This document shows, one piece after another, positions 1-64,000 of a stretch of DNA of 64,000 bases. The notes under the pieces were generated by a model. The model had not been told where the DNA came from. It made no database searches and was given only the letters and a program-made list of their open reading frames with translations. A program made the translations under genes and the position numbers. The DNA comes from Flavobacterium cupriresistens (GTDB taxonomy: Bacteria; Bacteroidota; Bacteroidia; Flavobacteriales; Flavobacteriaceae): contig NZ_CP087134.1 of the NCBI RefSeq assembly GCF_020911925.1, positions 5,676,614 through 5,740,613 of the forward strand, given 5' to 3'. Each line of letters starts with the position of its first letter. Position 1 is the stretch's first letter.

Positions 1-30
1 ACTTGAAGAAATAAGTCAAAAAACTAAAAT

Positions 31-66
31 AAAAAAATGACAACCCTAACGGATTGTCATTTTTTC
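31..66 (-). terminator. Intrinsic terminator of the lipoprotein gene
   Basis: AAAAAAATGACAA (31-43) pairs with TTGTCATTTTTT (54-65) around a 10-nt loop. On the minus strand the stem is followed by a U-run. It lies just past the stop of the minus-strand lipoprotein gene ending at 85, and the A/T-flanked stem could also work in the other direction. Confidence 0.8.
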
Positions 67-84
67 ACTAATTCAAAATTTAAT

Positions 85-741
85 TTATTTTTTAGCTTCT
101 GCGGTTTCTTCCGACTTAGCTCCCATTCTATTTAAGGTATACATTGGAGCAAACTTCAACTTTAAACCGGCAATTTTTCTATTATCTTCACCGGTAAGTC
201 CTTCTTTTTCAACCGTGTTTTTACGACTGTCCAATGCCTCGTACATCAATTTAATTTCATCCCAGTCTTCACGGGAGTAACTGTCCTTGTTATTTTCTAC
301 TGTATGAACAAATTGTTGGTACACACTGTGAATATTCTTAGCATTTACCCAGGCAAAACTCATATCATCACCAATTTTCCCTTCACCAAACAAGGCATTT
401 CGCAATTGTTGTTTTGGACCGGGCTTTGGAGTAAAAAGGACTGTCATTTCATTTTTAAACTCTTCGTATTTTATTTTACTTGTATTTATTTTTTCGGTCG
501 CGGCCGAATTGTCTTTAATGTCCGCTAACGCTACCTGAGCATCTTGAGCTCTTTTGTCGTATTCTGCATCAACTGCTTTCCAATTTTCTTTCAAATCGGC
601 AGCTGCAACCTTTTTCACTGAATCGACATAGGCAACATAGGAGTCGATTTTTTTCTGAGCATTTACTTGTTTTTCATCCTTACATGATGCAAAACTTAAA
701 ACAAGCAATGCAATTCCTGATATAATTTGTATATTTTTCAT
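85..741 (-). CDS. Putative lipoprotein of unknown function
   Basis: This gene encodes a 218-residue protein with a signal peptide ending in a lipobox (LSFASC, Cys20), so it is probably anchored to a membrane after type II processing. The mature part is highly charged and predicted helical (DSYVAYVDSVKKVAAADLKENW), with no catalytic motif I recognise. It resembles lipoproteins common in Flavobacterium, but I cannot name the family with confidence. The ATG is supported by the signal peptide and an upstream TATATTTG element. It is a single-gene unit with its own terminator; the neighbouring ABC ATPase is divergent. Confidence 0.8.
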   Translation of the reverse strand: MKNIQIISGIALLVLSFASCKDEKQVNAQKKIDSYVAYVDSVKKVAAADLKENWKAVDAEYDKRAQDAQVALADIKDNSAATEKINTSKIKYEEFKNEMTVLFTPKPGPKQQLRNALFGEGKIGDDMSFAWVNAKNIHSVYQQFVHTVENNKDSYSREDWDEIKLMYEALDSRKNTVEKEGLTGEDNRKIAGLKLKFAPMYTLNRMGAKSEETAEAKK

Positions 742-1050
742 AATCTTGATTGTTTAATTAATAGATATCAAATATACCCATAAAAATGAATAATTATAAA
801 TATTTATCATAATTTTAGCGTTTTAAATAATTATAATTCAGTAAAAATAATTAAATGTGATAATTATGTAAAAATAACCAAAAATCATATAACCCGTTTA
901 TAAATAATTGAAGTATACTTTATTGGTACCAGCATCATGATCTGAATACGTCCTTGTCTATATTCTTTTTTGTAACAAAAATCAAATAATACCTACTCAT
1001 CAATTATTGAAAAGCGTTTTGTACTTTTAAATCCAAAATTGTAAACCGAA
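742..1050. other. AT-rich divergent intergenic region
   Basis: This 309-bp gap separates two divergent genes. Apart from the minus-strand -7 element at 769-776 it is very AT-rich (many TAATTATAAAT-like stretches at 785-870). I see no credible small ORF or RNA gene. A weak -7-like TACTTTTA lies near 1021-1030, upstream of the ABC ATPase start. Confidence 0.5.
769..776 (-). promoter_or_regulatory. Bacteroidota -7 element for the lipoprotein gene
   Basis: CAAATATA on the plus strand reads TATATTTG on the minus strand, an exact TAnnTTTG match 27 nt upstream of the ATG. No clear -33 TTG was found. Confidence 0.55.
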
Positions 1051-1737
1051 ATGGCAAATCCATTAATTAAAATAACCGACATAACACGAGACTTTATTCT
1101 GGGGAATGAAATCGTTTATGTTTTAAAAGGTATTGACTTAGAAATAAAAAAAGGAGAGTACGTCGCTTTGATGGGACCATCGGGTTCAGGAAAATCGACT
1201 TTAATGAATTTATTAGGTTGTCTGGATACGCCTACTTCGGGACGTTATATATTAAATGGTAAAGATGTGAGCCAAATGCGTGACGATGAATTGGCAGAAA
1301 TCAGAAATAAAGAAATTGGTTTTGTTTTTCAAACCTTTAATTTATTACCGAGAACTACCGCTTTAGACAATGTAGCGTTACCCATGATTTATGCCGGTCA
1401 TTCTAAATCGGAACGCGTTGTACGCGCTACACAAGTGCTGAAACAAGTAAATCTTGGCGACAGGATGGACCACCAGCCCAATCAGCTTTCGGGAGGACAA
1501 CGCCAGCGTGTTGCCATTGCCCGCGCTTTGGTCAATAAACCTTCTATTATTCTCGCCGATGAACCAACAGGAAACCTGGACAGTAAAACTTCTGTAGAGA
1601 TCATGAAGCTTTTTGGCGATATTCACGAACAAGGAAACACTGTCATTCTGGTAACCCACGAAGAAGACATCGCCGCCTACGCACACCGTGTGATTCGCTT
1701 GCGCGATGGTATAATTGAAAGTGACACAACTAAATAA
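1051..1737 (+). CDS. ABC transporter ATP-binding protein (LolD/MacB type)
   Basis: This 228-residue protein is a single ABC nucleotide-binding domain. It has Walker [10 protein letters not shown] (about residues 42-50), a Q-loop (FQTFNLL), signature [15 protein letters not shown], Walker [14 protein letters not shown] and an H-loop (VTHE). The EPTGNLDS box and overall length are typical of the LolD/MacB/FtsE class, which energises FtsX/MacB-type permeases for lipoprotein release or efflux. No permease lies beside it: the flanking genes are a lipoprotein and an adenosyltransferase. An orphan FtsX/MacB-type permease at 58197-59441 is the only candidate partner in this window, which is inference only. 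Confidence 0.9.
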
Positions 1738-2014
1738 TTTTAGATTTCTGATTTTAGATTTTAGATTGTTGCTGGTGACTTCTAAGGAGTAATCTTAGAT
1801 TTCTGATTTTAGATTTTAGACTATTTGTCTTAATTTATATTTCGCAAACCTTGAAGTAACGATAATTTTAAACTCAAAATATCAAATCCGAAACAATTCC
1901 GGATTCCAGATTACCAGTACTAGCTAACACACTGTAATCCAAAATATTAAAATCAAAATAATTTTAGACCCAACGATCAAATCTAAAATCAGAAATCTAC
2001 AATCTAAAATAAAA
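1738..2014. repeat. Intergenic TTTAGATTT-type palindromic repeat
   Basis: The motif TTTAGATTTCTGATTTTAG occurs at about 1740-1760 and again at about 1796-1815. Its reverse complement (CTAAAATCAGAAATC) lies at about 1983-1997, directly before the next gene. The arms would let most of this spacer fold as a long imperfect hairpin. A related palindrome occurs at 52240-52315 and a fragment near 58000-58035. No ORF is visible. Confidence 0.65.
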
Positions 2015-2584
2015 ATGAAAGTATATACAAAAACAGGAGACAAAGGCACTACTGCCCTTTTTGGCGGTGATCGTGTCCCTAAAGACCACATCCGGATTGA
2101 CAGTTACGGAACTGTTGATGAACTGAATTCTTATATAGGACTTATTCGGGATCAGGAAATGGATGCTCATTATAAAACGATTTTAATCGAAATTCAGGAT
2201 CGTTTATTTACAGTAGGCGCCATTTTGGCAACTCCGGCGGAAAAAGAAGTTTTGAAAAATGGAGAACTTCGATTAAAAAATCTTGGAATTATCGATACGG
2301 ATATCGAATTATTAGAAAAAGAGATTGATCAAATGGAAGATAGCCTTCCGCAAATGACTCATTTTGTTTTACCGGGCGGTCATCCAACTGTGTCACATTG
2401 TCATATAGCACGCTGTATATGCCGTCGTGCAGAGCGTTTGGCAGTCCATTTAAGCCATAATGAACACGTTCCCGAAATTGCAATTCAGTACTTAAACCGA
2501 CTTTCTGACTACCTTTTTGTCTTGGCACGGAAGTTGTCCTCAGACTTAAAAGCGGATGAAGTAAAATGGATCCCCAGAAAATAA
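2015..2584 (+). CDS. Cob(I)yrinic acid a,c-diamide adenosyltransferase, PduO type
   Basis: This 189-residue protein transfers the adenosyl group of ATP to cob(I)alamin, forming adenosylcobalamin. The N-terminal ATP-binding motif YTKTGDKGTTALFGG (residues 4-18), the SYGTVDELNSYIG segment and the C-terminal RRAERLA motif are diagnostic of the PduO/ATR family. Length is normal for a single-domain ATR. No cobalamin biosynthesis genes are nearby. The cofactor would serve methylmalonyl-CoA mutase, whose chaperone GTPase MeaB is encoded at 27947-29044, though the mutase itself is not in the window. Confidence 0.93.
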   Translation: MKVYTKTGDKGTTALFGGDRVPKDHIRIDSYGTVDELNSYIGLIRDQEMDAHYKTILIEIQDRLFTVGAILATPAEKEVLKNGELRLKNLGIIDTDIELLEKEIDQMEDSLPQMTHFVLPGGHPTVSHCHIARCICRRAERLAVHLSHNEHVPEIAIQYLNRLSDYLFVLARKLSSDLKADEVKWIPRK

Positions 2585-2589
2585 ATTTT

Positions 2590-2697
2590 CTGTAAATTCC
2601 AATTTTTTAAATTCCAAATTCCAGACCGGAGATACCGGAAAACATAGGGTTTTTGATTCCTTTTTGGAATTTGAAATTTAATTTTTGGAATTTTAAA
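2590..2697. repeat. Intergenic AAATTCCAA palindrome
   Basis: AAATTCCAATTTTTTAAATTCC near the left end is matched by its inverted form (GGAATTTGAAATTT and TTTTTGGAATTTT) at about 2664-2695, so the spacer can fold into a long A/T-rich hairpin. Similar sequence is found at 41830-41940 and 54530-54600. Confidence 0.55.
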
Positions 2698-2761
2698 ACA
2701 AGACGTTCTTAAATTTTCTTAAAATAAATCAAAATTTACTTGTCTTTTTCAGTAAAAAATT

Positions 2762-2769
2762 TATTTTTG
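2762..2769 (+). promoter_or_regulatory. Promoter -7 element for the DUF2795 gene
   Basis: TATTTTTG matches TAnnTTTG and is followed by C, 21 nt before the ATG. A TTG at 2740-2742 lies about 19 nt upstream, the usual -33/-7 spacing in Bacteroidota. Confidence 0.7.
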
Positions 2770-2790
2770 CACAAACTAAACAGATAACAG

Positions 2791-3012
2791 ATGTATTGGA
2801 CATTAGAATTAGCATCTTATTTAAGTGATGCGCCATGGCCTGCTAACAAAGACGAACTTATTGACTACGCTATTAGAGCTGGTGCTCCGTTAGAAGTAGT
2901 AGAAAACCTTCAGTCTATCGAAGATGAAGGAGAGATATATGAATCAATGGAAGAAATTTGGCCTGATTATCCAACAGACGAAGATTATCTTTGGAATGAG
3001 GATGAATATTAA
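2791..3012 (+). CDS. DUF2795 domain protein, small and acidic
   Basis: This 73-residue acidic protein (MYWTLELASYLSDAPWPANK...) matches the DUF2795 pattern, in which a helix pair reads SYLSDAPWPANKDELIDYAI and continues into a residue run similar to RAGAPLEVVENLQSI. Function is unknown. It is highly conserved in Flavobacteriia and sits directly upstream of secA, but a terminator separates the two, so it is likely a monocistronic gene. The start is fixed by the promoter at 2762-2769. Confidence 0.85.
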   Translation: MYWTLELASYLSDAPWPANKDELIDYAIRAGAPLEVVENLQSIEDEGEIYESMEEIWPDYPTDEDYLWNEDEY

Positions 3013-3030
3013 AAAATAAACCAAAGGAAA

Positions 3031-3057
3031 AAGTCTCATCACCGAGGCTTTTTTTTT
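3031..3057 (+). terminator. Terminator after the DUF2795 gene
   Basis: AAGTCTC (3031-3037) pairs with GAGGCTT (3044-3050), with one G-U pair, over loop ATCACC, followed by a T-run to 3057. Confidence 0.8.
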
Positions 3058-3099
3058 GGTTCAAATACACATTTACATATAATAGAAATACACTAAATC

Positions 3100-6000
3100 A
3101 TGAGTTTCATAAACAGTATTATTAAAGTCTTTGTAGGTGACAAGTCACAGAAAGATGTCAAAGCTTTACAACCTTATTTAAACAAAATTAAAACATTCGA
3201 AACCAGCTTAATGGGTTTGTCTCACGACGAACTAAGAGCCAGAACCGTGTATTTTAAAGAAACAATTAAAGAAGCAAGAGCAGACAAAGATGCTAAAATT
3301 GCAGCGCTTAAAGCTGAAGTTGAAAACATCGAAGACATCGACAAAAGAGAAGATCTTTATGATGCTATTGATACGCTTGAAAAAGAAGCATACGAAATCT
3401 CAGAAAAAACTTTATTAGAGATTTTACCTGAGGCATTTTCTGTTGTAAAAGAAACGGCTCGTCGTTTTAAAGACAACACACACATCGAAGTTACGGCTAC
3501 TCCAAAAGACCGTGAATTTTCTGCTGCTAAACCTTATATCGAAATTAATGGCGATAAAGCGGTTTGGGCTAATAAATGGAATGCTGCAGGTAAGGAAATT
3601 ACCTGGGACATGATTCATTATGATGTGCAGTTAATTGGTGGAATGGTTTTGCATGAAGGTAAAGTTGCCGAAATGCAAACGGGTGAAGGTAAAACATTAG
3701 TGGCTACACTTCCATTATACCTGAATGCTTTGACTGGAAACGGTGTTCACCTAGTAACCGTAAATGATTACTTAGCAAAACGTGATAGTACCTGGAAAGC
3801 ACCTTTATTCGAATTCCACGGTTTAACCGTTGATTGTATCGATAATCACCAACCAAGTACAGAACAAAGAAAAAAAGCATACGATGCTGATATCACTTAC
3901 GGAACCAATAACGAATTTGGTTTTGACTACTTAAGAGATAATATGGCACATTCGCCAAGCGATTTAGTTCAAAGAAAACACAATTATGCCATTGTCGATG
4001 AGGTCGATTCTGTATTAATTGATGATGCAAGAACGCCACTTATTATTTCAGGACCGGTTCCACAAGGAGATCGTCATGAATTTAATGAATTGAAACCAAA
4101 AATCGAAAACTTAGTTGCACAACAACGTCAACTGGCAAACGGATTTTTATCTGAGGCTAAAAAATTAATCAAAGAAGGAAACACTAAAGAAGGTGGATTC
4201 TTATTGTTAAGAGCGTACAGAAGTTTACCTAAAAATAAAGCATTAATTAAATTTTTGAGTGAAGAAGGAATCAAACAATTGCTTCAAAAAACCGAAAATC
4301 AATACATGCAGGATAACAATCGCGAAATGCACAAAGTCGATGAAGCTTTGTATTTTGTAATTGAAGAAAAAAACAATCAGGTTGAATTGACTGATAATGG
4401 TATTCAATACCTTTCAGGAGATACTGATCCCGACTTTTTCGTACTTCCGGATATCGGAACGGAGATTGCTGCTATCGAAAAACAAAAACTAGACAAAGAT
4501 TCTGAAGCGGAAGCCAGAGAAAGATTGTTCCAGGATTTTGGAGTAAAAAGCGAGCGTATTCATACTTTGACGCAACTTTTAAAAGCATATGCTTTATTTG
4601 AAAAAGATGTAGAATATGTGATCATGGAAAACAAAATCATGATTGTAGATGAGCAAACAGGTCGTATCATGGATGGTCGTCGTTATTCTGACGGTTTACA
4701 CCAAGCGATCGAAGCGAAAGAAAATGTGAAAATCGAAGCCGCTACACAAACTTTTGCAACTGTTACTTTACAGAACTATTTCCGTATGTACAGCAAATTG
4801 GGTGGTATGACAGGTACAGCGGTTACAGAAGCTGGCGAGTTATGGCAGATTTATAAATTGGATGTTGTTGAAATTCCAACCAACCGTCCAATCTCAAGAC
4901 AAGACAAAGAAGATTATATCTACAAAACGACACGTGAGAAATTCAACGCTGTAATTGAAGATGTAACGGAATTATCAAATGCAGGAAGACCAGTTTTAAT
5001 TGGAACAACTTCTGTAGAAATTTCAGAATTATTAAGCCGAATGCTAAAAATGAGAGGCGTTACCCATAACGTTTTGAATGCGAAAATGCACAAGCAAGAA
5101 GCACAAATTGTAGAAGAAGCAGGTAAAGCCGGAGTTGTAACTATTGCAACCAATATGGCTGGTCGTGGTACCGATATTAAATTATCTCCGGAAGTAAAAG
5201 CTGCGGGAGGTTTAGCAATTGTTGGTACAGAGCGTCATGATTCCCGTCGTGTAGACAGACAGTTACGTGGTCGTGCAGGACGTCAGGGAGATCCGGGAAG
5301 TTCACAGTTTTATGTTTCTCTTGAAGACAACCTAATGCGTTTATTTGGTTCTGAAAGAGTAGCGAAAGTAATGGACAGAATGGGATTACAGGAAGGTGAA
5401 GTGATTCAACATTCTATGATGACTAAATCGATCGAGCGTGCTCAGAAAAAAGTAGAAGAAAACAACTTTGGCGTTCGTAAACGTTTATTAGAATATGATG
5501 ACGTAATGAACTCGCAACGTGAAGTAGTTTACAAACGTCGTCGTCACGCCTTATTTGGTGAGCGTTTGAAACTGGATATTGCCAACATGCTATACGATAC
5601 TTGTGAAGTAGTAGTGAGTCATAATAAAGCAATGAACGATTTCAAAACTTTCGAATTTGATTTGATCCGTTATTTCTCTATCACTTCTCCAATTTCTGAA
5701 GCTGATTTTACAAAATTAACTGATATCGAAATCACCGGAAAAGTATACAAAGAAACTTTAGCTTTCTACACTGAAAAAACAGAAAGAAGTGCCAGAGAAG
5801 CTTTCCCAATCATTAAAGGAGTTTATGAAGAGCCTAACAATCATTTTGAGCGTATTGTAGTTCCGTTTACTGATGGAATCAAAACGTTGAATGTGGTTAC
5901 AGACCTTAAAAAAGCATACGATACCGAAGGAGCTCAGTTAATTGCTGATTTCGAGAAAAACATCACGCTTTCTATTGTTGATGAAGCTTGGAAAAAACAT

Positions 6001-6441
6001 TTACGTAAAATGGACGAATTGAAACAATCTGTTCAATTAGCCGTTCACGAACAAAAAGATCCATTGCTTATCTACAAATTAGAAGCTTTCAAATTGTTTA
6101 GAGGAATGTTAGACAACGTTAACAAAGAAGTTATTTCATTCTTATTCAAAGGTGATTTACCAGCTCAAAACGTTCCTGAAATTCAAGAAGCAAGAGAAGT
6201 TCGTCAGAAAGAAAATTTCAAATTGAGCAAAGATGAAATTGTAAACAGCGAAGACATCAATCGTGAAGCGGGACAAACGCAAGAACGTCAAATTACAGAA
6301 ACTATCGTGAGAGATATGCCAAAAATCAATCGTAACGATACTGTAACTGTTCAGGAAGTAGCTACAGGAAAAACAGAAACAATGAAATTTAAAAAAGCAG
6401 AAACTTTAATCGCAAATGGCGAATGGGTTATTGTTAAATAA
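3100..6441 (+). CDS. secA: Preprotein translocase ATPase subunit SecA
   Basis: SecA drives proteins through SecYEG at the inner membrane using ATP. Walker A QTGEGKTL (about 192-199), the DEAD-like [17 protein letters not shown], the [19 protein letters not shown] region and the [11 protein letters not shown] / [17 protein letters not shown] motifs are all present. The protein has 1113 residues against about 900 in E. coli. Much of the extra length is an insertion after [10 protein letters not shown] (roughly residues 325-410), typical of Bacteroidota. The cysteine-rich C-terminal zinc tail of many SecAs is missing; the protein ends in ANGEWVIVK. It appears monocistronic. Confidence 0.98.
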
Positions 6442-6464
6442 TTATATGTCATTAAGAATGAATT

Positions 6465-6598
6465 AAACCTAACAGGTTTTAGAAACCTGTTAGGTTTGCG
6501 AAATATAAAATCTCCAATAGCTTTGTGGCAATTGGAGATTTTTTTTTAACCTTAGGGACTTCGAATAAGACCTAACAGGTTTCTAAAACCTGTTAGGT
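6465..6598. repeat. Two mutually inverted palindromes flanking a terminator
   Basis: Palindrome 1 (6465-6497) has 15-bp arms AAACCTAACAGGTTT / AAACCTGTTAGGTTT and a 3-nt loop TAG. Palindrome 2 (6570-6598) has 13-bp arms and loop CTA, and is the exact reverse complement of palindrome 1 over its length. The secA terminator lies between them. Confidence 0.85.
6508..6547 (+). terminator. secA terminator
   Basis: AATCTCCAAT (6509-6518) pairs perfectly with ATTGGAGATT (6531-6540) and is followed by seven T. It lies about 70 nt past the secA stop. Confidence 0.88.
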
Positions 6599-6651
6599 TT
6601 AAAAAAAATTAAAAAACGACAATAAATAGTCAATCTAAAACGAATAAACTG

Positions 6652-6659
6652 TATTTTTG
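6652..6659 (+). promoter_or_regulatory. Promoter -7 element of the metal-acquisition locus
   Basis: TATTTTTG followed by C matches the -7 consensus. Its last three bases are the TTG that would otherwise look like a start at 6657, which argues that the true start is the downstream TTG at 6684. Confidence 0.7.
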
Positions 6660-6683
6660 CACCTGAAAACAACGAAACACTCT

Positions 6684-7061
6684 TTGAAACGCATTTTCAT
6701 CATATTGCTTTCCTGCATGCTATTAGTTCCCTCTTTTGGCAGTTTCTTTGTTTATACCTCCTTCAAATTAAATCAGGACGAAATTTCAAAAACCATTTGT
6801 GTACAGCGTAAAATGCTTTTCAACAATTGTAATGGCCGATGTGAACTTCAGAAAAGTTTGAAGAAATATGCCGACAACGAAAAGAAAATGCAGGACAATC
6901 TGAAGGAAAAAGCAGAAATCGTTTACATTCAGAATACCCTTCTAAATACTTTCAAATTAGTAGCCCCAATCGAATCAAAAACAAATCTTTTTGCTTCTTT
7001 TGACGGGAAACCAATTTCGGTTTCAAAAACTACTTTCCGCCCTCCCTCCTATTTTATATAA
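6684..7061 (+). CDS. Small membrane/periplasmic protein with a CNGxC motif (copy A)
   Basis: The protein (125 residues from TTG 6684) starts MKRIFIILLSCMLLVPSFGSFF, an N-terminal signal or membrane anchor. It continues with a periplasmic segment TICVQRKMLFNNCNGRCELQ whose three cysteines look like a metal- or disulfide-binding site, then a Lys/Glu-rich helix. I do not recognise a named family. It is about 70% identical to copy B at 10189-10566. The start was chosen because both copies begin TTGAAACGC at the same point, and because the earlier TTG at 6657 lies inside the -7 element. It heads a locus with MbnP- and MbnH-like proteins, which suggests a role with metal. Confidence 0.8.
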   Translation: MKRIFIILLSCMLLVPSFGSFFVYTSFKLNQDEISKTICVQRKMLFNNCNGRCELQKSLKKYADNEKKMQDNLKEKAEIVYIQNTLLNTFKLVAPIESKTNLFASFDGKPISVSKTTFRPPSYFI

Positions 7062-7172
7062 TTTTTAAAAATTTATTTCAATTGCTATTGAAATGATTTC
7101 TCATTGTTCTTAAAAACAATGAAATAGTGCTTACGCCTATTCTAAATTTAAAATTATATAAAATTCATAAAA

Positions 7173-7982
7173 ATGAAAAAAATAGTATACAAGACTATAG
7201 TGCTTCTGACACTTAGTATTTTTATTACAGCCTGTTCTAGCGATGATAACAACGAAAAAAACACAACAGGAACGGGAAAATTAGGTTTGAAATTTGACAA
7301 TTCTTTTGGAGACAATGACTTAATTTTAGAAACCCAACCCAATACTACCAAAAACAACGAGGTTTTAAAAATCAATCTCGTTCGTTATATTGTCAGCAAT
7401 ATTGTTCTGACAAAAGCAGACGGAACTACTTTTACCTATCCAAAAGCACAGAGCTACTTTATTGCCGATGAAGGGGATGCTACTGCAGGATACCAATTTA
7501 ATCTTACTGATGTTCCTGCCGGAGATTATACCAAAGTTAAATTTGGCATTGGAGTAGACAAAGAACAATGGCTTTTGGGAGCTTCGGGACAAGGCGATTT
7601 TTTAGCCAAGGCACAAGCCAAGGATCTGATTTGGAGCTGGTCTGCAGGTTATAAATTTATAGCCTTCGAAGGAACTTTTACCTCTTCTACCGTTAAAACT
7701 GCAGTCCCTTTTATGGTGCATACAGGGCAAATCGGTACAGCATATAATTATACAGAAGTAACGCTGGACTTACCTACCAAAGCCTTAGTGCGAACTACTA
7801 TCACACCGGCTATTCACATCGTAACAGATTTATCTAAAATTCTGGACGGAGAAAACACCATTAAACTATCTGATTACAACAAAGGCGGAATGGGTGCTAT
7901 GATTATGGGAGGTGAAGCCTTACCTAAAATCACTACTAACATCTCAAAAATGTTCAGAATAGATCACGTACATAACAATTAG
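7173..7982 (+). CDS. MbnP-like copper-binding lipoprotein
   Basis: This 269-residue lipoprotein (lipobox FITAC, Cys21) matches the MbnP family. The features are GKLGLKFDNSFGD, then a LVRYIVSNIVL segment, GYQFNLTDVPAGDYTKVKFGIGVD, and the diagnostic WSWSAGYKFIAFEG motif. MbnP proteins are periplasmic or surface copper-binding partners of the dihaem enzyme MbnH, which in methanotrophs oxidises a tryptophan of MbnP to kynurenine. Several Trp residues here (KEQW, IWSW) are candidates. The MbnH-like gene follows 150 nt downstream. Copper as ligand is inferred from the family, not visible directly. Confidence 0.88.
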   Translation: MKKIVYKTIVLLTLSIFITACSSDDNNEKNTTGTGKLGLKFDNSFGDNDLILETQPNTTKNNEVLKINLVRYIVSNIVLTKADGTTFTYPKAQSYFIADEGDATAGYQFNLTDVPAGDYTKVKFGIGVDKEQWLLGASGQGDFLAKAQAKDLIWSWSAGYKFIAFEGTFTSSTVKTAVPFMVHTGQIGTAYNYTEVTLDLPTKALVRTTITPAIHIVTDLSKILDGENTIKLSDYNKGGMGAMIMGGEALPKITTNISKMFRIDHVHNN

Positions 7983-8037
7983 TCCAATTCCGAAAATATA
8001 GTACTTATTATTTTTCAGAATGCTAATACATCCTTTG

Positions 8038-8082
8038 CCTTTTTATTTTTCGAGTTTGTTCTAAACTTAAAAAATAAAAAGG
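8038..8082 (+). other. Hairpin between the mbnP- and mbnH-like genes
   Basis: CCTTTTTATTTTT (8038-8050) pairs with AAAAATAAAAAGG (8070-8082), with an inner GTTT/AAAC pairing. It may be an attenuator or an mRNA-stabilising element that sets relative expression of the two genes, since no T-run follows it. Confidence 0.5.
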
Positions 8083-8132
8083 ACACTGATGGACTGAAAA
8101 TGTAAAATACTGTTTTCAAAAAGCATCATACC

Positions 8133-9179
8133 ATGCAGAAAATAAAATTTGTTCTCTGGCTGTTTATTCCACTATTTTTAGGTTGCTCCGATAATGAAGA
8201 AGATCAAGAATATGTAAATCTTCCTTTAGCGTTTACTGTTCCATCCAATTTTCCGGATATGACCTATAATATTGCTTTAAATAAGCCTACAGAAAAAGGT
8301 TTCGAGTTAGGAAAAAAATTATTCTACGACGGACGCCTGGCCTCTGATGGCTTGGTCTCCTGTGGTTTTTGCCACATACAGGCTAATGCTTTCACACACC
8401 ACGGTCACACAGTCAGTCATGGTGTAAATAATGAGCAAGGTACTCGTAACGCAACACCAATTCAGAATATGGCCTTCCAGTCTGCTTATATGTATGACGG
8501 AGCTGCCACTAATCTGGACTTACAACCCATTATTCCGTTGACAAGTATCATTGAAATGAATGGCGATCTGAACGCTATTCTGGCCATGATGAAAGCAGAT
8601 AAAGAATACCGAAAATTATTTGGTCAGGCTTTTGACGACGGCACAATCAGCACTGAGAATATGCTCAAAGCTCTCTCGCAGTTTATGGTCATGATGGTTT
8701 CATCTAATTCTAAATTTGATAAATACAGACGAAATGAAATTGGTGGCACTTTTACTGCTGATGAAAAAGCGGGTTACGATTTATTCCAATCAAAATGTGC
8801 CTCCTGCCATGCAACAGATTTAATGACGGACCATTCCTTTCGCAATAATGGCCTGGCAGTAAATCCTAAAGTAAAAGATGTCGGACGTTACAGAGTCACT
8901 GAATTAGTATCTGATTATTATAAATTCAAAGTACAAAGTCTCCGTAATATAGAAGTTTCGGCTCCCTATATGCACGACGGACGATTTGGAACGCTGCAAG
9001 CAGTACTTAACCATTATGCCTCGGGAGTAGTGGACTCTGAAACTTTAGACCCTATTTTGAAACAAAATGGAAATCTCGGGATCCCACTTTCCGAAAATGA
9101 AAAAAAACAAATTATTGCGTTTTTAAAAACGCTCACTGATACACAATATTTAACCGATAAGCGATTTTCGGAATTTTAA
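8133..9179 (+). CDS. Dihaem cytochrome c peroxidase of the MbnH type
   Basis: This 348-residue lipoprotein (lipobox LFLGC, Cys18) has two c-type haem sites, CGFCH (77-81) and CASCH (222-226). Conserved peroxidase/MauG segments include NMAFQSAYMYDGA and SLRNIEVSAPYMHDGRF. MbnH is a MauG-like enzyme that modifies MbnP. Classical CcpA peroxidases are close relatives, so hydrogen-peroxide detoxification is an alternative, but placement behind an MbnP gene favours MbnH. The next gene begins 11 nt downstream, so co-transcription is likely. Cytochrome c maturation genes are not in the window. Confidence 0.88.
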   Translation: MQKIKFVLWLFIPLFLGCSDNEEDQEYVNLPLAFTVPSNFPDMTYNIALNKPTEKGFELGKKLFYDGRLASDGLVSCGFCHIQANAFTHHGHTVSHGVNNEQGTRNATPIQNMAFQSAYMYDGAATNLDLQPIIPLTSIIEMNGDLNAILAMMKADKEYRKLFGQAFDDGTISTENMLKALSQFMVMMVSSNSKFDKYRRNEIGGTFTADEKAGYDLFQSKCASCHATDLMTDHSFRNNGLAVNPKVKDVGRYRVTELVSDYYKFKVQSLRNIEVSAPYMHDGRFGTLQAVLNHYASGVVDSETLDPILKQNGNLGIPLSENEKKQIIAFLKTLTDTQYLTDKRFSEF

Positions 9180-9190
9180 AATAAAAAAGA

Positions 9191-10150
9191 ATGAAAAGAA
9201 TACTCTTAACAATAGTGCTTTTAGTTGGGCTTTCGGCCTATAGTTTTACAGAAAAAGACTCACTGTCAAGTTTTACCTTTCAGCGTTTGGCTATGCTCGA
9301 AGATTTTGATTGTGACGCTTGCGGGTGCTCGGCAAGTGGCGGAAGCATGGGATTTAGTTCTATGTTAAACAATAACTTTGTCGGAGTTCGTTACTTCAAA
9401 CAAAGTTATACCAGCCGCGACGGGATTTTCAACAATTCTCCGTGGATCGACGAGAACTTCAATACTGTTCAGGCCTGGGCAAGGATTCCGATTACGCAAA
9501 AAATCCAGATTTCGGCACTGGTTCCGTACCATTTTCACGAACGTGAATTAACATCAGGTACCGAAAGTATTGCAGGTTTGGGGGACATCACCGTAATGGG
9601 ACTATATTCTGTTTATGAAACAAAAAAAGACAGCACCCTCTTTACCCACAAAATAAACCTGGGCGCAGGAGTAAAAATGCCAACCGGAAAATTTGCCGAA
9701 GCCAATAATTTAGGAAGTATCAATCAGAGCTTTCAATTAGGAACCGGAAGCTGGGATTATTTATTGGTTTCAGAATATGTAATTAAGAAAAATAATTTAG
9801 GGTTGAACACCATGCTGAACTATGTTTTCAAAACCGAGAACAGTAAAAACTATCAGTACGGAGATCAGTTTAACTATGCCAGTACGCTATTTTATTTATT
9901 TAATCTGGAGGCCTTTCAACTGGTTCCACAATTAGGTTTAGCCGGAGAAGTTTATCAAACCAACAAACAGCATGGTTTAGATTTGCCCGATACGGCAGGT
10001 GATATACTGTTTGGGAAATTCGGAATTGAGGTCGGAAGAGACAAATTTTCTTTGGGTATAAACGCCATGTTGCCTATCAACCAAAATTTATCCAGCGGAA
10101 AAATGGAAGCCAATTACAGATGGGGTATTAATTTGAATTACACCCTTTAA
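9191..10150 (+). CDS. Outer-membrane beta-barrel-like protein with a CDACGC cluster
   Basis: This 319-residue protein has a signal peptide (MKRILLTIVLLVGLSAYSF). Near the mature N-terminus it carries FDCDACGCSASGGSMG, a compact three-cysteine cluster, and then alternating beta segments rich in Tyr, Asn and Gly that end NYRWGINLNYTL, typical of an outer-membrane barrel. I cannot name the family. The barrel region resembles transporter/MetA-pathway-type outer-membrane proteins found beside metal genes. It is tightly linked to the MbnH-like gene. Metal binding by the Cys cluster is inference. Confidence 0.75.
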   Translation: MKRILLTIVLLVGLSAYSFTEKDSLSSFTFQRLAMLEDFDCDACGCSASGGSMGFSSMLNNNFVGVRYFKQSYTSRDGIFNNSPWIDENFNTVQAWARIPITQKIQISALVPYHFHERELTSGTESIAGLGDITVMGLYSVYETKKDSTLFTHKINLGAGVKMPTGKFAEANNLGSINQSFQLGTGSWDYLLVSEYVIKKNNLGLNTMLNYVFKTENSKNYQYGDQFNYASTLFYLFNLEAFQLVPQLGLAGEVYQTNKQHGLDLPDTAGDILFGKFGIEVGRDKFSLGINAMLPINQNLSSGKMEANYRWGINLNYTL

Positions 10151-10188
10151 ACATTAAAAAACAAATTCATTAAACAACGAAATTTATC

Positions 10189-10566
10189 TTGAAACGCTTT
10201 CTTATCCTATTGCTTTCTTGCATGCTATTAGTCCCCTCTTTTGGCAGTTTCTTTGTATATACTACCTTCAAATTAAATCAGGAAGAAATCTCAAAAACCA
10301 TCTGTGTACAACGAAAAATGCTTTTTAATGATTGTAATGGTCGATGTGAACTTCAAAAGAGTTTAAAAAAGTATGAGGATAACGAAAAAAGAATGCAAAA
10401 CAATCTGAAAGAAAAAACAGAAATAGTTTACATTCAAAATCTTGGCATTACTCCTTTTGAACTCCTCCTGCCAATCGAAACTGAAGCAAAACTTTATGCC
10501 TCTCTCAATGAGAAACCGGTTTCGATTTCAAAGACTGTATTTCATCCTCCCTCCTGTCTTCTATAA
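10189..10566 (+). CDS. Small membrane/periplasmic protein with a CNGxC motif (copy B)
   Basis: This 125-residue paralogue of the gene at 6684-7061 has the same N-terminal anchor (MKRFLILLLSCMLLVPSFGSFF), the same TICVQRKMLFNDCNGRCELQ segment and a similar Lys/Glu helix. The C-terminus (FHPPSCLL) gains a further cysteine compared with copy A (FRPPSYFI). It starts with TTG. It sits 94 nt before the TonB-dependent receptor, while copy A precedes the MbnP gene, so each half of the locus is headed by one copy. No function is known to me. Confidence 0.8.
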   Translation: MKRFLILLLSCMLLVPSFGSFFVYTTFKLNQEEISKTICVQRKMLFNDCNGRCELQKSLKKYEDNEKRMQNNLKEKTEIVYIQNLGITPFELLLPIETEAKLYASLNEKPVSISKTVFHPPSCLL

Positions 10567-10660
10567 ATTTTAGTCCTTTTTTCAATGAAAATTGAAAAAA
10601 TCTTTCTTGGCATAAAGCCAAAGAATATCGGTTACTCCTTAAAAATTTATAGCATTTAAA

Positions 10661-12820
10661 ATGAAAAAAATATACTTTATCCTACTGATCATAGGACAAT
10701 GTGTTTTTGCACAAAACAAAGTAGAGAAAGATTCTACCAAATCTCAGGAACTGGAAAATGTTTTTGTAACGGCCAATCGTACTGCCACTTTACGCAAAGA
10801 AACCCCTGTTGCCATTAGTAAAATAACGGCCAAAACCATCAATGAAACCAAGGCAACTGCGGTTTACGAAATCATCAACAAAACCCCGGGCGTATTGATG
10901 GTCAATATAGGAAACGAACAACACATGATGTCGATTCGTCAACCTATGACAACCAATGCCTATTATTTGTATTTGGAAGATGGTTTACCGATTCGCCCCA
11001 TGGGAATCTTCAACCACAATGCGTTATTAGAAATTAATCAATTTAACATTCAAAATATTGAAGTCGTAAAAGGCCCCGTTTCTTCTCTGTACGGACCGGA
11101 GGCTGTCGGCGGAACCATCAATTTAATTTCGCTAAAACCACCTGTTGACCCCGAATTTAAGTTTGGAGTTCAGGTAGATACTTATGGCTACAGGAGATTT
11201 CAGGCTGCCGGTGGTGCAACTGTTGGAAAAGTCGGTTTTCATATTGCCGGAATTTCAAATTTACAAGAAAATGGCTGGATGGCGTATTCTGATTACAACA
11301 AAGACAATCTCAATGCCAGAATCGATTACAATATCTCCCCTTCTACCCGATTGATCAGTAACACAATGTATGGAAAATACTATTCGGATATGAGCGGTAC
11401 GGTTAACGAAGATGCTTTTAACAACAGAACCTACAAAAGCACTTCTAATTTCACGTACAGAAAATCGGAAGCTTTGCGAACCCGTCTAACATTAGAACAC
11501 GACTGGAATAACAATTCAAGCAGTTATCTTACAGCCTATTTTCGTGATAATAAATTAGGACAAAATCCATCCTACGGAATCAGATGGAGTCCAACTGTCA
11601 ATCCTTCCACAGCCAAGGGCGAAGTAAATTCAAACAACTTCAAAAGTTACGGGGCAATTGGGCAGCACACCCAAAAGTTCGATTTCCTGAATACTAAAAT
11701 TGTAGCGGGTGCTTTATACGATTATTCCCCAGTAACCTATTGGTCGTATGTCCTTGATTTGAAAGCCAATCTAAATCCGGGAGAAGCAGGAAAACAAACC
11801 GTAGATTCTTATGAAATTATTGCCGAACATCCAGACTCAAAACTCGCGGATTATACCGCCGATATTATCAACACCGCCGGATATGCTCAGCTAAGTATTA
11901 ATCCGGTAAATAAATTAATCTTTACCGTTGGTGGTCGTTATGACAATATGAAAGTGAAGTATAACAACGCCCTCGATCTTTCCTCCGGGAGTAAGGTTTA
12001 TGATAAAATAACGTATAAAGCCGGAGCCAATTACAATCCGTTTACATTTGCGGGGATATATGCAAACTACTCACAAGGTTTTGCACCTCCCGGAATCACC
12101 TCCATTTTCAGAACTAAACCTGGTACAGGAGGGACAACAGCTGTTCCTGCCGAGTTTTATTACAATCTGGAACCGGCTACTTTCAATAATGTCGAAATAG
12201 GCGGATGGTTTTCTCTCTTAGAAAATAAACTAAACTTGGATTATGCATTCTATTATATGGAAGGCAAGAATGAATTACTAAATGTAAAACTTGCAGATAA
12301 TACCACTGATTATCGCTCGGCTGGAGAAACCCGCCACAAAGGAATTGAATTTGGTGCTACTTATAAACCTTCCAAACAATTCAACATTCGTCTTGGCGGA
12401 ACTTACGCACAACATACTTACATTGATTTTAAACTTTCGGACAAACCGTCAGATCCTGTTCAGAATCTAAACGGTAAAGAAATGCCCGCAGCTCCAAGAT
12501 GGTCCGGAAATTCTGAAGTTAGTTATTACCCCAATTGGCTTCCCAATTTAAGAACTTCAATTGAATGGCAGCTTGTTGGCAGTTATTACCAGGATCAGAT
12601 TAATACCTTCAAGTACAGCGGGTATAACTTGTTTAATGCCCGAATTGGTTATCAATGGAGAAAAATTGAAATCTATGGAAACGTAATGAATCTTACGGAT
12701 AAATTATATGCCTACAATGTCTCCAGAGCCAATATAGCAAATGCTCAACCCACTTATACAGCGGCAGCACCGAGAACTTTTGTATTTGGAATTCAGTATA
12801 ATTTTTCCTTAAAAAAATAA
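10661..12820 (+). CDS. TonB-dependent receptor, probably for a metal complex
   Basis: This 719-residue outer-membrane receptor has a signal peptide (FAQ cleavage region). A TonB-box/plug region follows (LENVFVTANRTATLRKETPVAISKI, then IEVVKGPVSSLYGPEAVGGTINL), then a 22-strand-type barrel ending in YNFSLKK. It has no SusC-like carboxypeptidase-regulatory extension, and no SusD follows, so it is siderophore/metallophore-class rather than glycan-class. The PepSY gene starts 2 nt after its stop, a pairing typical of metal-chelate uptake. The substrate cannot be read from sequence; copper or iron chelates are the leading options. Confidence 0.9.
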   Translation: MKKIYFILLIIGQCVFAQNKVEKDSTKSQELENVFVTANRTATLRKETPVAISKITAKTINETKATAVYEIINKTPGVLMVNIGNEQHMMSIRQPMTTNAYYLYLEDGLPIRPMGIFNHNALLEINQFNIQNIEVVKGPVSSLYGPEAVGGTINLISLKPPVDPEFKFGVQVDTYGYRRFQAAGGATVGKVGFHIAGISNLQENGWMAYSDYNKDNLNARIDYNISPSTRLISNTMYGKYYSDMSGTVNEDAFNNRTYKSTSNFTYRKSEALRTRLTLEHDWNNNSSSYLTAYFRDNKLGQNPSYGIRWSPTVNPSTAKGEVNSNNFKSYGAIGQHTQKFDFLNTKIVAGALYDYSPVTYWSYVLDLKANLNPGEAGKQTVDSYEIIAEHPDSKLADYTADIINTAGYAQLSINPVNKLIFTVGGRYDNMKVKYNNALDLSSGSKVYDKITYKAGANYNPFTFAGIYANYSQGFAPPGITSIFRTKPGTGGTTAVPAEFYYNLEPATFNNVEIGGWFSLLENKLNLDYAFYYMEGKNELLNVKLADNTTDYRSAGETRHKGIEFGATYKPSKQFNIRLGGTYAQHTYIDFKLSDKPSDPVQNLNGKEMPAAPRWSGNSEVSYYPNWLPNLRTSIEWQLVGSYYQDQINTFKYSGYNLFNARIGYQWRKIEIYGNVMNLTDKLYAYNVSRANIANAQPTYTAAAPRTFVFGIQYNFSLKK

Positions 12821-12822
12821 CC

Positions 12823-14427
12823 ATGAGTAAAGAAACAAACAGAAAAACGGCTAAAAAGAAGGATTCAAAATTCATTAAAAAAATCAAACAACACATGTAC
12901 AAATGGCATCGTGTTATTGGATTAATTACAATTGTTCCTGTAATTTTCTGGACCTTATCGGGTTTGATGCATCCTTTTATGGCACATTTTTTTAAACCTG
13001 AAATCGCCCGCGAAAAACTGGAACAACAGCATATCGATAAAAATCAGCTAAAGTATTCTATTCAGGAAGTTCTACAAAAAAACGAATTGACACAGTTCAA
13101 AAATTTTAGAATTGTATCTTTTAATAATGCTACTTATTACCAAGTAAAAACAATCCTTGGTGAGCTATGGTATTTTGACACCGCCACTGCCAAAAAACTG
13201 GAAAACGGAGATCAAAAATATGCCGAATGGCTATCGCGTTACTTTCTGGAGGATCAAAAAAGCGCCGTTAAAAAAAGTGAAGTCGTAACCGAATTTACTT
13301 CACAATACAAATATGTCAATCGTTATTTACCGGTTTACAAACTGACATTCGATCGTACGGATGGAATGGAAATTTATGTAGAAACTTCCTCAGGCAAGCT
13401 GGCGACCTTCAATCCAAATTCAAGGCAAGCTTTTATTTGGTTTTTTGACGTTTTTCATAATTGGTCGTTTATTGATGCCATCTCTAACAACAGTATCCGG
13501 ATTATAACGATGATCCTCCTCTTGTCTATTATTAGTTTTTCAGCTTTGAGTGGTATTGTAATTTATGGCTTATTGTGGAAACAATTTAAAAAAACAGATA
13601 ATTTACAACCCAAAAAAGGACTTCGAAAATACCACCGCCAAATCGGAATCTGGGTTTCTCTTTTTACTTTGACCTTTGCTTTTAGCGGTGGATATCACGC
13701 TACCACCAAATGGGAGCCTTACACTTTATCACAAATGGTTTACGAGCCTACTTTTGAAACCAAAGATATTGGCGTTGCAAACAACATTCTGAATTTAGAT
13801 TGGAGTCGTTTTCAAAACATTGGAATCATTACTTTAAACGACAGCATTTACTATCGTTGTCAGTTGACCGAAAAAGAAACCGGAAAATTCAAAAAACCAA
13901 AGTCGGACGCAAATTCAAAATGGGGCAAAAAAAAGGAGTCCAAATCAGAAGTGGTTTACCTCAATATGGCGACCAATACCATCACACCCAACCTTGATCT
14001 GCAATATGCGGAATTCCTTGCGTATTATTTTACAGATGGCGCCCCAAAAGCCGCTTGCTGTGAGATGACCGAAAGTTCAAATGACGAACCTCAACCCACT
14101 CTGGAAGATGTAAAACTACTGGAATCAAAAGTTTTAACTGATTTTGAAAGTCGTGAATATGGTTTTGTCAACAAAAGACTGCCAGTGACCAAACTAGCCT
14201 ATGACACCCCTGAAAAAACAACTTATTTTATCGAAACAGCAACTTCAAGATTAGCCGCTGTCATAAAAAATTCAGACAAAGTAGAAGGGTACTCCTTTGC
14301 CTTTTTGCATAAATTTTTATTCATGGACTGGGCAGGAAAAAACATTCGCGATCTGACAATGGTACTAGCCGCACTGATTATTTTAGTTGTCAGTGTCTTA
14401 GGGTTTGTTCTTTTTTTGAGAAAATAG
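12823..14427 (+). CDS. PepSY-domain inner-membrane protein, putative metal-chelate reductase
   Basis: This 534-residue protein is a PepSY-associated TM protein. It contains WHRVIGLITIVPVIFWTLSGLMH (about 28-50), a large periplasmic loop, a TM pair near 220-250, a second YHRQIGIWVSLFTLTFAFSG helix, another loop, and a C-terminal TM helix. The His residues beside helices resemble the haem-ligand pattern of periplasmic ferric-siderophore reductases. A CC pair (KAACCEM, about residue 410) in the second loop could bind soft metals. It is translationally close to the receptor (2-nt gap). Role in reductive release of metal is inferred from family and context. Confidence 0.85.
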   Translation: MSKETNRKTAKKKDSKFIKKIKQHMYKWHRVIGLITIVPVIFWTLSGLMHPFMAHFFKPEIAREKLEQQHIDKNQLKYSIQEVLQKNELTQFKNFRIVSFNNATYYQVKTILGELWYFDTATAKKLENGDQKYAEWLSRYFLEDQKSAVKKSEVVTEFTSQYKYVNRYLPVYKLTFDRTDGMEIYVETSSGKLATFNPNSRQAFIWFFDVFHNWSFIDAISNNSIRIITMILLLSIISFSALSGIVIYGLLWKQFKKTDNLQPKKGLRKYHRQIGIWVSLFTLTFAFSGGYHATTKWEPYTLSQMVYEPTFETKDIGVANNILNLDWSRFQNIGIITLNDSIYYRCQLTEKETGKFKKPKSDANSKWGKKKESKSEVVYLNMATNTITPNLDLQYAEFLAYYFTDGAPKAACCEMTESSNDEPQPTLEDVKLLESKVLTDFESREYGFVNKRLPVTKLAYDTPEKTTYFIETATSRLAAVIKNSDKVEGYSFAFLHKFLFMDWAGKNIRDLTMVLAALIILVVSVLGFVLFLRK

Positions 14428-14489
14428 GTGCTGAGTTATTAAGGTTCTAAGTGCCTAATTATTGCTATCAAAAAATCACAATTTTTCTA

Positions 14490-14666
14490 AACCATATAAG
14501 TCATTTAAGAAAATATAAGCTTCAGTTTAAATGATCTTAAATTACTTATATGGTTAAAAATACTAACAATAATCTCTAATGATTTGCTATTCCACTCATA
14601 AAGATTCTAAGCTATTTAAGAAAGTATGAGCTCCAATTTAAATGAACTTACATCACTTATATGGTT
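14490..14666. repeat. Long palindrome with a partial direct copy
   Basis: AACCATATAAGT (14490-14501) and ACTTATATGGTT (14544-14555) are perfect 12-bp arms, and inner ATTTAAGA/TCTTAAAT pairing extends the stem. A diverged direct copy of the right part (ATTTAAGAAAGTATGAGCTCC... ending in CACTTATATGGTT) lies at 14613-14666. It separates the convergent PepSY and trmH genes and probably provides termination. Confidence 0.75.
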
Positions 14667-14691
14667 AAAAAAACAAAACCGTCAAGCCTTC

Positions 14692-15354
14692 TTATCGTGG
14701 ATTTTCCTCAAAATATCTGGCTTCAATTCTCTTGATATCTTTGATTGAACTTTTAGCCCAAGCCAATCGTTTTTCAAGAATTTCTTCATCAGACAATTGC
14801 CAGTTTATAGTTGAATTGCGTAATCGATTGGTAAGATTTTGAATGATGATTGCTGCAGAAACAGAAATATTTAGACTTTCTGTAAAACCAACCATTGGTA
14901 TTTTTAGGAAACCATCGGCTTTATCCAATACTTCCTGAGAAAGTCCGTCGCGTTCTGTACCAAAAAACAAAGCACTTGGTTTGGTAATATCAAAATCTTC
15001 CAGCAAACAGTCGTTTTCATGCGGTGTTGTAGCGATAATTTGATACCCTTGATTTTTTAAAGTTGAAACGCAATTTGCAATCGAATCAAACTGATTGATG
15101 TCTACCCATTTCTGGGCACCCATTGCAATTTCTTTATCAATTCTTTTTCCGTAACGCTGCTCTATAATATTCAGTTCCTGAATCCCAAAAACCTCACAGC
15201 TTCGCATAACAGCGCTTGTATTATGCATCTGAAAAACATCTTCTACAGCAATTGTAAAATGCTTGGTACGGTTAGATAAAACTTTTAGAAATCTTTCCTT
15301 GCGGTTGTCGGTTAGTATATTTTCAAGAAATGCGAGGTAATCTAAATCAATCAT
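14692..15354 (-). CDS. trmH: tRNA (guanosine-2'-O)-methyltransferase, TrmH type
   Basis: This 220-residue SpoU/TrmH (SPOUT) methyltransferase is expected to 2'-O-methylate G18 of tRNAs. Motif 1 (HNTSAVMRSCEVFGI) corresponds to the N..A..R signature, motif 2 is ALFFGTERDGLS, and motif 3 is IPMVGFTESLNISVSAAIII, which forms the SAM-binding trefoil knot. The N-terminal ENILTDNRKERFLKVLSNRT region is typical of TrmH rather than RlmB. The gene is monocistronic, with a good promoter at 15372-15400. Confidence 0.92.
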   Translation of the reverse strand: MIDLDYLAFLENILTDNRKERFLKVLSNRTKHFTIAVEDVFQMHNTSAVMRSCEVFGIQELNIIEQRYGKRIDKEIAMGAQKWVDINQFDSIANCVSTLKNQGYQIIATTPHENDCLLEDFDITKPSALFFGTERDGLSQEVLDKADGFLKIPMVGFTESLNISVSAAIIIQNLTNRLRNSTINWQLSDEEILEKRLAWAKSSIKDIKRIEARYFEENPR

Positions 15355-15371
15355 TTTGGTTGTATTTGCCG

Positions 15372-15400
15372 CAAAAATACTAAAAAAGAATTAGTAACAA
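15372..15400 (-). promoter_or_regulatory. Promoter of trmH
   Basis: On the minus strand, TTG (15400-15398) is followed after 18 nt by TATTTTTG (15379-15372), matching the Bacteroidota -33/-7 arrangement, 17 nt upstream of the ATG. Confidence 0.75.
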
Positions 15401-15407
15401 GGAGCCG

Positions 15408-16382
15408 TTAATTCCTTCCGGCCAGTTGTGCTGTCAATTTCTCTTGCAGTTTTTCATATAAATGATTCACCTTAACCATGTCAATTGCTAAATTTTCACC
15501 TAGAAAAGAATCTCCGTTAAAAACGTTTGTTTCATTTTTAGAATGTTTTTTTAGACGTTCATACATTTGGTCAACCTCTTCGATATAATAATCCACATCT
15601 ATAATATCCATTACTTTTTCCAGAATTTCCCTCATTCCTTCTTTGTAATTATACACTGCAACATTTTGATCCTTTTCATAAAAATTAGAATACGCCTCAA
15701 AATATTTTTCCAGAACCACGGCACCATACTGCTGAAAAGTAAGTTCTTTCATCTGTTGATCATTAATTCCAAAAATTTTGGACGGAAGCAAATTCGGAAC
15801 CATGTGCATTCCTTTTAGTTTTGAATGAGATTTTAGTACTTCTGTTGGATTTCTATACAGTAGAATAAAAGGCAATTCAGGAAAAATGGCTCTTAATTCA
15901 TTCGCTTCAAAGATGTGCCAGGAATCTAATTTTACAATCAGATTCTTTTCTTCCGGGAATCTTTTTTGTCCCAACAAAGCAATTACCGCTTTGATAAGAA
16001 TCTTTTTTTTATCCAAATCAAAAAGGTCACTTCTTATAATGGCATCAATAATCGGAGCTTCTGCAATTACAATATTTTGCGGAGAAACCGCCAAAGACTG
16101 CGCCAACATTGTAGAACCACAACGCGATACATGAAAAACAAATGCTTTTAAATCAGTAGAAACTAACTGTTCCGACCAATCAATAAGATTTTCAACTGTG
16201 CTTACCAGTTTAAATCTTGTTGAATTATTAGAATATCCTACACATTTTACCAGTGTTTCTTCAAAAAAGGGATCTAAATATCTTTTATCTCCTAAATAAA
16301 TCCACTCAAAATAGACCTCGCCCTCTTTTTCAATTAACTTATTCGGAATCCAATGTAAAAGGGGATGATCGCTATTTTCCAT
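15408..16382 (-). CDS. PAPS-dependent sulfotransferase family protein
   Basis: This 324-residue protein has the 5'-phosphosulfate-binding loop HVSRCGSTMLAQSL (about residues 84-97), followed by a conserved acidic/His segment. It also has the 3'-phosphate-binding motif YRNPTEVLKSHSKL. These are hallmarks of PAPS-dependent sulfotransferases, which transfer sulfate to hydroxyl or amine acceptors. The acceptor is unknown. The APS-kinase gene lies 2 nt upstream on the same strand, so substrate supply and use appear coupled. There is no signal peptide, so it is probably cytoplasmic. Some bacterial members of this superfamily have other activities; the adjacency to APS kinase supports true sulfation. 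Confidence 0.85.
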   Translation of the reverse strand: MENSDHPLLHWIPNKLIEKEGEVYFEWIYLGDKRYLDPFFEETLVKCVGYSNNSTRFKLVSTVENLIDWSEQLVSTDLKAFVFHVSRCGSTMLAQSLAVSPQNIVIAEAPIIDAIIRSDLFDLDKKKILIKAVIALLGQKRFPEEKNLIVKLDSWHIFEANELRAIFPELPFILLYRNPTEVLKSHSKLKGMHMVPNLLPSKIFGINDQQMKELTFQQYGAVVLEKYFEAYSNFYEKDQNVAVYNYKEGMREILEKVMDIIDVDYYIEEVDQMYERLKKHSKNETNVFNGDSFLGENLAIDMVKVNHLYEKLQEKLTAQLAGRN

Positions 16383-16384
16383 GT

Positions 16385-16954
16385 TTAAAGATTTATTTTA
16401 TTTATAAGATGGTATTGCTCCTGAACAGAATCCGTTAGGTTATCTACTATAAAAGTATAAAGTTTATTGGTTGAAACAGTTTCAGATTCGGAATCTGTTT
16501 TTATTATTAAATCAGCTTTTACGGGGACTTCGTAAACAGCACTGATTCCTGTAAAATTATTGATCTTGTTGCTGTCAGTATCCGGCAGCAGTGCTTTTTT
16601 GTATAATCCTTTCGGATCTCTTTTTATGAGGTTATCTATTGAACAGTCCAGAAATACGGTTCTTACAAAAGAAAATTGACCGATTTCGTTTCTTAACTCT
16701 TCATAGGGATTGATGACCGACATTAAAACAATTACTTTTGACTGCACAAAATCCTGACCTACCTTAAATAAGCGTCTGACGTTTTCACATCGGTCCTCTT
16801 TCGAGAATCCCAGGTCTTTGCAAAGTGTTTGTCTGTAAACATCGCCATCAATTATTTCTACTTTGTGCCCTTGCTCGGCCAGCAAATACGAAACATTCTT
16901 TGCTAATGTAGTTTTTCCGGAACCTGACAAACCTGTAAATTGTATTAGTATCAT
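16385..16954 (-). CDS. cysC: Adenylylsulfate (APS) kinase
   Basis: This 189-residue kinase phosphorylates adenylylsulfate to PAPS. It has Walker A GLSGSGKTTLA (residues 9-19), the substrate segment IDGDVYRQTLCKDLGFSKEDRCENVRR (written in parts: IDGDVYRQTLCK, DLGFSKEDR, ENVRR) and the terminal YEVPVKADLIIKT element of CysC. It is a little shorter than typical CysC. No cysD, cysN or cysH is nearby, so it seems dedicated to the sulfotransferase encoded 2 nt downstream rather than to sulfate assimilation. Confidence 0.9.
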   Translation of the reverse strand: MILIQFTGLSGSGKTTLAKNVSYLLAEQGHKVEIIDGDVYRQTLCKDLGFSKEDRCENVRRLFKVGQDFVQSKVIVLMSVINPYEELRNEIGQFSFVRTVFLDCSIDNLIKRDPKGLYKKALLPDTDSNKINNFTGISAVYEVPVKADLIIKTDSESETVSTNKLYTFIVDNLTDSVQEQYHLINKINL

Positions 16955-16977
16955 TTTTAGCTTTTACATAAAAAAAA

Positions 16978-17006
16978 CAAAGCTATATAGAGCAGTAGCT
17001 TGTCAA
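16978..17006 (-). promoter_or_regulatory. Promoter of the APS kinase-sulfotransferase operon
   Basis: On the minus strand, TTG (17006-17004), an 18-nt spacer and TAGCTTTG (16985-16978) form a well-matched Bacteroidota promoter 23 nt before the ATG. Confidence 0.75.
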
Positions 17007-17058
17007 TTATTTATAGTAAAAATACTAAAAAAAGAAAACGAAAAGAAGAATAATCATT

Positions 17059-17619
17059 TTAAGATAAAAGTAAATCCTCTACGTTTAATTTCACTTTTGG
17101 CTTATCTAACTTTTTGACTGCCTCCTTCACCCTTAATTGCTCTTCATTAGAAAGAAAAAGCGGAATTAATAAGCTCACATCAATTTTTAGTATTCTATTA
17201 ATAATTACCAAATCTTTTAAGGTAAAGGGCTTTATTCCATTAACGAGCTCAGACATATGAGTCTTACTTTTATGACCTAGGAGCGTAGCCAGATTTTCTT
17301 GAGTCAAATCAAGTTCTTTCAATTTTTTTCGAATAGATTGTTTTCGATTTTCGATAAAAACTCTTTCCAGTTCTGCTATTTGCTCAAACTTTTCAACCTC
17401 TAAAAGTTTACTTTCATCAATTAAATTAACATCACTCCATTCCGAACTTTCATATTTCGCAATTAAATCTCGAAGTTTTGATCTCAGATTTTTAAAGTGA
17501 ATACTCTCTTTTGCCAAAAGTCTTAATTTTCTATCAGCAATAAGCGCTCTCTCATAGTCTAATTCATTTGAAATGAACCCACTATCAATTATACTTTCAA
17601 TGTCAAAATTTGCTTTCAT
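17059..17619 (-). CDS. HigA-type antitoxin with C-terminal HTH
   Basis: This protein (186 residues from ATG 17619) has an N-terminal charged helical region and a C-terminal XRE-type helix-turn-helix (RKKLKELDLTQENLATLLGH, then KSKTHMSELVNG). It ends in a short tail. It overlaps the toxin gene by 4 nt (ATGA), which decides this start over an ATG 30 nt upstream inside the toxin gene. Antitoxins of this type neutralise the toxin and repress the operon; here the HTH is at the C-terminal half and the N-terminal half would contact the toxin or dimerise. Confidence 0.82.
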   Translation of the reverse strand: MKANFDIESIIDSGFISNELDYERALIADRKLRLLAKESIHFKNLRSKLRDLIAKYESSEWSDVNLIDESKLLEVEKFEQIAELERVFIENRKQSIRKKLKELDLTQENLATLLGHKSKTHMSELVNGIKPFTLKDLVIINRILKIDVSLLIPLFLSNEEQLRVKEAVKKLDKPKVKLNVEDLLLS

Positions 17620-17960
17620 TGTGTTATATATCCATTTTTTCTCAACCACTTTTCTATAGTTGATTTGTTATTTTTAAAAACAACTTCATACTCCTGATGC
17701 GTTCCTGCCCATGCAATTGTAGCTTCTCCCTCATCATCTAACTCAACTAAAATTAATGTTCTATGAAAATGAATATTGAAAAAGTAAAATCCATCCTTAT
17801 GAACACAATCTGCATCAGTCCAAACTTCCCTGAACTTCCCAGTTTTAGAATCAAAGTTTTCCAGATCAGTAATGAGTTTATCAATCGCACTGCATAACTT
17901 TTTATTTCCTATATTTTTAATTTTAATCTTTAAGATTATCTTTTTTCCTATAATTCTCAT
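17616..17960 (-). CDS. HigB-type toxin (mRNA interferase family)
   Basis: This 114-residue basic protein matches the HigB family toxin pattern, with a central FYFFNIHFHRTLILVELDDEG beta region (written in parts: FYFFNIHFHR, TLILVELDDEG) followed by AWAGTHQEYEVVF, where the conserved WxGTHxEYD-like motif is clear. Such RelE-fold toxins cut mRNA at the ribosome. Toxin-first gene order with a downstream HTH antitoxin is the HigBA arrangement. The N-terminus is very rich in Lys and Ile. A dyad at 17986-18010 lies upstream and may be the autoregulatory operator. Confidence 0.83.
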   Translation of the reverse strand: MRIIGKKIILKIKIKNIGNKKLCSAIDKLITDLENFDSKTGKFREVWTDADCVHKDGFYFFNIHFHRTLILVELDDEGEATIAWAGTHQEYEVVFKNNKSTIEKWLRKNGYITQ

Positions 17961-17985
17961 TGCAATGATTTTACAAAGTAAATAA

Positions 17986-18010
17986 AAAGTTCTGATAAAA
18001 ACCGAACTTT
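17986..18010 (-). promoter_or_regulatory. Candidate HigA operator dyad
   Basis: AAAGTTC (17986-17992) and GAACTTT (18004-18010) are perfect 7-bp inverted arms separated by 11 bp, 26 nt upstream of the toxin start. Position and symmetry fit an autorepression site for the HTH antitoxin. Confidence 0.5.
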
Positions 18011-18164
18011 AACATCTCTTTTTATAATTTGACTTAAAAAAATAAACAAAGTTGCCATATATTACAGCAATACACAATACAAATATATAAGATTTTACTT
18101 ACTTTTAAGCACTTTTGTAAAGAATTGATATCACAAATAAAAACATCTAATACAGCAATTTCCT

Positions 18165-18172
18165 TATATTTG
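18165..18172 (+). promoter_or_regulatory. Promoter -7 element of the sirtuin gene
   Basis: TATATTTG is an exact TAnnTTTG match 17 nt before the ATG. No clear -33 was found. Confidence 0.6.
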
Positions 18173-18189
18173 AAATTCAAAAAATCAAA

Positions 18190-18879
18190 ATGAAAAAGAA
18201 ACTAGTCGTTTTAACCGGTGCCGGAATTAGTGCCGAAAGCGGAATAAAAACTTTTCGCGACAGCGATGGTTTATGGGAAGGACATGATGTTATGGAAGTG
18301 GCTACACCGGAAGGCTGGTATAAAAATCAGGAACTGGTACTGGATTTTTACAATAAAAGACGCCAACAACTCAAAGAAGTAAAACCCAATTTAGGCCATG
18401 AGATTTTAGCCGAATTAGAGCAGGATTTTGAGGTACATATTATTACCCAAAATGTTGACGATTTACATGAACGTGCCGGAAGCACAAAAGTCCTGCATTT
18501 GCATGGCGAATTGTTAAAAGTAAGAAGCACTCAAAATAAAAACCTGATTTTAGACTGGACAGAAGATTTATATACCGGTGACTTTGATGAAAACGGACAC
18601 CAACTCCGCCCCCATATTGTTTGGTTTGGCGAGGAAGTTCCTGCCCTTGAAGAAGCTATTGACATAGTGGAGAAAGCAGATTATCTTGTTGTAATTGGAA
18701 CTTCATTACAGGTATATCCAGCTGCCGGACTAATTTCATATACCTACAGCACAACGCCGGTCTTTTACATTGATCCAAAACCAATTGCAATTCCCAATAT
18801 CAGTAATAAAGTAGAAACGATTGCCAAAATTGCTTCAGAAGGGATGCTGATTTTAAGAGAGCGATTAAACTCAATTTAA
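18190..18879 (+). CDS. NAD-dependent protein deacylase (sirtuin, CobB-like) without zinc cysteines
   Basis: This 229-residue Sir2 protein has the NAD-binding motif GAGISAESGIKTFRDS (10-25), the TQNVDDLHERAG motif, the catalytic His in LHLHGEL, and GTSLQVYPAAGL. Tyr54 and Arg57 (FYNKRR) match the YxxR pair that lets class III sirtuins (SIRT5/CobB) accept succinyl or malonyl lysine. Between LHLHGEL and RPHIVWFGE the usual CxxC...CxxC zinc knuckle is absent. It probably removes acyl groups from lysines in the cytoplasm, coupled to NAD cleavage. It is monocistronic. Confidence 0.92.
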   Translation: MKKKLVVLTGAGISAESGIKTFRDSDGLWEGHDVMEVATPEGWYKNQELVLDFYNKRRQQLKEVKPNLGHEILAELEQDFEVHIITQNVDDLHERAGSTKVLHLHGELLKVRSTQNKNLILDWTEDLYTGDFDENGHQLRPHIVWFGEEVPALEEAIDIVEKADYLVVIGTSLQVYPAAGLISYTYSTTPVFYIDPKPIAIPNISNKVETIAKIASEGMLILRERLNSI

Positions 18880-19333
18880 AGAGAAAAAAGAAATCCGTTT
18901 TAATCTTTAAAATCTATGGCTATCTTTTTATTTTGCCACAGATTAAAGGATTAAAATGATTAATAATTTGTGACGCAAAAAAAACAGACACGAATTGCAC
19001 AAATTACACAGATTAATTCGCGCTAATTTGTGAAATACGTAGTAAAAAGAGCAAGATGGTCAAAAAACACGTTATAAAAACTATCTGTTTACCAAGAGCA
19101 TAAAAGGGTTCGATAGAATTAAAGAATTAGATAATCCGGTGAATCTTTTAATCTGTGGCAAAAAAATAATTCGTGGCAATTTGTGTAATTCGTGGCAAAA
19201 AGATCCTAATAATCAAAAAACACGAAATAAAGACACGACAACTTTTAGATTTGATCCCACAATTGCCCCTTTTGATTACTTTTTATCCCCAAATTCTGTT
19301 TATATTTGCTCCTTTCGAACAAACAACATAACA
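18880..19333. repeat. Long inverted-repeat element upstream of purB
   Basis: This 454-bp gap carries a large imperfect palindrome. GCCACAGATTAAAGGATT (about 18935-18952) is matched inversely by AATCTTTTAATCTGTGGC (19142-19159). Inner CACGAATTGCACAAATTACA is matched by inverted AATTTGTGTAATTCGTG (about 19178-19194). A reading frame open across 19139-19333 in phase with purB is probably non-coding repeat. The element belongs to a family also seen at 27460-27560, 31423-31488 and about 35815-35850. Confidence 0.75.
19301..19308 (+). promoter_or_regulatory. Promoter -7 element of purB
   Basis: TATATTTG followed by C, 25 nt before the ATG at 19334. It supports the internal ATG as the real purB start. 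Confidence 0.65.
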
Positions 19334-20680
19334 ATGACTACTTTAAACGAATTGAATGCTATATCACCAATTGATGGAAGATATAGAAATAAAACCCTTT
19401 CATTAGCGCCTTTTTTCTCAGAAGAAGCTTTAATCAAATATCGCGTATTAGTTGAAGTTGAGTACTTTATCGCCTTGTGCGAAGTGCCTTTGCCACAACT
19501 AAAAGACGTGAATTCTAATTTATTTGACAGCTTACGTGACATTTACAAAAACTTTTCTACTGAAGATGCTCTTTGGATCAAAGAAACAGAAAAAGTAACC
19601 AATCACGATGTAAAAGCAGTAGAGTATTTTATTAAAGATGCTTTCGAAAAGTTAGGTTTATCGCAATACAAAGAGTTTATTCACTTCGGACTAACATCAC
19701 AGGATATTAACAATACTGCTATTCCGCTTTCTACAAAAGACGCTTTTGAGCAGGTTTATATGCCTTCCTTGATCACTTTAATTTCTAAATTAAAAGAATT
19801 AAGTGTTGAATGGGCAAACATCCCGATGTTGGCGCGTACACACGGACAACCGGCTTCTCCTACCCGTTTAGGAAAAGAAATCCTGGTTTTCGTAGAGCGT
19901 TTAGAAGAGCAAATGCGTTTGTTGTTTAATATTCCTTTTGCTGCTAAATTTGGCGGAGCAACCGGAAATTACAATGCCCACCACGTAGCTTATCCACAAA
20001 TCGACTGGAAACAGTTTGGAAATAAATTTGTTGAAACAGATCTTGGCTTACACCATTCTTTTCCAACAACTCAAATTGAACATTACGATCACTTTGCAGC
20101 CTTTTTTGATGCTTTAAAAAGAATCAACACTATCGTAATCGATTTAGATCGTGATATCTGGACGTATGTTTCGATGGATTATTTCAAACAAAAAATCAAA
20201 GCAGGTGAAATTGGATCATCCGCTATGCCACATAAAGTAAATCCGATTGATTTTGAAAATTCGGAAGGAAACTTAGGAATGGCAAATGCTATTTTTGAAC
20301 ATTTAGCTGCTAAATTGCCGGTTTCAAGACTTCAACGTGATTTAACAGACAGTACTGTTTTACGTAATATCGGAGTTCCAATCGGACACACCATTATTGC
20401 TTTTGAAGCTTCTTTGAAAGGTTTAAACAAATTACTTTTAAACGAGGCAAAATTTGCTGAAGATTTAGAAAAAAACTGGGCAGTTGTGGCTGAGGCAATC
20501 CAAACGATTTTACGTCGTGAAGCTTATCCAAATCCTTACGAAGCGCTAAAAGGTTTAACAAGAACCAATGAAGCAATTGATAAAAAGGCTATTCATAATT
20601 TTATTGCCACTTTAGAAGTTTCTGATGCAGTTAGAGCAGAATTAATGCAAATAACACCTGCTAATTACACAGGAATTTAA
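19334..20680 (+). CDS. purB: Adenylosuccinate lyase
   Basis: PurB (448 residues from ATG 19334) catalyses two fumarate-releasing steps of purine synthesis: SAICAR to AICAR, and adenylosuccinate to AMP. The fumarase/aspartase signature GSSAMPHKVNPIDFEN is present, with TSQDINNTA and ARTHGQPASPTRLGKE active-site segments. The open frame extends 195 nt upstream, but the ATG giving MTTLNELNAISPIDGRYR matches the family N-terminus and follows a -7 element by 25 nt, while the upstream part is repeat DNA. The gene is monocistronic with its own terminator. Confidence 0.97.
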   Translation: MTTLNELNAISPIDGRYRNKTLSLAPFFSEEALIKYRVLVEVEYFIALCEVPLPQLKDVNSNLFDSLRDIYKNFSTEDALWIKETEKVTNHDVKAVEYFIKDAFEKLGLSQYKEFIHFGLTSQDINNTAIPLSTKDAFEQVYMPSLITLISKLKELSVEWANIPMLARTHGQPASPTRLGKEILVFVERLEEQMRLLFNIPFAAKFGGATGNYNAHHVAYPQIDWKQFGNKFVETDLGLHHSFPTTQIEHYDHFAAFFDALKRINTIVIDLDRDIWTYVSMDYFKQKIKAGEIGSSAMPHKVNPIDFENSEGNLGMANAIFEHLAAKLPVSRLQRDLTDSTVLRNIGVPIGHTIIAFEASLKGLNKLLLNEAKFAEDLEKNWAVVAEAIQTILRREAYPNPYEALKGLTRTNEAIDKKAIHNFIATLEVSDAVRAELMQITPANYTGI

Positions 20681-20702
20681 AGAAAACCTAAAATATTTTA
20701 CC

Positions 20703-20734
20703 AAAAAAAGCTATCTTTAACGGTAGCTTTTTTT
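20703..20734 (+). terminator. purB terminator
   Basis: AAAAAAAGCTA (20703-20713) pairs with TAGCTTTTTTT (20724-20734) across loop TCTTTAACGG, ending in T-rich sequence. Confidence 0.85.
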
Positions 20735-20900
20735 ATTTAATCCGATTGGAAGTTAGCCCAGATTATTTCACTTAATTTTTATTTTATAAAAGTTGAGTGA
20801 TTTTCATTTAAAATAAAAAGCTTTGTGCAAAAAACTACATTTTTTTCACAAAAGTTTGAAATGGAAAACTGGATTAAACTCCTGAAAAAACATTCCCTAT

Positions 20901-23135
20901 ATGATTGCCATAAACGCCGCAGCAGCAACTACACACCACTTACAACCTTTAATCAGCGACTTGGGATTAATCCTGATCACCGCCGGAATTGCTGTGCTCC
21001 TTTTTAAAAAAATGAAACAGCCCCTTGTTCTGGGCTATTTAATTGCAGGTTTTTTGGCAGGAAATCATTTTGATTTTTTCCCTTCGATTACAGAGATGAA
21101 AAGTGTTGAGGTCTGGGCTGAGATTGGTGTAATTATTCTCCTTTTTAGTCTCGGACTCGAATTTAGTTTCAAGAAATTAATGAAAGTTGGCGGTACCGCA
21201 TCGATTACGGCTATTACTCAGATTATCACTATGGTCATCATGGGGTATCTCGTCGGGCAATGGATGGGTTGGTCCCAGATGGACAGTATTTTCCTCGGAG
21301 TAATTTTATCGATTTCGTCAACGACCATTATCCTGAAAACTTTTGATGAACTGGGTGTAAAAGCGCAAAAATTTGCCGGAATTGTTATTGGTTCCCTGAT
21401 TGTACAGGATCTCGTAGCTATTTTAATGATGGTTTTACTTTCAACAATTGCTGTCAGTCAGCAATTTTCGGGTAGCGAATTGATGATGTCTGTTCTAAAA
21501 TTAGTTTTCTTTCTGACCGCTTGGTTTGTCGGTGGTATCTTTTTTATTCCGACACTTCTAAAAAAAGCCAAACATTTACTGACAGACGAAATGTTACTTA
21601 TTATCTCCCTAGCTTTATGTTTGATGATGGTAAGTTTTGCAGCAAATGTAGGTTTCTCTCCGGCATTAGGTGCCTTTATAATGGGTTCAATTATTGCCGA
21701 AACTACACAGGCTGAGCATATCGAACATTTAATAAAACCCGTAAAAGACTTATTTGGGGCGATCTTTTTTGTATCGGTCGGAATGTTAATCGATCCTAAA
21801 ATGCTTTACGAACATGCTGTTCCCGTAGCGATATTAACGATTTTAACAATCGTAGGACAATCAGTAAGTTCTACTATTGGTGCTTTATTGGCCGGTCAGC
21901 CCTTAAAACAGTCCGTACAAACCGGAATGAGTTTGTCGCAAATTGGGGAGTTCTCCTTTATTATTGCCACACTCGGGATGACGCTAAATGTCACAAGCTC
22001 CTTTTTATATCCAATCGTGGTAGCGGTTTCTGCTGTTACTACTTTTACGACTCCGTTTATGGTAAAATACGCAGTTCCTTTTTCGGAACTTTTAGAACGT
22101 AAACTTCCCAAAAAATGGGTCAAAAACATCAACCGTTATAGTGTCAACGCACAAGCTATAAAATCGGTCAGCACTTGGCAAAAAGTACTTCATGCCTATA
22201 TTATTCAAATTATACTGCATACGATTATCATTGTAGCTGTAATTCTATCGTCGTCAAAATTTATAGCGCCACTAGTAGCCGATACGCGATTTGGAAACAC
22301 TTTAGCTGCCCTTATCACTTTGGTCGTAATTGCTCCGTTTTTATGGGCACTTTCTTTGCGACGTGTGGCAGTAGAAGAAGTTGAAGAGTTATGGGCAGAA
22401 CGCAAATACAGAGGGGCTCTTTTGATGTTGATTTTAATCAGAATGAGTCTTGGTTTGTTCTTTGTCGGATTTCTGTTGAATATCTTCTTTTCGCCCCTAA
22501 TCGCTTTTATTGCCTTGATTATTGCTATTGGAGCGTATCAGATATTCCCTAAAAAGTTAAACGAACAATATCATAAAATCGAAAATCACTTTTTGAAGAA
22601 TTTAAACGATCGCGAAAACAAAAAAATCGACAGAAGATATGCCAACTTAATGCCTTGGGACGGACATATGTCGTTTTTTGACATTGGAAAAGAATCCAAT
22701 TTAGTGGGTAAAACACTCGAAGAATTAAGAATTCGGGAGCAATTAGGAATCAACATTGCGTATATAAAACGTGGCGATGTAACCATTCCAATTCCAACCA
22801 AAAATGAACGTTTATTCCCAAGTGATGAAATTTGTGTCATCGGTACCGATGCCCAGGTTACTGAGTTTGCCCAATATCTGAATCAAAATGAGGTAGAAGC
22901 TCCTAAAAAAGCAGAAGAAACAGATATTGTATTACGCCAACTGGAAGTTTCACAAGACGAATTTATACAAAAAAGCATTGGACAATTCCGAGTAAAAACC
23001 AACGGTCTGGTAGTTGGTATAGAACGAAACGGAAACAGAATCCTAAATCCCGAATCCCAATTAATCTTAGAAAAAAATGATATTCTTTGGGTAGTTGGAG
23101 ACAAAAAAAGAATGTCGGATCTGTTGAAATCCTAA
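20901..23135 (+). CDS. Monovalent cation:proton antiporter (KefB/CPA2 type) with TrkA-C domain
   Basis: This 744-residue membrane protein has about 12 N-terminal TM helices (PLVLGYLIAGFLAGNHFDFF, LLFSLGLEFSFKKL, LSISSTTIILKTFDELG, SPALGAFIMGSIIAET), the CPA2 antiporter core. A further TM region lies near 430-560, and the C-terminal cytoplasmic domain has a TrkA-C-like regulatory fold (ESNLVGKTLEELRIREQLGINI ... FPSDEICVIGTD, written in parts). A second such repeat is at the C-terminus (SIGQFRVKTNGLVVGIERNG). It probably exchanges K+ or Na+ for H+. The exact ion cannot be read. Confidence 0.9.
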   Translation: MIAINAAAATTHHLQPLISDLGLILITAGIAVLLFKKMKQPLVLGYLIAGFLAGNHFDFFPSITEMKSVEVWAEIGVIILLFSLGLEFSFKKLMKVGGTASITAITQIITMVIMGYLVGQWMGWSQMDSIFLGVILSISSTTIILKTFDELGVKAQKFAGIVIGSLIVQDLVAILMMVLLSTIAVSQQFSGSELMMSVLKLVFFLTAWFVGGIFFIPTLLKKAKHLLTDEMLLIISLALCLMMVSFAANVGFSPALGAFIMGSIIAETTQAEHIEHLIKPVKDLFGAIFFVSVGMLIDPKMLYEHAVPVAILTILTIVGQSVSSTIGALLAGQPLKQSVQTGMSLSQIGEFSFIIATLGMTLNVTSSFLYPIVVAVSAVTTFTTPFMVKYAVPFSELLERKLPKKWVKNINRYSVNAQAIKSVSTWQKVLHAYIIQIILHTIIIVAVILSSSKFIAPLVADTRFGNTLAALITLVVIAPFLWALSLRRVAVEEVEELWAERKYRGALLMLILIRMSLGLFFVGFLLNIFFSPLIAFIALIIAIGAYQIFPKKLNEQYHKIENHFLKNLNDRENKKIDRRYANLMPWDGHMSFFDIGKESNLVGKTLEELRIREQLGINIAYIKRGDVTIPIPTKNERLFPSDEICVIGTDAQVTEFAQYLNQNEVEAPKKAEETDIVLRQLEVSQDEFIQKSIGQFRVKTNGLVVGIERNGNRILNPESQLILEKNDILWVVGDKKRMSDLLKS

Positions 23136-23305
23136 GGTTCTGAGCTACTAAGGCTCTAAGTGGCTAAGTATAATACTTTAAAAAAAAGAAAGCCCTTAAA
23201 TCTCTAAAACTTTATTTTAGGGACTTAAGGGCTTAATAAATTACTAGTTAAATTCACCCGGCAAAAAACTCCTATCTTAGAAACTTAGTACCTCAGAACC
23301 TCAGC
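23136..23305. repeat. Inverted TTCTGAG/CTCAGAA repeat between convergent genes
   Basis: AAGGTTCTGAGCTACTAAGG (from 23132) is mirrored by TTAGTACCTCAGAACCTCAG (about 23284-23303), so the spacer folds back on itself with the terminator hairpin 23190-23234 at its centre. The same motif family occurs at 14428-14460, 27412-27445 and 29041-29120. Confidence 0.65.
23190..23234. terminator. Bidirectional terminator between antiporter and peroxiredoxin genes
   Basis: AAGCCCTTAA (23190-23199) pairs with TTAAGGGCTT (23225-23234), and the inner TCTCTAAAA / TTTTAGGGA also pairs. It is placed between convergent genes. Confidence 0.75.
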
Positions 23306-23309
23306 AACT

Positions 23310-23948
23310 TTATTTATTCGGTTGCGGAGTCATACGTAAATAAGGTTTTATAGGTGTGTGTCCTTTTGGGAACTTTGCAGGGATATCGCTGTCCGGAACT
23401 GCCGGAGTAATAACCACATCTTCTCCATCTTTCCAATTTGCCGGAGTTGCTACACTATAATTTGCTGTTAATTGCAAGCTATCAATAACACGTAGCAATT
23501 CGTCAAAATTTCTTCCTGTTGATGCAGGATAAGTCAACGTCAATTTTATTTTTTTATCAGCACCAATTACAAATACCGAACGCACTGTAAATTTATCACT
23601 GGCGTTTGGATGAAGCATATCATATAACGTTGCTATTTTTTTATCTTCGTCTGCAATGATCGGAAAATTAACCGTTGTATTTTGAGTCTCGTTGATGTCT
23701 TTTATCCACTCCAAATGAGATTCTAAACCATCTACACTCAAAGCGATAACTTTTGTATTTCTTTTTGTAAATTCCGGAAGATAATTAGCAACTGTTCCTA
23801 GTTCAGTTGTACAAACCGGAGTAAAATCGGATGGATGCGAAAATAAAACACCCCAGGAATCTCCAAGCCACTCATGAAAATGAATTGGTCCTTCGGTTGT
23901 TTCAGCCTGAAAATCGGGAGCTATATCGCCTAATCGTAATGTTGACAT
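23310..23948 (-). CDS. 1-Cys peroxiredoxin (Prx6 type)
   Basis: This protein (212 residues from ATG 23948) reduces hydrogen peroxide or organic peroxides. The peroxidatic motif SHPSDFTPVCTTELG is intact, and it contains the only cysteine in the protein, so it is a 1-Cys enzyme needing an external reductant. The long C-terminal arm (AVPDSDIPAKFPKGHTPIKPYLRMTPQP) is typical of the Prx6 subgroup. The upstream in-frame extension is unlikely to be coding, because the chosen start MSTLRLGDIAPDF matches the family N-terminus. Confidence 0.93.
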   Translation of the reverse strand: MSTLRLGDIAPDFQAETTEGPIHFHEWLGDSWGVLFSHPSDFTPVCTTELGTVANYLPEFTKRNTKVIALSVDGLESHLEWIKDINETQNTTVNFPIIADEDKKIATLYDMLHPNASDKFTVRSVFVIGADKKIKLTLTYPASTGRNFDELLRVIDSLQLTANYSVATPANWKDGEDVVITPAVPDSDIPAKFPKGHTPIKPYLRMTPQPNK

Positions 23949-24035
23949 AATTGTACTTTTTTTAGTTCCTCTAAAATTACTCAAAAAAAGAACAAAGAAA
24001 ACATTGATTTTCACAAAAAAAGTTAAAAAACGCCC

Positions 24036-25250
24036 CTACTTTTTCGTTTGAATGTTCGGTAAAAAGTAAGCCAAAACTCCAATTAAAGGCAAATAGGAAC
24101 TTATCGTATAGACATATTCGATACTTGTTTTATCTGCAATATAGCCCAAAATAGCCGATCCTAAACCACCCATTCCAAAAGCAAAACCAAAGAACAAACC
24201 AGAAATCATTCCGACTTTTCCGGGTTTCAATTCCTGAGCATAAACTAAGATTGCCGAAAATGCAGAAGCGATAACAATTCCGATAATAACGGCCAAAACT
24301 CCTGTCCAGAACAAATTAGCATAAGGCAAAAGCAAGGTAAATGGCGCCGCTCCTAAAATAGAAAACCAAATAATATATTTTCTTCCAAAATGATCCCCTA
24401 ATGGACCACCTATTAAAGTTCCTGCCGCAACAGAAGCTAAGAAAATAAACAGATAGTACTGCGATTCCTGAATGTCTAAAGAAAATTTACTCATTAAATA
24501 AAAAGTAAAATAACTGGACATACTTGCCATGTAAAAGAACTTAGAGAATATTAACAACAATAAAACAATAATCGAAATAGTGATTTTTCTATTGGATAAT
24601 GGAACTGTTTCCTCTAAACCTGTCTTTTTTGCAGCTCTCAAACTCATATGATTTTCATACCAAAGTGCAATTCTCGACAGAATCATGATTCCTAAAACTC
24701 CTGCTATTACAAACCAAATCACATACGATTGTCCATAAGGAGCAACTACCAAGGCAACCAACAAAGGTCCGATGGCACTACCGGCATTTCCTCCCAACTG
24801 AAAAATTGATTGCGCCAGACCACGCTTCCCTCCTGATCCTAAAAAAGCAACACGAGAAGCTTCGGGATGGAAAATAGAAGAACCAACTCCTACCAAGGCC
24901 ACCGAAGTCAAGATCATCCAAAAGGACGTTGAGATAGACAATAAGCCTAATCCAAGAATAGTAAAAAGCATTGCAGCCACTAGTGAGTATGGTTTTGGCT
25001 TTTTATCGGTATAAAATCCAACAAAAGGCTGTAACAAAGAAGCGGTTAACTGAAAAACAAACGTAATTAATCCGATCTGTGTAAAACTCAGATTGAAGTT
25101 TTCTTTTAAAATCGGATAAGTAGATGGAATTACAGATTGCATTAGATCATTCAGTAAATGGGCAAATGCAATGGAGAATAATACCGAATAAACGGTTTTT
25201 TGAGCTAAAGCACTACTATCAATTGTAGCAGTCTGAGTAGATGAATTCAT
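24036..25250 (-). CDS. MFS transporter of the fosmidomycin-resistance (Fsr) type
   Basis: This 404-residue protein has 12 predicted TM helices. FAHLLNDLMQSVIPSTYPILK at the N-terminus, QPFVGFYTDKKPKP in loop 2-3, and GSSIFHPEASRVAFLGSGGKRGLAQSIFQLGGN (in parts: GSSIFHPEASR, GLAQSIFQLGGN) are characteristic of the Fsr family. Fsr exports fosmidomycin in E. coli, but the natural substrate is usually unknown. It is 19 nt from the AEC gene on the same strand, so the two carriers are probably co-transcribed. Confidence 0.9.
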   Translation of the reverse strand: MNSSTQTATIDSSALAQKTVYSVLFSIAFAHLLNDLMQSVIPSTYPILKENFNLSFTQIGLITFVFQLTASLLQPFVGFYTDKKPKPYSLVAAMLFTILGLGLLSISTSFWMILTSVALVGVGSSIFHPEASRVAFLGSGGKRGLAQSIFQLGGNAGSAIGPLLVALVVAPYGQSYVIWFVIAGVLGIMILSRIALWYENHMSLRAAKKTGLEETVPLSNRKITISIIVLLLLIFSKFFYMASMSSYFTFYLMSKFSLDIQESQYYLFIFLASVAAGTLIGGPLGDHFGRKYIIWFSILGAAPFTLLLPYANLFWTGVLAVIIGIVIASAFSAILVYAQELKPGKVGMISGLFFGFAFGMGGLGSAILGYIADKTSIEYVYTISSYLPLIGVLAYFLPNIQTKK

Positions 25251-25268
25251 ATTATGGTAACAAAAAAA

Positions 25269-26180
25269 TTATATATAACTAACTATAAAATACCAGATGG
25301 TAAGGGTGATGAAGGAAATCGGTATTCCAAAACCAATCATCATGCTGCTGAGCTTCGGTTTTAATCCGTAAGTCGAGGCCAAAATTGCACCGGTTATCAT
25401 GGGTGCCATTGCCATTTCCATAAGGGTAATTTTGATCGCTTCTGAATGTTGTTTTAAAATAAAAACATACAAAACCAGAATGATAAAAGGAGCCAGAATA
25501 AGTTTGTAAAAAAGTCCTAATTGCAAGAATTTCCAATGTCGGCTTCTACGGTCAAACGTAAGTTGCAACCCTACAGAAAGCAAGGCTAAAGGAGTTACAA
25601 AACTTCCAATCTTCAACAAAATGGCTTGCAGGCTTTCGTCAAACTCCACTTGAAAAACATTCAGCAGACAGGCGACAACAAACGTAATAAATGGAGGAAA
25701 AAGAACAACCTTCTTTAAAATCCCTAATGCATCAGGACTTCCTTTTGAATAAAAAGCAGCCACAAAAATCCCTAAAGTCGAAACCACCACAAAAGTTCCT
25801 GGCTGATCAACAAGAACGGCGGTTTCCAAACCTTTTTTTCCAAATAAAGCCTCAATAATCGGATAGCCAAGAAAGGAACTGTTACTTAATCCTGCCGTCA
25901 GAATCAAACAACCGATCAATTTATTAGACCAGCCTAACTTTTTTCCCAAAAAATGAAAAAACACAAAGGCAAGTATAAAACTAATCCATCCAGATCCTAT
26001 CGGAAACAGTAAATCAGCATTCCATTTAATTTTCGGTATGTGATACAAGGTAATGGCCGGCAGACAAACGTAAATGACTATTTTATTCAAAAGCTTATAA
26101 ACAGAAGTCGGAAACTGCTTTACTCTTTGTAAAAGCAAACCCAAAGTCAAAAAGAAGAATATTAGAATAAAATTGTTCAT
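25269..26180 (-). CDS. AEC family transporter (auxin efflux carrier-like)
   Basis: This protein (303 residues from ATG 26180) has about 10 TM helices with the AEC/BASS pattern. Helices near the N-terminus read MNNFILIFFFLTLGLLLQRV, and the helix-break motif SNSSFLGYPIIEALFGKKG is typical of AEC carriers, which move organic acids or amino acids. The earlier in-frame ATG is less likely because a -7 element (26196-26203) lies between the two candidate starts. Its MFS neighbour follows 18 nt downstream. Confidence 0.88.
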   Translation of the reverse strand: MNNFILIFFFLTLGLLLQRVKQFPTSVYKLLNKIVIYVCLPAITLYHIPKIKWNADLLFPIGSGWISFILAFVFFHFLGKKLGWSNKLIGCLILTAGLSNSSFLGYPIIEALFGKKGLETAVLVDQPGTFVVVSTLGIFVAAFYSKGSPDALGILKKVVLFPPFITFVVACLLNVFQVEFDESLQAILLKIGSFVTPLALLSVGLQLTFDRRSRHWKFLQLGLFYKLILAPFIILVLYVFILKQHSEAIKITLMEMAMAPMITGAILASTYGLKPKLSSMMIGFGIPISFITLTIWYFIVSYI

Positions 26181-26195
26181 AGTGCAGAATGATTG

Positions 26196-26203
26196 CAAAA
26201 ATA
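26196..26203 (-). promoter_or_regulatory. Promoter -7 element of the AEC-MFS operon
   Basis: CAAAAATA on the plus strand reads TATTTTTG on the minus strand, followed by C, 15 nt upstream of the chosen AEC start. Confidence 0.65.
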
Positions 26204-26270
26204 AGGTTTTATAAAACATTGAATACTATTAATTTTCAGTTAAAACTTTTTTTTATTGAATAAAACCTCA

Positions 26271-26295
26271 TACATTTGTAACATATTTTATTACA
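26271..26295 (+). promoter_or_regulatory. -7 element and candidate Rrf2 operator
   Basis: TACATTTG (26271-26278) matches the -7 element and overlaps the palindrome TGTAACATATTTTATTACA (26277-26295; TGTAA, 9-bp spacer, TTACA). The Rrf2 gene begins 3 nt later, so binding there would block transcription start. A near-copy precedes the next gene. Confidence 0.6.
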
Positions 26296-26297
26296 GT

Positions 26298-26705
26298 ATG
26301 ATTTCAGGTAAGTTTGCCATAACGATTCACATTTTAACTTTACTCACTAAATTCCCAAATGATTATTTGTCTTCCGAATTTATTGCAGGAAGCATTAACC
26401 TTAATCCGGTTTTGGTTAGAAAGGAAATTGCGAATCTAAAAGCGCATCATATTGTAGAAAGTAAAGAAGGCAAAAACGGCGGTACAAAATTGTCTAAAGC
26501 GGCTTCGAATATTACTTTGAAAGAAGTATTTGAAATGACGCTGGACACAATCAATTTAGGTTATGCGAAAAATCAGCCTAATCCCGATTGTCCGGTTGGA
26601 AAAAAAATCAACCAAAATTTAGCCGAATTATATGCCGAAATGAATGAAAAAGTTAGTCTGCAACTGAGTGGTATCACCTTAGAAGATTTTTCGAATCAGT
26701 TCTAA
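26298..26705 (+). CDS. Rrf2 family transcriptional regulator (YwnA-like)
   Basis: This protein (135 residues from ATG 26298) has a winged helix typical of Rrf2 regulators: FAITIHILTLLTKFPNDYLSSEFIAGSINLNPVLVRKEIANL (in parts: FAITIHILTLLTKF, SSEFIAGSINLNPVLVRKEI), then a wing with GGTKLSKAASNITLKEVFEM. The only cysteine (PNPDCPVG) is insufficient for the three-cysteine Fe-S site of IscR/NsrR, so it may sense through one thiol, as described for some redox Rrf2 proteins. The downstream reductase gene forms the classic ywnA/ywnB-type pair. Autoregulation is inferred from the operator. Confidence 0.88.
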   Translation: MISGKFAITIHILTLLTKFPNDYLSSEFIAGSINLNPVLVRKEIANLKAHHIVESKEGKNGGTKLSKAASNITLKEVFEMTLDTINLGYAKNQPNPDCPVGKKINQNLAELYAEMNEKVSLQLSGITLEDFSNQF

Positions 26706-26725
26706 AACTTTTTTTTACACAAAAC

Positions 26726-26744
26726 TGTAACATTTTTTATTACT
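26726..26744 (+). promoter_or_regulatory. Second candidate Rrf2 operator
   Basis: TGTAACATTTTTTATTACT differs from the site at 26277-26295 at only two positions and lies 18 nt before the reductase start, giving the two genes a shared predicted operator. Confidence 0.6.
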
Positions 26745-26761
26745 AATAAAACAGATATATT

Positions 26762-27403
26762 ATGAAAATTGCAATCATTGGAGCTACCGGATTTGTTGGT
26801 TCCGCTATTTTAAACGAACTGGCTTCACGAAATCATGAAATTACAGCCATTGCCAGAACTCCAAAAGAAACTCCAAATGTAAATTGGGTTGCTGCGGATA
26901 TTTTTAACACGGCTGCATTGGCTGATGCCTTAAAAGGAAATGACCTTGTAATCAGCGCGTACAACTCCGGTTGGACCAACCCAAATATTTACGATGATTT
27001 TATTGCCGGTTCAAAAGCCATCCAGGGCGCAGTAAAAAAATCGGGAGTAAAACGTTTTATTACTATTGGCGGAGCCGGAAGTTTATTTGTAGCTCCCAAT
27101 CTACAAGCAGTGGACACTCCAGATTTCCCAAAAGAATACCATGCAGGTGCAACTGCTGCAAGGGATTACTTAAACCTCATCAAAGAAGAAAAAGAATTGG
27201 ATTGGGCCTTTTTCAGCCCTGCTTTTGAAATGCACCAAGGTATTACAACAGGAAGAACAGGTAACTACCGTTTAGGACTCGAAAATCCAGTTTTTAATGA
27301 CGAACAAAGAAGTATCTTATCGGTACAAGATTTAGCGGTTGTTATTGCTGATGAAGCAGAAACTCCAAAACATCATCAAGTGCGTTTTACAGCGGCATAT
27401 TGA
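26762..27403 (+). CDS. NAD(P)-binding oxidoreductase (YwnB/NmrA-like)
   Basis: This 213-residue Rossmann-fold protein begins MKIAIIGATGFVGSAILNEL, the dinucleotide-binding glycine motif GATGFVG. Further short-chain-type elements are VKRFITIGGAGSLF and the AFFSPAFEMH segment; the catalytic YxxxK is degenerate (DYLNLIKEEK). It is a typical atypical-SDR/NmrA-like protein. In other bacteria its homologue is controlled by the neighbouring Rrf2 regulator. The substrate is unknown. Confidence 0.88.
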   Translation: MKIAIIGATGFVGSAILNELASRNHEITAIARTPKETPNVNWVAADIFNTAALADALKGNDLVISAYNSGWTNPNIYDDFIAGSKAIQGAVKKSGVKRFITIGGAGSLFVAPNLQAVDTPDFPKEYHAGATAARDYLNLIKEEKELDWAFFSPAFEMHQGITTGRTGNYRLGLENPVFNDEQRSILSVQDLAVVIADEAETPKHHQVRFTAAY

Positions 27404-27551
27404 TTTTTTTTTAAGTTGCTGAGGAACTAAGATTCTAAGGTTCTGAGTTTTTCTTATAGCCACGAATTACACTAATTTTCGCTAATTTTTTTTCTCACTT
27501 ACAGCAAAAAACGATTCGTGAAAATTCGTGTAATTCGTGTTAACCAAACTC

Positions 27552-27595
27552 AACAGTTTCAAAAGCTAAATCGCCTTTTGAAACTGTTTTTGTTT
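27552..27595 (+). terminator. First of three identical terminator-like hairpins
   Basis: AACAGTTTCAAAAG (27552-27565) and CTTTTGAAACTGTT (27575-27588) form a perfect 14-bp stem with loop CTAAATCGC, followed by TTTGTTTA. It follows the reductase gene; the two later copies are at 27713-27749 and 27872-27908. Confidence 0.75.
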
Positions 27596-27897
27596 ACTGA
27601 GTCGCTAAGTTTCTATTTTTTATAATCATGAATTTTTACAAGTTTTTCGTTCTCACCATACAGCAAAAAAAAAAAATCGTAAAAATTCGTGTAATTCGTC
27701 TTAACCAAACTCAACAGTTTCAAAAGCTAAATCGCCTTTTGAAACTGTTTTTGTTTACTGAGTCGCTAAATTTCTATTTTTTTAGTCATGAATTTTCACA
27801 AGTTTTTCGTTCTCAACATAAAGCAAAAAAACAATCCGTGAAAATTCGTGTAATTCGTGTTAACCAACCACAACAGTTTCAAAAGCTAAATTGCCTT

Positions 27898-27927
27898 TTG
27901 AAACTGTTTTTGTTTTCTGTACTTTTA
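27898..27927 (+). promoter_or_regulatory. Candidate meaB promoter overlapping hairpin 3
   Basis: TTG (27898-27900) inside the right arm of the third hairpin, a 19-nt spacer, and TACTTTTA (27920-27927, one mismatch from TAnnTTTG) form a plausible promoter 19 nt before the meaB TTG start. Repeat copies 1 and 2 lack the -7 sequence. Confidence 0.5.
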
Positions 27928-27946
27928 CACTACCAAAAAGAATGTT

Positions 27947-29044
27947 TTGTCGAGTTCAAAAAAACAAGTTAGCAGTCTGCAAGAAAAAGCCGGAATTTCA
28001 CCTCCTGAAATTACCAGCATTTCTGCTATTAATCAGATTCAGAAAAACAGAAAAAAACAACCTTCTGCCGAAGAATTGATTGATGGAATTCTTAACGCCA
28101 ACAGAACTTCCTTAAGTCGGGGTATTACTTTGGTTGAAAGTACCAATCCCGAACATGCCGAAAAAGCAAATGAAGTTATCAAAGGTTGTCTTCCTTATGC
28201 CAATAAATCGATCCGAATAGGGATCACAGGGGTTCCCGGTGTTGGAAAAAGTACTTTCATCGAAACCTTTGGAACTTTTTTGACTGGCTTAGGTAAAAAC
28301 GTAGCGGTTTTGGCCGTTGATCCCAGCAGCTCTCTTTCTCACGGTAGTATTCTAGGCGACAAGACCCGAATGGAAGAACTGGTAAAAAATGAAAATGCTT
28401 TTATAAGACCCAGCGCATCAGGAGATACTTTAGGCGGAGTGGCCCGAAAAACAAGGGAAACAATTATACTTTGTGAAGCCGCTGGCTTTGATACTATATT
28501 AATCGAAACAGTTGGTGTCGGACAAAGCGAAACTGCTGTCCACAGCATGGTTGACTTTTTTCTTTTATTAAAAATCTCCGGTGCTGGCGACGAACTACAA
28601 GGGATAAAACGTGGTATTATGGAAATGGCGGATGCTATTGTCATCAATAAAGCTGATGGTGATAACATCAAAAAAGCTACTCAGGCCAAATTGGAATTTA
28701 ATCGGGCTTTGCATTTATTTCCACCAAAAAAATCAACCTGGCAACCCAAAGTAACTACCTGCAGTGCCATTACCCACGAAGGAATTTCGGAAATCTGGGA
28801 GACCATTTCCAGTTACTTCGAAATGACAACCAATACGGGCTATTTTCACGAAAAACGAAAAGATCAGAATCATTTTTGGATGATGGAAACCATCAACGAA
28901 CAACTCCGATTGAACTTCTACAACCAACCGGAAATAATTTCACAACTGGAACAAAACAAAAAAGCAGTGCAAAATGATGAATTATCACCTTTTGCAGCTG
29001 CTCAGAATTTGTTAGCGTTGTATTTTGGAAAAGATACTAAGTAA
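27947..29044 (+). CDS. meaB: Methylmalonyl-CoA mutase-associated GTPase MeaB
   Basis: This 365-residue G3E-type GTPase protects and reloads adenosylcobalamin-dependent methylmalonyl-CoA mutase. It has Walker A GVPGVGKSTFIE, ETVGVGQSE (switch/Walker B region), the NKADGDN base-recognition motif, and DPSSSLSHGSILGDKTRM (in parts: DPSSSLSHGS, LGDKTRM). The start is probably TTG (SSSKKQVSS); no in-frame ATG fits upstream, and the N-terminal 60 residues are variable in the family. The mutase genes are not in this window. The PduO adenosyltransferase at 2015 would supply cofactor to the same pathway. Confidence 0.93.
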   Translation: MSSSKKQVSSLQEKAGISPPEITSISAINQIQKNRKKQPSAEELIDGILNANRTSLSRGITLVESTNPEHAEKANEVIKGCLPYANKSIRIGITGVPGVGKSTFIETFGTFLTGLGKNVAVLAVDPSSSLSHGSILGDKTRMEELVKNENAFIRPSASGDTLGGVARKTRETIILCEAAGFDTILIETVGVGQSETAVHSMVDFFLLLKISGAGDELQGIKRGIMEMADAIVINKADGDNIKKATQAKLEFNRALHLFPPKKSTWQPKVTTCSAITHEGISEIWETISSYFEMTTNTGYFHEKRKDQNHFWMMETINEQLRLNFYNQPEIISQLEQNKKAVQNDELSPFAAAQNLLALYFGKDTK

Positions 29045-29122
29045 CGAAGTTGCTAAGATTCTAAGTTTCTAAGAAAATCAAACTTAGAATCTCAGTAACT
29101 CAGAACCTCAGCCACTTAAAAA
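29041..29122. repeat. Inverted TCTAAG/CTTAGA repeat between convergent genes
   Basis: GCTAAGATTCTAAGTTTCTAAG is followed after a short AT-rich turn by CTTAGAATCTCAGTAACTCAG. The arms pair imperfectly and may terminate both meaB and the sulfatase gene. It is the same family as 23136-23305. Confidence 0.6.
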
Positions 29123-31057
29123 TTATTTTTTTCGAAGCTTATACTTATTCTCCTTATATAAATTTCCTGCTGTAATAACGTGTGCCAAAGCATCTTTGGC
29201 TAATTCTTCGTTTAGTTTTACAGGAACTAAAGTTGTATCATTTTTGATCTCAAATTGTAGAGGCTTTAAATTGGGCTGCATGATTACAACCTGATTCTCT
29301 ACTCTGAATGCATTGATATCATTAAACTGCATGATGGATCTTCCCTGAACTTTAGCATCGAGTTTATTTAAATTTCTACCTACCATTGGTGTCTCAAACG
29401 GAATTCCTAAATACCCTAACAAAGTTGGAGGAATATCGATCTGACTTGCCAATTTACTGTAAACACTTCCTTTTTGTACTCCAGGCCCCATTATTAAAGC
29501 CGGAATATGAAATTTATTGATCGGTACTAAATTCTTTCCGTAAGTTCTTGTATTATGATCTGCGATGACAATAAAAATGGTGTTTTTAAAATACGCTTCT
29601 TTTTTAGCCATTTCAAAGAATTTTCCAATTGAAAAATCCGCATACTTCATGGCGTTATTTACCGTTGCCGGTTTTTGATCGTAAGGTTTAATTCTTCCGG
29701 CCGGATACTCAAAAGGCTCGTGATTGGAAGTCGAAAACATTAAAGAAAAGAACGGTTTATCGCCTTTAGCTTTAAAATAATTGTTTGCTTTTGTTACCAG
29801 ATCTTCATCTGAATATCCCCAAGTTCCTTTGAACGCATATTTGTTTCCATCCGATTCAAAGTCTGCCTGATCTACAATGTCCTGAAAACCATTTCCGTTG
29901 AAAAACGAAGCCATATTATCAAAATTCGCCATTCCACCATAAATAAAACTGGTATCGTAACCTTTTTGTTTTAAGGCATCAGCCAATGTAAAAAAGCCTT
30001 GTTGAGAATTTCCTAATTTCACCACACTTTCAGATGGTGATGGTAAAAATCCTGTTACAACTGCTTCGATACCACGAACACTACGAGTTCCTGTACAATA
30101 CAAATTGGTAAACAATAATCCCTCTTTTGCTAATTTATCAAATTCCGGTGTCAAAGGTTTTCCTCCTAAGATTCCAACGTATTCTGCGCCTAAACTTTCT
30201 TGTAGAAAAATAACCAGATTATACGGTTTTGCTACAGCAGTATCCGGTTGTTGCACATGCAGAAACGGAATTTCAGCATCAGTAAAATCTGTTGGTCCGG
30301 CAATCATGTATTTTTTCACACGGGCAATAGCTTCTGCTTCCTCCATTTTGCCGTACATTTTGGTGTTCCCTTCATTTTTAATCGAATAGGCCGCAAAAGC
30401 AACGGTATAAAAAGAATTCAACCCCAAAGTATTGGTTAATTGATCGGTAGAAAATACTGCATTACTGGCATTGATTGGTCGTTTTGAAGTCAAACTGGAA
30501 CGTGCTCCAAAAAACAATAAAAAAGCTACTAACGGAAAAAGCATCAGTTTGAATTTATACTCAGTATTGGTGGTGTGAAAGAAACGTTTTCCTTTTTTGA
30601 AAGCAAAATAAAGTACCACTCCCAAAATTAAAAACGTAACGATAATAGACGTCAGATAACTTTTCAACAACATTCCCACCACTTCTTTTGGGTAGATCAG
30701 ATAGTCCAGAAAAATTTTATTAGGACGTGTGTCGTATTGTTTTACAAAATCGGGCGTTGCTAATTCTACGAAAAGAATTAAAAACAGGAACAAAAAACTA
30801 TAAATCACCAAAAAGTTATTTGTGAATTTTATCCATTTAGCGGGCAAAAATGTAATTAAAACAGCCGGAAGAAAAGACAAATAACACAATAATATTAAAT
30901 CCATTCGCAGACCGATTGGGAAAATATACCAGAAATTTGGCGTTTCGACCACTCTGTCTTTAAAGATAAAAAATAAAAATAGTCGGCTTAAAGTACTAAT
31001 TAGCAATCCGATTGCTATAAAATTAAAAACGGGTTTTAAAAAACTTATTTTTTTCAT
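29123..31057 (-). CDS. LTA synthase-like sulfatase-family membrane protein
   Basis: This protein (644 residues from ATG 31057) has five N-terminal TM helices (for example IGLLISTLSRLFLFFIF, LILLCYLSFLPAVLITF). A large extracytoplasmic alkaline-phosphatase/sulfatase-fold domain follows. NLVIFLQESLGAEYVG carries the first metal acidic residues, CTGTRSVRGIEAVVTG holds the catalytic Thr, and FIVIADHNTRTYG the late metal ligands. Gram-positive LtaS makes lipoteichoic acid, while Gram-negative homologues add phosphoglycerol or phosphoethanolamine to glycans or lipids. The substrate here is unknown. The longer upstream frame is less likely because the chosen start gives a normal first helix. Confidence 0.88.
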   Translation of the reverse strand: MKKISFLKPVFNFIAIGLLISTLSRLFLFFIFKDRVVETPNFWYIFPIGLRMDLILLCYLSFLPAVLITFLPAKWIKFTNNFLVIYSFLFLFLILFVELATPDFVKQYDTRPNKIFLDYLIYPKEVVGMLLKSYLTSIIVTFLILGVVLYFAFKKGKRFFHTTNTEYKFKLMLFPLVAFLLFFGARSSLTSKRPINASNAVFSTDQLTNTLGLNSFYTVAFAAYSIKNEGNTKMYGKMEEAEAIARVKKYMIAGPTDFTDAEIPFLHVQQPDTAVAKPYNLVIFLQESLGAEYVGILGGKPLTPEFDKLAKEGLLFTNLYCTGTRSVRGIEAVVTGFLPSPSESVVKLGNSQQGFFTLADALKQKGYDTSFIYGGMANFDNMASFFNGNGFQDIVDQADFESDGNKYAFKGTWGYSDEDLVTKANNYFKAKGDKPFFSLMFSTSNHEPFEYPAGRIKPYDQKPATVNNAMKYADFSIGKFFEMAKKEAYFKNTIFIVIADHNTRTYGKNLVPINKFHIPALIMGPGVQKGSVYSKLASQIDIPPTLLGYLGIPFETPMVGRNLNKLDAKVQGRSIMQFNDINAFRVENQVVIMQPNLKPLQFEIKNDTTLVPVKLNEELAKDALAHVITAGNLYKENKYKLRKK

Positions 31058-31096
31058 TAAAGATAATTTAAGGTGAAATTTTTGGGTAGACGCACC

Positions 31097-31124
31097 GTAG
31101 AGACGCACTGCTGTGCGTCTCTAC
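31097..31124. repeat. Perfect 12-bp hairpin GTAGAGACGCAC
   Basis: GTAGAGACGCAC (31097-31108), loop TGCT, GTGCGTCTCTAC (31113-31124). The GC-rich stem stands out in AT-rich surroundings. It is like a REP-type palindrome, and lies between two minus-strand genes where it could terminate or insulate. Confidence 0.8.
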
Positions 31125-31138
31125 CAATGTGTGTGTGT

Positions 31139-31366
31139 CTATTCTTCGTAACGATTTATTTCTCGGTCGTAAAAGTCGTTGGCCAAAACAATCAAACCTT
31201 CCATTTCGGCATTTAATTCTGCTTCATCAAGGTCTTCGGCTTCTTCCATAAACTCCACCTCATCATCTTTTAAATTGATTATAAATCTTGGATAATCAAG
31301 GTGAATGATAAAAATATCATCCGGGAAATCAGTATTGTCTCCGAGTAAAAATTTAGGTAATTCCAT
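31139..31366 (-). CDS. Small acidic protein of unknown function
   Basis: This 75-residue protein is strongly acidic (EFMEEAEDLDEAELNAEMEG). Its N-terminal half is hydrophobic beta-like (DDIFIIHLDYPRFIINLKDDEVEF). There is no signal peptide or known motif. The codon usage and length match small conserved Flavobacteriaceae proteins annotated only as hypothetical. Palindromes separate it from both neighbours, so it is probably transcribed alone. Confidence 0.7.
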   Translation of the reverse strand: MELPKFLLGDNTDFPDDIFIIHLDYPRFIINLKDDEVEFMEEAEDLDEAELNAEMEGLIVLANDFYDREINRYEE

Positions 31367-31422
31367 ATTATTTATTTTATTTTTTTAGTCTTTGTAGTAA
31401 TCTATCAAACCGATTATTAGTT

Positions 31423-31488
31423 TGCCACAGATTACACGGATTAAAAAGATTTTAAAAATAATCCTTTGAATCCGCGTAATCTGTGGCA
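31423..31488. repeat. Palindrome of the CCACAGATTACA family
   Basis: TGCCACAGATTACACGGATT (31423-31442) and AATCCGCGTAATCTGTGGCA (31469-31488) form nearly perfect 20-bp arms over an AT-rich loop. Related arms appear at 18931-19200 and 27460-27560. Confidence 0.85.
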
Positions 31489-31511
31489 TTATTTATTTTT
31501 AAGTTTCAAAT

Positions 31512-32897
31512 TTAGTTATTTGCAACTGAATTATTAATTAATTTTTTGGTTAAGTAATGAAAACGTATGTACAGGAATACGGCTGCTGTGGTTAAACCTG
31601 CCAAAAGTCCGATCCAAACCCCCTGTGCTTTCCAGGGCGTGTATTCTGCCAAATAATACGAAATCGGGAAACCAATTACCCAATACGCCACAAACGTAAT
31701 GTACATAGGTATTTTCACATCTTGTAAACCACGTAAAGCTCCTAAAACAACCACCTGAATTCCGTCAGAAATTTGAAAAACGGCTGCAATTAAAAGCAAT
31801 TTCGAAGCAATACTTATCACTTCGTTGTTATCCAGCAATTGTCCTCCATTTTCCATATTCAAAAAGAGATGAGGCAAATAATTATGAAAAACAACAAACA
31901 GAATAGCAAAGAAAGTTTCTAATATAATGGCCAGCAAAAATATAGAACGGGCCACAACCACTAATTTTTTAAAATCATTTAATCCTCTTTGGTTACTAAC
32001 TCTAATCATCGAGGTTACGCTTAATCCCATAGCAAACATAAAAGTCAAAGAAGAGAGACTCAATGCAACCTGATTTGCTGCCTGACTTGTTTTACCGATA
32101 TTACCGCAAAGCCAGATCGAAGCTGTAAACAAGACGACTTCAAAAAGCATTTGCATAGCCGAAGGAAAACCAATACTTACGATCTTTTTTATGGTTTCTT
32201 TTTTAATTTCATTAAAGCTAAAACCATTAAAAAAACGCTTTAGATCGTTTCTTCTCGAGAGCATGATATGCATAAACATCACCAAAAAGATTCTGGAAAT
32301 TACGGTTCCGAGTGCTGCTCCAATAATTCCCATTTTAGGAAAAATCCAGATACCGTAGATCAAGAGATAATTTATCCCTACGTGCAGGACATTAGCCATA
32401 ACCATCGCATACATCGAATATTTGGTCATCGACATTCCATCCGCAAATTGTTTGTATCCCTGATACATAATTAAAGGAATCAATGAAAACGCCACCCAAT
32501 CCAGATACGGTTTTGCAAGTACAATTACTTCCGCTGGCTGATCTAACATTTCCATTATTGGTTTTGCTAAAACAATCACACCGAACATCACCAATCCTAA
32601 AATAGTACACAAAAATAGACCGTGATGAAATGCAGAACGAATTTTGGTATCATTTTGCTCCGCATCACCTTCTGCAACAATTGGGGTTATTGCGGTCGAA
32701 AATCCAATTCCTAATGACATTGCAACAAAGATCATACTGTTTCCCAACGAAACTGCCGCCAGCTCTGTACTACCTAATTTCCCAACCATAATATTATCGA
32801 CGATACCTATTAAAGTATGTCCAACCATTCCCAAAATAATTGGGTAGGCTAATCTAAAATTATAAGAGAACTCTTTTGTGTATTGTTTTATATTCAA
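31512..32897 (-). CDS. MATE family efflux transporter
   Basis: This 461-residue protein has 12 predicted TM helices in two repeats. The first begins AYPIILGMVGHTLIGIVDNIMVGKLGS, typical of NorM-like MATE pumps, with GFSTAITPIVAEGDAE in the first half and ISDGIQVVVLGALRGLQDVKIPM in the second (in parts: ISDGIQVVVLGALRG, LQDVKIPM). MATE pumps export cationic drugs or metabolites using H+ or Na+. A -7 element lies just upstream. Confidence 0.92.
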   Translation of the reverse strand: MNIKQYTKEFSYNFRLAYPIILGMVGHTLIGIVDNIMVGKLGSTELAAVSLGNSMIFVAMSLGIGFSTAITPIVAEGDAEQNDTKIRSAFHHGLFLCTILGLVMFGVIVLAKPIMEMLDQPAEVIVLAKPYLDWVAFSLIPLIMYQGYKQFADGMSMTKYSMYAMVMANVLHVGINYLLIYGIWIFPKMGIIGAALGTVISRIFLVMFMHIMLSRRNDLKRFFNGFSFNEIKKETIKKIVSIGFPSAMQMLFEVVLFTASIWLCGNIGKTSQAANQVALSLSSLTFMFAMGLSVTSMIRVSNQRGLNDFKKLVVVARSIFLLAIILETFFAILFVVFHNYLPHLFLNMENGGQLLDNNEVISIASKLLLIAAVFQISDGIQVVVLGALRGLQDVKIPMYITFVAYWVIGFPISYYLAEYTPWKAQGVWIGLLAGLTTAAVFLYIRFHYLTKKLINNSVANN

Positions 32898-32917
32898 TTT
32901 TAATGTTTTTAAGTGAA

Positions 32918-32925
32918 CAAAGATA
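32918..32925 (-). promoter_or_regulatory. Promoter -7 element of the MATE gene
   Basis: CAAAGATA on the plus strand reads TATCTTTG on the minus strand, 20 nt before the ATG. Confidence 0.55.
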
Positions 32926-33086
32926 CTCAGAAGCTTTGAATTCTCTCCTATTATCAGAAATATAAGCCAATGTTAAGAATATCCTTAATAACGCTAAGAT
33001 TATATAACAATTCCTGCGAATTGTATAACAACCTCCGAGCGGTTAGAATCTACTTTTACCTTATTAATAATTCAAAAAAAAGGATC

Positions 33087-33620
33087 ATGAAAAAATCTGA
33101 AAATCTAAAAATGTTATGCGTAGCGGTTATGGCATTTTTATTCGCCAATACAACTTTTGCCCAAGAGACTGAAGCAGTTAAAAACGAGGGTGAAATCAAA
33201 ACTTACAAGCCAGGTTTTAGATTAGGTTTTGGTTTAAACGGTGGTCTCCCGACAGACAATGCTTACGATTGGTCACTTGGAGGAGATGTGCGTTTGCAAT
33301 ATGATTTATCTAAAAGAACTTCACTAACCCTGACTACAGGTTTTACAAATTTATTTATCGGAGATGATGTAAAAGACCTTGGATTTATTCCTGCAAAAGC
33401 GGGTTTTAAAGCCTTTATCTGGGAGGATCAATTTTATGTATTAGGAGAAGTTGGTGCTGGTTTTGCGGTAACAAACGGATACAACGACACCACTTTTTTA
33501 TGGGCTCCGGGAATCGGTTATGCCAACAAATACATTGACATCAGTGTACGATACGAAGATTACAACAAATTCAAAACCAATCAGGTGGCGCTTCGTTTAG
33601 CGTACGGTTTCGATTTGTAA
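33087..33620 (+). CDS. Outer-membrane beta-barrel protein
   Basis: This protein (177 residues from ATG 33087) has a signal peptide ending TTFAQ and about eight beta strands (FRLGFGLNGGLP, SLTLTTGFTNLF, FKAFIWEDQFYVLGEVGAGFAV). It ends LRLAYGFDL, with the terminal aromatic/hydrophobic pattern recognised by BAM. It is like small OmpW/OmpX-size porin-family proteins of Flavobacteria. The upstream in-frame extension is discarded because the signal peptide fixes the start. The role is unknown. Confidence 0.82.
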   Translation: MKKSENLKMLCVAVMAFLFANTTFAQETEAVKNEGEIKTYKPGFRLGFGLNGGLPTDNAYDWSLGGDVRLQYDLSKRTSLTLTTGFTNLFIGDDVKDLGFIPAKAGFKAFIWEDQFYVLGEVGAGFAVTNGYNDTTFLWAPGIGYANKYIDISVRYEDYNKFKTNQVALRLAYGFDL

Positions 33621-33669
33621 AAATACATTCATTATTGATCCGTTGGGTGTAATTAGATAAAGGATTATT

Positions 33670-33807
33670 TAACACATAGAAACATAGACTTTTAATTCAC
33701 AATTTGAGATGCTTCAAGAAAATCATATTTTTTTCACATAGTCTCAAGTAATTTATTTCAAGTAAAACGTCTTTTTAGGCCCTGTTAGCTATGTCTCTAT
33801 GTGTTAA
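33670..33807. repeat. Inverted ACACATAGAAACATAG repeat
   Basis: AACACATAGAAACATAGAC (33671-33689) is mirrored by GCTATGTCTCTATGTGTTAA (33788-33807), forming an imperfect stem enclosing about 100 bp that is AT-rich and non-coding. Confidence 0.7.
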
Positions 33808-33854
33808 AATTAATTGCACCGAACGGATTCATTATTATTCTTTTGTTTTTGGTA

Positions 33855-33887
33855 AAACCCGGCAGTTTCTCATGGACTGTCGGGTTT
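33855..33887. terminator. Terminator between the outer-membrane protein and PPK2 genes
   Basis: AAACCCGGCAGT (33855-33866) pairs with ACTGTCGGGTTT (33876-33887) with one G-U pair, just beyond the minus-strand PPK2 stop. Confidence 0.82.
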
Positions 33888-33896
33888 GTAATTTTA

Positions 33897-34772
33897 TTAC
33901 GCTCCCAATTCCTTTTTGTACATTTCAAAATTGGCTCTTATTTTATCGTCTAGTTCGGGTTCTTTGATATCGGTGTGTTTTTGCATTTCTTCCCAAATAA
34001 TTTTGGCTACAATGTAACGGGCCATTTCTTTATCGTCTGCCGGAACAATATACCAGGGCGCGTGCTCTGTTGAAGTCTTATTTATTGCTTCTTCATAATA
34101 TTTCTGATATTCATCCCAACGCTCCCGTTCTTTCAAATCAGCAGGAGAAAATTTCCAGTGGTGTCTTTCTTCCTCCAAACGACGCAGTAAACGCTGGCGC
34201 TGTTCTTCTTTACTCAAATGCAGAAAAAACTTTAATACGATCGTTCCGTTTTGTGCAATGTGTTTTTCGAAATTCGTAATCTGTTCCATCCTATTTTCCC
34301 AAAAATCGGGTGTAATATCATCAATCGTATTAATTCCGGGTAAATTCTCTCCTAAAATATATTCCGGATGCACTCGTGTTACCAAAACATTCTCGTAATG
34401 GGTTCTGTTGAAAATTGCAAACTTTCCTTTTTCAGGTAGTGCGATATAATGTCTCCACAAATAATCATGCTCTAATTCAGCCGAAGTAGGCGTTTTAAAA
34501 CTATGCACCACTACGCCACGCGGATTAAATTCTTTAAAAACCTCGCGGATCAAACTGTCCTTTCCCGAAGTATCCATTCCCTGCAGGCAAATCAGAACAC
34601 CGTATTTGTTGTGGGCATACATCACATCCTGCAAATTGCTCAATTTTGCCTGAACCTTATCGAGCTTATGCTCCTTTTCATCCTCATCTGCTTTTATGTC
34701 CAACAAAGTCGGAATATGCTTTAAACTTATTTTTTTTACAACTTTAAAATTATTCGGATCTATAGATTTCAT
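33897..34772 (-). CDS. Polyphosphate kinase 2 family protein
   Basis: This 291-residue PPK2 domain protein has Walker A GMDTSGKDSLIREV (about 63-76), the PTSAELEHDYLWR segment and NRTHYENVLVTRVHP of the lid region, followed by the RLEEERHHWKFSPADLKERERW motif. PPK2 enzymes transfer phosphate between polyphosphate and nucleotides (AMP, ADP or GDP phosphorylation). One domain and this length suit the short PPK2 classes; sequence alone does not settle AMP versus ADP use. It is monocistronic. Confidence 0.92.
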   Translation of the reverse strand: MKSIDPNNFKVVKKISLKHIPTLLDIKADEDEKEHKLDKVQAKLSNLQDVMYAHNKYGVLICLQGMDTSGKDSLIREVFKEFNPRGVVVHSFKTPTSAELEHDYLWRHYIALPEKGKFAIFNRTHYENVLVTRVHPEYILGENLPGINTIDDITPDFWENRMEQITNFEKHIAQNGTIVLKFFLHLSKEEQRQRLLRRLEEERHHWKFSPADLKERERWDEYQKYYEEAINKTSTEHAPWYIVPADDKEMARYIVAKIIWEEMQKHTDIKEPELDDKIRANFEMYKKELGA

Positions 34773-34903
34773 ACTATCAGTTTTATCATATAAGTAAATA
34801 TACTACTTTTACGAAGCATATTTTTGCTATTTATGGTAATACTTTTTCAATAGGTTATTTTCATTTTTAGCACGGTTAAACTTTAGTTTTCAAAACAACA
34901 TTC

Positions 34904-35743
34904 ATGGAAAAATTCACACTGGAAATATTATTTCAAATCATCGGAATCGGGTCTGCTTCGGGATTATTCTTCAATAACAATTCTCTTTATGTTATTGGTG
35001 ATAACAGTGGATTCTTGTACGAATACAACATGCAGAATCAGCAATTAAATCAACATGCTTTAATCGATAATCCGACGCAAAACATTCCAAAAAATATAAA
35101 ACCGGATTTCGAATCGATCACCAATCACAATGATACTTTATATGTATTTGGTTCGGGCTCTACCGAAAAACGAAATAAAATGATCTCGTTTGATCTCAAA
35201 ACGAAAACCATTCTTCAGAAAAACAATCTGGTTGATTTATACGGCTTAATGCAAAGTTTTGGCGAAATAAAACCGGAAGACTTCAATCTGGAAGGGGCTA
35301 TTTTCGATGGAGAAAACTGGTATTTATTCAATCGTGGTAATGGAATTTCAAACAAAAACACCATTTTTACGATCCATGCGAAAAACCTGGGCGAAGAATT
35401 TGCTTTGGTCGCTGTCAATTATAAACTGCCCAAAATAAAAGGAGTTCGTTCCAGTTTTACAGATGCGATTTTAGTCGAAGATAAAATTTATTTTCTCTCT
35501 ACTGCCGAAGACACCAAATCGACTTACGACGACGGAGAAATCCTCGGAAGCTTTATCGGACGCATCGATCTTAAAACTATGAAAATCGACTTCACGCAGA
35601 AAATAACGTCAACTAATAAATTTGAAGGCCTGACCTTCTACCAAAAAGCAAACGGTAAAATCGAGTTTTTACTGTGCGAAGACAATGACACCGAAGTTCT
35701 GGAAACGAAAATCTTTAAACTTAGTTTGCCTCTAAAAAACTAG
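34904..35743 (+). CDS. Predicted beta-propeller-like protein of unknown function
   Basis: This 279-residue protein lacks a signal peptide and is rich in beta strands with recurring short segments such as NSLYVIGDNSGFLYEYN, DTLYVFGSGSTEKRN, NWYLFNRGNG and DKIYFLSTAEDTKS, each with an aromatic beta core and an Asp/Gly turn. This pattern resembles a propeller. A DFNLEGAIFDG segment and FEGLTFYQKANGKIEFLLCEDND recall SdiA-regulated or phytase-like propellers. I do not recognise a specific family. It is divergent from the PPK2 gene. Confidence 0.75.
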   Translation: MEKFTLEILFQIIGIGSASGLFFNNNSLYVIGDNSGFLYEYNMQNQQLNQHALIDNPTQNIPKNIKPDFESITNHNDTLYVFGSGSTEKRNKMISFDLKTKTILQKNNLVDLYGLMQSFGEIKPEDFNLEGAIFDGENWYLFNRGNGISNKNTIFTIHAKNLGEEFALVAVNYKLPKIKGVRSSFTDAILVEDKIYFLSTAEDTKSTYDDGEILGSFIGRIDLKTMKIDFTQKITSTNKFEGLTFYQKANGKIEFLLCEDNDTEVLETKIFKLSLPLKN

Positions 35744-35904
35744 TTTTCTTGTGAGGTAAAAGTACAGAGGGGAAAAGAAACAAAGGCCCAGAGCTTTCCT
35801 ATCCGGTCGCACAAAAACAATCCGTGAAAATTCGCGAAATTCGTGGCAAAAAAATAAAAAATAATTCACTCCCAATCCAGTATCGGATTGCACTTTTTAA
35901 AATA

Positions 35905-36516
35905 ATGAAACAAACCATCAAAAGCTTACTTATCTTCTTGCTCTTTCTTAGTACTTCAATTTATGCACAAGATCGGGAATGTATCATTTTTTTTCACGAA
36001 GGAGATTCTATTGAAGGTGTTGGCCAAATTAAAAATAATAAAGTAAAATTTAAAATTACTCCCGACAGCAAGGCTGATTCCTGGGATTTCGAGACTATTT
36101 CCAAAATTAAATTCGTTGGACTTGATTTTGTGGAAACCTATGAATATGTAAAAATAAATTCGTCTGACAAACCGAAACTACTGGAACTTGTTCTTGATGG
36201 AGAAGTCCATTTGTATCGAATGACAAAACTGCAATACTTTACAATGCCGGATTTAAAACCAACAGCCATAGCGAAAGGTGGTGTACGCTATTCGGAGACT
36301 ACAGAACAATTTACGGAGCTTTACTATTTGAAACGAAAAAAAGAGCAATACCCAACTTATATCAATCTTGGAATTCTTTCTAATTGGAAAAAAACGGCTA
36401 CTAATTACTTTTCCGATTGCGATATTCTTATTAGAAAAATAAAAGACAAGACGTTTAATTCTATTCAAATTAAAGAAATCGTCGAATATTACAACTACAT
36501 TTGTTACGAGCAATAA
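35905..36516 (+). CDS. Secreted protein of unknown function
   Basis: This protein (203 residues from ATG 35905) has a signal peptide (LLIFLLFLSTSIYAQ). A mature part begins ECIIFFHEGDSIEGVGQIKNNKVKF and is beta-rich, then helical near the C-terminus (DILIRKIKDKTF). No known domain was recognised. The ATG fixed by the signal peptide is 81 nt inside the longest open frame, whose first part is repeat DNA of the CGTGAAAATTCGCG family. It lies upstream of the sigma factor gene but is separated by a 111-nt AT-rich spacer. Confidence 0.72.
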   Translation: MKQTIKSLLIFLLFLSTSIYAQDRECIIFFHEGDSIEGVGQIKNNKVKFKITPDSKADSWDFETISKIKFVGLDFVETYEYVKINSSDKPKLLELVLDGEVHLYRMTKLQYFTMPDLKPTAIAKGGVRYSETTEQFTELYYLKRKKEQYPTYINLGILSNWKKTATNYFSDCDILIRKIKDKTFNSIQIKEIVEYYNYICYEQ

Positions 36517-36627
36517 GAGACATAAAATCAACTACTTACAACCAATCATAAATTATTTTTACTTTTTTTTAATAATCGTCCCAACCTTTTTATCTTTTTA
36601 TCTCTCTTTAGTATAAAGACAACAATT

Positions 36628-37164
36628 GTGATAAACGAAACTCAAATTTCTAACTGTAAAAAAATGAACCGCGATGCACAGCGTCAGGTTTATGAGTATA
36701 TGGCTCCAAAGCTGTATCGCCTCTGCAAGCGCTATCTAAAAAAGGAGGAAGAAATCGAAGAGGCTATGGCCGACGCTTTCTATACCATCTTTACAAAAAT
36801 GGATCAGCTTAAAGAAGTTCATGCTTTTGAGGCCTGGGCCAGAAAAATAACAGTGAATCATTGTTTGGCAACCATCAGAAAACATACTAATTTCAATATG
36901 TATCTTGATGATGTCAAATTGCAATCTCAGCCTTTTACAGACGAAATCAATCACTTAGAAGAAGAAGATTTACTCAATTTATTAAACCATATTCCAGACG
37001 GCTGTAAAACGGTCTTTAACCTTTTTGTAATTGAAGGTTACGGACATAAAGAAATAGCCAGCATGCTAAACATTTCGGAAGGCACTTCCAAATCACAATT
37101 GAATGCCTCTAAAACCAAGCTAAAGGATTTAGTAAATAAGTTGTATTATCAAAAAGCAAAATAG
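36628..37164 (+). CDS. ECF-type RNA polymerase sigma factor
   Basis: This 178-residue sigma-70 family protein has region 2 (MAPKLYRLCKRYLKKEEEIEEAMADAFYTIF, in parts: LYRLCKRYLKKEEE, EAMADAFYTIF) including the core-binding helix, and region 4 with its HTH (GCKTVFNLFVIEGYGHKEIAS, then MLNISEGTSKSQLN). It has the size and layout of an ECF sigma factor. It starts with GTG; an ATG 36 nt downstream is an alternative. The next gene, which looks like a membrane anti-sigma factor, begins 2 nt after the stop. Confidence 0.92.
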   Translation: MINETQISNCKKMNRDAQRQVYEYMAPKLYRLCKRYLKKEEEIEEAMADAFYTIFTKMDQLKEVHAFEAWARKITVNHCLATIRKHTNFNMYLDDVKLQSQPFTDEINHLEEEDLLNLLNHIPDGCKTVFNLFVIEGYGHKEIASMLNISEGTSKSQLNASKTKLKDLVNKLYYQKAK

Positions 37165-37166
37165 TC

Positions 37167-38138
37167 ATGGACAATCAAGATAAATTATTCGAAAAAATAA
37201 AACAAGCTTCGCATAACGCCGAAAGCAAAGATTTTCCGGCAATGGAAAAAGTCTGGTCGCGTGTTGAAGAGAAGCTTGACAAAAAAGAAGCTAAAAAAAC
37301 AATCGCGTTATGGAAAAAGATTGCAATTGCTGCTTCTCTTTTACTCGTGATTTCTTTAGGATCTCAGTTTCTAAAAACAGACAACAGTCAAACTATTCAA
37401 AACACCAATAAAGTAGTCACAACCGAAACTAAAACAGAGCCTATTCAGAAACCAATTTTAGAAGAAAGTAAAGTCGCTGTATCAGAAAACTCAAAAATAG
37501 TTTCCCAAAAAGAGGCTGAAAAAATCATAGACAACCAAATTAAGCAACAAAAAGAGATTGTACAAAACGACATACAAAGTCCAAATCCTGCAGCGGTAAT
37601 TGCTTATGAAACAGTAAAGGCTGAAGCTTCTGCTAAAGCTTACATTCCGCCTCCGGTAATGGCGCCCGCTTATGCAACAGAAGAAAGATCTTATCTAAAA
37701 GACAAAGCTCTTGCAGCTGAAGAATTATCAAAATCGGCAAAAAGCGAATCTTACCGAATTGCTGATGCTGAGGCGTCCCCGCAAATGGCTAAAAAAAGCG
37801 CTCCACTAGTCATCATGAACGGAAAAGCACTTTCTCACAATGACGATGTTAAAAGAGACAAAATGATGCAAGCCGAGCTTTCGAATCTGAGTCCTGAAAA
37901 TGTAGAATCTTTGGTAGTACTAGCAGAACCTTTGTATATCATTGATGGAAACTACTATTCTGAAAATGATTTATTCGGAAAGAATCCGACAAGTCCTTAC
38001 GCTCCTTTAAACAAACAGGAAATTAAAACCATCACCATCCTTCAGGATCTTGAAGCCACTTCAAAATATGGCGAAAAAGGAAAAAAAGGAGTCATAATCA
38101 TCACTACCAAAACGGGGAAACCAGCTTCGCAGCACTAG
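37167..38138 (+). CDS. Putative anti-sigma factor with a C-terminal TonB-plug-like segment
   Basis: This 323-residue protein has an N-terminal cytoplasmic region (DKLFEKIKQASHNAESK), one TM helix (about 49-69, IALWKKIAIAASLLLVISLG), and a long low-complexity linker rich in Glu, Lys, Ala and Ser. The C-terminus (about 255-318) reads LYIIDGNYYSENDLFG...INKQ-type then ITILQDLEATSKYGEKGKKGVIIITTK, which mirrors the TonB receptor plug (IDG...I...VLKD..AT..YG..G..GVIIITTK). Position right after the sigma gene suggests an anti-sigma factor, with the plug-like end in the periplasm. That end could interact with the plug in the next gene. Confidence 0.75.
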   Translation: MDNQDKLFEKIKQASHNAESKDFPAMEKVWSRVEEKLDKKEAKKTIALWKKIAIAASLLLVISLGSQFLKTDNSQTIQNTNKVVTTETKTEPIQKPILEESKVAVSENSKIVSQKEAEKIIDNQIKQQKEIVQNDIQSPNPAAVIAYETVKAEASAKAYIPPPVMAPAYATEERSYLKDKALAAEELSKSAKSESYRIADAEASPQMAKKSAPLVIMNGKALSHNDDVKRDKMMQAELSNLSPENVESLVVLAEPLYIIDGNYYSENDLFGKNPTSPYAPLNKQEIKTITILQDLEATSKYGEKGKKGVIIITTKTGKPASQH

Positions 38139-38173
38139 TTAAAACCTAAAATTCAATCTTAAAATTTACTATC

Positions 38174-40336
38174 ATGAAAAGTCTAAAACTTATTTCATCA
38201 GCCATTACTATGCTTATATGTTTCGTATCTATGGCGCAGGAAAGAACAATTAAAGGAACGGTTTCAGATAATAGTTCTGTCGCACTTCCGGGGGTTAGTG
38301 TCACCATTAAAAAAACAAAAACGGGTACTTCAACAGACTTTGACGGGAAATATTCTATTCGAGCTCAAAAAGGAGATATTCTTATTTTTAGTTATATCGG
38401 ATTTAATACGGAAACCGTTGTTGTAAATGACAAAGACCTTATCAATGTAAAGATGAAAGAAGCTTCACAAAATCTAAATGAGGTTGTCGTTGTAGGATAC
38501 GGAACAAGTAATTCCGAATATACAACTCAAAACTACACCCGCTCGGAAAGAAAAAAAGATAAAAAATCAGTTACCGAAATGCTTCAGGGGAGAACTTCTG
38601 GTTTGCAAGTTCAAACTAACACGCAATATGTCGCTCCTTCGAACATCAAAATTCATGGCTCCCAGTCTCTTCCATCACAAAATGAGCCTTTGTATGTTCT
38701 AGATGGAGTTCCTGTAAAATCGCAGCAAATAGCGAGAATAAATCCAAATGACATTCAGGACATGAAAGTCTTAAAAGAAACATCGGCTACTTCAATTTAT
38801 GGAAGCAGAGCAGCAAACGGTGCTATCATAATTGCTACTAAAAACAACATTTACAAAAATCTTACGGAGCAGGAAATTAACAAAAAACTAAACATAACCG
38901 TTCCTGTTCAGCCAGAAGTAACTAATGAAGATTATGATACGTTTACAGAAAATGCATTCGAGAGCCCAAAAGCAGCGCCTTTGTCTACTTTCTCAATAGA
39001 TTTTGATAATGCTTCTTATACGAATATCAGACGTTTTATAAACAATGGACAGGCGGTTCCAAAAGATGCCGTTCGTGTGGAGGAAATGATCAATTTCTTT
39101 AAATATACCTATCCGCAGCCAAAAGATAAAGATCCGTTTTCTATCAATACCGAGTTAAGCGAATCTCCATGGAATCCTGAAAACAAAATTCTAAGAATTG
39201 GTTTGCAAGGCAAAAATATTCCAACCGAAAATCTACCGGCATCAAATCTTGTTTTCTTAGTAGATGTTTCAGGTTCTATGAATAGCACTAATAAATTGCC
39301 TTTATTGAAACAATCTATGAAAATATTGGTAAACGAACTTCGCTCAAAAGACAAGGTAGCTATTGTAGTTTATGCCGGTGCAGCCGGATTGGTTTTACCT
39401 CCAACTTCTGGAGACGAAAAAGAAACTATTATTAAAGCGTTAGACCATCTTAGCGCCGGAGGAAGTACAGCCGGAGGTGCGGGAATTGAATTGGCTTATA
39501 AAGTTGCGGTCGAAAATTTTATTAAAGGCGGAAATAACAGAGTGGTCTTAGCAACAGACGGTGATTTTAATGTGGGCAGTTCATCTAACGCTGATATGGA
39601 AACTTTAATTGAACAAAAAAGAAAAACGGGTGTTTTCTTAACTTGTCTTGGTTACGGCATGGGAAATTACAAAGACAGCAAAATGGAAACACTGGCTGAT
39701 AAAGGAAACGGAAACTATGCCTATATTGATAACATTCAGGAAGCGAATCGTTTTTTAAGCAAGGAATTTAAAGGTTCTATGTTTGCTATCGCGAAAGATG
39801 TAAAAATCCAGATTGAATTTAACCCCAAACAAGTTCAGGCGTATCGATTGATTGGGTATGAAAACAGAAAACTTCGCGCAGAAGATTTTAAAAATGACGC
39901 TATCGATGCCGGCGAACTAGGAAGTAATCATACAGTTACGGCTTTGTATGAAATTATTCCGGCCGGAGTTAAAAGTGATTATTTAAACCATCAGCCGGAT
40001 GCCTTAAAATATACTCCCGTTGAAGAAAACACAACTAAATACAGCACGGAATTGGCGACGATAAAATTCCGTTACAAAAAACCCGACGGAGACAAAAGTA
40101 TCGAAATGGTAGCTATAATTGAAAATAAAACCATCTCCCTAGAGAGCTCAAGTACCGATTTTAAATTCAGCACAGCCGTTGCCTGGTTCGGATTAAAATT
40201 GAGAGATTCAAAACTAATAACGAACAAATCTTCTGATGCTATTTTAAAATTGGCGAAACAAGGAGTAGCGAACGATACTGACGGATATAAAGCAGAATTT
40301 ATTCGTCTTATTGAAGGAGCAAAGCTAGCTTATTAA
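38174..40336 (+). CDS. Chimeric protein: carboxypeptidase-regulatory plus TonB plug plus YfbK/VWA domains
   Basis: This 720-residue secreted protein (signal peptide ending SMAQ) has, in order, a CarboxypepD-regulatory-like domain (about 24-95, GVSVTIKKTKTGTSTDFDGKYSI), a SusC-type linker NEVVVVGYGT, and a TonB plug (about 130-240, PLYVLDGVPV ... YGSRAANGAIIIATK). It then has a YfbK N-terminal segment (FSIDFDNASYTNIRRFINNG), a VWA domain with intact MIDAS (VDVSGSMNSTNK; GGSTAGGAG; VLATDGDFN), and a C-terminal DUF3520-like region. No beta-barrel follows the plug. The role could be metal-dependent adhesion or assembly, but is unknown. It follows the sigma/anti-sigma pair. Confidence 0.85.
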   Translation: MKSLKLISSAITMLICFVSMAQERTIKGTVSDNSSVALPGVSVTIKKTKTGTSTDFDGKYSIRAQKGDILIFSYIGFNTETVVVNDKDLINVKMKEASQNLNEVVVVGYGTSNSEYTTQNYTRSERKKDKKSVTEMLQGRTSGLQVQTNTQYVAPSNIKIHGSQSLPSQNEPLYVLDGVPVKSQQIARINPNDIQDMKVLKETSATSIYGSRAANGAIIIATKNNIYKNLTEQEINKKLNITVPVQPEVTNEDYDTFTENAFESPKAAPLSTFSIDFDNASYTNIRRFINNGQAVPKDAVRVEEMINFFKYTYPQPKDKDPFSINTELSESPWNPENKILRIGLQGKNIPTENLPASNLVFLVDVSGSMNSTNKLPLLKQSMKILVNELRSKDKVAIVVYAGAAGLVLPPTSGDEKETIIKALDHLSAGGSTAGGAGIELAYKVAVENFIKGGNNRVVLATDGDFNVGSSSNADMETLIEQKRKTGVFLTCLGYGMGNYKDSKMETLADKGNGNYAYIDNIQEANRFLSKEFKGSMFAIAKDVKIQIEFNPKQVQAYRLIGYENRKLRAEDFKNDAIDAGELGSNHTVTALYEIIPAGVKSDYLNHQPDALKYTPVEENTTKYSTELATIKFRYKKPDGDKSIEMVAIIENKTISLESSSTDFKFSTAVAWFGLKLRDSKLITNKSSDAILKLAKQGVANDTDGYKAEFIRLIEGAKLAY

Positions 40337-40410
40337 TAGCGGTTTTATTACATTTGGTCTCGCTTCAAAATTGAAGATTTCCATTTATAACCTAATTTTA
40401 AAAAATTAAA

Positions 40411-40998
40411 ATGAACCCTATTTTAAACCAGAATTTATTTCTTGTAAAAGAGCATGTTGGGATGTTTAAAGCAGCTAACAATTACGACATTTACAATCCG
40501 GAAACCAATCAGATTGTTATGAATTGCCGTGAAAATAATCTTGGCTTTTTCACAAAAGTATTGCGTTTTACTGATTATAAAAGAATGACTCCTTTTAATG
40601 TTGAAATTACAACTGCCTCAGGAGAAAAATTAGTAACCGTGAGACGTGGCATCGCTGTTTTTCGTTCAACAGTAGAGGTTTTAGATGAAAAAGACCGTTT
40701 GATCGGAACTTTCAAACAAAAATTCTTTTCTTTTGGAGGCAGATTCGAAATTCTGGATAAAAACGAAAGACCATGTGCTACCCTTCAAGGAAAATGGACG
40801 GGTTGGGATTTTAAATTTTCGCATGAAAACAAACCATTGGCTCAGGTAAGTAAAAAATGGGCAGGATTGGGGAAAGAGTTTTTCACAAGTGCTGACAATT
40901 ATGTCCTTCAAATCGAAGAAAGTGTAGCGTCAGACAGTCCACTTAGACAATTAATCCTTGGCGCGGTAATGTGCATTGATATGGTTCTTAAAGAATAA
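40411..40998 (+). CDS. Phospholipid scramblase/LURP-one-related protein
   Basis: This 195-residue beta-rich protein without signal peptide fits the scramblase-like (tubby C-terminal-like) fold. It has repeated GxxxxxxDxxxR/T-type strands (LVTVRRGIAVFRSTVEVLDEKDRLIGTFKQKF, in parts: VTVRRGIAVFRSTVEVLD, EKDRLIGTFKQKF), followed by a second repeat (ATLQGKWTGWDFKFSHENKPLAQVSKKWAG, in parts: ATLQGKWTGWDFKF, PLAQVSKKWAG) and a hydrophobic end. Bacterial members are mostly of unknown function; phospholipid translocation is not shown. Confidence 0.75.
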   Translation: MNPILNQNLFLVKEHVGMFKAANNYDIYNPETNQIVMNCRENNLGFFTKVLRFTDYKRMTPFNVEITTASGEKLVTVRRGIAVFRSTVEVLDEKDRLIGTFKQKFFSFGGRFEILDKNERPCATLQGKWTGWDFKFSHENKPLAQVSKKWAGLGKEFFTSADNYVLQIEESVASDSPLRQLILGAVMCIDMVLKE

Positions 40999-41035
40999 CA
41001 AAGTTGTTAAACTTAGATTAAGAAAACGGCGGAGA

Positions 41036-41085
41036 GCATCATTTTAGTACGCAAATGAATTATTTTTGTATGACTAAAATGATGC
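41036..41085 (+). promoter_or_regulatory. -7 element enclosed by a 13-bp inverted repeat
   Basis: GCATCATTTTAGT (41036-41048) and ACTAAAATGATGC (41073-41085) are perfect 13-bp inverted arms. Between them lies TATTTTTG (41061-41068), an exact TAnnTTTG element. The SDR gene starts 24 nt after the right arm. This may be an operator dyad with a repressor bridging the promoter, or a hairpin in the mRNA. Confidence 0.6.
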
Positions 41086-41109
41086 TTTCTGCATTTCAAA
41101 AATACTATC

Positions 41110-41826
41110 ATGACAGATTTAAAAAATAAAAATGCTCTTATTACCGGAGCTGGAAAAGGAATCGGAAAAGCCATTGCAATTGCTTTAGCCAAAGAAGGCG
41201 TAAATGTAATTTTAGTTGCTAGAACCCAATCTGATGTAGATCAATTAAGTACTGAAATCTCTGCTTTTGGTGTAAAAACTTTGGCATTGAGTGCTGACGT
41301 TTCGGACATTAATTCCATAAATACAGCGGTAGAAAAAGCTTTAGCTGAATTTAAAACTATCGATATTCTGATCAACAATGCCGGTATCGCCGCTTTTGGT
41401 AAATTCCTTGACTTAGAACCAGCAGCCTGGGAAAAAATCATTCAGGTGAATCTTATGGGAACGTACTACGCTACCCGTGCTGTTTTACCTAATATGATCG
41501 AAAGACAAACCGGAGATATTATTAACATCTCCTCTACAGCCGGATTAAACGGAAATGCTTTGACCAGTGCTTACAGCGCTTCTAAATTTGCTGTTTTAGG
41601 CCTAACAGATTCCTTGATGCAGGAAATGAGAAAACACAACATACGTGTTACCGCTCTAACGCCAAGTACCGTTGCAACCGACATGGCAAAAGACCTGAAT
41701 CTGACGGATGGCAATCCTGAAAAAGTAATGCAATCGGAAGATATTGCAGAATTGATTATTGCTCAACTTAAATTAAACCGCAGAGTCTTTATTAAAAACA
41801 GCAGTATCTGGTCTACAAACCCTTAA
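41110..41826 (+). CDS. Short-chain dehydrogenase/reductase (3-ketoacyl-ACP reductase-like)
   Basis: This 238-residue classic SDR has the NAD(P)-binding motif [19 protein letters not shown] (about 13-31), NNAG, an active-site Ser in [10 protein letters not shown], and the catalytic [10 protein letters not shown] (Tyr and Lys). It resembles FabG-type 3-oxoacyl-ACP reductases, although many such SDRs act on other ketones. An upstream dyad with -7 element suggests dedicated control. Confidence 0.92.
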
Positions 41827-41829
41827 ACT

Positions 41830-41940
41830 TACAGTAAATTTCAAATTTTAAAATTCCAATTTTTCTTTGGATTGAATTTGTTTCTTTGAAATTTCAATCG
41901 CATTGATTGGAATTTGGAATTTTCGGATTTGGAATTTAAA
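41830..41940. repeat. AAATTCCAA palindrome between SDR and the next gene
   Basis: TTTCAAATTTTAAAATTCC at 41840 is mirrored by GGAATTTGGAATTTTCGG near 41910-41928 (with GGAATTTAAAAA at its end). It is related to the palindrome at 2590-2697. Confidence 0.5.
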
Positions 41941-41951
41941 AAAATAATATT

Positions 41952-42461
41952 ATGGAACAGTATTTAAGACAATTAATTGCAATAGAATTTACCGATAAAA
42001 AAGAAATTTTTACCGGATTTCTTATCGATTATTCTGATGACTGGATTTTATTGAGAAATAATCCGGTTGATTACATCCTTGATGGTTTTGTGATTTTGAG
42101 AAACAAAAATATCGAAGCCGTTCACAGAGACCAGGATCTTGCTTTTACCGAAAAAGTAATCCGAATGAAGGGCCTGAAAACAAATGCCGAAGATATTATT
42201 CCGATTAGAGACCTTGCGGCTATCATAAACTTCTTAACGAATAAATACGAGATTTTTCAGATTTCAAAAAAATCAGCCAAATCTGCTTATTTAGGCAAAC
42301 TAATCGAATTAACAGAAGAAGAACTCACCATCGACTTCTTAGACACAAGAGGTAAATTTGGAGGCGAATTGAGCTTTAATCCGCAAAAAATTAGAGTCAT
42401 TGAGTTTGACACCGATTATATCAATTCCTTGAAATTAGTTGTCGCAGAAGATGTGAACTAA
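41952..42461 (+). CDS. Conserved protein of unknown function with a triplicated 3' end
   Basis: This 169-residue protein has no signal peptide. Its N-terminus (LIAIEFTDKKEIFTGFLIDYSDDWILLRNN) and the region near 140 (ELTIDFLDTRGKFGGELSF) have the short strand pattern of SH3/Sm-like barrels, which is suggestive only. The last ~25 codons (KIRVIEFDTDYINSLKLVV) are nearly identical to two remnant copies downstream, where they lack start and body, so the gene's 3' end lies in a tandemly repeated unit of about 405 bp. Function is unknown. Confidence 0.75.
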   Translation: MEQYLRQLIAIEFTDKKEIFTGFLIDYSDDWILLRNNPVDYILDGFVILRNKNIEAVHRDQDLAFTEKVIRMKGLKTNAEDIIPIRDLAAIINFLTNKYEIFQISKKSAKSAYLGKLIELTEEELTIDFLDTRGKFGGELSFNPQKIRVIEFDTDYINSLKLVVAEDVN

Positions 42462-42474
42462 TATTTTACTTTAT

Positions 42475-42515
42475 AAAACAGAAAAGTCCTTTGTAATAAA
42501 GGACTTTTCTGTTTT
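42475..42515 (+). terminator. Terminator of the unknown gene (first of three copies)
   Basis: AAAACAGAAAAGTCCTTT (42475-42492) and AAAGGACTTTTCTGTTTT (42498-42515) form a perfect 18-bp stem with loop GTAAT. Copies are at 42886-42926 and 43289-43329. Confidence 0.88.
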
Positions 42516-42776
42516 ACATTGTCATTTCGAGCGAAGTCGAGAAATCGCACAAGAGACTCCGTACAGTTTATCATCCAGAGGAACGAAGGATCTTCGTTTG
42601 CTGAACCGATACCGTTGAACTTCAATTTACGGAATTACTTGTGAAGATACTTCGTTCCTCTGTATCACAAAACTGCTGAAATAGAAACGGAATACCTGGT
42701 GTGATTTCTCGACTTCGCTCGAAATGACAGACCGTATGTAACACTCTTTAAACCAAAAACTATAAAGAAGTTATGA

Positions 42777-42872
42777 GATTTTCATTTTAAATTCAAAAAA
42801 ATAAGAGTGATCGAGTTTGACACCGATTATATCAATTCCTTGAAATTAGTTGTCGCAGAAGATGTGAAGTAA
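42777..42872 (+). pseudogene. Remnant 3' end of the upstream gene (copy 2)
   Basis: An in-frame stretch of about 31 codons reads HFKFKKIRVIEFDTDYINSL (then KLVVAEDVK) and ends at TAA. It is preceded by a TGA with no start codon. It matches the C-terminus of the gene at 41952-42461, with a differing FHFKFK instead of SFNPQ just upstream, so the source may be a diverged paralogue rather than a plain copy. Confidence 0.75.
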
Positions 42873-43179
42873 TATTTCGCTTTATAAAACAGAAAAGTTC
42901 TTTGTAATAAAGGACTTTTCTGTTTTACATTGTCATTTCGAGCGAAGTCGAGAAATCACACAAGAGACTTTATCATCCAGAGGAACGAAGGATCTTCGTT
43001 TGCTGAATCGATACCGTTGAAGTTCACTTTACGGAATTACTTGTGAAGATTCTTCGTTCCTCAGTATGACAAAATTGCGAAAAATAGAAATGGAATACCT
43101 GGTGTGATTTCTCGACTTCGCTCGAAATGACAGACTGTATGTAACACTCTCTAAACCAAAAACCATAAAGAAGTTATGA

Positions 43180-43275
43180 GATTTTCATTTTAAATTCAAA
43201 AAAATAAGAGTGATCGAGTTCGACACCGATTATATCAATTCCTTGAAATTAGTTGTCGCAGAAGATGTGAAGTAA
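43180..43275 (+). pseudogene. Remnant 3' end of the upstream gene (copy 3)
   Basis: It has the same structure as the remnant at 42777-42872. It encodes the same C-terminal residues (IRVIEFDTDYINSLKLVVAE) in frame to a TAA, again directly after a TGA, with no start codon. Confidence 0.75.
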
Positions 43276-43658
43276 TATTTCGCTTTATAAAACAGAAAAG
43301 TCCTTTGTAATAAAGGACTTTTCTGTTTTACATTGTCATTTCGAGCGAAGTCGAGAAATCACACTAGAGACTCCGTACAGTTTGTCATCCTGAGGAACGA
43401 AGGATCTACGTTTGCTGAATCGATACTGTTGAACTTCACTTTACGGAATTACTTGTGAAGATACTTCGTTCCTCAGTATGACAAAATTGCGAAAAATAGA
43501 AATGGAATACCTGGTGTGATTTCTCGACTTCGCTCGAAATGACAGACTGTATGTAACTCTATTCTAAACTCTAATTATATAAAAGGCTCTGAAATCTCAA
43601 ATTTCCAACCTCATCATACATTTCACATCTCACAAATAACATTTCACAAAGAAACATT

Positions 43659-44993
43659 TTACACCTCTGCCAATTTATTCAAAAACTCTAAACGAACGCT
43701 TCCGTCTTCGTCTATTTTGGTCAGGTTAATTTCTTGTAATGTATTGATTAATTCGGGATTCCAAGGTGTTTTTACTTTTACGTAGTTTTCTGTAAAACCG
43801 TGAATATAACCTTCTTTATTTTCTCCTTCAAACAAAACAGTTCTGTTTGTTCCTAATTGACCTTCGTAAAAAGCACGACGTTTCTTAACCGACAATCCAC
43901 GTAACATTTTGCTGCGTTTTGCTCTTACGTTTGCAGGAACAGCTCCCGCCATATTTGCTGCCTCGGTATTGTCTCTTTCCGAATACGTGAATACGTGCAA
44001 ATACGAAATATCCATTTCATTCAGAAAATGATAGGTTTCCAGAAAATGATCGTCTGTCTCACCCGGAAAACCAACAATAACATCAACACCAATACAAGCA
44101 TGTGGCATTACTTCGCGAATTTTATTGACACGTTCTGTATAAACTTCACGTAAGTAACGACGTTTCATTAATTTTAAGATATCATTACTTCCCGATTGTA
44201 ACGGGATATGAAAATGCGGTACAAAAGTTCTGCTTTTAGAAACAAAATCAATGGTTTCATTTTTCAATAAATTAGGCTCAATCGAAGAAATACGCAAACG
44301 CTCAATTCCCTCTACTTTGTCTAAAGCCTGAACCAAATCGAGAAAAGTATGTTCGTGTTTTTTATTTCCGAATTCCCCTTTTCCGTAATCCCCGATATTT
44401 ACTCCGGTTAAAACAATTTCTTTTATGTTTTGTGCTGAAATTTCTTTTGCGTTTTGCAAAACGTTCTCCAACGCATCACTTCTTGAAATTCCTCTTGCTA
44501 ATGGAATGGTACAATACGTACATTTATAATCACAACCATCCTGAACTTTCAGAAAGGCACGGGTTCGGTCACCAATAGAGTAACTTCCCACATAAAAATC
44601 GGCCTCAGCAATTTCGCAGGAGTGTACTTCCCCCATGTCATTTTTGCTTAAGTCGTGAATATAATCGGTGATTTTAAATTTTTCGGTAGCACCCAAAACC
44701 AAATCAACTCCATCAACGGCTGCCAATTCTTCCGGTTTTAATTGCGCGTAACACCCAACGGCAGCTACAAAGGCTTTTTCGTTGAGTTTCATTGCTTTTT
44801 TTACGACCTGCTTAAATTGCTTATCAGCATTCTCTGTAACAGAACAGGTATTGATGACATAAATGTCTGCTATTTCTTCAAAATCAACACGATCAAATCC
44901 TTCGTCGTTAAAATTTCGGGCGATTGTGGAAGTCTCTGAAAAATTCAGTTTGCAACCAAGCGTATAAAAGGCAACTTTTTTTCTATTTTCCAT
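43659..44993 (-). CDS. mtaB: tRNA N6-threonylcarbamoyladenosine(37) methylthiotransferase
   Basis: This 444-residue radical-SAM methylthiotransferase inserts a methylthio group at C2 of t6A37 in tRNAs. It has the N-terminal UPF0004 domain with cysteines (TLGCKLNFSE, NTCSVTENADKQ, VGCYAQ) for the auxiliary cluster. The radical SAM motif is QDGCDYKCTYCTIPLARG (CxxxCxxC), and a C-terminal TRAM-type region is present (TNRTVLFEGENKEGYIHGFT, in parts: NRTVLFEGENKEG, IHGFT). The LGCKLN and AVGCYAQ context fits the MtaB rather than the MiaB branch. Transcription probably starts from 45055-45062. Confidence 0.93.
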   Translation of the reverse strand: MENRKKVAFYTLGCKLNFSETSTIARNFNDEGFDRVDFEEIADIYVINTCSVTENADKQFKQVVKKAMKLNEKAFVAAVGCYAQLKPEELAAVDGVDLVLGATEKFKITDYIHDLSKNDMGEVHSCEIAEADFYVGSYSIGDRTRAFLKVQDGCDYKCTYCTIPLARGISRSDALENVLQNAKEISAQNIKEIVLTGVNIGDYGKGEFGNKKHEHTFLDLVQALDKVEGIERLRISSIEPNLLKNETIDFVSKSRTFVPHFHIPLQSGSNDILKLMKRRYLREVYTERVNKIREVMPHACIGVDVIVGFPGETDDHFLETYHFLNEMDISYLHVFTYSERDNTEAANMAGAVPANVRAKRSKMLRGLSVKKRRAFYEGQLGTNRTVLFEGENKEGYIHGFTENYVKVKTPWNPELINTLQEINLTKIDEDGSVRLEFLNKLAEV

Positions 44994-45490
44994 AGGAATA
45001 CACTACGTTTTAAGTAGTAAGATATTATATTTACATTCTCAATTGAAGAGTTTGCAAATTTACATACAATATTCTTTAAAATAAAATCAATAATACACTA
45101 TATATCAACATTTTGCATTATCCAGACAATTAAGTTTGGCTTAAAAACTATAAATTGAACCTGCTAATGACTAAAATAAGTTTTATATTTAAAAGATCTT
45201 AAATGTCCTTTCAATAGGAATAAAATGACAAAAACATCGATTAAATGCAAATAATATCGATTAAATACATTTTTTAAAAAATTAGATTAAAATTTTCTTA
45301 CATTTAACTGTTCAAAATAATGCTTTCGGCTAAAAAAGTTAAGCAATTAATAAATTAATTGATCTCTCGACAGATTTTACCATAACAATTTTGATATTCT
45401 GTCGTTATGTTGTTGTTTTGTTTAATAAAAATAATGGGGAAAGCCGAAAACCATAAAGAGTAGGCAACAATTAAAAATTCCAGACTTACT
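44994..45490. other. AT-rich intergenic region
   Basis: This 497-bp gap holds the mtaB promoter at 45055-45062. It has a direct repeat of ATCGATTAAAT at 45236-45246 and 45256-45266 (period 20). The rest is AT-rich and lacks a credible ORF or RNA gene. The short frame that crosses into the next gene on the minus strand is not supported. Confidence 0.5.
45055..45062 (-). promoter_or_regulatory. Promoter -7 element of mtaB
   Basis: CAAATTTA on the plus strand reads TAAATTTG on the minus strand, followed by C, about 60 nt upstream of the mtaB ATG. Confidence 0.6.
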
Positions 45491-46012
45491 ATGAAAGCAT
45501 TTTTACCCACAATCTGCTTGATGTTCTTAACCCTTTTCAGTTCGCAAGCGCAAACTGCAGCTGCTCCTGCAACTAATCCATTCCCGTCAATTAGCACTTT
45601 AACAGGTTGGGCCAGTTTAAACAATCAATCACAATTTGATATTGCAATCCGTGCCGTTGGGTTTAAATTTGAAGTAAAAGAACCAAGTGAAGGATCTACA
45701 GCTTACACTTACATCCGTAAGGTAACGGTAAATGAAGTAAACTATACGGATAGAATTGTTTACAGAATTACAAATAATAATTCTGCAAGTATTATCTCTT
45801 TAGTAACTGCTTCTACTGATTTAGTTAGTCTGTACACTCCACAATTGTCAACTTTCAAAAACAACAATTGTAAAACAGAAATGTCTAAGGACAAAAACAC
45901 TACTTGTGCTTGTTACGAAAGCGTGAATTTTGCAATCGATCTTTGCGACGAGCGTGTTAAGCTAACTATGGGTGACGGAAATAAATATTTTGTTTCTGTA
46001 GCTAAAAAATAA
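45491..46012 (+). CDS. Secreted protein of unknown function with C-terminal cysteines
   Basis: This 173-residue protein has a signal peptide (LFSSQAQ, cleavage near 20). A mature domain is beta-rich with TYIRKVTVNEVNYTDRIVYRIT and Thr/Ser-rich linkers. A C-terminal Cys-rich part NNNCKTEMSKDKNTTCACYES plus CDERVKL may form disulfides or bind metal. No family was recognised. The short gene follows a long AT-rich gap and seems to be alone; the GNAT gene downstream is convergent. Confidence 0.72.
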   Translation: MKAFLPTICLMFLTLFSSQAQTAAAPATNPFPSISTLTGWASLNNQSQFDIAIRAVGFKFEVKEPSEGSTAYTYIRKVTVNEVNYTDRIVYRITNNNSASIISLVTASTDLVSLYTPQLSTFKNNNCKTEMSKDKNTTCACYESVNFAIDLCDERVKLTMGDGNKYFVSVAKK

Positions 46013-46112
46013 TTCGAAACATTTCGGAAACCTAAACTACGAGCTGTTTTCCAAATCTTTTTAATCTGTAAGAAGTACATTTGAAAAGATTTGGGATGCA
46101 TTTCTTAGGGTA

Positions 46113-46643
46113 TTATATCAGGTTTGGATTCTTATATTCATACCAAACTTCTCTTTCGTCTTCGTAATCAAACGAATTCACATAACGGAAACCCAGTTTT
46201 TCTAAAACCTTTCTTGAGTTTTCGTTTCCTTCATCTGCATAAGCATAGAGTGCCTTTACTTTCATTTCATTAAACGCATAATCCACAAAAGCTTTTCCGG
46301 CTTCGGTAGAATAGCCTTTTCCCCAGTGTTTTTCAATAAAACGGTATCCGATTTCATAAAAATCTTTATGGTTATTGATTTCGTCTGTGATAAACTTTAT
46401 TCCGGACCAACCCAAAAACTCATTGGTTTCTTTTAAAACAACAGCCCAGCGGCCAGTGCCAAAAGTTTTGTATTGCTGTTGCAAATTTTCAATATAAGCA
46501 ATGCTTTCGGCAATGGTGGTAACAGGTTTCTTTCCCACAAAAAGATGCACATTGGGATTCGAATCCAATTCAAACATTCCTTCTGCATCAGCAGAAATCA
46601 CTTCTCTTAAAATCAGTCGTTCTGTTTCAATTGGTTTTCTCAT
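46113..46643 (-). CDS. GNAT family N-acetyltransferase (RimJ/RimL type)
   Basis: This 176-residue protein begins RKPIETERLILREVISADAEGMF, the common start of RimJ/RimL-type acetyltransferases. The acetyl-CoA loop is WGKGYSTEAGKAFVDYAF (Q/RxxGxG/A variant), and the C-terminus reads ALYAYADEGNENSRKVLEKLGF. The substrate, often an N-terminus or small amine, is not predictable. Start is ATG. It is separated by 12 nt from the upstream HAD hydrolase gene on the same strand, suggesting an operon. Confidence 0.9.
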   Translation of the reverse strand: MRKPIETERLILREVISADAEGMFELDSNPNVHLFVGKKPVTTIAESIAYIENLQQQYKTFGTGRWAVVLKETNEFLGWSGIKFITDEINNHKDFYEIGYRFIEKHWGKGYSTEAGKAFVDYAFNEMKVKALYAYADEGNENSRKVLEKLGFRYVNSFDYEDEREVWYEYKNPNLI

Positions 46644-46655
46644 CCGGTTTTAGTT

Positions 46656-47459
46656 TTAATTTAAAATATAACGTTGTACTACTTCTGCCACTCCATCATT
46701 ATTATTTGAAGCCACAATTATATCAGCTCTGTCGCGCAATTCAGGCGTCACATTATCTACCCAAACACCCAATCCGGCATATTCAATCATACTTAGATCA
46801 TTTCCGGCATTTCCTACTGCAATAATCTCGCTCTGTTGGATCTTTAGCTTTTCAGCCAAAATTTTTATGCTTGCGGCTTTATCGATTCCATATTGAGCGG
46901 CTTCTAAAAAAAACGGTTTAGACATTGAAATACTTAAATGTGGCATTGCCTCTTTCAGATCCTGCTCTACTTCTTTCAAATAAGAAGGTTCTGCCAACAA
47001 AATACATTTTACCGCAGACCTGTCAACAGCCTCTTTAAAACTTGGTACTTTGCGATGTGGCATTCCGGTAATTACTTTTTCAATTTCAATAAACTCTGAA
47101 TCTGTTTCGCTTATAATTTCTCCGTCAAGATAGGTAATGATATGTGTTTTCATCTTCACGCTGTAATCGTACAGTTCGTGAATCTGCTTTTGTGTCAGCG
47201 TTTGCTCAAACAAAATAACATCGTCTTTAACCGTACTAATAATAGCACCATTAAACGAAATGATATACGAATTATTCAAATCCAATTCCAACTCTTTAGC
47301 ATAAGCCGTCATAGCAGAGGTTGGCCGACCTGAAGCCAAAACCACATAAACTCCCTTGGCCTGCGCTTCAAGAAGTACTTTTTTATTTAAATCAGAAATT
47401 TTATGATCGTCTGTCAACAAGGTATCATCCATGTCGAGCACCAGCATTTTGTATTGCAT
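46656..47459 (-). CDS. Cof-type HAD-IIB family hydrolase
   Basis: This 267-residue HAD phosphatase has motif I DMDDTLLTDD (about 8-17), motif II SGRPTSAM with Ser at about 42, a Lys near KAASIKILAEKL, and motif IV VGNAGNDLSMIEYAG. The IIB cap region is between. Such enzymes dephosphorylate small sugar phosphates or cofactors. It probably forms a unit with the downstream GNAT gene. Confidence 0.92.
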   Translation of the reverse strand: MQYKMLVLDMDDTLLTDDHKISDLNKKVLLEAQAKGVYVVLASGRPTSAMTAYAKELELDLNNSYIISFNGAIISTVKDDVILFEQTLTQKQIHELYDYSVKMKTHIITYLDGEIISETDSEFIEIEKVITGMPHRKVPSFKEAVDRSAVKCILLAEPSYLKEVEQDLKEAMPHLSISMSKPFFLEAAQYGIDKAASIKILAEKLKIQQSEIIAVGNAGNDLSMIEYAGLGVWVDNVTPELRDRADIIVASNNNDGVAEVVQRYILN

Positions 47460-47469
47460 TTTTTATTAG

Positions 47470-47660
47470 TTTACTTTTCTCAATTCTCAGTCGCAGTTTG
47501 CAGTCGCGGTCTCAGTCGCAGTCGCAGTCGCAGTTTGCAGTCTGAATCCAGGCCTCAAATTTCAATTGTAGTACTCAATCGCATTTCACATTCTCGCATT
47601 TTACAGAAGACTGAGACTGTAAACTGAAACTGTAAACTGAGACTGAATACTGAGACTGAG
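47470..47660. repeat. CAGTCGCAG / ACTGAGACTG low-complexity palindromic repeat
   Basis: The left part is a run of CAGTCGCAGT variants (about 47488-47545). The right part is ACTGAGACTG/CTGTAAACTG repeats (about 47610-47660). The two parts are partly complementary, so they may pair. The same repeat is found at 59443-59529. Confidence 0.75.
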
Positions 47661-47665
47661 AGCTA

Positions 47666-47884
47666 TTAAATATTCATTCTAAAATCCTCAATAACGGGAT
47701 TTGCTTTTGCAAAGTCAGTTTCCTGAATAAAAACTTCAACTGCTAAATCTGAACCTCCAAAACCACCTAGTCTTGCCGATTGAATGTTGTCTTTTTTTAC
47801 CGTTTCTACTCCGGCTTCTTCTAATCTTTCTTTTAAAGCAATTGCTAATACTTCACTTCCTGAAAATACCTTCATTAATCCCAT
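47666..47884 (-). CDS. DUF2007 domain protein (putative signal-transducing protein)
   Basis: This 72-residue protein matches DUF2007: MKVFSGSEVLAIALKERLEEAGVETVKKDN followed by a short beta region (DLAVEVFIQETDFAKANPVIEDF). The small domain is thought to bind partner proteins; function is unknown. The first Met (GLMKVF) or the fourth residue can be used, the second giving the better-known N-terminus. Confidence 0.83.
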   Translation of the reverse strand: MGLMKVFSGSEVLAIALKERLEEAGVETVKKDNIQSARLGGFGGSDLAVEVFIQETDFAKANPVIEDFRMNI

Positions 47885-48070
47885 AACATTGTTTTTTATT
47901 ATTATTTTTTATTTTCTATTCTAATATTGTCTTTAAATGATTTTGAAAATCTTCATTTTCATTCATTCCAATGTGACCTTGCTTTTTTAATGGATAAAAA
48001 GAGCTAAAATTACAATCGATAAAAATTTAAGCGTTTTAAATATCTCCATAAAATTTATCGCTTCACTACC

Positions 48071-48757
48071 TTATTCCTCTTCAGTTTGATCTTCTTCTTC
48101 TTCGTCAAGTTCTTCTTCCTCATCAAATTCTTCATCCTCTTCTTCTTCCTCCATATCAAAAATATAAGGCTCCAGTAAAAATTTCTCTGCCAAAATTTCG
48201 ATACGTTCCGTTAATTGCTCGGCAAAAATAATTCTTTGTGTTTTTGCAATACTATTCGAGATACGCATGATTTTAGTTTCATGACGTAACTTCAAAATTG
48301 GATCTGCATCATCTAAAACAAACATTTTCAAACGGTTTACATTATAACCTGCCGTTGTAAACATGTCGCTTAATTTATTTGGTGTTCCGATTAAAACATC
48401 AATTCCTGTTGAAATATAGTTTTTATCGTAATCCATATCTCCTTTGTCATGCACTCCGTACACTTCAAGATCGGTATACTTTCCGTATTTTGCAAAAAGC
48501 TCTACCATTTCCAAAACTTTAGTTTTGTCTTCTACAATAATCAAGGCTCTTGGAGATTCTTCGACTGAACCTGCCAATTGCTGAATTACATTGATTACAA
48601 TGGTAGTCGATTTTCCACTTTTTTCCGGAGAAAGAATGATACAGTCAGCACCACTTTTAATAGTCGAAAAAGTCTCTTGTTGCAATACATTTGCCTCTGT
48701 TAAACCATTTTCGATTAAAGCGTCTTGTAATTGTTCTTTTATTTTTTTTAGTTTCAT
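48071..48757 (-). CDS. DEAD-box-like protein with only the first RecA domain and altered motifs
   Basis: This 228-residue protein has an N-terminal Q-like motif (LTEANVLQQETF), a Walker A SPEKSGKST (43-51), a TPNKLSD segment (125-131) and a Walker B-like LDDAD (148-152) where DEAD helicases have DEAD. It ends in a very acidic tail (EEEEEDEEFDEEEELDEEEE). There is no SAT motif, and the second RecA domain, motif VI (HRxGRxxR) included, is missing. It therefore cannot be a normal helicase. It could be a cold-shock or ribosome-associated cofactor, or a remnant. The promoter is unclear. Confidence 0.82.
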   Translation of the reverse strand: MKLKKIKEQLQDALIENGLTEANVLQQETFSTIKSGADCIILSPEKSGKSTTIVINVIQQLAGSVEESPRALIIVEDKTKVLEMVELFAKYGKYTDLEVYGVHDKGDMDYDKNYISTGIDVLIGTPNKLSDMFTTAGYNVNRLKMFVLDDADPILKLRHETKIMRISNSIAKTQRIIFAEQLTERIEILAEKFLLEPYIFDMEEEEEDEEFDEEEELDEEEEDQTEEE

Positions 48758-48762
48758 TTTTT

Positions 48763-48850
48763 TTATGCTTTATGCTTTAAGCTTTATGCTCTAAGCAAAA
48801 ATTATTTATATTATTTAACGAAGTCCAAAGCTTAAGGACTAAAGCCTATC
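48763..48850. repeat. ATGCTTTATGCTTTAAGC palindromic repeat
   Basis: TTTATGCTTTATGCTTTAAGC is followed after about 50 nt by AAAGCTTAAGGACTAAAGCC, which partly reverses it. The element sits between the sigma-54 activator and DEAD-like genes and is non-coding. Confidence 0.5.
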
Positions 48851-48862
48851 GCTTATAGTCCA

Positions 48863-50026
48863 CTATTTGCTCGCGAACATTTTTACGTCCGTTTCTGAGA
48901 TTTCGTTTCCTCCTAAGATAATCAATCTTTCTACTACATTTCGAAGTTCACGGATATTACCTGTCCAATCGTATTCCTGTAATAGTTTTATGGCTTGTGT
49001 TGAAAATACTTTGATGGCATTTCCTTGCTCGGAAGCAATTTTCTCTGTAAAATGGGTAATCAAAGCCGGAATATCGTCACGTCTTTCGTTTAAAGGCGGT
49101 ACTTTAATCAAAATAACAGCCAGCCTGTGGTACAAATCTTCACGGAAACGACCTTCGGCAATTTCCGTTTTTAAATCTTTGTTGGTTGCTGCTACAACAC
49201 GAACGTCAACTTTTATATCTTTTTCGGCACCGACTCTTGTGATCATACTTTCTTGCAACGCACGCAATACCTTTGCTTGCGCGGAAAGACTCATATCACC
49301 AATTTCATCTAAGAAAATAGTTCCTTTGTCTGCTGCTTCAAACTTTCCGGCGCGATCTTTCACTGCAGATGTAAAAGCACCTTTTACGTGTCCGAACAAT
49401 TCACTCTCGATCAACTCACTTGGAATTGCAGCACAATTGACCTCAATCAAAGGGAAATTAGCACGTTCACTTTTTTCGTGTAATTGATGTGCTACTAGCT
49501 CTTTCCCGGTTCCGTTTGGTCCTGTAATTAAAACCCTGGCTTCTGTTTGTGCTACTTTATCAATCATCACTTTGATATGAGAGATTGCTTCACTTTCGCC
49601 AACCATTTCGTAATTTTTACTGACTTTTTTCTTCAGAATTTTATTCTCAACTACCAGTTGTTTTTTATCTAAAGCATTACGAACGGTATTTAACAAACGA
49701 TTTAAATCGGGTGGTTTTGAAATATAATCAAAAGCGCCTAATCGCATGGTATGAATCGCCGTTTCCATATCCCCGTGACCTGAAATCATCACCATCGGGA
49801 TTTCCGGTTTTATTTTTTTGGCTGCTTCTAAAACCTCAACGCCATCCATTTTTGGCATTTTGATATCGCACAAAACCAAATCGTAGTCGTTGTTTTTTAT
49901 TTTTTCGAGACCCACAGCACCATCCTCGGCTTCTTCCACCTGATAGGTATCATTTTCTTCTGATAAGATTTTTACCAAAACTCTTCTGATCGCTGCTTCG
50001 TCTTCTATAATTAATATTTTACTCAT
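48863..50026 (-). CDS. Response regulator of the sigma-54 activator type lacking the DNA-binding domain
   Basis: This 387-residue protein has an N-terminal receiver domain (Asp54 in LVLCDIKMPKMDG, with Lys near SKPP) and an AAA+ domain: Walker A GPNGTGKE (169-176), GAFTSA (216-221) in place of GAFTGA, Walker B GTIFLDEIGD, and RFREDLYHRL. It ends at about the AAA+ lid (ELRNVVERLIILGGNEISETD), with no Fis-type HTH of the usual NtrC layout. It could act without direct DNA binding, or through a partner. No histidine kinase is adjacent. Confidence 0.9.
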   Translation of the reverse strand: MSKILIIEDEAAIRRVLVKILSEENDTYQVEEAEDGAVGLEKIKNNDYDLVLCDIKMPKMDGVEVLEAAKKIKPEIPMVMISGHGDMETAIHTMRLGAFDYISKPPDLNRLLNTVRNALDKKQLVVENKILKKKVSKNYEMVGESEAISHIKVMIDKVAQTEARVLITGPNGTGKELVAHQLHEKSERANFPLIEVNCAAIPSELIESELFGHVKGAFTSAVKDRAGKFEAADKGTIFLDEIGDMSLSAQAKVLRALQESMITRVGAEKDIKVDVRVVAATNKDLKTEIAEGRFREDLYHRLAVILIKVPPLNERRDDIPALITHFTEKIASEQGNAIKVFSTQAIKLLQEYDWTGNIRELRNVVERLIILGGNEISETDVKMFASK

Positions 50027-50050
50027 CTTTATTAAATTTGAAACCAGTAC

Positions 50051-50911
50051 TTATTCTTTCTCTTTTTTTGAAGCCAAATTTACCGGCACGCTTATTACGT
50101 TTAAGTCCCTTTGCGGGAACGGAATTGAAATATTGTTTTCTGCAAACAGATCATTTATTCGGAACCTAATTTCGCTTTGAATCCCCGGCGTCTGCATACC
50201 ATGAATAACATAAAAGTGAACTGAGAAGTTTAGCGAAGAATCTGCAAAGTCATCAAAAGTAACTTTAACCGTTCCTCCTTTGACAATTCCTTCAACTGAA
50301 TCTACTGCCTGATGCAATAATTTTTCGACTAAACGAACATCGCTTCCATACGCTACTCCAACGGAAACACTTTCCCGGTTACTCGAATTATTCTGAGTCC
50401 AATTAAAAAGTGTGTCGTCCATAAATTTATGATTCGGAATGATCATCACACGATCATTTCTGGTCACAACAATGGTGGTTCTTAATTTGATCTCTTGTAC
50501 CAATCCAACACGACCGTCGACTTCAATGATATCACCCACATGCAAAGACTGATCCAAAATGATTAGAACTCCCGAAATAATATCCTGAAAAAATGTTTGT
50601 AATGCAAACCCTAAACCTACAAACAAGGCTGCAGAGGCGGTTAAAAACACATTAACATTTACTCCGGTTGCGTTTAGCATTAATACAATTACAAAAAGGT
50701 AAACGATATACTTAACGACCTGAAAAACACTATTGAACTTCTTTTTGTCTGCGACAGGAAGTTTTTTACTAAACAACTTCTGAATTAACTTTAATACGAT
50801 CGATGTTGCCGTTATAGCAAGAAAAAGCAGCATCAAATCAAGTAGCGAGATTTTTACATTTTCGCCATTAATAAAATTGTAATTAATAAATTCAATAATA
50901 TCCTTCCACAT
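50051..50911 (-). CDS. Small-conductance mechanosensitive channel (MscS family)
   Basis: This 286-residue protein has three N-terminal TM helices and the pore/beta domain motif LFVGLGFALQTFFQDIISGVLIILDQSLHVGDII (in parts: LFVGLGFALQTFFQDIISG, VLIILDQSLHVGDII), typical of MscS. It continues with the RLVQEIKLRTTIVVTRNDRVMIIPN beta region. It releases solutes on osmotic downshock. The permease gene starts 5 nt away on the same strand, so co-transcription is likely. Confidence 0.92.
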   Translation of the reverse strand: MWKDIIEFINYNFINGENVKISLLDLMLLFLAITATSIVLKLIQKLFSKKLPVADKKKFNSVFQVVKYIVYLFVIVLMLNATGVNVNVFLTASAALFVGLGFALQTFFQDIISGVLIILDQSLHVGDIIEVDGRVGLVQEIKLRTTIVVTRNDRVMIIPNHKFMDDTLFNWTQNNSSNRESVSVGVAYGSDVRLVEKLLHQAVDSVEGIVKGGTVKVTFDDFADSSLNFSVHFYVIHGMQTPGIQSEIRFRINDLFAENNISIPFPQRDLNVISVPVNLASKKEKE

Positions 50912-50916
50912 AATTT

Positions 50917-52233
50917 TTAATATTTAAGCCATTTGTATAACTCTTTCCAGGTTGGTTTCTTTCCGTACATTAAAATACCGACACGATAAATTTTCGCAGC
51001 GAACCAAACAACAAGCAAAAAGGTCGCAAACAATAAAGATACTGAAATTGCAATTTGCCACCAAGGCACACCGAACGGAAGTCGCATTAACATTACAATC
51101 GGTGATGTTAACGGAATCATCGAAAACACCACGGCAATAGTTCCATGCGGATCATTCACAACGGTAAAAAATCCGATATAAACACTCAGAATTAGAGGCA
51201 TAATAATTGGCAAAAGAAATTGTTGTGAATCGGTTTGATTATCAACAGCAGCCCCAATTGCGGCATAAAACGAACTATATAAAAAATACCCTCCAATAAA
51301 ATAAATAACAAAACCAATTACAATACTGGCAATAGGCAAATTCCATAATTCGGCAATGTACATTTGTGCTGTTCCTGAAAATTCCTGTTGCGCGGACTGC
51401 ATTACTTCGGGAGGAATTCTTCCTTCCGGTCCTACATTCACGCCAAAAAAAGCAGAAGCCACAAACATTAATCCGAGACCAATGACCACCCAGATCAAAA
51501 ACTGTAACAATCCTGCAAGTGAGGTCCCGACAATTTTACCGATCATCAACTGAAAAGGTTTCACGGACGAAATAATAATTTCAATAATACGATTCGTTTT
51601 TTCTTCGATCACGCTGCGCATTACCATATTGCCATAAATGATAATAAACATCATAATTAAGTAACCGAATCCGCCACCGATTACAATTTTCATCCAATTC
51701 AACCCTTTGAATCTCTTTTCGCCCTTTGTATTTTTCAAAACCACATCTACTTTAGCTTGTGCTTTTTTAATTTGCAAAGTATCTATGTTTGCTTTTTGCA
51801 GGTTGAATGCGGTAAGCTTTTTCTCTACTAAATTTTGTACATCTTTTATGAAAGGCCCCGGAAGACTTTCGCCGGATATCAATTCTACTTTACTTTCCAG
51901 ATCTTTTAAATTACCGGTTTTAGGAATCACAATTAGACCACTAAAATTTTCATTGGTAATACTATCCTTTAAGTCCTTAACACTTATCTCCGATAAATTC
52001 AGGTAATGGTATTCGGCCTCTTTTTTATTCTCTTTCAGAAAATCGTCTGCAAGCAAACCCGTTTCATCATGAATTGCAATACGCTTTGTATCTGCTTTCA
52101 TTGAAGCTAAATAACCAATAAATACGGTAATGGCAACAAACAACAACGGACTCAAAAATGTCATGACAACAAAAGACTTGTTACGAACTTTTGCTATAAA
52201 TTCTCTTTTTATAATTAATGATATAATGCTCAT
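50917..52233 (-). CDS. ABC-2 type exporter permease (NatB-like)
   Basis: This 438-residue protein has an N-terminal TM helix (SFVVMTFLSPLLFVAITVFIGYL), a large extracytoplasmic domain (about 70-175), and five to six C-terminal TM helices (GFGYLIMMFIIIYGNMVMRSV, FLIWVVIGLGLMFVASAFFG). This is the NatB/ABC-2 layout. The ATP-binding partner lies upstream (52312-53241). The substrate is unknown; family members export Na+ or lipids/polysaccharide. Confidence 0.9.
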   Translation of the reverse strand: MSIISLIIKREFIAKVRNKSFVVMTFLSPLLFVAITVFIGYLASMKADTKRIAIHDETGLLADDFLKENKKEAEYHYLNLSEISVKDLKDSITNENFSGLIVIPKTGNLKDLESKVELISGESLPGPFIKDVQNLVEKKLTAFNLQKANIDTLQIKKAQAKVDVVLKNTKGEKRFKGLNWMKIVIGGGFGYLIMMFIIIYGNMVMRSVIEEKTNRIIEIIISSVKPFQLMIGKIVGTSLAGLLQFLIWVVIGLGLMFVASAFFGVNVGPEGRIPPEVMQSAQQEFSGTAQMYIAELWNLPIASIVIGFVIYFIGGYFLYSSFYAAIGAAVDNQTDSQQFLLPIIMPLILSVYIGFFTVVNDPHGTIAVVFSMIPLTSPIVMLMRLPFGVPWWQIAISVSLLFATFLLVVWFAAKIYRVGILMYGKKPTWKELYKWLKY

Positions 52234-52239
52234 TTTTTA

Positions 52240-52315
52240 TTTTAGATTTTAGATTGCTGACTTTAGATTTTCAGATCTTAGGGTTTCACTCTAAAATCTA
52301 AAATCCAAAATCTAG
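52240..52315. repeat. TTTAGATTTTAG palindrome
   Basis: TTTTAGATTTTAGATTGCTG at about 52241-52260 is mirrored by CTAAAATCTAAAATCC at 52292-52307. It lies between the ABC subunit genes. Same family as 1738-2014. Confidence 0.6.
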
Positions 52316-53241
52316 TTTTTGTTTTCCGTTACGGTTTTAATAAAAATATCATTGATACTTGGAATCTTTTCCACAAAATGGGTGACTTGTCCACGCTGTG
52401 TCAAAAGATGCAATAGTTCGTTTGGAGTTGCATTTCCGATTTGGATCTCTAACTTCAGATCTTCATTTAAGGATTTAAACTGTGCCGGGGCAACGGTAAA
52501 CTTCTGTGTAATATCATACATCAGACCTTCTACATTATCGGTCAGGATACCCACTTCAAAACTATTGGTTCTGAACTGGCGTTTTACATCGCTAACCTTT
52601 CCTTCGATTAATTTATTTGATTTATGAATCAGTGCAATATGGTCGCAAAGTTCTTCTACACTTTCCATACGATGCGTAGAGAAAATAATTGTTGCGCCTT
52701 GCTCTTTTAATGCCAAAATTTCATCTTTTATGACATTGGCGTTTACGGGGTCAAAACCCGAAAAAGGTTCATCGAAAATCAGTAATTTAGGCTTATGCAA
52801 GACACAAACTACAAACTGTATTTTCTGTGCCATTCCTTTAGAAAGTTCCTGAATTTTCTTGTTCCACCAACCCTGAATTCCCAGACGGTCAAACCAGTAT
52901 TCTAACTGTTGTTTGGCTTCGGCCTTAGAAAGCCCTTTCATTTGTGCCAGATACAAACATTGCTCGCCTACTTTCATTGAAGTATACAAACCTCTTTCTT
53001 CAGGTAAATACCCTATTGTTTGTACATGTTTGGGTTGTAATTTCTCTCCGTCCAGAATTATTTCACCGCTATCGGGCAAAGTAATCTGGTTTATAATACG
53101 AATTAGAGATGTTTTTCCGGCTCCATTGGGACCTAATAGTCCATAAATACTACCTTTTGGTACATTTAATGAAACTTCGTTAAGCGCTACATAATCACCG
53201 TATTGTTTTACGACTTTATGTACTTCGAGTAAGTTGCTCAT
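52312..53241 (-). CDS. ABC transporter ATP-binding protein (NatA-like)
   Basis: This 309-residue protein has Walker A GLLGPNGAGKTSLIRI (about 34-49), signature ELSKGMAQKIQFV, Walker B LLIFDEPFSGFDPVN and H-loop STHRM, plus a C-terminal domain of about 80 residues. These features fit the NatA/DrrA class that pairs with ABC-2 permeases. The permease gene is 78 nt downstream. There is a TTGTTACC-like AT-rich gap upstream but no clear promoter. Confidence 0.93.
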   Translation of the reverse strand: MSNLLEVHKVVKQYGDYVALNEVSLNVPKGSIYGLLGPNGAGKTSLIRIINQITLPDSGEIILDGEKLQPKHVQTIGYLPEERGLYTSMKVGEQCLYLAQMKGLSKAEAKQQLEYWFDRLGIQGWWNKKIQELSKGMAQKIQFVVCVLHKPKLLIFDEPFSGFDPVNANVIKDEILALKEQGATIIFSTHRMESVEELCDHIALIHKSNKLIEGKVSDVKRQFRTNSFEVGILTDNVEGLMYDITQKFTVAPAQFKSLNEDLKLEIQIGNATPNELLHLLTQRGQVTHFVEKIPSINDIFIKTVTENKN

Positions 53242-53336
53242 GCTGTTATTAGAATTTTCTGCGTCAGTTTGATCATTGTGCTATCACGGGGTTGTAAAAG
53301 TAAATAATTCGAAGCGAATCTGCGTTACAATACGCA

Positions 53337-53374
53337 AAAAACCCATCCTAATGTTTCTATTAGAATGGGTTTTA
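53337..53374. terminator. Terminator between dnaJ and the ABC exporter
   Basis: AAAACCCAT(C)CTAAT (53337-53352) pairs with ATTAG(A)ATGGGTTTT (53359-53373) around a 6-nt loop GTTTCT, just beyond the dnaJ stop on the minus strand. Confidence 0.82.
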
Positions 53375-53407
53375 GTATTTATTTCAATTTTTTAAAAAGA
53401 GTTTGCG

Positions 53408-54523
53408 CTATGAAAACATGTCTTTTACTTTCTCAAAAAATGATTTTTCTGACTTTTCAGGACTTGGAATAAAATGATCGTCGTTTAACGCATTTTCAAA
53501 AAATTGTTTTTGCTCTTTATTTAACGTTTTTGGCGTCCAAACATTTACGTGCACTAACAAATCTCCGCTTCCGTAACCATTTATACTTGGAATTCCTTTT
53601 CCTTTTAATCTTAAGATTTTTCCGGATTGAATACCTTCTTCTAATTTGATACGAACTTTTCCGTTGATGGCTTCGATATCCTTAGAAATTCCTAAAACGG
53701 CTTCCGGGAAACTGATATATAAATCAAAATGAATATTCTCTCCTTCGCGTTTCAAAAACTCATGTTCTAACTCTTCGATAGCAACAATCAAATCACCTGG
53801 AATACTATTTCCCGGAGCATCATTTCCTTTTCCGGAAACTTTAAGCTGCATCCCGTCAACAACACCTGCTGGAATTTTTATTGATACGGTTTCGTCTTCC
53901 AAAACCATCCCTTGAGAATCTGCTTCAGAAGGTTTTTTATCTAAAATTTGTCCGGAACCACCACAAGCAGGACAGGTAGATGCGGATTGCATTCTTCCTA
54001 AAATAGTGTTGGTAACACGCATCACCTGACCTTGACCGTTACAAGTCGTACAGGTTTTGTAGGTAGCTCCTTTGGCTTGAACTTTACGTTTTACTTTTAC
54101 TTTTTTCTCTACTCCATTGGCAATCTCTTCTAAAGTCAATTTAACTTTAATTCTAAGATTACTTCCTTTAGAGCGACGAGGGCCTCCGCCTCCGCCACCA
54201 CCGAATCCGCCAAATCCGCCACCAAAAATATCACCAAACTGGCTGAAAATGTCATCCATATTCATCCCGCCATGGCCACCACCGCCAAATCCGCCGGAAC
54301 CATCAAATGCTTGATGTCCGTATTGGTCGTATTTCGCTTTTTTGCTCGGATCACTTAAAACTTCATAAGCTTCTGCTGCCAATTTGAAGTTTTCTTCTGC
54401 CTCTTTGTCGCCCGGGTTTTTATCCGGGTGATATTTTAGTGCACTTTTTCGGTACGCTTTTTTAATTTCAGCAGCATCGGCACCTTTTGAAATGCCAAGT
54501 ATTTCGTAAAAATCTTTTTTCAT
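53408..54523 (-). CDS. dnaJ: Chaperone DnaJ with only two CxxCxGxG motifs
   Basis: This 371-residue co-chaperone stimulates DnaK ATPase. It has a J domain with HPD (YHPDKNPGD), a very Gly/Phe-rich linker, a cysteine region and the C-terminal client-binding domains. The cysteine region has only CTTCNGQG and CPACGGSG, so one zinc-binding pair of the usual four motifs is missing. The flanking spacer (RMQSAST and the segment after GGSGQ) is correspondingly shorter. GrpE lies 77 nt upstream, the normal neighbour in Flavobacteria. The heat-shock partner DnaK is not in the window. Confidence 0.95.
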   Translation of the reverse strand: MKKDFYEILGISKGADAAEIKKAYRKSALKYHPDKNPGDKEAEENFKLAAEAYEVLSDPSKKAKYDQYGHQAFDGSGGFGGGGHGGMNMDDIFSQFGDIFGGGFGGFGGGGGGGPRRSKGSNLRIKVKLTLEEIANGVEKKVKVKRKVQAKGATYKTCTTCNGQGQVMRVTNTILGRMQSASTCPACGGSGQILDKKPSEADSQGMVLEDETVSIKIPAGVVDGMQLKVSGKGNDAPGNSIPGDLIVAIEELEHEFLKREGENIHFDLYISFPEAVLGISKDIEAINGKVRIKLEEGIQSGKILRLKGKGIPSINGYGSGDLLVHVNVWTPKTLNKEQKQFFENALNDDHFIPSPEKSEKSFFEKVKDMFS

Positions 54524-54600
54524 AATCTAAGTTAAATTCCAAATCTTAAACTCTAAATTCCAATGCTTAAAAAATTGACTTTCAGAATTTTATTTGCATT

Positions 54601-55179
54601 TTAGTTACCGATAACTACTTTAGGGAAACGGATAATTTTGTCTCCTAATTTGTATCCTTTTTCTATAACATCAACAATTTTACCCTTCATTTTATCAGAA
54701 GGTGCAGGAATTTGAGTAATTGCTTCAGCAAAATCGGCATCAAAAGCATCACCTGCTCTAACTTCAACCTGCTCTAAACCTTTACCTACTAAAGTGCTTT
54801 TTAGTTTTTCATGAATTAACTCCACTCCTTTTGTCAAAGTTTCATCTTCAGATTTGTTAATTTCTACAATTGCTCTGTCAAAATCATCTAAAACAGGAAG
54901 CATTGCTAACAAAACCTCTTGATTTGCCGATTTAAATAAATCGATACGCTCTTTTGAAGTTCTTCTTTTGTAATTTTCGAATTCGGCAAATAATCTCAGA
55001 AACTTATCTTTTTCTTTTGCCAAGTCTTGAGCTAATTGCTCTTCAACACTTAATTCTTCAACAATTAACTGCTCACCGTTGGCATTGTTCTCTAACGTTA
55101 CATCATCTAATTCCTGATCGAATTCTGTATTTTCCGTAGTCATATTACTATTATTTTTAAAAATATTTTTAAACTTCAT
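54601..55179 (-). CDS. grpE: Nucleotide exchange factor GrpE
   Basis: This 192-residue protein exchanges ADP for ATP on DnaK. It has an acidic N-terminal tail, a long helical dimerisation region (LAKEKDKFLRLFAEFENYKRRT) and the C-terminal EVLLAMLPVLDDFDRAI-type domain ending GYKLGDKIIRFPKVVIG. ATG at 55179 is used; ATG at 55143 (MTTENTEFD) is an alternative. A good promoter precedes it and dnaJ follows, so they likely share a transcript. Confidence 0.95.
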   Translation of the reverse strand: MKFKNIFKNNSNMTTENTEFDQELDDVTLENNANGEQLIVEELSVEEQLAQDLAKEKDKFLRLFAEFENYKRRTSKERIDLFKSANQEVLLAMLPVLDDFDRAIVEINKSEDETLTKGVELIHEKLKSTLVGKGLEQVEVRAGDAFDADFAEAITQIPAPSDKMKGKIVDVIEKGYKLGDKIIRFPKVVIGN

Positions 55180-55202
55180 TTTTTATTCTTTCTGTTGGAC
55201 TG

Positions 55203-55235
55203 CAAAAGTACTGCCAAATCTTCTAAAATGTCAAA
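55203..55235 (-). promoter_or_regulatory. Promoter of grpE (dnaJ)
   Basis: On the minus strand, TTTG (55235-55232), a 21-nt spacer and TACTTTTG (55210-55203) match the vegetative -33/-7 pattern. No CIRCE-like or other dyad was seen, so heat control, if any, is not evident here. Confidence 0.7.
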
Positions 55236-55498
55236 TTGTCACTTTGTCAAGAATAGTAGCAGTCCCTCAAAGAAGTAGTCCTCAAAATGCATTCACAAAA
55301 ACAAAGGGCAACATACAGCTACAAACAACTACATATCAACAAATTAACAATCAAGTAATTTATAATTCACCTCCTGACTTGTTAAACTACTAAAAAAACA
55401 AATAAAAAGTAAGAATATTACTATATTTGTAATGTGCTATAACGTAAACAAATCTGATTTTGCAAAACTTTTATATCGTAACGTAATACTAAAACAAA
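55236..55498. other. Intergenic region between grpE and the WGR gene
   Basis: AT-rich spacer between divergent genes. Apart from the grpE promoter and the element at 55422-55429 I see no gene or repeat. Confidence 0.4.
55422..55429 (+). promoter_or_regulatory. Promoter -7 element of the WGR gene
   Basis: TATATTTG matches TAnnTTTG, about 70 nt before the ATG, so the gene would have a longish 5' leader. No -33 was seen at the usual distance. Confidence 0.5.
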
Positions 55499-56020
55499 AT
55501 GATTAAACTTTATAAAACAATCCAAAACCAACTCCATTATTGGGAGATCTGGCAAGTGGATGAAAAAACAGCCATCGTCTATTGGGGTATTGTTGGAAAA
55601 TTGGGGCAATACAAAGAAATTAAAAGCGGTATTTTCATCAATTTACCAAGAACACTTAGAAGCAGAATTAATACAAAACGAAAAGAAGGATACACAGAGC
55701 TTGATGAAAAGCAATTTCTATATCTGGAGATTGCATATAAAAATCAAACTTTCGAGAAAGAAAAAGACTTAGAAAAACGATACAATCTTGAAGAACGAAT
55801 CACTCATATACTCGAATTAAGAAGTCTTGGCCATTGCAACAGCATTGCTACCAAATGTGATAGCTTAGAAATTGGGTGTATCGTTACCGATTATAATCTT
55901 GCAAAAAAAGTAATTGACGAGGAACTAAAAAATATCGAATTTGGTGACTATACCATAATTTACAAACACTCCTGCAAATCCAATCTGACCAAAATGCTTT
56001 TGCGCACCCAACAGAATTGA
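55499..56020 (+). CDS. Standalone WGR-like domain protein
   Basis: This 173-residue protein has a WGR-type domain near the N-terminus (HYWEIWQVDEKTAIVYWGIVGKLGQ), which in PARP-type and RecBCD-like proteins binds DNA ends or polymerases. The C-terminal part is helical with a few cysteines (GHCNSIATKCDSLE, GCIVTDY). No catalytic domain is attached. Function is unknown. Confidence 0.72.
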   Translation: MIKLYKTIQNQLHYWEIWQVDEKTAIVYWGIVGKLGQYKEIKSGIFINLPRTLRSRINTKRKEGYTELDEKQFLYLEIAYKNQTFEKEKDLEKRYNLEERITHILELRSLGHCNSIATKCDSLEIGCIVTDYNLAKKVIDEELKNIEFGDYTIIYKHSCKSNLTKMLLRTQQN

Positions 56021-56233
56021 TTACCTTCAAAAACAATTAATTGCACTTTAAAAAAAGTAGCCAATCGTTCGTTTTTCACTTTAAAAATTTAGTATAATTT
56101 TAAGACTATTACGTTTTAGTATATGGTATATTTGAGCATCAAACAAATACAAAAGTATTACCAAATTAAAATTGAATTTAAGGGTTTAGCCTCGGCTTTA
56201 TAAATAATTATTAATTCAAGTTTACCTTATATT

Positions 56234-56272
56234 AAAAAAAAGCTTCGTCTACATTCAGACGAAGCTTTTTTT
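56234..56272. terminator. Bidirectional terminator between the WGR and tRNA-Trp genes
   Basis: AAAAGCTTCGTCT (56238-56250) pairs with AGACGAAGCTTTT (56257-56269) around loop ACATTC, with T-runs on both strands. It probably terminates the minus-strand tRNA transcript and the plus-strand WGR gene. Confidence 0.85.
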
Positions 56273-56340
56273 ATACATTTCTTTCGAAAACCTCTCAAAA
56301 AATAATTAGTAACTATTTTATGTTGGATACGGTTTTATTG

Positions 56341-56411
56341 CACGGGCGGAGGGATTCGAACCCCCATCAACGGTTTTGGAGACCGCTATTCTACCCTTGA
56401 ACTACGCCCGT
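56341..56411 (-). tRNA. tRNA-Trp (anticodon CCA)
   Basis: On the minus strand the acceptor stem reads ACGGGCG...CGCCCGT, with a D arm, an anticodon stem GCGGT/ACCGT around loop CTCCAAA giving anticodon CCA, and a T arm with GGTTCGAATCC. It is about 71 nt and needs no intron. No CCA end is encoded. Confidence 0.95.
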
Positions 56412-56566
56412 AACTTAGTGCCGCAAATTAAAAGGTTTTTTTCTGTTCCTGCAATTATTTTAGACAGTTTTAGAAAGATTTTAGCTGATTTTTTTAATTA
56501 GAAATCAACTAAAACTAACTGAAATTCGCTAAAGTCATGTGACACAAAACCTTACCAAATTATTCC

Positions 56567-57994
56567 TTAAAGCAATGCTTTTTTCAATCCTTCGAAATCA
56601 ACAGAAATTTGCTCTCCACTTACTAAATTTTTAAGCGAATAAGAATTGGAAGCTATTTCCTGCTCACCTGCGATTACCGCAAAAGGAATTAATCGTTTAT
56701 CTGCGTATTGAAATTGTTTCCCCACTTTTACATTATCAGGATAAAGTTCCACCTTTATATTTTCTTTTCTTAATTTCTGAATGGCTTGTGAAGCATATAA
56801 CGCCTCTGTATCTCCGTAATTTATGAATATCGCTTTGGTAGTTGCTGCAACGGTTTCAGGAAACAACTGAAGCTCTTCGAGAACCAGATAAATTCTATCC
56901 AGTCCGAAAGAGATTCCTACCCCACTCATATTTTTCAAACCAAAAATACCCGTTAAGTCATCGTATCTTCCACCACCTCCGATAGAACCCATCGCAACTG
57001 TTTTTGGCGCTGCTACTTCAAAAATGGCTCCGGTATAATAATTCAAACCACGTGCTAAAGTCACATCAAGATCTAAGGTTGCTGTTGACAAACCTAAAGT
57101 AGCCACATGATCACAAATAAAACGCAACTCTTCTACTCCTTTCATGCCTTCCTCAGACGAAGTCAATAAACTAGAAAGCTGAGCGATTTTATCTGCAAAA
57201 GTTCCATTAAAACCAAAAAGCGGTTGTACTTTAACTAAGGCTTCTTCAGAAATTCCTTTTTCGATCATTTCTTTTTTTACACCTTCTTCACCGATTTTAT
57301 CCAATTTATCCAAGGCAACCGTAAAATCAATCAATTTATCCGAAGCTCCGATTACTTCTGCAATTCCGGATAAAATTTTTCTGTTATTGATTTTAATAGT
57401 TACACCTTCTAAACCTAAAGCTGTAAAAACAGTATCATACAATTGAACCAATTCTACTTCCTGCCACAATGATTTTGAACCTACAACATCGGCATCACAT
57501 TGGAAAAACTCTCTGAAACGCCCTTTTTGTGGATTATCTGCTCTCCAAACCGGTTGGATCTGATATCTTTTGAAAGGAAATTCAATTTCATTTTGGTGTT
57601 GTACCACGTATCTGGCAAACGGAACGGTTAAATCGTAACGCAATGCTTTTTCTGAAATCGTTCCGGTAAATTTATTCAACTGAATTCTTTGATTCGTATC
57701 AATTGTTTCAGCAGAATTTATTTGCAACTCTTCTATCGCTTCCGGCAATTCGATTTTGTTCTTTTTATTGTAGAAAAAATTACCTGAGTTTAATATTTTA
57801 AAAATCAAACGATCTCCTTCTTCTCCATATTTCCCCATTAAGGTTTCAGAATTTTCAAACGAAGGTGTTTCAATAGGCTGAAAACCAAATTTCTCAAAAT
57901 TACTTTTTATGGTTTGAATAATATATTGACGTTTTGACACCTCTGCAGGTGAAAAATCTCTCGTTCCTTTTGGTATACTTGGTTTAGAAGCCAT
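56567..57994 (-). CDS. hisS: Histidyl-tRNA synthetase
   Basis: This 475-residue class II synthetase charges tRNA-His. It starts with the class-typical [15 protein letters not shown], motif 2 region [26 protein letters not shown] (in parts: [24 protein letters not shown]), the [12 protein letters not shown]isA motif, motif 3 [11 protein letters not shown], and the C-terminal anticodon-binding domain ending KKALL. Normal length. Confidence 0.97.
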
Positions 57995-58196
57995 CTTTAA
58001 TATTTTAGATTGTCGATTCTAGATTTTAGATTTTCTTTGAAACCTATAAATTAAAAATCTTTAAGTTAATTTATTCCTGATTTTAGAATTTTATTCAAGT
58101 CTTAAATCGTTTGCAAATATCTTATTTTTTAAAATAAATAATGCCCGATCGAAAACAAACTTGTAACAAAAAACGTATTTTCGTGACAAATTGGTC

Positions 58197-59441
58197 ATGA
58201 TGCTAAAATTATTCAGAGAAAATATTCGAATTGCGTTTGGTTCTATCAAAACACAATTACTCCGTACCATTCTTACCGTATTAATTATTGCTATTGGAAT
58301 TACGGCTTTGGTTGGAATTCTTACCGTTGTAACGGCATTAGAAAACACCATTTCTACCAATTTTGCGTCTATGGGCGCTAACACTTTCAACATTAACCAG
58401 TACGAGAATAATCTTAAAAACAGAGGTGGCAATGAGCGTGAAATCGTAAATCCGATCATCTCTTATCCGGAAGCAGTCGCTTTTAAAAACAAATACAAAT
58501 ATCCTTTTACCGAGACTTCGCTTTCGTTTACAGCGACTTCAAAAGCGGAAGTAAAATACTTAGACCAAAAAACCGATCCGGAAATTACAATCCTTGGTGT
58601 CGACGAACACTTTATAACCAACTCGGGTTTAGAGGTAAGTTCAGGTCGTAGTTTTAATCAGTTTGACATTGACAATAATACCTATTCTTGTGTTGTGGGA
58701 TCCGATTTTGAGAAAGGGCTTTTAAAAGATGTGAATCCAATTGATAAAATAATCTCAATACGAGGTGCCCGATTTAAAGTTATTGGCGTTTTAAAAGAAA
58801 AAGGATCAACGTTTGGGAACAGTCAGGATTTAAGGGTTTTAATCCCAATTCAGGTGGCACGTTCCTTATTTACCACTCCTAACATTAATTACACCATAAG
58901 CGCCATGGTTTCAAAAAAAGAATTTTTGGACGAGGCTGTTGATAATGCCACCAGTACGATGCGAAGAGTGCGAAAATTAAGCCCCGTTCGCGATTCCAAT
59001 TTTGGTATCGGCCGAAGTGACGACTTAATCAACCGAATTTTAAGTATCACGGTCTACTTACGCTGGGCTTCCGTGATTATAAGTGTCATCACCATATTAG
59101 GTTCTTCAATTGCCTTAATGAACATCATGATTGTCTCGGTTACGGAACGCACTCGAGAAATCGGGGTACGAAAAGCATTAGGAGCAAAAAAATCAACGAT
59201 TGCTGTTCAGTTTTTTATCGAAACTTTATTGATTGGACAAATTGGCGGTTTAGTTGGGATTATATGGGGAATACTGTTGGGTTATGGTATCGCCACCGCC
59301 ATGGATTTTGTTTTTGTCATTCCATGGGTAGCGATTATCGCTGCTTTTATAACCAGTTTCCTTGTTGCGTTGGCCTCCGGTTTGTACCCTGCAATAAAAG
59401 CATCTAAACTAGACCCTATTGAAGCGTTGCGATACGAATAG
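58197..59441 (+). CDS. ABC transporter permease (MacB/FtsX type)
   Basis: This protein (about 414 residues) has an N-terminal TM helix (LLRTILTVLIIAIGITALVGI), a long periplasmic MacB-PCD-like domain, and three C-terminal TM helices. The FtsX motif MIVSVTERTREIGVRKALGAKKSTIAVQF (in parts: MIVSVTERTREIGVRKALGA, KKSTIAVQF) confirms the class. No ATPase is adjacent. The unattached LolD-type ATPase at 1051-1737 is a possible partner. The start is ATG at 58197 or the next ATG. Confidence 0.9.
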   Translation: MMLKLFRENIRIAFGSIKTQLLRTILTVLIIAIGITALVGILTVVTALENTISTNFASMGANTFNINQYENNLKNRGGNEREIVNPIISYPEAVAFKNKYKYPFTETSLSFTATSKAEVKYLDQKTDPEITILGVDEHFITNSGLEVSSGRSFNQFDIDNNTYSCVVGSDFEKGLLKDVNPIDKIISIRGARFKVIGVLKEKGSTFGNSQDLRVLIPIQVARSLFTTPNINYTISAMVSKKEFLDEAVDNATSTMRRVRKLSPVRDSNFGIGRSDDLINRILSITVYLRWASVIISVITILGSSIALMNIMIVSVTERTREIGVRKALGAKKSTIAVQFFIETLLIGQIGGLVGIIWGILLGYGIATAMDFVFVIPWVAIIAAFITSFLVALASGLYPAIKASKLDPIEALRYE

Positions 59442-59442
59442 T

Positions 59443-59529
59443 TTTCAGTCGCGGTCGCAGTTTACAGTAAAACAGAGATCGAAAACTGAGACTGAGACTA
59501 AAAACTGAGACTGAAAACTGAGACTGAGA
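59443..59529. repeat. ACTGAGACTG low-complexity repeat
   Basis: CAGTCGCGGTCGCAGTTTACAG is followed by repeated AAAACTGAGACTGAGACT. It matches the repeat at 47470-47660 and lies between convergent genes. Confidence 0.7.
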
Positions 59530-60384
59530 CTAAAAAGACCCCCTCAGCATCCTGTCATTATCATAAATATCCTTACGTAATTCGATGTTTTTAAATTCCA
59601 TTTCTTCAAGTAAATCAATCATTTCCTTGCCCAGGTATTGATTAATTTCAAAATACAACTGTCCATTTTTGAATAGATTATCCTGAGCCAGAGTAGCAAT
59701 TTTTTTGTAAAAAATCAAGGCATCGTGATCTTCTACAAAAAGTGCTAAATGCGGTTCATAGTCCAGTACATTTTTTTTGATTTCTTCTTTTTCCAGATGG
59801 CGAACATAAGGCGGATTCGAAACTATGATATCAAAATCATACGGCAGCTCCTCTAATTCCAGTACATCATTTAGTAAAAAAGTAACTTCAACTTTATTAT
59901 TTATCGCATTTCGTTTCGCTGTCTCCAATGCTTTTTTCGACACATCAATGGCATAAACCTTTGCGTTTGGTAAATTTTTAGCCAATGAAACCGCAATGCA
60001 ACCGCTTCCTGTACCGATATCTAAAATTTTTAAAGTCTTAGTTTTATCCGTTTTTGCGTTTTCTTTTACAATCCATTCAACCAGTTCTTCGGTCTCCGGT
60101 CTCGGAATCAGAACATTCTCATTGACTTCAAAATCCAAACCGTAAAAATTCGTTTTCCCCAGTAAATACTGAATCGGAACTTCTTTTTTTAACTCCTGCA
60201 AAATGACATCCCAAAACGCAAAATCAGATGGATTAAAAACCAATTCATGATTTAAAGCCAAATCAATTTGTCGTAGTTTATGTTTGTTTTCTAAAATTAA
60301 ATAGAAAAAACTTTCTGCTTCATAAGCATCATAAAAAGACGACAGCTCTTTTATAAATTGGGTACGGTATTGTTTGATTTTCAT
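59530..60384 (-). CDS. prmC: Release factor glutamine methyltransferase
   Basis: This 284-residue PrmC methylates the GGQ glutamine of peptide release factors. It has the SAM-binding motif ILDIGTGSGCIAVSLAK, the catalytic NPPY (SNPPYVRHLEKEE), and the N-terminal helical domain. Length is normal. It may be co-transcribed with the GNAT gene 76 nt upstream. Confidence 0.95.
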   Translation of the reverse strand: MKIKQYRTQFIKELSSFYDAYEAESFFYLILENKHKLRQIDLALNHELVFNPSDFAFWDVILQELKKEVPIQYLLGKTNFYGLDFEVNENVLIPRPETEELVEWIVKENAKTDKTKTLKILDIGTGSGCIAVSLAKNLPNAKVYAIDVSKKALETAKRNAINNKVEVTFLLNDVLELEELPYDFDIIVSNPPYVRHLEKEEIKKNVLDYEPHLALFVEDHDALIFYKKIATLAQDNLFKNGQLYFEINQYLGKEMIDLLEEMEFKNIELRKDIYDNDRMLRGSF

Positions 60385-60460
60385 TTTGGGTATTTGAGCA
60401 TTAATTTTCGATTAAAACCGGCAGCATTTCAGGATAATAAGTAATGAAAAGTAAAATATG

Positions 60461-60958
60461 TTACAATTCGCTTCGCAAATCTTTCAACATCCAAACAGGG
60501 CAAGAACTGTGCCCAGTATTTCCCATCGGAGCATCGAGATACTCAAAACCCGATTTTTTGTATAATTTTTGGGCTGCATGCATAAAAGGCATTGTTTCGA
60601 TATAACATTTTTCAAAACCAAAATCCCGTGCTTGTTGCAAACACATCTCCATCATTTCGCTGCCAATTCCCAAACCTCTTGTTTCAGGCAAAAAGTACAT
60701 TTTTTGTAATTCGCAAATTTTAGAATCCCCATTCTCTAAAGGCGCAATTCCGGCACAACCCAAAACTTTACCCTCAGATTCAACTACAAAATAAGCCGAT
60801 TTTGGTTTTTGATATTCTTCAAACATCAAATCTAAATAAGGATCCTCATAAGCAGTTCCGACTTTTGGAATTTCCATTTCATCAAAAACGGATCGTATTA
60901 ATTTTGCAACTTCTTGATTGTCTTGTTTTTGAATTATTCTAATACTCCAATTTTCCAT
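60461..60958 (-). CDS. GNAT family N-acetyltransferase
   Basis: This 165-residue protein has GNAT elements: VVESEGKVLGCAGIAPLENGD, then the acetyl-CoA loop ETRGLGIGSEMM (RxxGxG), and the C-terminal FGFEKCYIETMPFMHAAQKLYKKSGF, the usual family end. The substrate is unknown. Its promoter is at 60983-60990. Confidence 0.9.
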   Translation of the reverse strand: MENWSIRIIQKQDNQEVAKLIRSVFDEMEIPKVGTAYEDPYLDLMFEEYQKPKSAYFVVESEGKVLGCAGIAPLENGDSKICELQKMYFLPETRGLGIGSEMMEMCLQQARDFGFEKCYIETMPFMHAAQKLYKKSGFEYLDAPMGNTGHSSCPVWMLKDLRSEL

Positions 60959-60982
60959 TTTACTTTATTCAGCTTATAATTA

Positions 60983-60990
60983 CAAAAGTA
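60983..60990 (-). promoter_or_regulatory. Promoter -7 element of the GNAT gene
   Basis: CAAAAGTA on the plus strand reads TACTTTTG on the minus strand, 24 nt before the ATG. It forms a divergent pair with the ribD element at 61042-61049. Confidence 0.65.
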
Positions 60991-61041
60991 AAAATAGTTT
61001 TCCGATAGTTTTCTTAACGAAATCGTAAACTGAAAAATAAC

Positions 61042-61049
61042 TACTTTTG
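61042..61049 (+). promoter_or_regulatory. Promoter -7 element of ribD
   Basis: TACTTTTG lies only 4 nt before the GTG start at 61054. Transcription usually starts a few nt after this element, so ribD mRNA would be leaderless or nearly so. Confidence 0.65.
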
Positions 61050-61053
61050 TAGT

Positions 61054-62103
61054 GTGAATATACAGGAGAAATATATCAAACGTTGCATCGAATTGGCCAA
61101 AAATGGTCTGGGAACGACTTATCCGAACCCAATGGTAGGAAGCGTGATCGTTTATGAAGACCGGATTATTGGTGAAGGCTGGCACAAAAAAGCAGGAGAA
61201 CCGCATGCAGAAGTAAATGCGATTCGATCCGTAAAAGACAAATCGTTATTAAAAAAAGCTACCATTTATGTAAGCTTGGAACCTTGCAGTCATTTTGGTA
61301 AAACACCACCCTGCTGCGATTTAATTATAGAACATAAAATTCCAAATGTAGTAGTAGGCACCGTCGATCCAAATGAAAAAGTCGCCGGAAGAGGAATCAA
61401 AAAAATAATCGAATCGGGCGCTACTGTTGTTGTTGGCGTTTTAGAAGACGAATGCAACGAACTCAACAAACGTTTTTTTACATTTCACCAAAAGCAAAGA
61501 CCTTATATTATTCTGAAATGGGCAGAAAGTCAGGATGGTTTTTTGGCACCAGAAAAAGAAAACAACCCAAGCAGAAAACCTGTTTGGATTACCAATGCTT
61601 ATTCGAGACAATTGGTTCACAAATGGCGCAGTGAAGAACAAGCTATCCTTGTAGGAACACAAACCGTGGTAGATGATAATCCAAAATTAAACGTTCGGGA
61701 CTGGAGCGGAAATAATCCGACAAGAGTTGTTTTAGATCAGCACAATCGAATCGAAAAAGACAGTTTTATTTTCGACGATAGTGTTAAAACGATCGTATTA
61801 ACAGGCTCAAAAATTGCCAGCGAAAAAGAAAACACTACCTTTGAAGTAATTGATTTTAATCAAAATATAATACCACAACTCTTAACGATTTTGTATCAAA
61901 ACCAGATACAATCTATTATAATTGAAGGTGGACTACAGACATTACAAACTTTTATTGATCAGAATATCTGGGACGAAGCTTGTATTTTTATCGGAAAATC
62001 TACTTTCGAAAAAGGAATAAAGGCACCGACAATAACACGAAATAAAACAGCTACAACGCACCTTATAACTGATGAATTAATACACATTAGAAATCATGAT
62101 TGA
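61054..62103 (+). CDS. ribD: Bifunctional riboflavin biosynthesis protein RibD
   Basis: This 349-residue enzyme deaminates and then reduces the pyrimidine precursor of riboflavin. The deaminase domain has the zinc motif PHAEVNAI and SLEPCSHFGKTPPCCDL, and the C-terminal reductase domain has KWAESQDGFLAPE, VGTQTVVDDNPKLNVR and IIEGGLQTL. It starts with GTG (MNIQEKYIKRCIELAKNG). It overlaps the HAD gene by 8 nt, so translational coupling is likely. The other rib genes are not in the window. Confidence 0.95.
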   Translation: MNIQEKYIKRCIELAKNGLGTTYPNPMVGSVIVYEDRIIGEGWHKKAGEPHAEVNAIRSVKDKSLLKKATIYVSLEPCSHFGKTPPCCDLIIEHKIPNVVVGTVDPNEKVAGRGIKKIIESGATVVVGVLEDECNELNKRFFTFHQKQRPYIILKWAESQDGFLAPEKENNPSRKPVWITNAYSRQLVHKWRSEEQAILVGTQTVVDDNPKLNVRDWSGNNPTRVVLDQHNRIEKDSFIFDDSVKTIVLTGSKIASEKENTTFEVIDFNQNIIPQLLTILYQNQIQSIIIEGGLQTLQTFIDQNIWDEACIFIGKSTFEKGIKAPTITRNKTATTHLITDELIHIRNHD

Positions 62104-62698
62104 TACTATAATTTTTGACTTCGGAGACATTTTTATCAATTTAGATAAACAAGCTACCATTTCTAAATTGCAGCAATTAGGCATGACAGAATGGAGTTCT
62201 GAATTGGATCGTTTAAACCTGTTGTTTGAAACCGGTGATATTTCGCCCGAGGAATTTATTGGTGGTTTTCAAAAAGAACTTCCAAACGCATCAAAAGAAG
62301 AAATTCTTGAGGCATGGAATGCTATTCTGGCAGATTTTCCTTTGTATCGTTTAGAGTTTCTGCAAATGCTTTCCAACAGATACCGTTTGTTTTTATTGAG
62401 CAATACCGATTCTATTCATATTGAAACTTTCGAAAACAAAAGCGGCATTTCCTTTTACAGCGATTTCTATCAATGTTTTGAAAAAGTTTATTTTTCATTT
62501 GAAATTGGAATGCGCAAACCCAATGCAGATGTTTTTCAATACCTGATCAACAAACACGAGCTGTCTCCCAAACGTACCTTATTTATAGACGACAAAAAAG
62601 AAAACACAGACGGTGCTGCTTCTTTGGGTTTTAATGTATGGAATTTACAAGTTGGACAGGAAGACGTAGTTGATTTGTTTGAAAAAAACATACTTTAA
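62096..62698 (+). CDS. HAD family phosphatase
   Basis: This 200-residue HAD hydrolase has motif I FDFGDIFINLDK (nucleophile Asp), motif II LLSNTDSIH and a late RKPNADVFQYLI / LFIDDKKENTDGA pair for motifs III and IV. It fits the HAD-IA / epoxide-hydrolase-like phosphatase group. It overlaps ribD by 8 nt, so it could be the missing 5-amino-6-ribitylamino-uracil 5'-phosphate phosphatase of riboflavin synthesis. That assignment is inferred from position only. Confidence 0.85.
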   Translation: MIDTIIFDFGDIFINLDKQATISKLQQLGMTEWSSELDRLNLLFETGDISPEEFIGGFQKELPNASKEEILEAWNAILADFPLYRLEFLQMLSNRYRLFLLSNTDSIHIETFENKSGISFYSDFYQCFEKVYFSFEIGMRKPNADVFQYLINKHELSPKRTLFIDDKKENTDGAASLGFNVWNLQVGQEDVVDLFEKNIL

Positions 62699-62744
62699 TT
62701 TTTTTACATTTCACCTCTCACCTTTAACTTCTCACTCTTAACTC

Positions 62745-63377
62745 TTGGACTACAACGACACCTATCAAACCATTGCCTTTGAATCAGAAGAGATTTTATT
62801 AAAAGAAAAAGGCAGCAAATTCTTTGGTTATGCTTTCCCTATCGAAAACGAAGAAGAAGTAAAACCCATCATCGAGACTTTAAAAAAACAACATCCACAT
62901 GCGGTTCATTTTTGTTACGCCTATCAATTAGGTACCGCGCCCAACATCAGCTATCGCGCCAATGATGACGGAGAGCCGAGCAATACAGCCGGCGCACCTA
63001 TATACGGACAAATACAATCTTTTGGGGTAACAAACGTTCTTATAGTCGTAGTTCGAATTTTTGGCGGTGTCAAACTGGGAGTCGGCGGATTGATTGCTGC
63101 TTATAAAACAACAGCCCAAATGACACTTGAAAGTTGCGAGATCATCGAAAAAACGATCGACGTGCATTTTTTAATCTCTTTTGATTACAAAAACATGAAT
63201 AAAGTGATGCGGGTTATCAAAGAAAAAAAACTGGATATCGTTTCTCAGGAAATGGAAATGGATGAAGATTCCGGACTGCCAATTGGCAAAATTGAGACCA
63301 AAACGAGAAAAAAAAATGCCGAAATAATATTCGACATTTTTGATTTAATGTTTGAAATCGATATTAAAACTTTATAA
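62745..63377 (+). CDS. YigZ/IMPACT family protein
   Basis: This 210-residue protein has the UPF0029 N-terminal motif HFCYAYQLG, followed by RANDDGEPSNTAGAPIYGQIQ and VVVRIFGGVKLGVGGLIAAYK. These are the diagnostic YigZ/IMPACT elements, and a C-terminal DUF1949-type domain follows. The role is unknown, though homologues bind ribosome-associated factors. It starts with TTG 46 nt after the HAD gene. Confidence 0.92.
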   Translation: MDYNDTYQTIAFESEEILLKEKGSKFFGYAFPIENEEEVKPIIETLKKQHPHAVHFCYAYQLGTAPNISYRANDDGEPSNTAGAPIYGQIQSFGVTNVLIVVVRIFGGVKLGVGGLIAAYKTTAQMTLESCEIIEKTIDVHFLISFDYKNMNKVMRVIKEKKLDIVSQEMEMDEDSGLPIGKIETKTRKKNAEIIFDIFDLMFEIDIKTL

Positions 63378-63408
63378 ATTCTAATAAAAATACCCCTCAT
63401 TTTAACAA

Positions 63409-63813
63409 TTATACCAGAGTTTCAAACAACTCTAAAATGTATTTTGGAGGAGCTGTCGGGCGACCTGTTTTTAACGAAATAAATACCAAAATAAACACTG
63501 CAGTTGTTAATAACTCATTTGCTTCATTGTAGATCTCGCAATCGAATTCGATCTTTACAGAGGATTGACTTTTGAACGTGGTATGGATGGTTAACAGCTC
63601 ATCATAGCGTGCCGATTTTTTATAATTTATTTGCATCGAAACAATCGGCAATCCAATACCGCTTTCTTCCATGCTTTTATACGAAACCCCTTTATCTCTA
63701 AGCCATTCCACGCGTCCTATCTCAAAATAAGGAACATAATTTCCGTGGTAAACGACCCCCATTTGGTCAGTTTCAGAGTAACGAACTCGTACTTGAGTTT
63801 GATGATTTTTCAT
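63409..63813 (-). CDS. Acyl-CoA thioesterase (YbgC/4HBT family)
   Basis: This 134-residue hotdog-fold protein has VRYSETDQMGVVYHGNYVPYFEIGRVEWLR, the 4HBT motif with the Asp/Glu active-site residue (in parts: RYSETDQMGVVYHGNY, YFEIGRVEWLR). The homologous YbgC enzymes hydrolyse short acyl-CoAs and are linked with the Tol-Pal system, although no tol genes are seen here. It is convergent with the YigZ gene. Confidence 0.9.
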   Translation of the reverse strand: MKNHQTQVRVRYSETDQMGVVYHGNYVPYFEIGRVEWLRDKGVSYKSMEESGIGLPIVSMQINYKKSARYDELLTIHTTFKSQSSVKIEFDCEIYNEANELLTTAVFILVFISLKTGRPTAPPKYILELFETLV

Positions 63814-64000
63814 TATTTATAGATTAAAAAATTTTAGTTCCTAAAAGTCCCCTTACAACATTTTTTTATAAAATTAGACTTCAAATTATTTTTTTTTAAA
63901 GAAATTTGTTCACATATTTGTTATCCCGAAATACGGAATAAAATTGCTCCTTTTTTATTAGGAGAATCTTTATCAATAATATAAAAATTTATTCGAATAT
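63814..64000. other. AT-rich region at the window edge
   Basis: These 187 bp contain no complete gene and no clear hairpin. An upstream promoter for the minus-strand thioesterase probably lies here. A neighbouring gene outside the window is likely, but its identity cannot be read. Confidence 0.4.

Follow-up and report, generated by a model that had tools for sequence, protein, structure and literature searches.

Known copper leader peptides

The closest described systems include small exported leader peptides. CruR of Bordetella pertussis, a DUF2946 protein, is encoded by a small ORF with an export signal that heads an operon of a TonB receptor and a PepSY_TM protein; its CxxC motif lies about 45 residues ahead of a C-terminal Pro-Pro (RAPP), an arrest motif near the stop codon (PMC9426467). 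The Bordetella cruR-crtA-crpH genes form a copper operon of leader ORF, TonB receptor and PepSY_TM protein; other operons, with MbnPH-like genes, likewise begin with a DUF2946 leader ORF (PMC9426467, PMC12914433, PMC13038864). CutF, from the cutFOG operon of Rhodobacter capsulatus, is an exported nascent sensor with a Cys motif and, at a spacing of 45 residues, a Pro-rich end; a stem-loop shields the ribosome site of the next gene, and a multicopper oxidase gene lies behind (PMC9973294). In monitoring substrates of the SecM/MifM/VemP type, a nascent-chain pause melts a downstream stem (PMC9973294). 'CutF-like' proteins, which are grouped into 29 clusters, have been counted bioinformatically in Bacteroidota too (PMC9973294), and a 2025 survey limited to RAPP/RGPP ends reports that this phylum lacks copper leader ORFs (PMC12992588).

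The window analysed here, a stretch of 64,000 nucleotides from Flavobacterium cupriresistens, contains two copies of a small gene that we call CNGxC. It shares with CruR the small ORF, the export signal, the place ahead of a TonB receptor and a PepSY_TM protein, and the combination of a Cys motif with Pro-Pro near the stop. Unlike CruR, it has the motif C...C-x-G-x-C and the end [HRK]PP, a spacing of about 65 residues, no DUF2946 assignment (29 members) and an origin in Bacteroidota, and a covarying stem lies on the next start region where CruR has a mapped Rho terminator. The likeness to CutF and the CutF-like set extends to the proposed nascent sensing and to the stem-loop; in contrast to CutF, the stem is anchored on the leader stop codon and covers the start region in a phylum without Shine-Dalgarno (SD) sequences, uptake genes predominate downstream in place of a multicopper oxidase, and the spacing is 65 residues. 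The difference from SecM, MifM and VemP is that the ligand is probably a metal and not translocation activity. CNGxC as a described system was not found in the open-access literature. We consider it probable that CNGxC genes act as leader ORFs (uORFs): their peptides, in the course of synthesis and export, would sense copper and thereby set the translation of the genes behind them.

Two adjacent gene sets in one locus

The locus appears to consist of two neighbouring sets of genes for copper uptake, with a small putative sensor protein at the head of either. All seven consecutive plus-strand genes of the earlier note were found in the window. The first, CNGxC1 (6684-7061), is a putative exported leader ORF with a TTG start, the Cys motif C39/C49/C53 and an end of FRPP plus SYFI. 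It is followed by a gene for an MbnP-like lipoprotein (7173-7982; PF20243, 144.7 bits, cut-off 27) with W154-S-W156 and H183; the WxW and the conserved His align with structure 7L6G, which has the same fold. In methanotrophs, MbnH oxidises the first Trp of WxW in MbnP to kynurenine and thereby makes a copper site. The adjoining gene encodes an MbnH-like di-haem enzyme (8133-9179; PF03150, 160.7 bits, cut-off 25.6) with a lipoprotein-type Cys and two CxxCH sites, kept in 124/125 and 125/125 aligned relatives; its best solved relative is 6E1C (E 2.9e-37). These Pfam and structure matches bear out the identification of both proteins and the copper theme proposed earlier. Both families and their order are those of the methanotroph pair, whereas the two window proteins fall short of the scores that NCBIfam demands for either named subfamily: MbnP reaches 33.1 bits against 140 for the equivalog TIGR04052 and is, by sequence, a divergent subfamily, and MbnH has TIGR04039 as its best-scoring model, yet with 209.6 bits against 362.85. 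A further difference from methanotrophs is that the window adds a leader ORF and a barrel with a CDxCGC motif and lacks an MbnB-family gene; as had been noted, no methanobactin operon is present, PF05114 (MbnB family, the core enzyme) having 0 matches genome-wide.

The Cys-cluster barrel (9191-10150) is a predicted outer-membrane-type beta-barrel with an N-terminal C-D-x-C-G-C, in which C44 and C46 occur in 53/53 relatives and C41 in 52/53. A Pfam search with it gave no family above cut-off; the model (13 strands, pLDDT 69) has FapF and a COG4313 channel as nearest solved folds. The second set consists of CNGxC2 (10189-10566), a putative second leader ORF with a TTG start and an end of FHPP plus SCLL, a TonB-dependent receptor (10661-12820; PF00593, PF07715), and a PepSY_TM membrane protein (12823-14427; PF03929), a candidate periplasmic metal reductase. 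The two CNGxC copies are a duplication, 85% identical over 269 nt, and a family profile search of the 5.74-Mb genome found them as its only two members. In the receptor, a plug segment contains Met and His residues, of which M90 and H119 occur in 20/20 and M80 and H88 in 19/20 Flavobacterium relatives (window included). No OprC-type model (TIGR01778 in PMC9426467) is among its 23 NCBIfam hits. The PepSY_TM protein has several His and the Cys-Cys pair C412/C413 in 20/20 relatives (window included); with PF03929, the conserved His and its place behind a putative leader ORF and a TonB receptor, it may be of the CrpH type. By gene arrangement, receptor and PepSY_TM protein are likened to CrtA/OprC receptors and CrpH, which stand behind a copper leader ORF (PMC12914433, PMC13038864). 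The statement of the earlier note that such an arrangement is 'not obviously described' is half right, since cruR-crtA-crpH and the DUF2946/MbnPH-like operons were already known.

Among 80 named loci anchored on the barrel, the order CNG-MbnP-MbnH-barrel is found in 70, a tandem form in 5 more, and neither in 5 (labelled plus-strand genes only, with unlabelled genes between them left out of the display). This order exceeds chance. One of the loci with CNGxC, mbnP, mbnH and barrel is that of F. johnsoniae strain CI04. The complete seven-gene order occurs in 15 of these 80 loci, which favours a single dedicated copper pathway from outer to inner membrane, as proposed in the earlier note. We regard such a pathway as very unlikely, given that the two halves lie apart in most genomes and that each has a leader ORF of its own. 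PF20243 is present in 95 of 150 Flavobacterium genomes, the PepSY protein in 25 and both in 9. Scattering in related genomes, which the earlier note had named as a refutation of its own proposal, counts partly against it: the halves are adjacent in 5 of these 9 genomes and distant or on different contigs in the other 4, two of which (G233 and G263) are too fragmented as assemblies to be informative on adjacency. In about 19 kb read around 76 MbnP places in other Flavobacteriaceae genera, the receptor/PepSY pair was not found; there were two weak receptor hits. What stands of the joint proposal is that receptor and PepSY protein share with MbnP and MbnH the type of gene at their head.

The CNGxC family

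A search of Pfam and NCBIfam with CNGxC1 gave no family above cut-off. Eight positions are invariant in 29 chosen members (I34, C39, C49, G51, C53, L55, P120 and P121). In 74 members from outside Flavobacterium, the linker between the Cys motif and PP has a length of 65.1 +/- 2.2 aa and an identity of 23% vs 19% when shuffled, i.e. its length is kept and its sequence hardly. The residue preceding PP is H, R or K in 65 of these 74 members, and the [HRK]PP end adjoins the stop. The exact Cys motif together with the PP end is found in 92 of 99 CNGxC ORFs; of the seven without the exact motif, two are incomplete, and the other five carry C-H-G-[KQ]-C together with PPP, past which two of them extend. 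The genes have the features of a leader ORF: they are the first gene, encode an export signal (recognised by eye as a hydrophobic N-terminus), the Cys motif and PP within the last 15 residues, have a same-strand neighbour, and are shorter than 150 aa, a length that some exceed when the 5'-most start is taken. This 5'-most start codon is TTG or GTG in 74 of 99 genes, a count that the choice of the 5'-most start favours, and suggests weak expression.

Assignment to DUF2946/CruR was considered and rejected: PF11162 (DUF2946) is not one of the 14 families obtained with 29 CNGxC proteins (E up to 1), its best match in the own genome (14.2 bits, cut-off 23.7) lies at a place other than CNGxC, and Cys motif, [HRK]PP end and the linker of ~65 aa differ from CxxC-RAPP with ~45. 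Likewise, no other named family is adopted; hits to TGF_beta (7/29 members) and DAN (2/29) are weak, with E 0.0025 at best, and are probably coincidences of the Cys pattern.

About 25 nt before the CNGxC1 start lies TATTTTTG (6652-6659, plus strand), a match to TAnnTTTG, the -7 promoter element of Bacteroidota; another in-frame TTG, at 6657, overlaps it. TAnnTTTG occurs within 150 nt upstream of 52 of 91 testable CNGxC genes (8 of the 99 were not testable), mostly at one distance, compared with 11.6% in mononucleotide shuffles. The -33 element was found before just 8 genes, and TAnnTTTG was not found in front of CNGxC2.

A predicted RNA stem between CNGxC stop and next start

In F. johnsoniae, which is without SD sequences, structure near the start tunes initiation (PMC6847099). 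At both CNGxC junctions of the window, the leader stop can pair with the region ahead of the next start. The 5' arm of the first stem (7051-7065, plus strand) spans the CNGxC1 stop codon (7059-7061), and its 3' arm (7150-7164) ends 8 nt before the mbnP ATG (7173); the fold has a z of -7.07, and an inverted repeat (7051-7068 with 7147-7164) lies at the same place. The second stem, also on the plus strand, has its 5' arm (10561-10571) on the CNGxC2 stop codon (10564-10566) and its 3' arm (10642-10652) up to a point 8 nt short of the receptor ATG (10661), with a z of -3.30. For either stem, 0/200 shuffles were equally stable. Inspection of the mbnP leader by eye revealed no intrinsic terminators.

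Across the family, the stop zone pairs with the start zone with at least 8 expected pairs in 63 of 78 CNGxC junctions; among 415 control junctions this level is reached by 17%, among 468 shuffles by 8% (partition function; gaps of 55-235 nt, all other gaps and the truncated ORF L089 (12122) left out). Each of these 63 strong stems includes the leader stop codon in its 5' arm. The stem is not universal, 15 of the 78 junctions being below 8 pairs, and junctions with gaps above 235 nt, outside this test and including most of the YtkA-receptor type, mostly pair weakly by duplex energy. The partition-function test superseded a duplex-energy test on 92 junctions, in which the difference was modest (-9.8 vs -8.1 kcal/mol in 738 controls), in our opinion because short junctions with overlapping zones were admitted. 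Pairing is strong in 87 of 90 junctions of the named barrel-anchored loci. For these tests, start codons were chosen anew according to hydrophobicity and, in two cases (L091, L016), shifted by hand, and p-values from related sequences overstate independence, the one-per-genus set excepted.

In that set, 20 loci of 20 other genera, own arms pair at -9.53 vs -4.65 kcal/mol for swapped arms, a difference reached in 0/20,000 permutations; arm swapping was used because the cross-genus intergenic alignment (A5) was too gapped to score. The alignment of receptor junctions (A4) contains compensatory changes: it has 7 double-change cells and a covariation score above 500/500 shuffles, and its 3 pairs with double change are reached by 77/500 shuffles, so that the excess holds on most measures, not all. 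RNAalifold gave A4 no covariation bonus (total -2.96, covariation term +0.06), because most pairs are invariant within Flavobacterium.

In the wider Bacteroidota set, at least 8 pairs are found in 11 of 32 junctions (shuffles 6%; 11 of 43 junctions dropped for gap size). The 21 of 32 junctions without a strong stem, together with the known action of CruR through Rho (PMC9426467), would fit an arrest peptide that works by Rho-dependent attenuation of transcription, with the stem as a secondary feature; we hold this to be possible and rather doubtful, as the stem in Flavobacteriaceae is strong, covaries and sits on the start region. A mature CNGxC protein might also act in trans, as a periplasmic chaperone for copper or another metal or as a membrane-tethered metal binder, its place at the operon head reflecting co-expression only. 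Near to the view of the earlier note, this would account for the export-like N-terminus, the three invariant Cys and the copper-linked neighbours. It is unlikely in view of a 65-aa stretch that, unlike a folded chaperone, keeps length and hardly sequence, a PP end that adjoins the stop, a stop codon within a covarying stem with the next start region, and start codons suggestive of weak expression. The uncharacterised Cys-protein family, earlier taken as a component of the pathway, is more likely the regulator.

Genes behind CNGxC

CNGxC profile matches occur in 99 of 247 Bacteroidota genomes, a sample not anchored on MbnP, and many of the weaker matches cover the N-terminal 60-80 positions only and may include proteins without the PP end. 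A same-strand ORF comes next behind 98 of the 99 CNGxC genes examined for position; the odd one out, an ORF of 72 aa, is followed by MbnP. In a wider set of 40 hand-picked loci from outside Flavobacterium with 43 CNGxC genes, the first gene downstream encodes, among others, Plug (20), MbnP (8), YHS (3), CCP_MauG (2) or YtkA (1). The second gene (39 of 41 used, the far-off L188 and L193 being omitted) encodes CCP_MauG (8), SCO1 (3), PepSY_TM (3), OEP (1) or HlyD_D23 (1), among others. The genes behind CNGxC are mostly those for receptor, PepSY and MbnP/MbnH, indicating acquisition more than efflux.

Proposed mechanism

To the computed gene order, motifs, near-fixed spacing, covarying stem and promoter position we add a scheme that goes by inference in four respects: the ligand, taken to be copper, the arrest, the direction of the response and the roles in transport. 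The signal anchor of CNGxC would be inserted first. By the time the C-terminal [HRK]PP is translated, the three-Cys motif would be some 65 residues away from the peptidyl centre and would have arrived at the periplasmic opening of the translocon or passed it. If copper is lacking, the ribosome would stall at PP or at the stop directly after, hold the 5' arm open and so leave the SD-less start region of the next gene, mbnP or that for the receptor, accessible. If copper is present, binding of Cu(I) to the Cys motif would end the stall; the stem would then close on this start region and turn the uptake genes off. CNGxC1 would control MbnP, MbnH and the barrel, with MbnH oxidising the first WxW Trp of MbnP to form a copper site; CNGxC2 would control the receptor and PepSY protein, for uptake and reduction. 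The ribosome would cover on average 41% of the 5' arm with PP in the P and A sites vs 85% if terminating, and the stall site is therefore uncertain.

Counter-evidence comes from the end motif, as [HRK]PP differs from RAPP/RGPP, whose arrest is shown; even in CutF the Pro-rich end alone gave no detectable stall (PMC9973294). The sign is also opposite to that of CutF, in which copper prolongs the pause (PMC9973294). CNGxC might accordingly follow CutF, with copper prolonging the pause and switching the genes on, or might sense another metal, thiol redox or secretion status, Cys motifs not being metal-specific. A different sign or ligand of this kind appears improbable: the downstream genes are mostly acquisition genes and the CruR-headed receptor operon is copper-repressed.

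Implications

Little is known of how Bacteroidota acquire copper and control this uptake. There is about an even chance that CNGxC proteins are phylum-wide nascent-chain copper sensors without detectable sequence relation to DUF2946, which sense copper in the periplasm over a tether of 65 residues and act on SD-less initiation by way of a stem anchored on the stop codon of their gene. The combination of C...C[ND]G[KR]C with [HRK]PP adjoining the stop can serve as a search marker for copper operons, including receptors without a known substrate. If the proposal is true, metal-sensing leader peptides exist beyond DUF2946, and a compact switch with covariation support would explain translation control of copper genes in a phylum without SD sequences. 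CNGxC would then be one of the main switches by which the phylum responds to copper after transcription, a movable head that has been put to use before genes for receptors, MbnP/MbnH and the barrel and, now and then, for efflux.

Neighbourhoods of MbnP and spread of the CNGxC family

Of 149 Flavobacteriaceae genomes (148 genera), 71 carry the MbnP family PF20243, as do 95 of 150 Flavobacterium genomes. For the Flavobacteriaceae set, 76 of the 78 PF20243 places other than our own were fetched for neighbourhood reading (two fragments omitted), and the neighbourhoods fall into three types. Type A (21 loci, window counted in) consists of CNGxC, the putative copper-sensing leader ORF, followed by MbnP, MbnH and the Cys-cluster barrel. 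In type B (7 loci) MbnP-MbnH comes after genes for a YtkA-like lipoprotein and a different TonB receptor, and CNGxC leads in 6 of the 7. In type C, MbnP-MbnH heads a SUF iron-sulphur cluster, and 47 of 78 clustered loci have SufB/D homologues; CNGxC was not detected in the type C loci fetched from Flavobacteriaceae. This type (e.g. loci L036, L053, L073), seen in many Flavobacteriaceae, holds a second MbnP/MbnH lineage; an LVIVD/T9SS secreted protein and a lipoprotein accompany it immediately before the SUF genes, and the second Trp of WxW is missing from both type C MbnPs aligned.

Several loci show variant arrangements. Five (L225, L226, L230, L239, L246) carry a tandem MbnP-MbnH-MbnP-MbnH-barrel with the leader ORF first. 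In three (L010, L014, L021) two CNGxC genes ahead of MbnP flank a gene for a functionally unassigned protein of ~145 aa with a lipoprotein-like start. In another five (L130, L132-L135) the leader between TonB receptor and MbnP is of a variant type that has C-H-G-[KQ]-C and VPPP motifs, so that two different leader ORFs share one gene cluster.

The 137 loci, window included, yield 99 CNGxC ORFs, 98 of which are followed by a same-strand ORF; this is MbnP (56), a receptor (19), another CNGxC (1), the barrel (1) or other (21). This sample had been collected through MbnP or PepSY, hence a separate profile search of 247 Bacteroidota genomes. The family profile matches 99 of them (49 of 121 genera), many weaker matches spanning just the first 60-80 positions. 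In 40 non-Flavobacterium regions, chosen mainly among the better-scoring matches and holding 43 CNGxC genes, the first downstream gene encodes a Plug domain in 20 cases and MbnP in 8; second genes (39 of 41 analysed) include CCP_MauG (8), PepSY_TM (3), SCO1 (3), OEP (1) and HlyD_D23 (1).

An RNA stem anchored on the leader stop codon

The two leader junctions of the window have fold z-scores of -7.07 (CNGxC1-mbnP) and -3.30 (CNGxC2-receptor), and in both the closing stem has a 5' strand across the leader stop codon and a 3' strand that stops 8 nt short of the following ATG. We compared 78 CNGxC junctions (gaps 55-235 nt) with 468 shuffles and 415 same-strand control junctions of the same loci. 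At least 8 expected pairs between stop and start zones are reached by 63 of the 78, as against 8% of shuffles and 17% of controls; for gaps of at least 80 nt the threshold is reached by 79% of 66 CNGxC junctions versus 12% of 296. Outside Flavobacterium, 15 of 22 junctions reach it, and a replicate on named loci, mostly Flavobacterium, gave 87 of 90.

The arms of the stem covary. Across 20 loci from 20 non-Flavobacterium genera, own 5' and 3' zones pair at a mean of -9.53 kcal/mol versus -4.65 with the zones of other loci, and none of 20,000 permutations that swapped zones gave as low an energy. The receptor junctions within Flavobacterium (17 sequences) show pairing in 89.6% of cells and changes on both sides in 7 (equalled by 0 of 500 shuffles). 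Their covariation score lies above 500 of 500 shuffles and above each of the six slid registers, while 77 of 500 shuffles reach the observed count of doubly changed pairs (3). Support is weaker outside Flavobacteriaceae: in the wider Bacteroidota set 11 of 32 junctions reach the threshold (6% of shuffles), with own arms still outdoing all 20,000 permutations.

Each of the 63 strong stems has a 5' arm that overlaps the stop codon. The 3' arm spans about -26 to -3 (medians), stopping short of the ATG in 35 and touching or passing it in 28. F. johnsoniae transcripts are as a rule less paired from -20 to +20, where structure tunes initiation (PMC6847099).

The CNGxC protein and known copper leaders

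CNGxC has no Pfam or NCBIfam family over cut-off. Across 29 chosen members eight columns never vary (I34, C39, C49, G51, C53, L55, P120, P121). In 74 proteins outside Flavobacterium, Cys motif and end motif are 65.1 +/- 2.2 residues apart (range 60-69), linker identity is 23% pairwise versus 19% for shuffled linkers, H, R or K directly precedes PP in 65, and 2-5 residues follow PP in 72. The near-constant length, variable sequence and Pro-Pro by the stop would fit a tethered nascent-chain sensor, unlike a folded chaperone.

CruR (DUF2946; CxxC and RAPP spaced by 45 residues) heads a TonB receptor-PepSY_TM operon, and its homologues also stand first in operons that contain MbnPH-like genes; its arrest is relieved by copper, whereupon Rho ends transcription (PMC9426467). 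Both prolines of the stalled CruR sit in the P and A sites (PMC12992588). CutF ends in a Pro-rich stretch, has a stem-loop that covers the ribosome site of the next gene, and works with a sign opposite to CruR (PMC9973294). The CNGxC leader possesses all parts of this template, with a tether of 65 residues versus 45 in CruR, which would suit a Cys motif positioned on the periplasmic side. CNGxC may stall at PP or at the stop codon: with PP in the P and A sites, 41% of the 5' arm would lie under the ribosome, and at termination 85%.

A rule-based search has already counted CutF-like proteins among Bacteroidota (PMC9973294), so the general idea of such leaders there is published, and CNGxC may be among those counted. 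A later survey restricted to RAPP/RGPP places Bacteroidota among the groups without copper leader ORFs (PMC12992588). In the open-access literature we found no account of CNGxC proteins, of a stem anchored on their stop codon, or of a putative pair of switches for MbnP/MbnH and receptor/PepSY.

Other features of the window

A 29-nt inverted repeat occurs in two copies between secA and CNGxC1 (6467-6598), with no further copies in the window, and two 79-nt direct repeats (81% identical) lie right behind the PepSY gene (14488-14677). An APS kinase adjoins a weak sulfotransferase-like gene (15408-16954, minus strand); an HTH protein beside a HigB-like protein just below cut-off (17059-17960) is a possible toxin-antitoxin pair. 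A single chain at 38174-40336 combines CarboxypepD-like, TonB Plug, von Willebrand A and YfbK C-terminal domains.

Receptor-PepSY module and transcript

The receptor and PepSY genes of the window are a module separate from the MbnP/MbnH genes. Of 150 Flavobacterium genomes, 25 encode the PepSY protein and 9 hold both PF20243 and PepSY, adjacent in 5 of the 9. The complete seven-gene order (6684..14427, plus strand, in the window) occurs in 15 of 80 named loci found through the barrel. In other genomes 19 PepSY places were read, and CNGxC precedes receptor-PepSY at 18 of them, all but L092.

The Bacteroidota -7 element TAnnTTTG precedes 52 of 91 CNGxC genes, in most cases at one distance (shuffles predict 11.6%), and CNGxC is therefore probably often the first gene of its transcript. 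For uptake genes, a CruR-like sign, in which low copper would lead to a pause that turns the genes on, would be the natural reading. Since no TAnnTTTG precedes CNGxC2 of the window while lone receptor-PepSY units mostly do have one in front, the fused locus may be transcribed as a single unit that carries two internal switches.
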